The notes below the pieces were generated by a model that saw only the letters and a program-made list of their open reading frames with translations, was not told where the DNA came from and did no database searches. From Candidatus Lindowbacteria bacterium RIFCSPLOWO2_12_FULL_62_27 (GTDB lineage: Bacteria; Lindowbacteria; 2-12-FULL-62-27), in the NCBI GenBank assembly GCA_001784175.1, contig MFPR01000010.1, positions 1,145 to 31,112 of the forward strand: DNA of 29,968 nt, given 5' to 3'. The position numbers and the translations under genes are program-made. Of this stretch, positions 1 to 29,968 are shown piece after piece (positions within the stretch are counted from its first letter, which is position 1; every line of letters starts with the position of its first letter).

Positions 1-3000
1 AGCGACCAGAACCTGGACGGGAGCGCGGTGGAGACGGTGACAGTGACGGTGACGAACTGGACGACGGGGGAGACGGAGGTCGTGACGCTGACGGAGACGG
101 GCAAGAACACGGGAATCTTCGGCCTGGCGGGACTTCCGACGAGCACGAACGCGTCCGATTCCACGGGCAACACAGGGAAGCTGTATGTGCGGTCCGCGGA
201 CACGTTCAGCGCGAAGTATGTCGATCCGACGGACGCGAGGGACTCCGCCACGACCTCGACGGGGCAATTCCAGTTGACATCGACCGTATCTTCCGGCGTA
301 TTCCCAACTGTTCTCAAGATCGGGGACTCTGTTGCGCCGGCCATCACGGACACGGACCAGAACCTGAACGGCACGGTGACCGAGACGGTGACGGTCACGA
401 TCACGAATCAGACGACGGGCGAGACGGAGACGCTGACGCTGACGGAGATCGGAACGAACGGCAGTATCTTCGATATCGCGGGCCTTCTGACGAGCGTGAC
501 CTCCGCCGATTCCACAAACAATTCCGGGAAGCTGTACGTTCGGTCGGGGGATACGCTGACGATCAAATACACGGACCCGACGGACGGTACGGACAGCGTG
601 ACGTCGGGGACTATCACGATGATTCCGGACACGGCGACGAGTTACGGCACGTCGCCGTTGACGGTGTCGACGTCGGACTCGATCGCGCCGGTGGTGTCGG
701 ACTCGGATCAGAATTTGAACGGCGACGCGGTGGAGACGGTGACGGTGACGATCACGAACTGGATGACGGGCGAGACGGAGATTCTGACGCTGACGGAGAC
801 GGGGAAGAATACGGGGGTATTTGACATCGGAGGACTGACGCTGTCGATCCTGCCGGGCGATTCGACAACCGGAAGCGGGAGGATGTACGTGAAGCCGGGC
901 GACACGGTGACGGCGAAATACACGGACCCGACGGACGGGAGGGACTCGTTCACGACGCCGTCGATCAGCGTCGTGCCGGACACGGCGAAGTCCGCGATAT
1001 CGGCGACCTCGTCCCCCGCCATTGGCGATTCGGTCTACGTGATGGTGACGGACAGCGATCAGAACCTGAATGGTGCCGCGACGGAAACGATCACCGCGAC
1101 GGTGACCAACTGGACGACGGGGGAGACGGAGGTCGTGACGCTGACGGAGACGGGCAAGAACACGGGAATCTTCGGCCTGGCGGGACTTGTGACAAGCACG
1201 AGCGCGTCCGATTCCACAAGCAGCACGGGAAAGCTGTACGTGCGGTCCGCGGACACGTTCAGCGCGAAATACATCGACCCGACGGACGCGAAAGACTCCG
1301 CCACGACTTCGACGGGGCAGTTCCAGCCGTCGCCGACGGCGTCGTCGGGGATATTCCCGACGGTGCTGATTCTTGGCGATTCGGTGTCGGCGACGATCAC
1401 GGACACGGACCAGAACCTGAACGGCACGGTGACCGAGACGGTGACGGTGACGATCACGAACCAGACGACGGGCGAGACGGAGACGCTGACGCTGACGGAG
1501 ATCGGAACGAACGGTAGCCTCTTTGACATCGCGGGCCTTGCGACGAGCGTGAATCCCGCCGATTCCACGAACAATTCCGGAAAACTGTACGTTCGCGCGG
1601 CGGACACGCTGACGATCAAATACATCGACCCGACGGACGGCACGGATAGCGTGACGTCCGGGACGATCACGATGATCCCGGACACGACGACGAGTTACGG
1701 CACGTCGCCGGTGTCTGTGTCGACGGCGGACTCGATTGCGCCGATCGTGTCGGACTCGGATCAGAACCTGAACGGGGACGCTGTGGAGACGATCACGGTG
1801 ACGATCACGAACGGCGTGACGGGGGAGACGGAGGTGCTGACGCTGACGGAGACTGGAAAAAATACGGGCGTGTTCGACATTGCGGGCCTGACGCTGTCGA
1901 TTCTATCGGGCGATTCGACGAGCGTCAGCGGCAAGCTGTACGTGAAGCCGGGTGACACGGTGACCGCAAAATATACGGATCCGACGGACGGGCGGGACTC
2001 GTTCACGACGCCGTCGATCGGGATCGTGCCGGACACTTCGAAGTCCTCGATCTCGGCGACCCCGTTGCCCGCAATCGGCGATTCGGTCTACGTGACGGTG
2101 GCGGACAGCGATCAGAACCTGAATGGCGGCGCGACGGAAACAATCACCGTGACTGTAACCAACTGGACGACGGCCGAGACGGAGGTCGTGACGCTGACGG
2201 AGACGGGGAAAAACACGGGAATATTCGGACAGGCAGGCCTTCCGACCAGCGCGAACGCATCCGATTCCACGAGCGGCACGGGCAGGTTGTACGCCCGCGC
2301 GGCGGACACGTTCAGTGCGAAATACATCGATCCGACGGACGCCAAAGACTTCGCCACGACCTCGACGGGACAGTTTCAACCGACATCGTCGATATCTTCC
2401 GGTGTGTTCTCGACGACCTTGATTGCGGGGGAAACGCTTGCGCCGGTGATCACGGACACGGACCAGAACCTGAATGCGACAGTCATCGAAACGGTAAGCG
2501 TCATTGTGACAAATATCCGCACGGGCGAAACGGAGACGCTGGTATTGACGGAGACGTCAAACAACAGCGGCGTGTTCGACTTGGCGGGGTTGAACACAAG
2601 CTCGAAGGCGTCAGATTCAATATCCTCAACGAACAGGTTGTACGTAAGACCCGGGGACACGCTGACGGCAAAATATACGGACCCGACGGATGGGACAGAC
2701 AGCGTGACGTCTCCGGTCATCACGACGATACCGGATACGACAACGAGTTCCGGCACGTCGCCGGTGCGGGTAGCGACCTCGGAGTCCATCTCGATAACAG
2801 TGACGGACAGCGATCAAAACCGGGATGCGGATGCGGTCGAGACAATTGCGGTGATCGTGACGAATCAGACCACGGGCGAGACGGAAATCCTGATTTTGAC
2901 GGAGACGGGCAAAAACACCGGCATCTTCGACATCGCAAGCCTGACGTTGAGCTTGAATGCGTCGGATTCGGGATCGCCCTCGGGCAAATTGTACGTGAAG

Positions 3001-3790
3001 CCGGGCGATACCGTGACGGCGAAGTACACAGACCCGAGAGATCCGAAAGACAGTTTCACCACCGCCGCCATCAGCGTGGCGCCGCCGCCGACCTCTGTCG
3101 CTTCGGATACCACGGTCACAGTCCTTCCGTCCGCCGCGGTCACCGCATCTGATTCGATCGCCCCGATGATCTCCGACCCCGACCAGAACCTCAACGGCGA
3201 TGTGGTTGAAACCATCGCGGTCGTCATCACCAATAGTCTGACGGGCGAGACGGAAATCCTGATTTTGACGGAGACGGGTAAAAACACAGGTATCTTCGAT
3301 ATCGCGGGCCTGCCGCTTTCGACCCTTGCGTCGGACTCCGGCACCGGATCCGGCAAACTCTACATCAAATCCGGCGACACGGTGACGGTCAAATACACGG
3401 ATCCGAACGATCCCTCCGACTCGTTCACTTCGGCCGCGATCACGATCAACGCCGACACTTCAACCTCATCGCTGACGACGGTCACCTCCATCGCCGCGGG
3501 CGATTCTCTGACCGCGACCGTCTCGGACAGCGACCAGAATATGAACGGAAACGCGATCGAGACGGTGACGGTCACGATCACCAACCAGACCACGGGCGAG
3601 ACGGAAACGCTGACGCTCACCGAGACGGCGGAGAACGCCGGCATTTTCGGCATCGCCGGACTGCCGACCACGTCGAACGCAACCGCGGCCGCAAGCGGAT
3701 CGGGGACCCTGTACGTCCGCGCGCTCGACACGCTGACCGTCAAATACGTAGACCCGACAGACTCGACGGACAGCCGGACGTCCGGAGCAA
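1..3790 (+). repeat. Tandem coding repeats, 351-bp units in a 1,053-bp higher-order period
   Basis: Eleven copies of a unit of about 117 codons are visible. The units cycle through three subtypes (A: NWTTGETEVV with FSAKY; B: NQTTGETETL with TIKY; C: ETEILTLTE with VTAKYTDPTD). Equivalent A units begin at 1, 1054 and 2107, exactly 1,053 bp apart. A stretch of about 80 bp is identical between the first and second A units. In the first six or so units Thr is nearly always ACG. The later units (about 2800-3790) are more divergent, mix ACC/ACA/ACG, and one carries a 6-codon insertion. This looks like recent unequal duplication of a three-unit block on the N-terminal side. Confidence 0.93.
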
Positions 3791-4938
3791 TCGCCGTGAC
3801 CGGCGAAACACTCACCGCCTTTCTGGACACGATTCAGCAGATCCGGATCAGCGTCTATCGTGGCGGGCCCGATTCGAACGTCTTCGTCTTCCGTCCGACC
3901 GGGCGTGGCGGCGAAGGATTGCCCGGCTTGGACGGCCACCGCATGACGGTATCGATCGCGGACAGCACGGGCGGCCGCGGCGCCTTTGTCTCGTCCACAG
4001 CGAAATTCACCCTGGATTCCGCGTACCTGCCCTACACGGCCGTCGAAAACAATCTGCTTTTCCTGCGCGTGACGCTCTTTGGCGAGACCTACTATCCCAT
4101 CGTTGAAATTTCGGCCGGATCCACATCGCCGCCCATGTACGTCGTCGGGCGCCGCCATCCAACGCACTCGGAAGGCATTCTCAAGATTCCGGCGGGATAT
4201 TTCGACAGCGACGGATATCGGATCATCATCGAAGATTACGACGATTTCAGCGTGGAGACGGCCTCCCTGAAGCCCAATGTGCTGACCGCCAATTCCAACA
4301 TGTCGCGGTATCCGGCGGCGAGTGTCCTGCCGGTGAGTATCCGGCCGGAACAGCAGATCTACATCTACGAAACGAAGACCGGCCGGAAAATCCACTCGCT
4401 CGGCATCACCGTCGAAGTTTCGATCACGTATCCCGACGAGGACGACGACGGCATCATCGACGGCACCCCCATCGACGAGTCCACGCTCGAGATGTACTTC
4501 CTCGATGAGTCGACATCCGAGTGGGTCCACGTCTCGAACGTCACCCGGGACAAGGCGCGCAATTGGGTCACAACGCGCGTCAACCATTTCACGGTCTTCA
4601 CCCTGATCGGTCTTGCCGCCTCGACCGACGCCTCGCAGATCCGAGTCTATCCGAATCCGTTCCGTCCCAACGACGGCGATCCGGACAACGGCGGCGAGTA
4701 TATCGCCGGCAATTTGAACACCGGCGTGATCATGGACAACGTCCCGGCGGGTTCGAAAGTCGAGATTTTCACCATGCTCGGAGAGCTCGTGTCCCGCGCG
4801 ACCGCCGGCAATTCGGGCATCTATCAGTGGGACGTCCGCAACGACAAGAATCAGAGCGTGGTGTCCGGAGTCTACATCGTCGTCGTCACGGCGCCGAACG
4901 GATCGAAGCTTGTGGACAAGCTCGTGATCATCCGATGA
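1..4938 (+). CDS. Giant exported tandem-repeat surface protein with FlgD-Ig/sorting-type C-terminus (5' partial)
   Basis: The frame is open to the left edge, and residues matching the repeat precede the first possible GTG at 28, so the true start lies outside the window. The visible part is about 1,645 residues. Residues 1 to about 1,265 are eleven tandem beta-type repeats of about 117 aa. Each opens with a DxDQNLNG-type Asp/Asn-rich motif that may bind calcium and contains TGETE, LTETGKNTGIF and AKYTDPTD motifs. A non-repeated region follows (about 1,270-1,540) with an acidic DEDDDGIIDGT stretch. The end (about 1,547-1,645) matches a FlgD-Ig/type A sorting-like domain: YPNPFRPN, then VEIFTMLGELV, a GIYQWDVRN-type strand and VSGVYIVVV. 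Such proteins are usually surface adhesins or fibres exported across the outer membrane. The stop overlaps the next start (ATGA), and the neighbour is PorV-like, consistent with an export pair. The ligand is unknown. Confidence 0.88.
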   Translation, partial: SDQNLDGSAVETVTVTVTNWTTGETEVVTLTETGKNTGIFGLAGLPTSTNASDSTGNTGKLYVRSADTFSAKYVDPTDARDSATTSTGQFQLTSTVSSGVFPTVLKIGDSVAPAITDTDQNLNGTVTETVTVTITNQTTGETETLTLTEIGTNGSIFDIAGLLTSVTSADSTNNSGKLYVRSGDTLTIKYTDPTDGTDSVTSGTITMIPDTATSYGTSPLTVSTSDSIAPVVSDSDQNLNGDAVETVTVTITNWMTGETEILTLTETGKNTGVFDIGGLTLSILPGDSTTGSGRMYVKPGDTVTAKYTDPTDGRDSFTTPSISVVPDTAKSAISATSSPAIGDSVYVMVTDSDQNLNGAATETITATVTNWTTGETEVVTLTETGKNTGIFGLAGLVTSTSASDSTSSTGKLYVRSADTFSAKYIDPTDAKDSATTSTGQFQPSPTASSGIFPTVLILGDSVSATITDTDQNLNGTVTETVTVTITNQTTGETETLTLTEIGTNGSLFDIAGLATSVNPADSTNNSGKLYVRAADTLTIKYIDPTDGTDSVTSGTITMIPDTTTSYGTSPVSVSTADSIAPIVSDSDQNLNGDAVETITVTITNGVTGETEVLTLTETGKNTGVFDIAGLTLSILSGDSTSVSGKLYVKPGDTVTAKYTDPTDGRDSFTTPSIGIVPDTSKSSISATPLPAIGDSVYVTVADSDQNLNGGATETITVTVTNWTTAETEVVTLTETGKNTGIFGQAGLPTSANASDSTSGTGRLYARAADTFSAKYIDPTDAKDFATTSTGQFQPTSSISSGVFSTTLIAGETLAPVITDTDQNLNATVIETVSVIVTNIRTGETETLVLTETSNNSGVFDLAGLNTSSKASDSISSTNRLYVRPGDTLTAKYTDPTDGTDSVTSPVITTIPDTTTSSGTSPVRVATSESISITVTDSDQNRDADAVETIAVIVTNQTTGETEILILTETGKNTGIFDIASLTLSLNASDSGSPSGKLYVKPGDTVTAKYTDPRDPKDSFTTAAISVAPPPTSVASDTTVTVLPSAAVTASDSIAPMISDPDQNLNGDVVETIAVVITNSLTGETEILILTETGKNTGIFDIAGLPLSTLASDSGTGSGKLYIKSGDTVTVKYTDPNDPSDSFTSAAITINADTSTSSLTTVTSIAAGDSLTATVSDSDQNMNGNAIETVTVTITNQTTGETETLTLTETAENAGIFGIAGLPTTSNATAAASGSGTLYVRALDTLTVKYVDPTDSTDSRTSGAIAVTGETLTAFLDTIQQIRISVYRGGPDSNVFVFRPTGRGGEGLPGLDGHRMTVSIADSTGGRGAFVSSTAKFTLDSAYLPYTAVENNLLFLRVTLFGETYYPIVEISAGSTSPPMYVVGRRHPTHSEGILKIPAGYFDSDGYRIIIEDYDDFSVETASLKPNVLTANSNMSRYPAASVLPVSIRPEQQIYIYETKTGRKIHSLGITVEVSITYPDEDDDGIIDGTPIDESTLEMYFLDESTSEWVHVSNVTRDKARNWVTTRVNHFTVFTLIGLAASTDASQIRVYPNPFRPNDGDPDNGGEYIAGNLNTGVIMDNVPAGSKVEIFTMLGELVSRATAGNSGIYQWDVRNDKNQSVVSGVYIVVVTAPNGSKLVDKLVIIR

Positions 4939-6815
4939 GTCGGCGGATGGCATTCCATCTCAGGCGGATGGCGCGCGCGTGCGCCCTGGGTCTATCCCTG
5001 CTGGTTCCGGCGGCGGCCTTCGCGGGAACGGGCGACGGCGGCACAAGCGCCGCCGTGTTCCTGCGTCTCGCCAATGGCGGCGCGGCCGCGGCCCTGGGCG
5101 AGGCCTATGTTGCCCGAAGCGGCGTCATCGAGGCCTTGCATTACAATCCCGGCGGCCTCACGCGCATTGGCAAGGCGCAGATTCAGATGCAGCATAACGA
5201 TTATCTGCTCGACATGAAATCCGACTACGCCGCCGGCGCGTTTTCCGCCGGACGTTGGACGCTCGGATCGTCCCTGCTGATCCTCGATCAGGGCACCTTC
5301 ACCCGCCGCACGATCTCCAACCCCGCCGGCACGGGCCGGTTCAGCGCGGGCGCCCAGATGTTGTCTTTCGCGGTCTCGCGTCAATTCGGCGAACGAGTGT
5401 CCGTGGGCGGCGCAGGCCGGGTCTTCCGGGAGAAACTGGACAATATCAGCCGAACCGGCGAGTCATTCGATCTGGGCGTGCATACGATCGCGATAGAAGA
5501 TTTGCTCGAGTTTGGCGCCGCCATCCGCAATATGGGACCGGCGGTCAAGTTCGACCGGGACGAGGAGAATCTGCCGCTGGATATCTCGCTGGGCCTTCAT
5601 GTGCCGCGCCTGTTTGTCCGCGGCCTCAAGGTCTCCACATCGCTGTCGTTTGTGCGCCGGCAGGAACCCGAGTTTGGCGCGGGCATCGAATATGGAGTAA
5701 TGAATATGGCATTCCTTCGTTTCGGATACAATTCTCGAAACGATCTCGGGTCCGGATTGACGGCCGGCCTGGGGTTCCATGTCGGCGGATTTCAACTCGA
5801 CTATGCCTACGTGCCGTTCAATGATGCGGGAAACAGCCACCGCCTTTCGATGACTCTTGCATTCGGCCGTCCGCCCCGTTTCGAGCCGCAAGAGCCGCAA
5901 GCCCACGACAGAAATGTTCATTCTGCGCCGCGTCTTTCAAACGATCTGGCGCCGACGGAACCCGCGAGCGTCACTCATTCGCGCGATGTCCCACCCCCCG
6001 CGCCCCCTCGCGCCGACCGGGATGCGTCCGTTCCGCGGAAAGTCTCCGGGCTGCCGTCCGGTCCGGACAAAGCCAAAGAATACGCGGACATGGCCCGCCG
6101 ATTTCTGAGGCAGGGAAATTATGCGCAGGCGAATTTTTATGCCGGCGCGGCCGAAAAGATGGGTTATCCGGACGCCGGGATCATTCTCGGGCAAATCGAT
6201 GCCGCCGCCAAAGACGAAATCCATCGGCACGAGAATGCGGCAAAGGCAAAGGAGTATGCCGACATGGCCCGCAGATTTCTGGAACAGGGAAACATGATCC
6301 AGGCGAAATTCTACGCCACCGAGTCCCAGCGATTCGGCAATCCCGATGCGGGAAATCTTCTGTCGCAGATATCCGCCGCGGAAGCAGAACAGGAAACATC
6401 AAGAAAAGCGGAACAATCCCGGCGTCTGGCCGCCGCGGTCGCACCCTCGTTCCGGCGGCCGGACGACGTGCAGTTCATGAGGGATCTCTCGAAGGCGTGG
6501 GAAGCCCTGGCCTTGAAAAAAGTGGCCGCCGCCAGAGACTTCGCCGCCAAGGCCGCTGCCGTCACATATGACGACGCCGAAAAACTCCTGATCGAGATCG
6601 ACCGCGCCGAAAAACCGGAAACGCAGGATCATCCCGGGATTCCCATTGACGCCATGCTGTACCTGTCCAGCGCGTGGGATCTTTTGTCGAACGGAAACGC
6701 CCCGCTCGCCGAATTGTTCGCGAGCAAGGCGCTGGCCCGCGGCGCGGACGGTGCGATCCCCATCATCCGCCGCGTCTATCGCATTCAGTCGGAATCTTCA
6801 GCCGCCGCGCGATAA
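4935..6815 (+). CDS. PorV/UPF0164-like outer-membrane protein with C-terminal helical repeats
   Basis: The ATG at 4935 overlaps the upstream stop (ATGA) and gives a good signal peptide: Arg-rich start, hydrophobic ALGLSLLVPAAAFA, cleavage near residue 30. Residues about 31-320 resemble the PorV/UPF0164 beta-barrel family: GTSAAVFLRLANGGAAAALG, ALHYNPGGL and the late LSMTLAFGRP strand. A proline-rich linker follows. Then come two close helical repeats (AKEYADMARRFL at about residues 379 and 437, 58 residues apart) and at least two weaker TPR/Sel1-like copies to the C-terminus. PorV is the type IX secretion shuttle protein that carries sorting-domain cargo; here it sits beside a cargo-like protein. 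Fusion to a helical-repeat tail is unusual for the family and might scaffold partners in the periplasm. The longer open frame from 4521 only overlaps the upstream gene. Confidence 0.8.
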   Translation: MSRRMAFHLRRMARACALGLSLLVPAAAFAGTGDGGTSAAVFLRLANGGAAAALGEAYVARSGVIEALHYNPGGLTRIGKAQIQMQHNDYLLDMKSDYAAGAFSAGRWTLGSSLLILDQGTFTRRTISNPAGTGRFSAGAQMLSFAVSRQFGERVSVGGAGRVFREKLDNISRTGESFDLGVHTIAIEDLLEFGAAIRNMGPAVKFDRDEENLPLDISLGLHVPRLFVRGLKVSTSLSFVRRQEPEFGAGIEYGVMNMAFLRFGYNSRNDLGSGLTAGLGFHVGGFQLDYAYVPFNDAGNSHRLSMTLAFGRPPRFEPQEPQAHDRNVHSAPRLSNDLAPTEPASVTHSRDVPPPAPPRADRDASVPRKVSGLPSGPDKAKEYADMARRFLRQGNYAQANFYAGAAEKMGYPDAGIILGQIDAAAKDEIHRHENAAKAKEYADMARRFLEQGNMIQAKFYATESQRFGNPDAGNLLSQISAAEAEQETSRKAEQSRRLAAAVAPSFRRPDDVQFMRDLSKAWEALALKKVAAARDFAAKAAAVTYDDAEKLLIEIDRAEKPETQDHPGIPIDAMLYLSSAWDLLSNGNAPLAELFASKALARGADGAIPIIRRVYRIQSESSAAAR

Positions 6816-6840
6816 ACCCGGACGGCCCATGGCGTCGGTT

Positions 6841-6857
6841 GCCGGGCGCGGCCCGGC
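6841..6857. terminator. GC hairpin between convergent genes
   Basis: GCCGGG and CCCGGC form a perfect 6-bp stem around a 5-base loop in the 92-bp gap between the convergent genes ending at 6815 and 6908. There is no T-tract on either side, so it may act as a weak bidirectional transcription barrier or be chance in GC-rich DNA. Confidence 0.35.
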
Positions 6858-6907
6858 AGGAGCGCAGGCCGGCCAGATCGCCCGAGGAAACCTCTGCACT
6901 CCGCATC

Positions 6908-7633
6908 TTACTTCGCCTTGCCGCCCTTCACAAACCCGTACTCGACCAGTTTCGTCGCGCCGTCCTTGACCAGTCCCACCTCCGGCGCATACAGCTTGAT
7001 GCTGTGTTCCCCCGGCTCAAGCGGCGTTGTCTCGTCCACCTTCAGGCAACCCTCGAAGGTCCCCGCCGGTGTCTTGAGCGTCTCGTTCACGCTGATGATT
7101 TCCGCCCGGTCCATGGCCGCGTCCGGCGCGATTTCCTGATAATGCTTGAATCCCACGCCCGGTTTGGCCGGCATGATGAGACCGTATCGCGCGCCCTCCG
7201 ACCCATGCAACCATGCGCCTTCGTGACCCGTAACTTTGCCGCCTTTATACATGTCCACCTCTTCTCCAAAGTAATAGATGTCATTCGTCTTGCGATCCAC
7301 CGCAAAGAAATTTCTGGACACTTCCACCAGCCGGTCTTTCTTCCACTCCCGTTCCTCGACGATCCGGGTTTCGATGCCGCCGATCTTCCGGGTCTCGTTC
7401 AACACCGTGATCTCGACGCCCTCGGTCTTGCTTTTCAAGAGGAGCCGATAGCCCGGCTCCAGAATCCAGTAGCGGTTCCGGCCGGTCGTCACAAAATCAC
7501 GGTCCGCGACCGCAAACGAATCCAGCCAAGCGCTCTCCGCGCCGCCCTCCTCTTTATCATCCCCGGCGAGACCTTCGAATGCCCCCATCGCGATGAACAT
7601 GCACAGAACAAAAACTGTGATCAGATGCTTCAT
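6908..7633 (-). CDS. Secreted protein of unknown function
   Basis: A 241-aa protein starting at the ATG at 7633. That start places an AAGGAG ribosome site 13 bases upstream and gives a signal peptide: MKHLITVFVLCMFIAMG, cleavage near residues 22-25. The longer open frame to 8092 runs antisense into nrfH and is not credible. The mature part is rich in charged beta-strand-like segments (YWILEPGYRLLL, ETRIVEEREWKKDRLVEVSRN) and ends with a conserved-looking region (LKTPAGTFEGCLKV, LYAPEVGLVKDG). It has a single mature-region Cys near the end. The pattern resembles small conserved periplasmic or lipid-exposed proteins found in environmental genomes, but I recognise no named family. It is divergent from nrfH and shares the intergenic region, so co-regulation is possible. 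Confidence 0.75.
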   Translation of the reverse strand: MKHLITVFVLCMFIAMGAFEGLAGDDKEEGGAESAWLDSFAVADRDFVTTGRNRYWILEPGYRLLLKSKTEGVEITVLNETRKIGGIETRIVEEREWKKDRLVEVSRNFFAVDRKTNDIYYFGEEVDMYKGGKVTGHEGAWLHGSEGARYGLIMPAKPGVGFKHYQEIAPDAAMDRAEIISVNETLKTPAGTFEGCLKVDETTPLEPGEHSIKLYAPEVGLVKDGATKLVEYGFVKGGKAK

Positions 7634-7698
7634 GAACGTCTTCACGCTCCTTGCGTGGATTTTTTTTCCTCCATATTCACACGGTAGCATACGAAACA

Positions 7699-7745
7699 TG
7701 ACGGTAAAATGACGGTTCAGCTTTGATCCGGTCATGCCGTATGAT
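7699..7745 (+). promoter_or_regulatory. Putative nrfHA promoter with 11-bp-period direct repeat
   Basis: TGACGGT occurs at 7699-7705 and 7710-7716, a period of 11 bp, typical of sites bound by OmpR/PhoB-type response regulators. It abuts a possible -35 (TTCAGC, 7716-7721) with an 18-bp spacer to TATGAT (7740-7745). Assignment to nrfHA rests on position only. Confidence 0.3.
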
Positions 7746-7786
7746 TGTCTTAGGCAGGATCGGATTCTGAAGTGAAGGGAGGCGTC

Positions 7787-8248
7787 GTGAAGAAGGCCGC
7801 GGTGCGGATGCGTCTTGTGATCGCCTTTGCCGTTCTTCTCGGCGGAGCGCTTGGCATCGGAGGGTACACGTTCATCTACGCCAAGGGGTATTCGTATCTG
7901 ACCGACGACCCGGCGGCCTGCGCGAACTGCCACATCATGCAGGACCAGTATGGCGGCTGGATCAAATCCAGCCACCGCGCGGTTGCTGCTTGCAACGATT
8001 GTCACACGCCTCGGCCGCTTGTCCGCAAGTATGCCGTGAAGACTTCGAACGGATTCTGGCATTCGTTCGCGTTCACCACGGGGCAATTTCACGAACCGGT
8101 TCGAATCAAGGAGCGAAATCGCCGGGTGCTCGAGGAATCATGCCGCCGCTGCCACGCCGATATCGTGACCGCGCTCGAAGGGCCACACCGGGCGACGGAA
8201 ACCGTGCTGTGCGTCAAATGCCATGCGGCGGTCGGCCACGAAACATGA
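7787..8248 (+). CDS. nrfH: NrfH, membrane tetraheme quinol dehydrogenase of nitrite reductase
   Basis: NapC/NirT family small subunit. It oxidises membrane quinol and passes electrons to NrfA. One N-terminal membrane helix (about residues 8-30) is followed by four CXXCH heme sites: CANCH, CNDCH, CRRCH and CVKCH. The first is followed by IM (CANCHIM), the position of the Met that ligates heme 1 in NrfH. About 153 residues, normal for NrfH. The GTG at 7787 is preferred because AAGGGAGG lies just upstream at 7775-7782; an in-frame GTG at 7772 is possible. nrfA follows after 24 bases, so the two are surely co-transcribed. Confidence 0.92.
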   Translation: MKKAAVRMRLVIAFAVLLGGALGIGGYTFIYAKGYSYLTDDPAACANCHIMQDQYGGWIKSSHRAVAACNDCHTPRPLVRKYAVKTSNGFWHSFAFTTGQFHEPVRIKERNRRVLEESCRRCHADIVTALEGPHRATETVLCVKCHAAVGHET

Positions 8249-8272
8249 TCGCCATGATACAAGGAGGGCGCT

Positions 8273-9658
8273 GTGGAAAATTCTGATCCGAATTCGACAC
8301 GGCCGGGTCGAGGCCGCCCGGTCCGGTTCTGGGTGATGACCGTTGCCGTCTCCGCAGGCTTGGCGGCCGCGCTCACGGCGTTTCTGGTGAATATCTTCGA
8401 GCGCAAACAGGAGGCGAAAAATCCGTTTTACCGTGTGGTCGAATTGACGGACGAGACCGTCGATCCTGAAATCTGGGGAAAAAATTTCCCGATGCAATAC
8501 GACGGCTACAAGAAAACCGTCGACATGGTCCGGACGCGATTCGGCGGAAGCGAGGCGATGCCCCGCACGCCCCGCCAGGTCGATCCGCGGTCGGTGGTGG
8601 CGCAATCGAAGCTGGAGGAAGATCCGAGACTGAAAAGAATGTGGGCCGGGTACGCGTTCTCCGTGGATTTCCGCGAGGAGCGCGGCCACGCCTACATGCT
8701 TCTTGACCAGATATTCACCGAACGCCAGAAAGTCAAACAACCCGGCACGTGCCTGCATTGCCACGCCTCCATGTACGTGCCCTATAAAAAGGCCGGGGCC
8801 GGCGACCTCATCAAGGGATTCGAAAAGGTGAACCAGATGCCGTACAGCGACGCCAAGGAACTGGCGGTCCACCCGGTCGCCTGCATCGACTGCCACGATC
8901 CCAAAACGATGCAGCTTCGAGTGACGCGTCCGGGATTCATCGAGGGCATTCGCGCCTTCAAGGTTTCGCAGGGAATCGAGGATTACGACGTGAACACGAT
9001 GGCCACCCGGCAGGAAATGCGCACCTTCGTCTGCGGCCAGTGCCATGTCGAATACTACTTCAAAGGCCCCGAGAAACGTCTGGTCTATCCGTGGTCCAAG
9101 GGTCTCAAGGTCGACGACATCATGGCGTACTACGACGAGATCGAATTCAAGGATTGGATGCACAAGGAGAGCGGCGCCAGGACGCTCAAAGCCCAGCATC
9201 CGGAGTTCGAGATGTGGAACCAGGGCATTCATGCGCGGTCGGGCGTCGCCTGCGCCGATTGTCACATGCCTTACAAGCGCGAAGGCGCCATGAAAATCAG
9301 CGACCATCACGTCCGCAGCCCGCTCCTCAACATCAACCGGGCCTGCCAGACCTGCCACAAATGGCCTGAGGAAGAACTGAAAGGCCGGGTCGAGCAGATT
9401 CAGGAGCGCACGTTTCGCCTCCGCAACCTCGCCATGGACGCGCTGATGAATTTGATCGACGACATCAAACGCGACTCGGAGGCCGGCAAACCCCCCGCGT
9501 CGCTGGCGGCGGCCCGCGACTATCAGCGCAAGGCCCAGTTCTATCTCGATTTCGTCGAAGCCGAAAATTCAACGGGATTTCACGCGCCGCAGGAGTCCGC
9601 TCGGATTCTGGGCGAGTCGATCAACTACTCGAGGCTGGGGCAAACCGCATTGCGCTGA
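8273..9658 (+). CDS. nrfA: NrfA, pentaheme cytochrome c nitrite reductase (ammonia-forming)
   Basis: Reduces nitrite to ammonium on the outer face of the membrane, taking electrons from NrfH. GTG start with AAGGAGG 5 bases upstream. 461 aa, the usual length. An N-terminal hydrophobic segment (about 18-40) is an uncleaved anchor or signal. Five CXXCH sites lie at residues 160-164, 204-208, 254-258, 327-331 and 358-362. Landmarks match NrfA: CGQCHVEYYF with its active-site Tyr near 261, LKAQHPEFE (Lys306 and Gln308 of the calcium site), catalytic His320 in NQGIH, and the late GFHAP motif. The active-site heme 1 motif is CLHCH, whereas enteric enzymes have CXXCK there. This His-ligated type is known in some other lineages. 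Both alternatives are functional nitrite reductases in known families. Confidence 0.95.
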   Translation: MENSDPNSTRPGRGRPVRFWVMTVAVSAGLAAALTAFLVNIFERKQEAKNPFYRVVELTDETVDPEIWGKNFPMQYDGYKKTVDMVRTRFGGSEAMPRTPRQVDPRSVVAQSKLEEDPRLKRMWAGYAFSVDFREERGHAYMLLDQIFTERQKVKQPGTCLHCHASMYVPYKKAGAGDLIKGFEKVNQMPYSDAKELAVHPVACIDCHDPKTMQLRVTRPGFIEGIRAFKVSQGIEDYDVNTMATRQEMRTFVCGQCHVEYYFKGPEKRLVYPWSKGLKVDDIMAYYDEIEFKDWMHKESGARTLKAQHPEFEMWNQGIHARSGVACADCHMPYKREGAMKISDHHVRSPLLNINRACQTCHKWPEEELKGRVEQIQERTFRLRNLAMDALMNLIDDIKRDSEAGKPPASLAAARDYQRKAQFYLDFVEAENSTGFHAPQESARILGESINYSRLGQTALR

Positions 9659-9737
9659 CTGGACGCGAGGCATCTTCTCAAGTAACGTGAGGGACCGATC
9701 GAAGGAGAAGCGAAAACATTCAGCGGGAGGAAAACGG

Positions 9738-10214
9738 ATGAAAATTGGATTTTGCATTCTGATGGGCGTCCTGGTGCTGGCTGCGGCGGCGCTTGTGAAT
9801 CCGCCGCAGGCCTTGGCGGACGACGATGACGGGCCCGGAAGTCCGCAGATGGAGCGGATGAAATGTTCGATGGGCGGCATGGGATCCGCGGAGGCCGACG
9901 ACGACGACGATGACAACGGAACGGAACGCCGAAAGGGATGGAAGCGCGGCGGCTGGGGCGGGCGCTGTGACTGGAAAGACCGGGACTGCGGATACGGCCA
10001 ACATCGCCGGTGCCCGGTTCCGTTTCTGTGCATTCTGTTCACCGTTCTGGCGATCATTCACGTTCTTTTGGCCATCGAAGTCTTCAAGGACGTGCGTGCG
10101 TCCGAGCCGAAAATGAGCGGCCTCTGGGTGGCCGTGGTCCTGCTGGGCGGTCTGCCCGCCACCGTGGCCTACGCGCTGTTCCGTCTGGTGCAGATCAAAT
10201 CGGCCGGGAAATAA
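9738..10214 (+). CDS. Small acidic two-helix membrane protein of unknown function
   Basis: 158 aa from the ATG at 9738, with GGGAGG 7 bases upstream; the in-frame GTG at 9687 lacks the signal peptide at the correct place. A signal peptide (about 1-25, ending ALA) is followed by an Asp-rich segment (DDDDGPG, then ADDDDDDNG), a Gly/Trp/Arg/Cys-rich segment (WGGRCDWKDRDCGYG) and two membrane helices (about 95-115 and 130-150) joined by a short loop. The acidic clusters and paired Cys/Met residues (MKCSMGGMG) might bind metal ions; this is an inference. It lies 79 bases after nrfA on the same strand, so it may be in the same transcript. No named family recognised. Confidence 0.65.
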   Translation: MKIGFCILMGVLVLAAAALVNPPQALADDDDGPGSPQMERMKCSMGGMGSAEADDDDDDNGTERRKGWKRGGWGGRCDWKDRDCGYGQHRRCPVPFLCILFTVLAIIHVLLAIEVFKDVRASEPKMSGLWVAVVLLGGLPATVAYALFRLVQIKSAGK

Positions 10215-10215
10215 T

Positions 10216-11196
10216 TCAGTAGGCCGTGGTCCGGTATACCGGCTGAAACAATTCTGTTTTCTTCGCGCAGTAGCGTGAGAGAACACAGCCGGCGCAATCG
10301 GGCGTTTCCATTTCGGGGCACCATTTGCGGCCCGAGAAAAACAGCCAGTCGATCTCCGGCGTGCCGACGCCGGCTTCGGCTTTGATCCTCTCGACGCCTT
10401 CATACACCGCGCGCCGAACCGACCTCTCCTCCTCGGCGGACGCAAATTCCCGCCGGACCAGTTTCTCCCGCAGGTCCGCCGAATCGACCCGGACGACGCC
10501 GGTGCGCAGGGAGAGGCGCATCACATGGTAATCGACGATCGGCGGAATGTCCTCCTTCGGCAAAAAGCGCTCCGGGCGGTTCTGGAGGATCATGATGAGC
10601 ATGTTGATTTTTTTCCGCATGGGATCCCCCCCATACCCTCGGATCGTCGCCAGCGCGTCCGAGAGATACCTGGCGGGTGATGGTTCGGCCTTCGCGCGCC
10701 GAACCATCCCGGCCGGCGCCGTTCCCAGGCGTTCCATGTCTTCGCCGTAACCGTTCAGAAGCGCGAGATGCGCCTGCATGTCTGGCAGAGGGCATCCGCC
10801 CGCGTCGCACCGCCACATCGCATCGAGCTGCCCGGCCGTCACGTTTTTCTGGAAGGAGGGGGAGAAGAACTCGGGCGACTCCGCGAGCATTCTCATTCCC
10901 ATGCGCCAGATGTAATCGGACCCCTTGAAGGCCTTCCCGCCGACCGCCGCCCACATGGGCCTGAGGTATCGATGTTCAGCGTCGAACCAGAACCCGAACT
11001 GATGTTTGCTCATGGCGAAGAAGAAATCGACCGCCAGAGGATGCTCCACGGGCGGGAACAAGGCGTTCTTGTCGTCCGAAGCGAACGGGAAGGGCGAAAA
11101 ATCCGCGTGGTCCTTGAAAAAGGCTGCGATCCGGCGGACCTGTGATTCGTCCACCGAGATCGCGGGCGTGGCGGTGCGCTCGTCGGTCGAATTCAT
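10216..11196 (-). CDS. Qng1/HhH-glycosylase-like protein with four-cysteine C-terminus
   Basis: 326 aa from the ATG at 11196 (MNSTDERTATP); a longer start at 11253 would run through the divergent promoter. The N-terminal half has motifs typical of the queuosine-salvage glycosylase (Qng1, DUF2419) and HhH-GPD-related folds: FFFAMSKHQFGFWF, then GGKAFKGSDYIWR, CPLPDMQAHLALLNGYG. The C-terminus has C-x7-C-x2-C-x5-C (CPEMETPDCAGCVLSRYC), close to the iron-sulfur loop of endonuclease III/MutY (C-x6-C-x2-C-x5-C). It could hydrolyse an N-glycosidic bond in a nucleoside or nucleic acid, or be a structural relative. Its stop lies one base from the stop of the convergent gene. No strong ribosome site is seen. 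Confidence 0.6.
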   Translation of the reverse strand: MNSTDERTATPAISVDESQVRRIAAFFKDHADFSPFPFASDDKNALFPPVEHPLAVDFFFAMSKHQFGFWFDAEHRYLRPMWAAVGGKAFKGSDYIWRMGMRMLAESPEFFSPSFQKNVTAGQLDAMWRCDAGGCPLPDMQAHLALLNGYGEDMERLGTAPAGMVRRAKAEPSPARYLSDALATIRGYGGDPMRKKINMLIMILQNRPERFLPKEDIPPIVDYHVMRLSLRTGVVRVDSADLREKLVRREFASAEEERSVRRAVYEGVERIKAEAGVGTPEIDWLFFSGRKWCPEMETPDCAGCVLSRYCAKKTELFQPVYRTTAY

Positions 11197-11208
11197 TTGC
11201 GTTCTTGT

Positions 11209-11244
11209 AACAGCATTGCTGTTTTCCCGCAATCCGCGTATGAT
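11209..11244 (+). promoter_or_regulatory. Promoter of the DedA gene with overlapping palindrome
   Basis: -35 TTGCTG (11216-11221), exactly 17 bp spacer, -10 TATGAT (11239-11244), about 22 bases before the ATG at 11266. A palindrome AACAGC-ATT-GCTGTT (11209-11223) covers the -35 and lies between divergent genes, so a repressor or shared regulator could bind there. Confidence 0.55.
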
Positions 11245-11265
11245 GTCCGGCATTTGGAGTTCGCG

Positions 11266-11901
11266 ATGGAATGGATCTTGAAATTAAAATTCTATCTGTT
11301 CACGCCGGAAGGCCTTCAGCAGATGATCCTCGCGTGGGGCTATCTCGTGCTGATCGGGATCGTCTTTGCGGAAACGGGCCTGCTGGTGGGTTTTTTCCTG
11401 CCGGGGGATTCCCTGCTGTTTGTGTCCGGGTTTCTTGCGGGCCTCGGCCATCTGAACCTTCTGTGGCTGAACGTCACGCTGAGCCTGGCCGCCATCGTGG
11501 GCGACACGGTGGGGTACTGGATCGGCGCACGCGCGGGCGTTGCGATCTACGGGCGGGAGGACACGCGGTTTTTCAAGAAGAGGCACCTCCTGCGCACGAA
11601 GGAATTCTACGAGCGGCACGGAGGCAAGACGATCGTCCTTGCGCGATTCGTGCCGATCGTCCGGACGTTCGCGCCGGTGGTGGCGGGCGTGGCGCAGATG
11701 AAGTATCGGCGGTTTCTTTCCTTCAACATTTTCGGCGGGATCGGCTGGGTGCTGGTGATGACCTCGCTGGGTTACCATCTCGGCAGCATTCCGTGGGTCC
11801 AGAGGAATCTGGAGAAGGCCGTGCTCATGGTCATCGTTCTCAGCGTTCTGCCGATCGTGATCGAATACTGGAAATCGCGCCGCCGGCCCGCCGGCCCCTG
11901 A
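11266..11901 (+). CDS. DedA-family membrane protein
   Basis: 211 aa, start ATG at 11266 with TTGGAG upstream. DedA/SNARE-associated family: an integral inner-membrane protein linked to lipid flipping and membrane-potential homeostasis. Seen here: the FLPGDSLLFVSGFLAG motif near residues 45-60, the GDTVGYWIGARAG segment near 83-95, the conserved ERHGGKTIVLARFVPIVRTF motif near 125-143, and hydrophobic helices at about 20-40, 45-65, 75-95, 150-170 and 180-200. Length is typical. The methyltransferase gene starts one base after its stop, suggesting a shared transcript, although no functional link is known. Confidence 0.9.
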   Translation: MEWILKLKFYLFTPEGLQQMILAWGYLVLIGIVFAETGLLVGFFLPGDSLLFVSGFLAGLGHLNLLWLNVTLSLAAIVGDTVGYWIGARAGVAIYGREDTRFFKKRHLLRTKEFYERHGGKTIVLARFVPIVRTFAPVVAGVAQMKYRRFLSFNIFGGIGWVLVMTSLGYHLGSIPWVQRNLEKAVLMVIVLSVLPIVIEYWKSRRRPAGP

Positions 11902-11902
11902 T

Positions 11903-12589
11903 GTGAACGCCGATCCCCTTCGGAAAAAATACGCGCGGATCGCGGGCTGGTATGATCTCCTGGATTTCCCGTGGGAAATGCTGCGATACCGGAAAGTCCG
12001 GCCGGAGGTCTGGCGGCGTACGTCCGGCGCACGATTGATTCTGGATGCGGGCGCCGGGACGGGCCGGAACATTCCATATTATCCTCCCTCGGCGCACGTG
12101 ACCGGGGTGGATCTTTCGGAAGCGATGCTGGTCCGCGCGCGGCGCCGCGCCGCCACGTCTTCGGCCGTGCGGCTCTCCTGCGGAACCGTCTTGGCGCTTC
12201 CGTTCAAATCGCGGACCTTCGACGCGGTGGTGTCGACGTTTTTGTTCTGCGTTCTCCCTGACGATCTTCAGCCGCCGGCCTTGAAGGAACTGTCGCGGGT
12301 TCTGAAACCGGGCGGCCGCGCCATTCTGCTCGAATATCAGTACTCGCGCCATCCGTGGCGCCGCGCGGTGATGAAGGCCATGTCGCCGTGGGTGGCGTGG
12401 GCCTACGGCGCGCGTTTTGATCGCCGGACCCCCGAGCATCTTGCGTCGGGCGGCTGGCGAATCCTGGAGGACCGGTTCGTGTCGGGCGACACGGTGAAAG
12501 TGATCGTCGCGGAACCGGGGCCACTTGGAGATGGACGCAGAATTCAACCGGGTGTATCATCCGGGATCGAGCATGAGGGAGGAAGGTGA
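11903..12589 (+). CDS. Class I SAM-dependent methyltransferase (UbiE-like)
   Basis: 228 aa, GTG start one base after the dedA stop, so translation may be coupled; no separate ribosome site. Rossmann-type methyltransferase: motif I is ILDAGAGTGRNIPYY (about 46-60), followed by the acidic motif II GVDLSEAML and post-II residues ALPFKSRTFDAVVSTFLF, then RVLKPGGRAILLEYQ. This order is the UbiE/COQ5/type 11 methyltransferase pattern. The substrate is unknown; quinones, lipids or small molecules are all possible. The C-terminal 30 residues are poorly conserved-looking. The precorrin-2 dehydrogenase-like gene starts 8 bases later. Confidence 0.85.
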   Translation: MNADPLRKKYARIAGWYDLLDFPWEMLRYRKVRPEVWRRTSGARLILDAGAGTGRNIPYYPPSAHVTGVDLSEAMLVRARRRAATSSAVRLSCGTVLALPFKSRTFDAVVSTFLFCVLPDDLQPPALKELSRVLKPGGRAILLEYQYSRHPWRRAVMKAMSPWVAWAYGARFDRRTPEHLASGGWRILEDRFVSGDTVKVIVAEPGPLGDGRRIQPGVSSGIEHEGGR

Positions 12590-12596
12590 TCGGCGC

Positions 12597-13208
12597 GTGG
12601 TGAGGGCCCGGCATTTGTTTCAACTGAACCTCGACCTGGGCGGCCGGCCGTGTCTGGTGGTCGGCGGCGACGGCGAGGCGCTGGAAAAGACGGAGCGGCT
12701 GATCGAATGCGAAGCCGACGTGACGCTGGTAAGCCCGATAGTTCTTCCGCGGCTGGAGGAACTGGCGCGCGCCGGGAGACTCCGCTGGGAGGCCCGGCGG
12801 TATCGGCCGGGGGACGAGGCCGGCCGGTATTTTGTGCTCAACTGCGTCAAGACGGACCCGGCGCTGTCGGCGGAACTGTTTCAGCGCTGTTCCGCCGCCG
12901 GCATTCTGATTTCATCCTACGACCAGCCGGAGGCCAGTTTGGCGACGATGGCCGCGCTGGTCCGCGCGGGATCGATGCGCCTGGCGATTTCGAGCGACGG
13001 AGAAAGCCCGGCGGTCGCGCGGAAACTGCGGATCGAGCTGGAGAAACTGCTGGACGACCGCTTCGCGCGCTTTGTCGAATGGGTCGCGGCCTACCGCAAG
13101 AAAATGACGGACGAGGGCGTTCCGCCGGAGGAGCGCAAGCGAAGGCTGCGGGACTTGATGGCCGGCTTCGAAATTTCCGGCACGATCAAATATCCGGAGT
13201 CGTTCTAG
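12597..13208 (+). CDS. Precorrin-2 dehydrogenase / siroheme synthase N-terminal-like protein
   Basis: 203 aa from the GTG at 12597, 10 bases after GGGAGGAAGG and just past the methyltransferase stop; ATGs further upstream overlap the previous gene. CysG N-terminal/Met8p family, which oxidises precorrin-2 to sirohydrochlorin with NAD. The opening LFQLNLDLGGRPCLVVGGD is the usual first strand and turn, and MRLAISSDGESPAVARKLR matches the family's ISS-GGTSP-x-AR motif. The NAD loop reads GGDGEALEK in place of the usual GGG-x-VA-x-RK, and the usual 'NVVDD'-type segment is LNCVKTDP, so it is a divergent member. It may act in siroheme or other tetrapyrrole metabolism. The stop overlaps that of the convergent cobalamin gene. 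Confidence 0.72.
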   Translation: MVRARHLFQLNLDLGGRPCLVVGGDGEALEKTERLIECEADVTLVSPIVLPRLEELARAGRLRWEARRYRPGDEAGRYFVLNCVKTDPALSAELFQRCSAAGILISSYDQPEASLATMAALVRAGSMRLAISSDGESPAVARKLRIELEKLLDDRFARFVEWVAAYRKKMTDEGVPPEERKRRLRDLMAGFEISGTIKYPESF

Positions 13209-13804
13209 TACTCAATCCCCTTCTGCGCGATGATGCCCTCGAGTTTGTAGGGGTGCTTGATCTCCTTCATTTCAGTCACGAGGTTGGCGAGTTCCACGAT
13301 TTCCGGTTTGGCGTTGCGGCCGGTGAGGACGATGTGCACCTTGGGCGGCCGCTGTTTCAAGAAGTCGACGACCGACGCCAGCGGCAGGAACCCATAGTCG
13401 ATCACGTAATTGATTTCGTCCCAGATGACGGTCCGGTAGCGGCCGGACGACACGCATTCCTTGCATTTTTCCCACGTTTCAAGGGTCGTCCGGACATCGA
13501 GGTCCCGGTTGTTGGTGTTCCAGGTGAACCCGGCGCCCATGGTGAAAAAATCGAGTCCCTCGATTTTTTCGGCGATGATCCGCTCTCCATATTTAAAGTC
13601 CTTCGGGCTTTTCATGAACTGTACCACGGCCGCCTTCCATCCGTGGGCGACCGTGCGAAAGGCCATGAGGACCGCAGCCGAGGTTTTGCCTTTGCCGTCG
13701 CCGGTAAAGACCATGACCAGCGACTTGTCCTTTTTCTTCGCGCTGATCTTCATCTTCCGCCGGATCGTCTCCCTTGTCTGATCGTCCTGCTCTTTCGTCC
13801 GCAT
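13205..13804 (-). CDS. cobO: Cob(I)alamin adenosyltransferase, CobO/BtuR type
   Basis: Attaches 5'-deoxyadenosine from ATP to cob(I)alamin, making adenosylcobalamin. 199 aa from the ATG at 13804, with AGGGTG about 6 bases upstream. The P-loop is GDGKGKTSAAVLMAF near residues 36-50. Also visible are VVQFMKSPKDFKYGE, the IWDEINYVIDYG Walker B-like segment and VHIVLTGRNAKPEIVELA, all typical of the family. Length matches CobO. Adenosylcobalamin-dependent enzymes often act in microcompartments and a BMC locus lies 15 kb away, but no such enzyme is in this window. Its stop (TAG at 13207-13205) overlaps the TAG of the convergent gene in a CTAG. Confidence 0.93.
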   Translation of the reverse strand: MRTKEQDDQTRETIRRKMKISAKKKDKSLVMVFTGDGKGKTSAAVLMAFRTVAHGWKAAVVQFMKSPKDFKYGERIIAEKIEGLDFFTMGAGFTWNTNNRDLDVRTTLETWEKCKECVSSGRYRTVIWDEINYVIDYGFLPLASVVDFLKQRPPKVHIVLTGRNAKPEIVELANLVTEMKEIKHPYKLEGIIAQKGIEY

Positions 13805-13848
13805 GACCACACCCTACCAGCAAGCCGCCCCGCAGGGAAGATTGAAAA

Positions 13849-13877
13849 TTGACTCCCGCCGGGGCGGTCGGTACAAT
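13849..13877 (+). promoter_or_regulatory. Strong sigma-70-type promoter for the pilus genes, giving a leaderless mRNA
   Basis: -35 TTGACT (13849-13854), 17-bp spacer, -10 TACAAT (13872-13877). Transcription should start within a base or two of the ATG at 13886, leaving no room for a ribosome binding site, and none is visible. Confidence 0.6.
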
Positions 13878-13885
13878 GGGTAAAC

Positions 13886-15367
13886 ATGAACCTGTATCTG
13901 CGGGACCGGCTGGAAGGCTGGTTGGGGCGGCCGACCCGCGCGGCTGGATTTTCCATTTCTGACGAGCGCGCGGTCGGCGTGATGGTGCGGCGGCCGGCGG
14001 GCGGCAAACTGGTTGCGCACATGCTGGAGCGTCCGGAGGAGCACCGGGGCTGGGCGGCGGTGATGGAGCCGGTGCGATTTTTCGCGCGCCGGACGGTGAT
14101 CCCGAAGGAATTCTCCGGCCGGGAATCGGAGTATGTCCGGTACAATTATCCCGATCTGATCCCTCTGCAGGAAGCGCATTCGATCCTGTTGCGCTTTGAG
14201 CGTGCGGGCGATTCCGGCGAGACCCTCCTGCACGGCATTCGCGAAAACCGTCTTGAGGAGTTCCTGGCCGATCGCCGGAGAGACAGCCGGATGCCGCGGC
14301 TCACCGGCGTGGTTCCGCCGGCGTCCGCGTTTGCCGCCGCGATCCGGGCCGCGCGGCCCAGCCTTTCGGGAAAACTCATCGCCGTCCTGGTGGGTGGCCG
14401 GACCACGCGGTACTTGGGCCTGAAGGACGGCCGCGTGGTCAGCGTGTTCGACGATGTGCACCGGCCGGACTTGAGGAATGCGCATCTGAAATTCAAAAAG
14501 ACAATCCAGCGTGTGATGTGGTACATGGAGAGCGAGGGTCTCGGAGGTCTGCCGGACCGCCTGCTGGTCATGGGCGACCCCACCGTCCGGTCCTGGCTGG
14601 AGGATGTTTCAAAACAATTCGAAGGCGTACGGATGGAATACGCGGACCTTCCGGCGGAGCTGGGCCTGAGGTTGCCGTCGGGCATTGCGCCCGAACCGGC
14701 GATTCTCGCGCTGGGCGCGGCGATCTGCTCGATGGACGACGCCAAATCCGAACTGAATTTCATCGGCGTTCCGAAGGCCGTTGCGGCCCGAAGGTTCGAC
14801 GCGTACGACCTTGTGATCTACGGGTCGGTCGCGGCGATGCTGGCGCTTTCCTTCGTGACGCTCAACGCCGTCACCGCCACGCGGGTCCGCGCGCTCAAAG
14901 AGGAGCTTCAGGCGAACACGCGGCGCATCCAGTCTCTGCGGGAAGAGGTCGACGCCAAACGAGGGCTGGCGCCGGTGTCGGAGAAACTGGTGTCCTACAG
15001 CGAACGGCGGTTTTCCAACACGGACCTGGCCGGCCGGCAGGTGATGGACGCGTTGCCGGATTTTCTGACGGTGATTGCGGAATCGGTCCCGGACGGCGTC
15101 CGGCTGGACAGGGTGGGCAGCGGCGCCGCCGAGCCGGGGGAGGAACCCAACCGGTCGTACCGCAGCATCCTGCCGAAATCCGCGGGTCTTGATCAGGTGG
15201 CGCTGATCGGCGAGACGCGGTTCCCTGAAAAGGCAATGCGCTGGGTGGAGATTCTGTCGCGCCGGCTGGGCCAGCCGGTGACGATGGAAGAGATGAAATC
15301 GGACGGCGCCGCCGGATACCGCTTCCGGATCGTGGTCGGATCGAAGGGGGAGGCGCGCCGTGCGTAA
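13886..15367 (+). CDS. PilM-PilN fusion (GspL-like) pilus/secretion assembly protein
   Basis: 493 aa. Residues about 15-290 have the shape of a PilM/GspL actin-like domain: GKLIAVLVGGRTTRYLGLKD is the central phosphate-type strand pair, followed by KFKKTIQRVMWYMES and EPAILALGAAI. Residues 289-296 (ELNFIGVP) match the short N-terminal motif of PilN. A single membrane helix follows (308-328), then a coiled-coil segment (about 333-360) and a small alpha/beta domain to the end. PilM and PilN are separate in most type IVa pilus systems; GspL of type II secretion joins them. The protein should recruit the assembly ATPase and platform to the inner membrane. It overlaps the next gene by 8 bases and has a leaderless-type promoter. 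Confidence 0.78.
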   Translation: MNLYLRDRLEGWLGRPTRAAGFSISDERAVGVMVRRPAGGKLVAHMLERPEEHRGWAAVMEPVRFFARRTVIPKEFSGRESEYVRYNYPDLIPLQEAHSILLRFERAGDSGETLLHGIRENRLEEFLADRRRDSRMPRLTGVVPPASAFAAAIRAARPSLSGKLIAVLVGGRTTRYLGLKDGRVVSVFDDVHRPDLRNAHLKFKKTIQRVMWYMESEGLGGLPDRLLVMGDPTVRSWLEDVSKQFEGVRMEYADLPAELGLRLPSGIAPEPAILALGAAICSMDDAKSELNFIGVPKAVAARRFDAYDLVIYGSVAAMLALSFVTLNAVTATRVRALKEELQANTRRIQSLREEVDAKRGLAPVSEKLVSYSERRFSNTDLAGRQVMDALPDFLTVIAESVPDGVRLDRVGSGAAEPGEEPNRSYRSILPKSAGLDQVALIGETRFPEKAMRWVEILSRRLGQPVTMEEMKSDGAAGYRFRIVVGSKGEARRA

Positions 15368-15854
15368 AGTGGCGAATGTGTGCGTGCCTATCGTGCTGTT
15401 GACCGTTATTCTGGGCGCGATCTATTTCCGGCACTGGGTCCAGACGGCGCGGGACATCGTGCGGATTCAGGAGACGCAGGAGACGGACCTGACGCTTCTG
15501 GAGCGCGCCAAGGAGCGGCTCCAGGACCTCTCGACGCTGCAGATCGCGCTTCGCGTCAAGCTCTTCGGGCCGGCCGCGGCCGATGACGCGGCGCGGTCGC
15601 CGGAACCTCCCGCGCTCTCGCCCCGGGCGCTGCCGGCGGCGGTGGTGAGCGCGCTGGACCGGCATTCGGTGCGTCTGGTGTTTTACCGGCAGTCGGGCCG
15701 GCAGGCGCAGGTTCAGTTTGAGGGAGCGTTTGACGGTGTCATCAAATTTCTGGCCGCGACGAGCGCCGACATGCCCCGGGCCGAGGGATTTCTGATGGAG
15801 CGCGGCGAAAAAAATACGGTGAAACTGACGCTGTCGTTTCCGGTGGCGGCCTGA
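15360..15854 (+). CDS. PilO/GspM-like inner-membrane protein
   Basis: 164 aa, GTG at 15360 overlapping the stop of the PilM-N gene. One membrane helix (about 8-24), then a coiled-coil stretch (about 32-62: ARDIVRIQETQETDL and LLERAKERLQDL) and a C-terminal ferredoxin-like domain with QVQFEGAFDGVIKFLAA, the strand-helix pattern of PilO and GspM. PilO dimerises with PilN to tie the inner-membrane platform to the secretin. Assignment rests on topology and position rather than on strict motifs. The next start overlaps its stop (TGATG), so the three genes are translationally coupled. Confidence 0.7.
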   Translation: MRKVANVCVPIVLLTVILGAIYFRHWVQTARDIVRIQETQETDLTLLERAKERLQDLSTLQIALRVKLFGPAAADDAARSPEPPALSPRALPAAVVSALDRHSVRLVFYRQSGRQAQVQFEGAFDGVIKFLAATSADMPRAEGFLMERGEKNTVKLTLSFPVAA

Positions 15855-16126
15855 TGAAGAAACTCGCCGCCCTGATTCTGTTGCTCGTGTCCATCGGCTG
15901 GGCGGCCTACGTGTTCGGCTTTTCGAGGACCGCCGACGCCCGTATCGAGCCTGAGGTGCTTTACCGTCCCGACCGGCAGCTTCCGGAATTTGTCCGGCAC
16001 CTGGACACGCTCCAGACTCGCATGCAGCAGCAAATGGAACTTCTGGAACACGCCGAAAAAATGCGTCAGGACCCGTCTTCCGCAGGTTTCCCCGCCAAGC
16101 CGCTCCGCGATCCATTTTCGTCCTGA
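15854..16126 (+). CDS. Short membrane-anchored protein ending in RDPF, possible PilP remnant
   Basis: 90 aa. A membrane helix or uncleaved signal (about 3-22) precedes a predicted helical stretch (HLDTLQTRMQQQMELLEHAE) and ends PLRDPFSS. A RDPF motif near the start of the folded part is typical of PilP/GspC-type pilotin-like partners of the secretin, but here the protein stops right there and the beta domain is absent. It may be a complete short variant, or a PilP truncated where the accessory island begins. The start overlaps the PilO-like stop. Confidence 0.6.
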   Translation: MKKLAALILLLVSIGWAAYVFGFSRTADARIEPEVLYRPDRQLPEFVRHLDTLQTRMQQQMELLEHAEKMRQDPSSAGFPAKPLRDPFSS

Positions 16127-16171
16127 TTCCGGGCCGGCGTCGGAGACGCGGGCGCAGCCCGCAGTTCATAC

Positions 16172-16768
16172 ATGCCTCGAAAAATTGCCTGCGCATCGTT
16201 ATCAGGACATTGCTCCCGAATGTACCGCCGCCTCCGCGAGAAAGGTTGGGACATCATCGTCTATTTCAGCGGCCACGGCCTCACCGACCCCGAGGATAAA
16301 TCGAATTACCTTCTGCCCGTCGACGCCAACCCCGACAACGTCTCCGCCACCGCCTACCGCCTCGACGCCCTCTACCGCAACCTCCGCCGGCTCACCGACG
16401 GCAAAATCACCGTTATCCTCGAGGCCTGTTTCAGCGGCCGGACGCCGAAAGGCCAGATCGGCGGCAAGACCAGCGGCGTTGTCATCGTCGAGCCCGGCAA
16501 AAACGCGCCGCCCGGCATCGACATCCTCGCCGCCGCGCACTCCGACCAGGTCGCCAACTGGTACGAGGAACAGCAGCACGGGCTGTTCACGTATTACCTG
16601 ATGCGCGCCCTCCGGGGCGACGCCGACGCCAACGGCGACGGCAAGGTCGTGGGCGCGGAACTGCAAGACTACGTCACGCGCGAGGTCTCGCGCCTGTCCG
16701 ACCGCGTGGGCGTGGCGTATCAGGAGCCGGAGATTATGGTCGCGCCGGATTGGGTGTGGACGGAGTGA
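16172..16768 (+). pseudogene. Caspase-like (metacaspase family) gene lacking its N-terminus
   Basis: Caspase-fold peptidase (clan CD) with the catalytic His in IIVYFSGHG (about residue 35) and the catalytic Cys in VILEACFSGR (about residue 90), followed by LAAAHSDQVANWYEE and a C-terminal EF-hand-like loop, DANGDGKVVGAE (DxNxDG and Glu). The p20 start (first strand with an ALVIGI-type motif and the helix that follows, about 80-100 residues) is missing: the frame begins at 16172 and only about 35 residues precede the His. I see no remnant of it in the other frames up to the pilus gene, so a deletion junction is likely near 16150-16220. It might still be made from the ATG at 16219, but would not fold as a full caspase. 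Neighbouring elements suggest an acquired piece. Confidence 0.75.
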
Positions 16769-16845
16769 AAAGTAAAGCTACGGGAAAAGCACGCCAAGGC
16801 CCCATTCCGTCCCCGACGAATGAAATACCGAATTCCGCCCGGCGG

Positions 16846-16871
16846 ACTGGGAAGTCGCGCGTCTTCCCAGT
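16846..16871. terminator. Perfect 9-bp hairpin between convergent genes
   Basis: ACTGGGAAG (16846-16854) and CTTCCCAGT (16863-16871) pair perfectly around an 8-base loop. It lies between the caspase-like gene and the convergent protease pair. No T-tract on either side, so it is a candidate bidirectional terminator or repeat end. Confidence 0.45.
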
Positions 16872-16936
16872 CTTCCTGGTAGATTTCCTAGGATATGAAC
16901 CTGCCGGACCTGATAAAATGGAATTGAAATGAGCGG

Positions 16937-17341
16937 TCAGATTCGCGTGAATACCATCTTTTTCCTTCGGGCGTCGAAGAAAATGTTGAAGCGATCGAAA
17001 AAATCTGCCCGGCCGAGCAAAAACGGCGCGTCGTCACGTTCGGCGAAGAAGCATCGGACGGTCACGCCGGAGGACTTGCCGATTCGTAATTCCAGGGGAG
17101 CCAATTTCCCGGCAATGCGCCCGCCTTCGATACCGGTCACCGTCAGCGAAGTGAATTCCTCCAAATCCAATCCGGCAAATTTACCGATTCTTTGCGGTAC
17201 CATGGTAAATTCAGCGCCGCTGTCCAGGATAAACTTGAACGTTCTGCGGTATTGGCCGCCCGTCAGGACGACGGACACAACAGGTCTGTATACCGTTCCG
17301 AATTTTGTTCGAAATCGGGTAAGCGGGAATTCAATAGACAC
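16937..17341 (-). CDS. Retropepsin-like aspartic protease
   Basis: 134 aa from the GTG at 17341, inside the 3' end of the preceding gene; a TTG at 17377 is an alternative. The catalytic ILDSGAEFTMVP motif (Asp40) is the retropepsin DTG/DSG loop, and the C-terminal FLLGRADFFDRF (about 107-118) is the usual hydrophobic-hydrophobic-Gly flap-side motif followed by its strand. Small single-domain members of clan AA work as dimers. There is no membrane segment, so it is likely cytoplasmic. The substrate is unknown. It overlaps the small upstream partner by 11 bases, so the two are coupled. Confidence 0.82.
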   Translation of the reverse strand: MSIEFPLTRFRTKFGTVYRPVVSVVLTGGQYRRTFKFILDSGAEFTMVPQRIGKFAGLDLEEFTSLTVTGIEGGRIAGKLAPLELRIGKSSGVTVRCFFAERDDAPFLLGRADFFDRFNIFFDARRKKMVFTRI

Positions 17342-17525
17342 AGATAACGTCCGGCCGGGACACGTGCATGATCTCAATGTCCTCGCCGGTGAGCTTCAAT
17401 CGGGCGAGTTTTCGTTCAAGCGCACCGTAAGTTCTGCCCGATGCCAGAACCCTTTGGCCCTTCATCGCGACAAATTTTCCACCGTACCGCTCCTGAAATT
17501 TCAACGAAATCGTCAGGCGTTTCAT
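17331..17525 (-). CDS. Small DUF5678-like partner protein of the aspartic protease
   Basis: 64 aa (MKRLTISLKFQERYGG...), starting at the ATG at 17525. The order FQERYGGKFVAMKGQRVLASG (read in two parts, about residues 10-30), then an amphipathic helix (GALERKLARLKLTGEDIE) and a closing beta segment MHVSRPD, resembles DUF5678-type small proteins. Such a gene just before a retropepsin-like gene is a pattern I recall from other bacterial genomes. Function is unknown; an inhibitor, adaptor or substrate role is inference. The open frame extends further upstream into the intron boundary region, but that extension is not supported. Confidence 0.65.
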   Translation of the reverse strand: MKRLTISLKFQERYGGKFVAMKGQRVLASGRTYGALERKLARLKLTGEDIEIMHVSRPDVICVY

Positions 17526-17544
17526 AGATGAAGTATATCCAGCG

Positions 17545-17573
17545 ATCGACCATCCGTCAATCGATGGTCCGAT
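17545..17573 (-). promoter_or_regulatory. Inverted repeat upstream of the protease pair
   Basis: GACCATC (17548-17554) and GATGGTC (17563-17569) form a perfect 7-bp stem, extended by ATC/GAT with one bulged base. It sits about 20 bases before the ATG at 17525, where an operator or leader hairpin could act. Confidence 0.4.
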
Positions 17574-17575
17574 TT

Positions 17576-17587
17576 GGTGCCAGGTTG
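17576..17587 (+). repeat. Left arm of inverted repeat flanking the intron
   Basis: GGTGCCAGGTTG here is the reverse complement, with one mismatch, of CAACCTGACACC at 19544-19555. Without the intron the arms would be about 45 bases apart. Confidence 0.65.
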
Positions 17588-18076
17588 CCTCTTTTAGTGC
17601 GCCAAGAAAGTTCATCGGCGCTTGTGATAGATAAACACCCGCATAGAGCTTAGCCAGCAATGCGGAACCGAGTCTTGCGCGGCGTCGGGTAACCGACGGC
17701 GTGAAGCGTAGACAGGGAGGGCGCAGGCCGTAACGCAAGTGAATGGATTGAGCCTCGAAAAGTCAACCCTTCCCGAAAGGGAAGCAGTCGTGGAAGCCGA
17801 GTCGCTTATTTGCGCCGAAGGCAATATGAGACGACCGAAACAACTGCAAGGTCGCGTAGTTCCACCGGGGTCGAAGACAACGGCATGCGTGCCAGTGAGA
17901 GCCGATGGGAACTTGGGAGATCCCGTCCGGTCCAGAAAGAGGTAGACGAGTCCGAGGGCAAACCGGAGGGCGAGTCGAAGCCGGAAGGGAAGTCGGATCG
18001 TCCCATAGTACCGCTGAAGGGAAGTAACGCTCCCGGAGGGAAAGGGACGACAAACCAACGCGTGTATGAGGGAACC

Positions 18077-19414
18077 ATGGGAAACCCACAGAGGTTGCCA
18101 ACCATGTCACCGAAACTGGTACGCATAGCGGAGAAGGCGAAACGGGAACCGAACACGGTATTTACATCCCTGGCCCATCTGATGGACACGGAACACCTGA
18201 TGGAAGCATGGGTGAGAATCCGTAAAGATGGGGCAACAGGAGTTGACGGGATGACGGCCGGAGTCTACGGGGAGAAACTGGAAGAAAATCTCCAAGCCCT
18301 GCATGAGCGCCTGAGGAAAGGATCGTACCGCGCGCCGCTGGTCCGCCGCGCCAAGATTCCGAAGGAAGATGGAAGTTTTCGGGAACTTGGGATACCTACG
18401 CTGGAGGACAAGATTGTGCAGAAGGCGGTCGCTATGATTCTGGAAGCCATTTACGAGAAGGATTTCAGGGAGTGTTCGTATGGTTTCCGTCCGGGTCATT
18501 CGGCGCACGAGGCATTGGAGGTTCTCCGGAAAGCGATTTTGTTCGGGAAAGTGAACTGGGTACTGGATGCGGACATCAGCCGGTTTTTCGATGAGATGGA
18601 TCATCGAAAGCTGATGGAAATCGTCCGGCGTCGGGTCAATGATGGGCGAATTGTGCGGCTCATCGGCAAATGGCTCAAGGCTGTAGTGATGACCGAAGCG
18701 GGGATACAACCCCGCGAGCGGGGGACTCCGCAGGGTGGTGTGATCAGCCCGATACTGGCCAACATTTTCCTGCATCATGTTCTGGATGAATGGATGGAGG
18801 ACGTTGTCTACGGTCGAATGTCCGGCGAGTGCCGATACATCCGATACGCGGATGATTTTCTCATCCTATTTCAGAAAGAAGCTGATGCAAGGAGGGTGCT
18901 GGCGGTGTTGCCCAAGCGACTTGGGAAATTCGGGTTGCGATTAAACGAAGGGAAGACAAAGCTCATCCGGTTTGGGCGATTTGCTAAGGAGAAAGAGTCT
19001 CGACAGAATCGAAAGCCGGAAACATTTGACTTCCTCGGATTCACTCACTACTGCGGAATGTCGGGTCATGGAAAGTTTCAGGTCATGCGTCAGACGCAAC
19101 GAAAGCGATTCCAGAAAGCCGTCACGCGAGTTGTGGAATGGGTTAAATCAAACCGGTATCTGCCCCGGAAAGAACAGCATCGCCATCTCTGTAGGGTTCT
19201 GCGTGGACACTATCAGTACTACGGTGTCACGGGAAACCTGCGGAGAATTAAGGGGTTCTTTTACAGGGTGACACGGGCGTGGTGTCAGTGGCTGAGGCGA
19301 AGAAGCCAACGCCACACGCTTTCGTGGGAACGCTTCACGGAATACCTGAAACGATATCCATTACCGATCCCCTGCCTTCCCAAATCCTACGTTCATGCCG
19401 TCGCCAATCCATGA
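18077..19414 (+). CDS. ltrA: Group II intron reverse transcriptase/maturase
   Basis: 445 aa from the ATG at 18077 with GAGGGA upstream. Copies intron RNA into the target DNA and helps it fold and splice. RT blocks in order: DGATGVDGMTAGVY (RT0/1), YRAPLVRRAKIPK, RELGIPTLEDKIVQKAV (RT2), ECSYGFRPGHSAHEAL (RT2a/3), VLDADISRFFDEMDH, GTPQGGVISPILANIFLHHV (RT4), catalytic YADD in RYIRYADDFLILF (RT5), then FLGFTHYC and a maturase (X) domain to VANP. It ends soon after the maturase domain and has no HNH endonuclease. RTs of this type insert at single-stranded or replication-associated targets. The frame continues upstream to 17810 but that part is intron RNA. Confidence 0.93.
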   Translation: MGNPQRLPTMSPKLVRIAEKAKREPNTVFTSLAHLMDTEHLMEAWVRIRKDGATGVDGMTAGVYGEKLEENLQALHERLRKGSYRAPLVRRAKIPKEDGSFRELGIPTLEDKIVQKAVAMILEAIYEKDFRECSYGFRPGHSAHEALEVLRKAILFGKVNWVLDADISRFFDEMDHRKLMEIVRRRVNDGRIVRLIGKWLKAVVMTEAGIQPRERGTPQGGVISPILANIFLHHVLDEWMEDVVYGRMSGECRYIRYADDFLILFQKEADARRVLAVLPKRLGKFGLRLNEGKTKLIRFGRFAKEKESRQNRKPETFDFLGFTHYCGMSGHGKFQVMRQTQRKRFQKAVTRVVEWVKSNRYLPRKEQHRHLCRVLRGHYQYYGVTGNLRRIKGFFYRVTRAWCQWLRRRSQRHTLSWERFTEYLKRYPLPIPCLPKSYVHAVANP

Positions 19415-19425
19415 GTTGGGTTGAA

Positions 19426-19507
19426 GAGCCTCGTGCGGGAAACCTGCATGCGGGGTTCTGTGAGGGGCCGGCGGGGTCTTTAAAGTGCCCCGCCCGGTCT
19501 ACTCGAC
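19426..19507 (+). ncRNA. Group II intron domain V and VI
   Basis: Domain V: GAGCC...GGTTC, a 34-base hairpin with a GAAA loop and the usual GAGCC/GGTTC closing pairs (19426-19459). Domain VI: a strong stem with CGGGG/CCCCG and CCGG/CCGG arms. The branch A lies near the 3' end but its exact base is not certain. Confidence 0.8.
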
Positions 19508-19543
19508 TACAAATACTGAATCGGGACAAATGTGTAAATGTGT

Positions 19544-19555
19544 CAACCTGACACC
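19544..19555 (+). repeat. Right arm of inverted repeat flanking the intron
   Basis: CAACCTGACACC pairs with GGTGCCAGGTTG at 17576-17587 with one mismatch. Its reverse complement, followed by ACACATTTACAC, resembles the edges of REP-type transposase elements seen in other bacteria; that link is an impression, not shown. Confidence 0.6.
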
Positions 19556-19578
19556 ATGACCCATGACCCACCATGACC
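19554..19578 (+). repeat. Short tandem repeat of CCATGACC
   Basis: CCATGACC occurs three times (19554, 19561 and 19571), the first two overlapping by one base. It lies just beside the right arm of the intron-flanking inverted repeat. No coding sense is apparent. Confidence 0.6.
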
Positions 19579-19686
19579 AAGCCGAAGACGGGGCGGGAGA
19601 AAACCGCCATGACACAGGTCTGGCTGACGGCGTCCGCATAGCGGAAGCAGGGGTCCAGTCGCCGTATCCGAGCGGGGGACAGCCTC

Positions 19687-19713
19687 TGGATTCCCGCTTT
19701 CGCGGGAATGACG
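19687..19713. repeat. Dispersed palindromic repeat (CTGGATTCCCGC family)
   Basis: ATTCCCGC-TTTC-GCGGGAAT is a perfect 8-bp hairpin within CTGGATTCCCGC...GGGAATGACG. This matches a palindromic repeat that is dispersed in many bacterial genomes. It has no gene of its own. Confidence 0.65.
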
Positions 19714-19777
19714 AGCGGGACAAGTCAACCATTATCTGCTCCCCTTAGCATTGTGGAATTATTGAGTCAGGCATTTC

Positions 19778-19857
19778 TAATGGGAGCCCCCTCACCCCAA
19801 CCCTCTCCCCCTTCGGGGGAGAGGGAGAGGGTGGGCGGGTTGAATGGGCTCTCATTA
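19778..19857. repeat. Nested-palindrome, MITE-like element
   Basis: An outer inverted repeat TAATGGGAGCCC (19778-19789) / GGGCTCTCATTA (19846-19857), 11 of 12 matching, encloses a perfect 11-bp hairpin: CCCTCTCCCCC (19801-19811) / GGGGGAGAGGG (19815-19825). The CCCTCACCCCAACCCTCTCC core is a familiar intergenic repeat in bacterial genomes. It is too short to encode a protein and may be mobilised in trans. Confidence 0.6.
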
Positions 19858-20027
19858 GACATCCCGCTATCAATAACCCGCATATCCTGCGCTCCGCCGG
19901 AGGCGGGAGAGGGGGATTCCATTTTTTTTGCGCATTTTTCACATATTTGCGTGTAGAAAATCCGCCCCTGTGCCGATAGGTAGGGATACGGGTGTGAGCA
20001 CCGACACGAAAGGGGCTCTCGAGAGAA
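19858..20027 (+). other. Leader region of the GAF protein gene
   Basis: This 170-bp stretch holds a CTCCGCCGGAG palindrome at about 19891-19903, a T-rich tract (about 19920-19940) that could be a promoter element, and then the leader of the downstream gene. I see no gene in it. Confidence 0.5.
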
Positions 20028-22178
20028 ATGTGGACTTATTATACGGCCGTGGTGCTGGTGGGGATCGGTTTTTTGACCATTGGACTTTTGTGGACCCTGG
20101 CGGCGCTGGGGGCGGGTCTTGGGTTGTTTTTCGGATATCGAAATCGTGACGCCGTAATTGCCAAACTCCGGCAGTCGCCGGAGGACATCGGAAAATTTCT
20201 CAGACAGACATTCCGGCGCGCTCCCGCAGCGCGCGCGCGGACCGTCGAGCAGGCGGACCGGCGGTGGCTGTTTCCGGAAACGCGGATGCAGGACATCCGC
20301 AAGGAGGGCTTTGAGGCGCTGAGCGAAAGTTTTCTGCTGCTCAAGCGCCTTGCGCCGTACCATTCCGCCGCGCTGTTCGAATACGACACCGACACGCGGC
20401 TGGCCTATCCCCGCATCTATAGCACGTCGTCGGACACGTTCCGCCGGGACGCGCTCGTGTCGGTGAGCGACGGCGTGGTCGGATACTGCCTGTCGTCCGG
20501 CAAGACCGTACACTACGCGGACTTCAAGGGCGACGCGCGCCTTCTCGGGTACTACACCGGCTCGGAGGAAATCCGGTCGGTGCTCGTGGTCCCGCTGGAC
20601 CGCGCGCAGCGGCGGCTGGGCGCGCTGGCGCTCGACGCGAAATCTCCGGACGCGTTCGCGGCCCGGATGGAGGAAATCACGCATCTGGCCAACGTCCTCG
20701 CGGAACTTCTGGTCCGCGTTCAGCGCGAGGAGACGCTGCTCATGCGCCTGGAGGAGGACCGGACGCTGAAGGCGATGACCGAGCGGATGGCGAAGGCAGG
20801 GGTGTCGATCGAAGACGTGGCCGACAGTCTCTGCAAACTGGCGAAGGAGGTCTTCCCGGCCGACCGCGTGACGTTTGTGGTCTTCGACGATCCCGCGTCG
20901 ACGCCGCTGGGAAGCGTCGCGGCCGCCGGTGGTTCCGTTACGGATTCGTCGATCGTTCGGTTTCGCAGCCTCAAGATGCTGGACCGGTACGTGGAGCTGG
21001 TGAGCCGGACGCAGAAGGCGATCCGCCTGGACGACCTCTGGGAGAACGGGCTCATGTCCCTGGCGACCGGCCAGACCGGCCTGACGACGCGGTCGATTTT
21101 GGCCGCGCCGTTTGTGTTTGAGTCGCACGTCGTGGGCGTCGTGCTGGTGGAGGCGGACCGCCGCCGGGCCTTCACGACCTTTCACGAAACCGCGATCGGA
21201 GAACTCGTGCAGCACGCCGCGACGGCCGTCGCGCGGGCCATCGAGTATGGGCGGATGGAAAAAACCTGCGCGATCGCCGATGTCGTCCCGGCGGCGGCGG
21301 ACTGCATCTTCAGCGAGCCGACCCTCGCGCCCGTGCTCGATCTTCTGAAAAGCCGGTTCGGCGTGGCCGGCAAGGTATACGAAGTGGTCGCCGCCAAGAC
21401 GGGCGAAGTGCGTCTGAGGCCGTGGGAGGACCCCGAGTCCGAGCCGGTCGACACGTCGCTCTTCCAGAAAAACGCGATCGAGACCCGGTCCGCGCTCCTG
21501 CGCACGGACGGCAAAGTCTCGCCGGCGAAGGAAGCGTCCGGAGAGATTCCGGCCGGCAGCGACCTGGTGTTTCCGCTGAGCGCGGGCCAGAATGCCCAGT
21601 GGCCGCTCGGTCTTTTGTGCGTGTCGGTGAAATCGCCGCTGCGCCCGGAGAGCGTCCTGATTCTGGACCGGATCCGGTCGCTGATCCAGATCCGGCTGGT
21701 CCTGGAACGGCGAGAACGGCAGTTCGGTTTTCTGAAAGTGCGCGACCCGCTGACCGGCGTCTATCACACGGCGTCCTTCGAGAAAAAACTGGAGGATCGA
21801 ATCCGCCGGGCCAAACCGACGGGGGAGCGGTTTCATTTCCTTCTCGTGCAACCCGGCCGGATGCCGGCCGTCAAGCGGACGCACGGATTTGCGGAATTCG
21901 CGCGCCGGTACGCGTCGCTCTGTTCCGAGATCGAGCGACTGTGCGGCCCGCACGCGACCGTGGGCCGGGTGGGCCCGGACCATGTCGGCGTGATCTGGGA
22001 GGAAGGCGCGGAGGCGCTTCGCCCGGTGCGCCAGCAGATCGAGAAGCTGTCCGAACCGCTGGGGTTCGAGGTGCAGACTGGCGTGTCGGAGTTTCCGTCG
22101 GCGGACGGCGTGTGGGCGCTGATCGAAACGGCAGCGCAGGCGTCGCTGCCCGCCCCCGCTGAGGCCTCGACCGCCTGA
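20028..22178 (+). CDS. Membrane-anchored multi-GAF protein with degenerate GGDEF domain
   Basis: 716 aa. N-terminal membrane helices (about 4-35), then GAF-like sensory domains: one at about 95-240 (SVSDGVVGYCLSSG, SVLVVPLDRAQRRLGALALD), a second at about 265-410 (PADRVTFVVFDD, SILAAPFVFESHVVGVVLVE) and a third, weaker, at about 425-555. The last 150 residues align with GGDEF domains: DPLTGVYHTASFEKKL (573 on) is the usual DPLTGLxN-type opening. However, the catalytic GGDEF motif is replaced by GPDHV (649-653), so the Asp/Glu metal site is lost. It should not make cyclic-di-GMP and may bind GTP or act as a sensor/scaffold. It precedes the secreted/FecR pair by 52 bases and may regulate it. 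Confidence 0.8.
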   Translation: MWTYYTAVVLVGIGFLTIGLLWTLAALGAGLGLFFGYRNRDAVIAKLRQSPEDIGKFLRQTFRRAPAARARTVEQADRRWLFPETRMQDIRKEGFEALSESFLLLKRLAPYHSAALFEYDTDTRLAYPRIYSTSSDTFRRDALVSVSDGVVGYCLSSGKTVHYADFKGDARLLGYYTGSEEIRSVLVVPLDRAQRRLGALALDAKSPDAFAARMEEITHLANVLAELLVRVQREETLLMRLEEDRTLKAMTERMAKAGVSIEDVADSLCKLAKEVFPADRVTFVVFDDPASTPLGSVAAAGGSVTDSSIVRFRSLKMLDRYVELVSRTQKAIRLDDLWENGLMSLATGQTGLTTRSILAAPFVFESHVVGVVLVEADRRRAFTTFHETAIGELVQHAATAVARAIEYGRMEKTCAIADVVPAAADCIFSEPTLAPVLDLLKSRFGVAGKVYEVVAAKTGEVRLRPWEDPESEPVDTSLFQKNAIETRSALLRTDGKVSPAKEASGEIPAGSDLVFPLSAGQNAQWPLGLLCVSVKSPLRPESVLILDRIRSLIQIRLVLERRERQFGFLKVRDPLTGVYHTASFEKKLEDRIRRAKPTGERFHFLLVQPGRMPAVKRTHGFAEFARRYASLCSEIERLCGPHATVGRVGPDHVGVIWEEGAEALRPVRQQIEKLSEPLGFEVQTGVSEFPSADGVWALIETAAQASLPAPAEASTA

Positions 22179-22230
22179 CGGGGCGGCCGGACGGTTGAAT
22201 CCCGCACGGGGATTTGGGATCATCCAACGT

Positions 22231-22944
22231 ATGAATCAGTCCCGATGCCTCCGAATGGCGCCGACCTGTCTTGCGATCCTGTGCATCGCGTGGGCCGCAA
22301 GTCCAGCGGCCGCGCAGTCGATCGAGAACCTGGTGCTTTCGAGGATGGGCGTGTCCGAGATTCTGCGGTATCTCGATGCGTCCGATCACAACAAGGGTCT
22401 GTCCGAGGAACAGGTTGCGGCCAAGTACATCATCGGGGAAATCCGGCCGGACGTGCCGATTCCGGCCCGCGTGTATCTCGAATGGAAGGCGCTGCCGCCG
22501 TCCGAGCAGCGACAGCTCAAGGTCATCTGGTTCCGCGAGCATTACCGTCAGATCGACGTTGAGGATGTGAACAAGTACGTCAACGTCGATTACCTGAAGG
22601 CCCGCGCGAAGGACGAATTCCGCGACAATCCCCTGGAGCGCGCGCCGAAAGAGGCGAAGGCGGAGAAAAAGCCGGAACCGAAACCGTCCAAAGTGAAGAA
22701 AAAACTGAAAGCCTCCCGGACGTGGACCGCCGTCACCGACACGGCGCTGGCGGATTTGAAACGGAGAATCCTCGCCAAGAAGAAAGCCGAGACGGGCGCC
22801 GTTGCCGCCCAGAAGCCGAAACCGGCCGTCGCCAAACCCGCGCGGATCGCCAAATCCGACACGGCCGCGCCGTCGGCGAAGTCCGAGTCTCCCCTGAAAA
22901 GCATCCAGTGGTACGGCGTTCCGACGAAGATGAAAAATGAATAG
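22231..22944 (+). CDS. Secreted basic protein of unknown function
   Basis: 237 aa. Signal peptide (about 1-29: MAPTCLAILCIAWAASPAAA) from the ATG at 22231. The mature N-terminal half (about 30-120) is helical and charged (LVLSRMGVSEILRYLDASDH, then GLSEEQVAAKYIIGEIRPD). The C-terminal half is a Lys/Ala/Pro/Glu-rich tail (EKKPEPKPSKVKKKLK), low-complexity and likely disordered. No known family recognised. It overlaps the FecR-like gene by 8 bases, so the two are translationally coupled and probably act together in the periplasm or at the surface. Confidence 0.65.
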   Translation: MNQSRCLRMAPTCLAILCIAWAASPAAAQSIENLVLSRMGVSEILRYLDASDHNKGLSEEQVAAKYIIGEIRPDVPIPARVYLEWKALPPSEQRQLKVIWFREHYRQIDVEDVNKYVNVDYLKARAKDEFRDNPLERAPKEAKAEKKPEPKPSKVKKKLKASRTWTAVTDTALADLKRRILAKKKAETGAVAAQKPKPAVAKPARIAKSDTAAPSAKSESPLKSIQWYGVPTKMKNE

Positions 22945-24103
22945 GGGTATTCTGTCCCTCGGCGTTTTATTGTTGGGCTTTTCCTCCGCGGGCGCGCAGG
23001 TGACGGAGGTCGATCCTGATCCCAAGGGCGTCGCGTCGGGCGTGTCCGGGCAGGTGTGGGTGCTTGAGCCGGAGGCGTCATCGCCGAAAGCGCTGGCCGA
23101 TTCGGATCCCGTGTTTGAAGGCAGCCGGATCACGTCGGGCGAGGGCGCCTTTGTCGAAATTGATCTGATCGACGGCAGCGAACTCAAGATCGACGAGATG
23201 ACGCAGGTGGACCTGTCGAACGTGGACGCGCAGCCCGAGTCGCTGGAGCGGATGGTGGACCTCTCGATGCTGTACGGGACGCTGCGCGTCTCGGTCCAGA
23301 ACGGATTTTCCGACCGGAGCGTTTTCAAGGTCGTGACGCCCGTGTCGGTGGCCGGCGTGCGCGGCACCGATTTTGCGGTCGAATACGAATCAGAGGACGA
23401 ATCGCAGGTGGACGTATTCGACGGCGAAGTCGTGGTCGGGCAGGAAGGCGCCAAGGAGACAGTCGAATCGGGCGAGTCGTCCCGCGTGGGCCGCGGCAAG
23501 GGCATCACCAAGGAGCGCCTGAAGGAGGACCGGCACGAGCGCTGGGAGCATTTCAAGGAGTCGATGCACGATCACCGGCAGGAGCGCGCCGAATCGGTCC
23601 TGCGTGAAAAGATCGAGCGGGTCCGTGCGGAGAACCCCAACGATCCGCGCTTGGCCGGGCTCGAAAACGCATTGCAAAACGTGTCGAAAGACCGGACCGA
23701 GGCCCGGTCAAAGCTCGAGGCGCGCCGTGAAAAAATGAAAGACCGGCGGGAGGAGCGGCGCGGGCGGATGCGCGAGTTCGCGCAGAAACACGGCCGCGAG
23801 CGATTCGAGGAGGCGCGCAAGTTCCGCGGCGGCGCCATGACGCCGGAGGAGCGAAAGGCCGCGCAGGAAAAAATGGGCGAACGCCGCCGGCAGGCGCGGG
23901 AGAAGGCGGTGGAACAGCATCAGAAGCGCCGGGAGAAAATCAAGGACCGGCGTGAGGAAAAGAAGGATCAGAAACAGGAGGGGCTGAAAGACCGCCGCGA
24001 GAATCGCCAGGACCAGATGAAAGACCGCCGCGATCAGCGCCGCGACAAGATGCAGGACAAGCGCGAGCAGAGGAAAGACACCCGCCAAAAGCACCGGCGT
24101 TAA
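22937..24103 (+). CDS. FecR-domain protein with long charged coiled-coil tail
   Basis: 388 aa. Signal peptide (about 1-20, ending AGA), then a FecR-like beta domain (about 35-165): GVSGQVWVLEP, FEGSRITSGEGAFVEIDLID, GSELKIDEMTQVDLS, LYGTLRVSV, FKVVTPVSVAGVRGTDFAVEY. The end of this block is the conserved FecR motif. The rest (about 170-388) is almost wholly charged (repeats like KDRREE, RRDKMQDKREQRKD), probably one long alpha-helix or coiled coil. It lacks the sigma-factor-binding N-terminal domain and helix of classical FecR, so a regulatory role is uncertain; a structural envelope or periplasmic protein is equally likely. Its stop shares bases with the convergent carbamoyltransferase stop. 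Confidence 0.78.
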   Translation: MNRGILSLGVLLLGFSSAGAQVTEVDPDPKGVASGVSGQVWVLEPEASSPKALADSDPVFEGSRITSGEGAFVEIDLIDGSELKIDEMTQVDLSNVDAQPESLERMVDLSMLYGTLRVSVQNGFSDRSVFKVVTPVSVAGVRGTDFAVEYESEDESQVDVFDGEVVVGQEGAKETVESGESSRVGRGKGITKERLKEDRHERWEHFKESMHDHRQERAESVLREKIERVRAENPNDPRLAGLENALQNVSKDRTEARSKLEARREKMKDRREERRGRMREFAQKHGRERFEEARKFRGGAMTPEERKAAQEKMGERRRQAREKAVEQHQKRREKIKDRREEKKDQKQEGLKDRRENRQDQMKDRRDQRRDKMQDKREQRKDTRQKHRR

Positions 24104-25818
24104 GAGGGTTTCGTCTCCACCACGTACTTCTCCATAAACAGCGCGTCGAGCTGGCTCTGCAGAAACGCGTCGACGCAGTCTTCCGCCGAGCAGACGATGG
24201 GTTCCTCGTGCATGTTGTAGCTGGTGTTGATGAGGATGTTCAGGCGCGAGAGCCTTTCGTATTCGACCAGCATGCGGTGCATTTCGGGCTGTGGGTGTTT
24301 GCGGATGATTTGTGGGCGCGCGGTGTTGTCGACGTGAACGATGGCCGGCGCTTCCTTGCGGCATCGCTCGTTGGCGTAGAGCGTGGTCGTCATGAACTCG
24401 AGCGGGTAAAGGCATTTTTCGTAATCGACGAAATAGTCCTTTAATTTTTCCTCCAGCAAAATCGGCGCGAACGGCATGAACTCGCTTCGATTGAGGCGTT
24501 TGTTCAGCCAGTCGTTCACCGTGGGGTCGGTCGCCTGGTAGAGGATGGACCGGTGGCAGAGCGCGCGCGGGCCGTACTCCATGGGGCCGCGACACCATGC
24601 GACGCATTTGCCCGCCGCCAGCATCCGGGCCGCCTCCAACTCCGGCGCGTCGACGACGCGGTACGAGAGGGCGTGTCGTTCCAATGCGGCTTGGATGGAC
24701 GATTCTGTCATGCCCGGCCCGAAATAGACGTGGTCGAGCCGCCGCGGTCTGGACGTTTCCGGTTCGGCCCTCGCGTGGACGTGGAGGGCGCTGCCGGCCG
24801 CAAGTCCTCCGTCGCCCATGTGCGGATGAATGAACATCTCGTCGACCTGCGGGATTTTTGCGATTTCCTGATTAAGCCGGACATTGGCGAAGACGCCGCC
24901 GGCGAGGCAGATTTTCGCGCGGCCGATCCCCAGTTTCGCGTAGGCGTCCTTCACGAAATCGCAGACGGTCTCCTCGAGACTTTTCTGAACGCCGGCCGAA
25001 ACGTCCTCGCGGGACAGGCCCTTGAGTTTTTCAGTGAGAAACGCGATCTGTGGTTCGCGGTAACGCCCGTAATTGTGAAACCGGAACCGGCCCGGCTCGT
25101 AGCGGATCTGCGACCGGAAGAAGTCAATGGTCCTGTTCGGATCGCCGCGCGCCGCCAGCCCGGTGACCTTGCCCTCGCGCCCCGGTTTAAATCCGAGAAT
25201 TTTGTTGATGTACGAATAATAGAGTCCCGGCGAGTGGTAGAAGGGCACGCGGTTGACCGGCCGCATCCGCGCGCCCTCGCAGAGCGCGACGCGGGAGCAG
25301 AGGCCGTCGCCCGAGGCGTCGACCGTCAGCGCGATCGCGCGGTCCCAGCCGCTCGTGTAGTACGCGGACGCGAGATGCCCGATGTGGTGGTCGACGACCT
25401 TGATCGGCGCGTTCACGCCAAGTTCGGCGAGGCGCCGGCGCGTCTGAAACATCCGCGGCAGAAGAAACATCGACACGTGCGCGGCCAGCACCAGCCGGAT
25501 CCCGAGGTCCGTCCCGAAAAACCAGCGGTCGAGCCGCGTCGACTGTAGAATGGACAGGACCGTTTCGTAAAAGCCAGGATGCGGTTCCCAGTCCCACACG
25601 TATTCGGGAATGTGGATGTAGCTCGCCAGCGCGACGAGATCGACCTCGTGCGGCTTGAGGCCCGACGTCTGAAACGCCTCCCGGATCGACTCGGCCGGGA
25701 AACACGTCGCCAGTTTCCGCCGGTTGTACCGCTCCTCGTTCGAGGCCGCGACGATCTCGCCGTCGACGACCAGCGCCGCCCCGCTGTCATGTTCCGCGCT
25801 CACGCCGAGGACTTTCAT
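24100..25818 (-). CDS. Carbamoyltransferase, NodU/CmcH type
   Basis: 572 aa from the ATG at 25818, which overlaps the upstream stop (ATGA). Transfers a carbamoyl group from carbamoyl phosphate (via carbamoyl-AMP) to a hydroxyl of a sugar or other small molecule, as in NodU and antibiotic O-carbamoyltransferases. N-terminal domain: VLGVSAEHDSGAALVVDGEI, then VVDHHIGHLASAYYTSGWD (paired His), VDASGDGLCS, GREGKVTGLAARG and AKICLAGGVFANVRLNQEI. C-terminal domain: CRGPMEYGPRALCHRSIL (the adenylate-site EYGPRALG-type motif), LNRSEFMPFAPILLEE and LNILINTSYNMHEEPIV. Full length. It follows a membrane glycosyltransferase, so a surface or secreted glycan is the likely target. Confidence 0.92.
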   Translation of the reverse strand: MKVLGVSAEHDSGAALVVDGEIVAASNEERYNRRKLATCFPAESIREAFQTSGLKPHEVDLVALASYIHIPEYVWDWEPHPGFYETVLSILQSTRLDRWFFGTDLGIRLVLAAHVSMFLLPRMFQTRRRLAELGVNAPIKVVDHHIGHLASAYYTSGWDRAIALTVDASGDGLCSRVALCEGARMRPVNRVPFYHSPGLYYSYINKILGFKPGREGKVTGLAARGDPNRTIDFFRSQIRYEPGRFRFHNYGRYREPQIAFLTEKLKGLSREDVSAGVQKSLEETVCDFVKDAYAKLGIGRAKICLAGGVFANVRLNQEIAKIPQVDEMFIHPHMGDGGLAAGSALHVHARAEPETSRPRRLDHVYFGPGMTESSIQAALERHALSYRVVDAPELEAARMLAAGKCVAWCRGPMEYGPRALCHRSILYQATDPTVNDWLNKRLNRSEFMPFAPILLEEKLKDYFVDYEKCLYPLEFMTTTLYANERCRKEAPAIVHVDNTARPQIIRKHPQPEMHRMLVEYERLSRLNILINTSYNMHEEPIVCSAEDCVDAFLQSQLDALFMEKYVVETKPS

Positions 25819-27413
25819 CGGACGTCGTACACCTCGATCCGGCCCATCCCCTTGCGTTTGAGTTCCACCCGCCAATTGCCGCTGCGCATGAAGTAACCCC
25901 AATCCAGGAAAAGGCCTGTCGATGGGTAGACCCGTCCCTCAAACACCTGATCCGGCCGATGCGATTCCATCAGCTTTCGAACGGACGCGTACGGATAGGA
26001 GTAGGTGGCCTGGTATCGGTCGATGACCCAAAGGCCGGGCGCGACCGCCGGCGCGGTGTCGCCTGACGGCACAAGTTCCGCTCTGTTTTTTCCAAGGTAA
26101 TACCGCACCGCCATCGGGTTGGTCGCGTAGACGGTCGCGGAGGCCTCCTGGCCCGCCAGCCATCGGCCGGCGGCCGGCCAGGCCGAGGACACACGGGTTT
26201 CCTGCCACGCGCTGAATGCGCCGAGGGCGACGAGCGCCGAAATCAAGCCGGCCACGGATTTTCTAGCCCAGTCAGGCACGATCATCGAATTAAACCAAGC
26301 GGCATATTCCATCCATCCGAAAGCCGAAACGATAGCAAAAAACGGAATGCTTGTCATGACCGCCCTCGGCCCGTCCCCCCGCGTCACGAGACTGAATCCC
26401 ATGAGCGGCACCCACGCTAAAAGGCATACCAGCCGCCGGACCGGACAGCGCGTCCGGACCGTGGCCCAGAGGCCCAAGGCCATCCCGCCGGCCCACCAGA
26501 GCCAGTCGAGATAAATGTAGGATTGAAACATGCCGGCGTGCAGCCGGAACATCGCCCCCACCGGATTTTCGCCCGCCGGCACGTCCAGGAACAGCCGGGT
26601 CCAAAACCCCTGAAAATAGGTTTGGATCCCCTCCGGCAGGTCGCCTCCTCTCCATATATATATACGGTAGGGCAACTCGATGAGGGCGAGCGGGACGATC
26701 ATCCCGGCGACGAGGATCGCCGCCCGCGGCAGGCTCCGGCGGCAGGACACGAAATCCCAGAGAAACACGAGCGGCAGGATCAGGACGCACCTGTAATTGA
26801 CCCCGATCGCCACGCCGTACGCAAGGCCAACGCCGAACAGCAGCGCGCCGGACAGCGCCGTGGCGCCGATGGGGGCGTCCCGCCGGAACCGGAGGGCCAG
26901 CGCGGCGTGGAGGAGGACGGCGGCGGTCATGAAAAAAATCGCGTCGGCCTCCGCAAGCTGCGACCGGCTGTACATCACGTGCGCGCGGGAGATGGCGCAA
27001 AGCAGCGCTGCGAGGATGGCCGTGCCGGCGGAGAAATATCGCGCGGTCCACAGCCCGACGATCGCGATCGTCAGCGTGCCCGTCACGGCCGCCCAGAGCG
27101 CCCCCGACCATTCATCGCGCAGGCCGGTGACGATTGAGAAGGCGGCCATGAAAAATCCATGGAGATGTTTGGGCGTGAATCCCGGCGGCAGGCCGTCCAT
27201 CTCGCGGATGAGAAACCCGGAATTCAGCCGCCCGTCGCGCCAGGCGTCGAGGATCGCGCCGCGTTTTTCGAAGACGTCGGTCCAGAATCTGACTTCCAGC
27301 ATGTAATGCGGCTCGTCGTAGTGGCAGAATCCGTGGCCGGAGAGGTTCCAGGTGCGAAGGAAAAGTCCGAGACAGCAGGCCGCTAAAACGCCGGCGATGA
27401 GTTTTGGGCGCAG
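25815..27413 (-). CDS. GT-C-fold membrane glycosyltransferase (no standard start codon)
   Basis: Inner-membrane glycosyltransferase of the GT-C (PMT/ArnT/DUF2029-like) type, about ten helices. Using only the ATG at 27302 gives 495 aa but cuts off the first helix and loop. In frame upstream, the DNA reads LIAGVLAACCLGLFLRTWNL, then HGFCHYDEPHYMLE: a membrane helix followed by the DE-type acidic motif of GT-C enzymes. This frame is open back to the aldehyde dehydrogenase stop (27417-27419), and the only plausible start is CTG at 27413. The protein would then be about 532 aa. No ribosome binding site is seen. The lumenal C-terminus is beta-like (VFEGRVYPSTGLFLDWGYFM). It likely transfers a sugar from a polyprenyl carrier. 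Confidence 0.75.
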   Translation of the reverse strand: MRPKLIAGVLAACCLGLFLRTWNLSGHGFCHYDEPHYMLEVRFWTDVFEKRGAILDAWRDGRLNSGFLIREMDGLPPGFTPKHLHGFFMAAFSIVTGLRDEWSGALWAAVTGTLTIAIVGLWTARYFSAGTAILAALLCAISRAHVMYSRSQLAEADAIFFMTAAVLLHAALALRFRRDAPIGATALSGALLFGVGLAYGVAIGVNYRCVLILPLVFLWDFVSCRRSLPRAAILVAGMIVPLALIELPYRIYIWRGGDLPEGIQTYFQGFWTRLFLDVPAGENPVGAMFRLHAGMFQSYIYLDWLWWAGGMALGLWATVRTRCPVRRLVCLLAWVPLMGFSLVTRGDGPRAVMTSIPFFAIVSAFGWMEYAAWFNSMIVPDWARKSVAGLISALVALGAFSAWQETRVSSAWPAAGRWLAGQEASATVYATNPMAVRYYLGKNRAELVPSGDTAPAVAPGLWVIDRYQATYSYPYASVRKLMESHRPDQVFEGRVYPSTGLFLDWGYFMRSGNWRVELKRKGMGRIEVYDVR

Positions 27414-27416
27414 ATG

Positions 27417-28901
27417 TTAGACGATTCGAAAATAATCGACCAGCGTGCAGCGGCGCTCGCGCGTGAAGGTCGCGGCGGTCGTGAATCCCTCTCCGGTCCA
27501 GCCGGCGATCGAGAGCGTCGTGTATCCTTCGCCGCCGAACCCCAGTCCGGCGAGCGAGGGGCCGTTCTTGACGAAGATGTTGGCGTTGGAGGCGCGGGCC
27601 ATGTCGGACAGCCGCGCGATGTTGGTCGAGTGCATCGTAAAGGTGTGGCGGAACCGGTGTTCGGCCAGAATGGCCCATTCCTTGGCCTGGTCGTAATCCT
27701 TGCAGCGCACGATCGGCGTGATGGGCATGAGCTGTTCGGCCATGACGAGGGGATGATCCCAGTCGACTTCCAGAAACGCGTGCGTGATGCCGGCCGGCGC
27801 CCGGATGCCGGCCTGGGCCAGAATCTTGACCGCGTCCTTGGCGATGAGTTCCTTGTTCACCCGGGGATGCCGTTCGCCCGAGCCGGAATCCTCCACGATG
27901 ATGAGCTTGGTGAGCCGTTCGGCGTCCCGGCCCTTGATCTCGACCGATCCGTTTTTTCCCATCTCGGCCTTGAAGTCGTCGCAGATGGACGCGACGCAGA
28001 ATATTTCTTTTTCCCCCGTGCAGAGCGCGCAGTTGTCGAACTGCGCGCCGAACACCGTATCCTTGGCGGCCTTGGGCAGCACGCACGTTTCGTCGACGAC
28101 CACGGGCGGATTGCCGGGCCCGGCCGCGAATACCTTCTTGCCGGACGACATCGCGACCCGGACGATCTCGCGCCCGCCGGTGACCAGCGTCGCGTCGACG
28201 CCGGGATGGTTCATGAGTTTCGTCCCGCTCTCCTGACTCGGGTTGCCGATCGCGCAGACGAGATGTTTCGGCCCCCCGGCCGACTCGATCGCGAGTTGAA
28301 GAATCCGCGCCGCTTCGCAGGACACCTCTTTCGCGTTCGGATGCGGATTGATGATGACGGCGTTGCCGGCCGACACCATTCCGATCGAGTTGTTGACCAC
28401 GGTCGACGGCGGGTTGGTGGTCGGCGTGATGGACACCATGACGCCGTAGGGCGCTTTTTCGACAAGGGTCAGCCCGTGGTCGCCGGTGAATGTGACGGGA
28501 TGGATGATCTCGGGTCCGGGCGTCTTGCGCGCGGCGAGTTCCACTTTCTGCATCTTGTCCGGCATTTTCCCGAATTTGGTTTCGCTGACGGCCAGTTCCC
28601 CGAGGCGCCGCGCGTTTTCAAGAGCGGCGGCGCGCATGGCCGCGACGATTTCGAATCTCTTTTCCAGCCCCAGCGCCATGAGTTCCCGCTGCGCCTGCCG
28701 GGCGGCTTTGGCCGCCGCGTCGGGATCGTCGAACGTCGAATCCCCGCCGACGGCCTTGCGGGGCCGAAAGTCCATGCTGGGCGAGGTTGCGCGGCCGGGC
28801 GCGGAGGAAAAGATCTTGCCTCCCGTGCCGACCGTGTAGCGCTGGCGCACCTTCTCCATCACTTTACCGACCACCTGATGAATTTCCTGCTCGGATGCCA
28901 T
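27417..28901 (-). CDS. BMC-associated CoA-acylating-type aldehyde dehydrogenase (PduP/EutE-like)
   Basis: 494 aa, ATG at 28901 with GGAGGA 5 bases upstream. Oxidises an aldehyde to acyl-CoA with NAD in a microcompartment. Residues 5-22 (QEIHQVVGKVMEKVRQR) are an amphipathic encapsulation-type helix, followed by a flexible linker. The nucleophile region is QFDNCALCTGEKEIF, with Cys294 the best candidate and Cys291 nearby. Other motifs: GVMVSITPTTNPPSTVV (cofactor-entry region), GNAVIINPHPNA, the TGG nucleotide loop and VKNGPSLAGLG. Full length. The next gene upstream is a BMC shell protein, 59 bases away, so a microcompartment role is well supported. Confidence 0.92.
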   Translation of the reverse strand: MASEQEIHQVVGKVMEKVRQRYTVGTGGKIFSSAPGRATSPSMDFRPRKAVGGDSTFDDPDAAAKAARQAQRELMALGLEKRFEIVAAMRAAALENARRLGELAVSETKFGKMPDKMQKVELAARKTPGPEIIHPVTFTGDHGLTLVEKAPYGVMVSITPTTNPPSTVVNNSIGMVSAGNAVIINPHPNAKEVSCEAARILQLAIESAGGPKHLVCAIGNPSQESGTKLMNHPGVDATLVTGGREIVRVAMSSGKKVFAAGPGNPPVVVDETCVLPKAAKDTVFGAQFDNCALCTGEKEIFCVASICDDFKAEMGKNGSVEIKGRDAERLTKLIIVEDSGSGERHPRVNKELIAKDAVKILAQAGIRAPAGITHAFLEVDWDHPLVMAEQLMPITPIVRCKDYDQAKEWAILAEHRFRHTFTMHSTNIARLSDMARASNANIFVKNGPSLAGLGFGGEGYTTLSIAGWTGEGFTTAATFTRERRCTLVDYFRIV

Positions 28902-28960
28902 GCGGTCCTCCTACCCAGACCCCCTCTGCCCGCCTGAAACTACTTCTGAGTAGGCCTTGT

Positions 28961-29251
28961 TCAGCCGCCTTCGGTGGTGTGGATCGGGAAGATCGGGTCG
29001 AGATCGCCGTGCGGTCTCGGAATCACGTGAGCCGACACCAGCTCGCCCACCCGCTCCGCCGCCGCCGCGCCCGCATCCACGGCCGCCTTACAGGCCGCCA
29101 CGTCTCCGCGAACAAGGGTCGTCACCAGCCCGGATCCGATTTTTTCATACGCGACCAGTTTCACCTTCGCCGCCTTCACCATCGCGTCAGAGGCCTCGAT
29201 CAACGCCACCAGCCCCCGCGTCTCAATCATGCCCAACGCTTCCATGCTCAT
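28961..29251 (-). CDS. BMC-domain shell protein (PduA/EutM-like hexamer)
   Basis: 96 aa, single BMC domain (residues 3-85), the building block of microcompartment facets. [20 protein letters not shown] and [20 protein letters not shown] are hallmark segments; the pore-loop motif is KIGSG (37-41), as in PduA-type shells. The domain is followed by a short C-terminal tail rich in Pro/His/Asp ([16 protein letters not shown] in part). A purine-rich GGGGGAGG ribosome site lies 11 bases upstream. It is the first gene of the apparent operon with the aldehyde dehydrogenase, glycosyltransferase and carbamoyltransferase. Only one shell gene is visible; pentamer and trimer shell genes would be needed elsewhere. 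Confidence 0.95.
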
Positions 29252-29288
29252 CTGCCGCTGTACCTCCCCCTTTAGGGTTGAATGTAAT

Positions 29289-29334
29289 CGCTCGAAGACT
29301 GGCTATCATACGCTCGAAAAGAGTGTCAAGGCAA
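29289..29334 (-). promoter_or_regulatory. Putative BMC operon promoter with direct repeats
   Basis: On the minus strand, TTGCCT (29334-29329), an 18-bp spacer and TATGAT (29310-29305) form a plausible promoter. CGCTCGAA on the plus strand at 29289-29296 and 29311-29318 is a direct repeat with a 22-bp period, i.e. two helical turns, flanking the -10; it may bind a regulator. Confidence 0.4.
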
Positions 29335-29360
29335 TCATGTGCGCATCTCGGGAAAGCGCA

Positions 29361-29385
29361 GGCACATCGCGGTCTGGAATCGCGG
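29361..29385 (+). pseudogene. Remnant matching the N-terminal ATPase motif of the downstream Hsp70-like gene
   Basis: 25 bases that match 29826-29850 at 22 positions. Read in the same frame both give GTSRSGIA, the phosphate-binding loop of an actin/Hsp70-type fold, and all three differences fall in third codon positions. The surrounding sequence does not continue the similarity, and the frame is closed after about 20 residues. It looks like a decayed duplicate of the neighbouring gene. Confidence 0.4.
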
Positions 29386-29472
29386 GTGCCCTGTTCGCTT
29401 TCGCGGTCATTTCTCGTTTACTCAAATAGAAAGACACAAAAGCAGATGCGGGTTCTCAAGGAGGCGGGGCAA

Positions 29473-29667
29473 ATGAAAAAAGAAGATCATTACGATCTGC
29501 TTCCACACTTTCTAGCATGGATAATCACAACGGCGATCAACGTTGTCGCGGCCATCATGGGTTGGTTGATTGCCGCTTCGATTTTAGCGCATTGGTACAT
29601 GTTTCTATTTGTGGTCATCTTTATTTTCACGTGTGTCAAATGCGCCCTCAAAAACGCAAGGCAATGA
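29473..29667 (+). CDS. Small two-helix membrane protein
   Basis: 64 aa, ATG at 29473 with AAGGAGG 7 bases upstream (better than the in-frame ATG at 29446). Two long hydrophobic helices (about 12-32 and 36-58) with a short loop, cytoplasmic-type basic end (KCALKNARQ). The gene is AT-richer than its neighbours. No family recognised. It lies divergent from the BMC operon and ahead of the Hsp70-like gene, so it may share their regulation. Confidence 0.6.
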   Translation: MKKEDHYDLLPHFLAWIITTAINVVAAIMGWLIAASILAHWYMFLFVVIFIFTCVKCALKNARQ

Positions 29668-29777
29668 ACAGGACGAGCAACGTGATTTTTGCGGCCGGCA
29701 TGTTCGGTTTTTCGCTTCCCGTTCGTTTTCCTTAATAAGAAGGGCAACAGAGCCCAAAACGAAAGGGAGGCGGCAAC

Positions 29778-29968
29778 ATGCAGTTTTTCAAACCCAAAAA
29801 TCAGACGGCGATCGGGATCGATCTTGGCACATCACGGTCCGGAATTGCGGCGGCGACGGTGGACAAGGAAAAGGGGCTGGACGTTCAAGCGCTTGCCGTC
29901 GGCGAGGGCAGTTCAGGCGGGGAGTCGTATCGGATCCCTTCCGTCGTCGTGTGCAGTAAAACCACGGG
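29778..29968 (+). CDS. Hsp70/actin-fold ATPase, 3' partial
   Basis: ATG at 29778 with GGGAGG 7 bases upstream; the gene runs off the right edge after 63 codons. The N-terminus AIGIDLGTSRSGIAAATVD is the phosphate-1 loop of the actin/Hsp70 superfamily, and YRIPSVVVC resembles the PSVV segment of DnaK. It could be an Hsp70-like chaperone or an EutJ-type protein of BMC operons, since a BMC locus lies next to it; MreB or PilM relatives are less likely given the DnaK-like PSVV. The family cannot be settled from the piece seen. Confidence 0.7.
   Translation, partial: MQFFKPKNQTAIGIDLGTSRSGIAAATVDKEKGLDVQALAVGEGSSGGESYRIPSVVVCSKTT

Follow-up and report, generated by a model that had tools for sequence, protein, structure and literature searches.

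Gene content of the window

The window, that is, the whole stretch of DNA analysed, comprises 29,968 nt of Candidatus Lindowbacteria bacterium RIFCSPLOWO2_12_FULL_62_27 (GCA_001784175.1, MFPR01000010.1 positions 1,145-31,112, forward strand; GTDB lineage Bacteria; Lindowbacteria; 2-12-FULL-62-27). The assembly (G000) is 4.39 Mb in 44 contigs and 94% complete. It was compared with two genomes of the same family, G001 (88% complete) and G002, each representing another genus, and statements on whole genomes rest on family searches. Four minus-strand genes, including a microcompartment (BMC) shell gene, lie towards the right end of the window.

28961..29251, minus strand: BMC-H shell protein, EutM/PduA-type (PF00936 E=8e-30; NCBIfam EutM 159.7 bits, cut-off 133)
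27417..28901, minus strand: CoA-acylating aldehyde dehydrogenase (ALDH), BMC type, with an N-terminal helix resembling an encapsulation peptide (EP), MASEQEIHQVVGKVMEKVRQRY (PF00171 E=4e-28; PRK15398)
25815..27413, minus strand: GT-C-type membrane glycosyltransferase (PMT PF02366 E=1.5e-5, barely above cut-off)
24100..25818, minus strand: NodU/TobZ-type O-carbamoyltransferase (CT; PF16861 E=3e-54, PF02543 E=5e-38)
29252..29968, no strand: intergenic region reaching the contig end; it contains a sigma-70-like match and the first part of an open reading frame that resembles Hsp70/MreB

This gene order had been proposed by a sequence-only reading of the window, and all four products matched family models, with the starts of GT-C and CT corrected. 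For GT-C, no ATG, GTG or TTG was found in the window genome ahead of the conserved YDE motif, and the CTG at 27413 aligned with the CTG starts of G001 and G002, where the N-terminus was also conserved. The probable start is CTG 27413, giving a predicted product of 532 aa (27413-25815). This codon lies 3 bp past the ALDH stop in the window and overlaps the ALDH stop as CTGA in G001 and G002. CT starts at ATG 25818, overlapping the GT-C stop (ATGA); a TTG reading frame reaching 25902 was too long and was replaced by this start. The very tight spacing or overlap described earlier was thus confirmed for both junctions. The gap between BMC-H and ALDH was 59 bp, containing an RBS-like AGGAGG.

The shell protein had been called PduA-type, which holds as to kind, but among NCBIfam models EutM was the closest; its family matches place it among the basal BMC-H proteins of the EutM/PduA kind. 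ALDH reached 549 bits against the NCBIfam model PRK15398 for BMC-type ALDH (cut-off 403), and its C294 was invariant in an alignment of 6 sequences. The nearest solved relatives of CT were the novobiocin, GdmN and TobZ O-carbamoyltransferases.

Contig C10 (31112 bp) and the window finish at the same right-hand position, leaving 717 bp upstream of BMC-H, so that the window by itself cannot show whether a signature enzyme is missing there. Contamination or misassembly of C10 was rejected, because its GC was similar and the same arrangement occurs in the genera of G001 and G002. Upstream of BMC-H, a sigma-70-like match on the minus strand covers 29334-29305; the 3 promoter-like matches found were not clearly above the 1.3 (sd 1.3) expected by chance. 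Promoter and terminator scans were both near chance level, and operon limits were not set by them. Divergent from BMC-H, an open reading frame start (29778-29968, plus strand; IGIDLGTSRSG) is cut by the contig end; its Hsp70/MreB-like label was assigned by eye, the 63 residues giving no family match.

Elsewhere in the window, an NrfA-type cytochrome c552 nitrite reductase was located at 8273-9658 (PF02335 E=7e-136) and a small caspase-like protein of the EACC1-associated type at 16172-16768, upstream of a group II intron (17631-19507). Rfam D1-D4-6 matched at 17631-17880 and another intron domain at 19424-19507; the reverse transcriptase/maturase of the intron occupies 17810-19414. The intron has a GC3 below that of its neighbours, and it was apparently missing from the syntenic region of G002.

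The remaining shell genes and enzymes at two distant sites

The rest of the genome, where the sequence-only reading had advised looking for a signature enzyme and further shell genes, yielded both on contigs C17 and C1.

C17: EutJ (PRK15080, 326.7 bits)
C17: PduL (PF06130 E=2e-67)
C17: three BMC-P (PF03319)
C17, adjoining the BMC-P genes: RpiB (PF02502 E=4e-49; NCBIfam rpiB)
C17: DeoC, deoxyribose-phosphate aldolase, DERA (TIGR00126 304 bits, cut-off 117)
C1, in the order PduS - BMC-T: PduS-like protein (PF01512, RnfC_N, SLBB)
C1: tandem BMC-T with a TIC motif

The genes on C17 run in the order EutJ - PduL - BMC-P - RpiB - BMC-P - BMC-P - DeoC. Three PF00936 matches were obtained in the genome, namely the BMC-H on C10, which is the only BMC-H of the assembly, and the two halves of the single tandem BMC-T; the three PF03319 matches were all on C17. 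The shell set therefore consists of one BMC-H, one BMC-T and three BMC-P, and BMC-H and BMC-P never occur at one site. The C1 site lies at 92 kb in a contig of 293 kb, the C17 site at 74 kb in one of 215 kb; both are more than 70 kb inside their contigs, indicating that the three-way split is not a contig-edge effect. There was one BMC-type ALDH, the remaining ALDH matches being weak (E>=6e-5).

DeoC carries an N-terminal extension of ~80 residues whose first helix was strongly amphipathic (matched by 0.3% of shuffles), and the extension looks like an encapsulation peptide, as would be expected for a cargo enzyme. By the same shuffling, the N-terminal helices of ALDH (6% of shuffles) and PduL (18%) did not pass the 5% chance level, and their amphipathicity was set aside as evidence.

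Searches of the three family genomes, each with a positive control, detected neither EutB nor a glycyl radical enzyme. The search for the diol dehydratase PduCDE gave no match, but its control search was equally silent. DeoB and PNP genes were encoded in all three genomes.

It had also been suggested that a cobalamin adenosyltransferase in the window (13205-13810) might serve the same system. This link was rejected: the enzyme is of the CobA/CobO/BtuR type, some 13.6 kb separate its gene from that of ALDH, the DERA route is B12-free, G002 likewise has the adenosyltransferase in this position on the contig, and no B12-dependent signature enzyme was found, with the silent PduCDE control noted above.

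Conservation within the family

The split arrangement recurs in the other two genomes. In G001, contig C242 opens inside BMC-H (34 C-terminal residues; 90% identity over 31 aligned) and continues with ALDH - GT-C - MaoC-like - CT. The MaoC-like dehydratase gene (L092:3391-3810) was seen in G001 only. In G002, contig C143 opens inside ALDH, followed by GT-C and CT. Both genomes again carry the PduS-BMC-T and EutJ-PduL-(BMC-P-RpiB-BMC-P-BMC-P-DeoC) runs on other contigs, although in G001 the contig ends just past the PduL start. DeoC and BMC-P were not detectable in G001, an absence that probably reflects this contig end. Where present, the orthologues of ALDH, PduS, BMC-T, DeoC, RpiB, PduL and EutJ were ~73-92% identical. 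Recurrence in three genera indicates that the arrangement predates them.

The ALDH-GT-CT linkage was likewise common to all three genera. Judged from gene order, the join is a lineage-specific operon fusion and not an accident of one genome, and the three genes probably form one transcription unit. However, FecR, a GAF/GGDEF gene and further window genes also share a contig in G002, so the join is embedded in a wider block of synteny, and that it is conserved does not by itself demonstrate functional coupling.

Relatives outside the family

For ALDH, the best 80 named relatives retrieved were compared at the level of GTDB species. Shell genes adjoined ALDH in all 80, and BMC-H and BMC-P were both present in 71 of these loci. 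DeoC and/or RpiB occurred in 42 loci (both in 38), whereas GT-C, CT and FecR occurred in none. The four-gene order thus has counterparts in G001 and G002, as ALDH-GT-CT, and is absent from these 80 relatives. A full locus in relatives with the last two genes confined to this genome had been named as the sign of an accidental join; loci of that kind were found outside the family, while inside it the join is common to three genera.

The closest ALDH among those retrieved was that of locus L111 from Candidatus Mcinerneyibacteriota (57% identity; support 99 in a quick tree). L111 is a single locus with the order PduL-BMC-H-BMC-P-ALDH-PduS-BMC-T-RpiB-3xBMC-P, and its contig ends without DeoC. For CT, a related carbamoyltransferase was examined in 12 other genomes, and GT-C adjoined it in none when about 1.5 kb flanks were searched. 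A literature search for a BMC with a carbamoyltransferase and a glycosyltransferase returned nothing relevant.

Proposed assignment to the SPU type and alternative readings

In the 2021 BMC catalogue, pfam01791 and pfam02502 are common to every subtype of the sugar phosphate utilization (SPU) type, and SPU BMCs were proposed to process deoxyribose phosphate from DNA breakdown via acetaldehyde (PMC8217296). In the first description of the type, in 2014, Atribacteria members had PduS though DeoC does not need cobalamin (PMC4207490). In the window genome, the C17 DeoC is a pfam01791 aldolase and the C17 RpiB belongs to pfam02502; BMC-H, BMC-T and BMC-P are all present across the genome. The acylating ALDH falls in the PRK15398 subfamily with its nearest relative in an SPU-like locus, in a quick tree that separates SPU loci only partly from other loci. 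The SPU type was assigned because the aldolase and RpiB define it.

One main locus holding BMC-H and BMC-P together was not found, the genes being distributed over C10, C1 and C17. Published consolidated BMC loci allow satellites. Strictly, the published term satellite does not fit C10: BMC-H and BMC-P share no site in this genome, and the assembly's only BMC-H is the one on C10. The earlier proposal of a satellite locus whose signature enzyme lies elsewhere was therefore right as to the enzyme, with DeoC, RpiB, PduL, EutJ and the three BMC-P on C17 and PduS and BMC-T on C1, but not as to the strict term. Locus layout is a criterion of classification, not of function. On gene content, the BMC-H and ALDH pair is very probably one of three dispersed sites that jointly encode a single SPU metabolosome, with the neighbouring GT-C and CT biochemically unrelated to it.

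In such a metabolosome, deoxyribose 5-phosphate from nucleoside breakdown (PNP, DeoB) would enter the shell, where DeoC would be the dedicated source of acetaldehyde. The putatively EP-tagged window ALDH would convert acetaldehyde to acetyl-CoA, from which PduL would produce acetyl phosphate. PduS and the cysteine-bearing BMC-T may carry electrons across the shell, helping NAD+ regeneration, and RpiB would isomerise pentose phosphate. The facets would be tiled by the window BMC-H and the vertices capped by the three BMC-P. In this family, BMC-H-ALDH appears to have come to sit directly upstream of the GT-C/CT pair, whose most likely role is to modify an envelope glycan. Co-transcription of all four genes is probable, but by this assignment they are biochemically unrelated; GT-C and CT would most likely be carried along in the transcription unit without being parts of the organelle.

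The retention of the ALDH-GT-CT order with very tight spacing in three genera, together with the conserved CTG that couples GT-C to the ALDH stop, could also be read as a sign that the four window genes are a functional unit, in which GT-C and CT build or carbamoylate a glycan or sugar and ALDH handles an aldehyde released from it. We consider this very improbable. Neither glycan gene was near any of the best 80 named ALDH relatives, GT-C was not found within the flanks searched at the 12 other carbamoyltransferase loci, and both genes belong to the wider syntenic block with FecR, GAF/GGDEF and further genes. GT-C also diverges much faster (45-50% identity to G001 and G002) than ALDH (82-92%), with CT at 72-75%; the MaoC-like gene is inserted into the unit in G001; and the genome encodes a dedicated acetaldehyde source, DeoC. 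The glycan-linked aldehyde offered earlier was rejected as unsupported. A looser connection, in which the lineage has functionally wired a nucleic-acid-sugar metabolosome to envelope glycan carbamoylation, is highly doubtful as well; under it, either one signal would prompt production of the only facet shell protein together with ALDH and the enzymes acting on the glycan, or the glycan pathway would feed the organelle.

Two further readings keep the SPU enzymes and change what they do or how many compartments they serve. The same dispersed microcompartment might run in reverse: ALDH would serve as an NADH sink by reducing acetyl-CoA to acetaldehyde, which DeoC would condense with glyceraldehyde 3-phosphate to store carbon. 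This direction was proposed for Atribacterota SPU-type loci (PMC6281690, citing Nobu et al. 2016), and the gene content would be the same either way. Sequence cannot tell direction, but a catabolic direction sits better with PduL, PduS/BMC-T, DeoB and PNP, and we regard the reverse direction as unlikely. It is very unlikely that the three sites belong to more than one microcompartment, whether two different ones or partly decayed ones. The sites are unlinked, and FRAG ('fragmented') microcompartments are often without an obvious enzyme (PMC8217296); against this, G000 has a single BMC-H, BMC-T, BMC-P triplet and BMC-type ALDH, L111 and other single loci hold most parts together, and identity between genera is high with no signs of decay. 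A single dispersed SPU metabolosome, probably working catabolically, accords best with these observations.

Comparison with known systems

The system resembles published SPU BMCs (PMC4207490, PMC8217296) in its DeoC (pfam01791), RpiB (pfam02502) and acylating ALDH, and the Atribacteria SPU loci in its PduL and PduS. It differs in that the genes are spread over three distant sites, none of them with BMC-H and BMC-P together, and in that BMC-H-ALDH is joined to glycan genes. L111 shares PduL, BMC-H, BMC-P, ALDH, PduS, BMC-T, RpiB and 3 more BMC-P; unlike the present system, it is contiguous, with no DeoC on its contig and no glycan genes. EUT and GRM BMCs are set apart by their EutB ammonia-lyase and glycyl radical enzyme, respectively, neither of which was found here. 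The window CT has both domains of the NodU/TobZ/GdmN O-carbamoyltransferases (PF02543 and PF16861), whereas its position beside GT-C was seen, among the loci examined, only in this family. An apparent fusion of RpiB and DeoC in one 480-aa open frame was observed at L213 (G027:C26); such a fusion was reported for Marinimicrobia SPU loci (PMC4207490).

In FRAG BMCs, shell genes occur in up to six places with no signature enzyme evident (PMC8217296). Our system is like them in having shell genes at several sites, three BMC-P genes and an ALDH adjoining a shell gene; unlike the published types, it has the SPU enzymes DeoC and RpiB beside the three BMC-P. A comparable case is the unrelated genome G014 (one contig, 3.29 Mb; L098-L103, L219), in which BMC genes lie at about eight sites and comprise BMC-H x2, BMC-P x3, PduS-BMC-T, ALDH and an EP-extended DeoC; by this content it is a fragmented SPU-like system. 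Fragmented shell genes themselves are known; the present case adds an SPU enzyme set encoded together with the three BMC-P genes of such a BMC. Where a contig ends alongside, as in the window, locus-based BMC typing can mistake a core piece for a glycan-linked oddity. The family and G014 both combine fragmented shell genes with a putatively EP-tagged deoxyribose-phosphate aldolase in the same genome, which suggests a testable functional assignment, the use of deoxyribose phosphate, for at least some fragmented BMCs.
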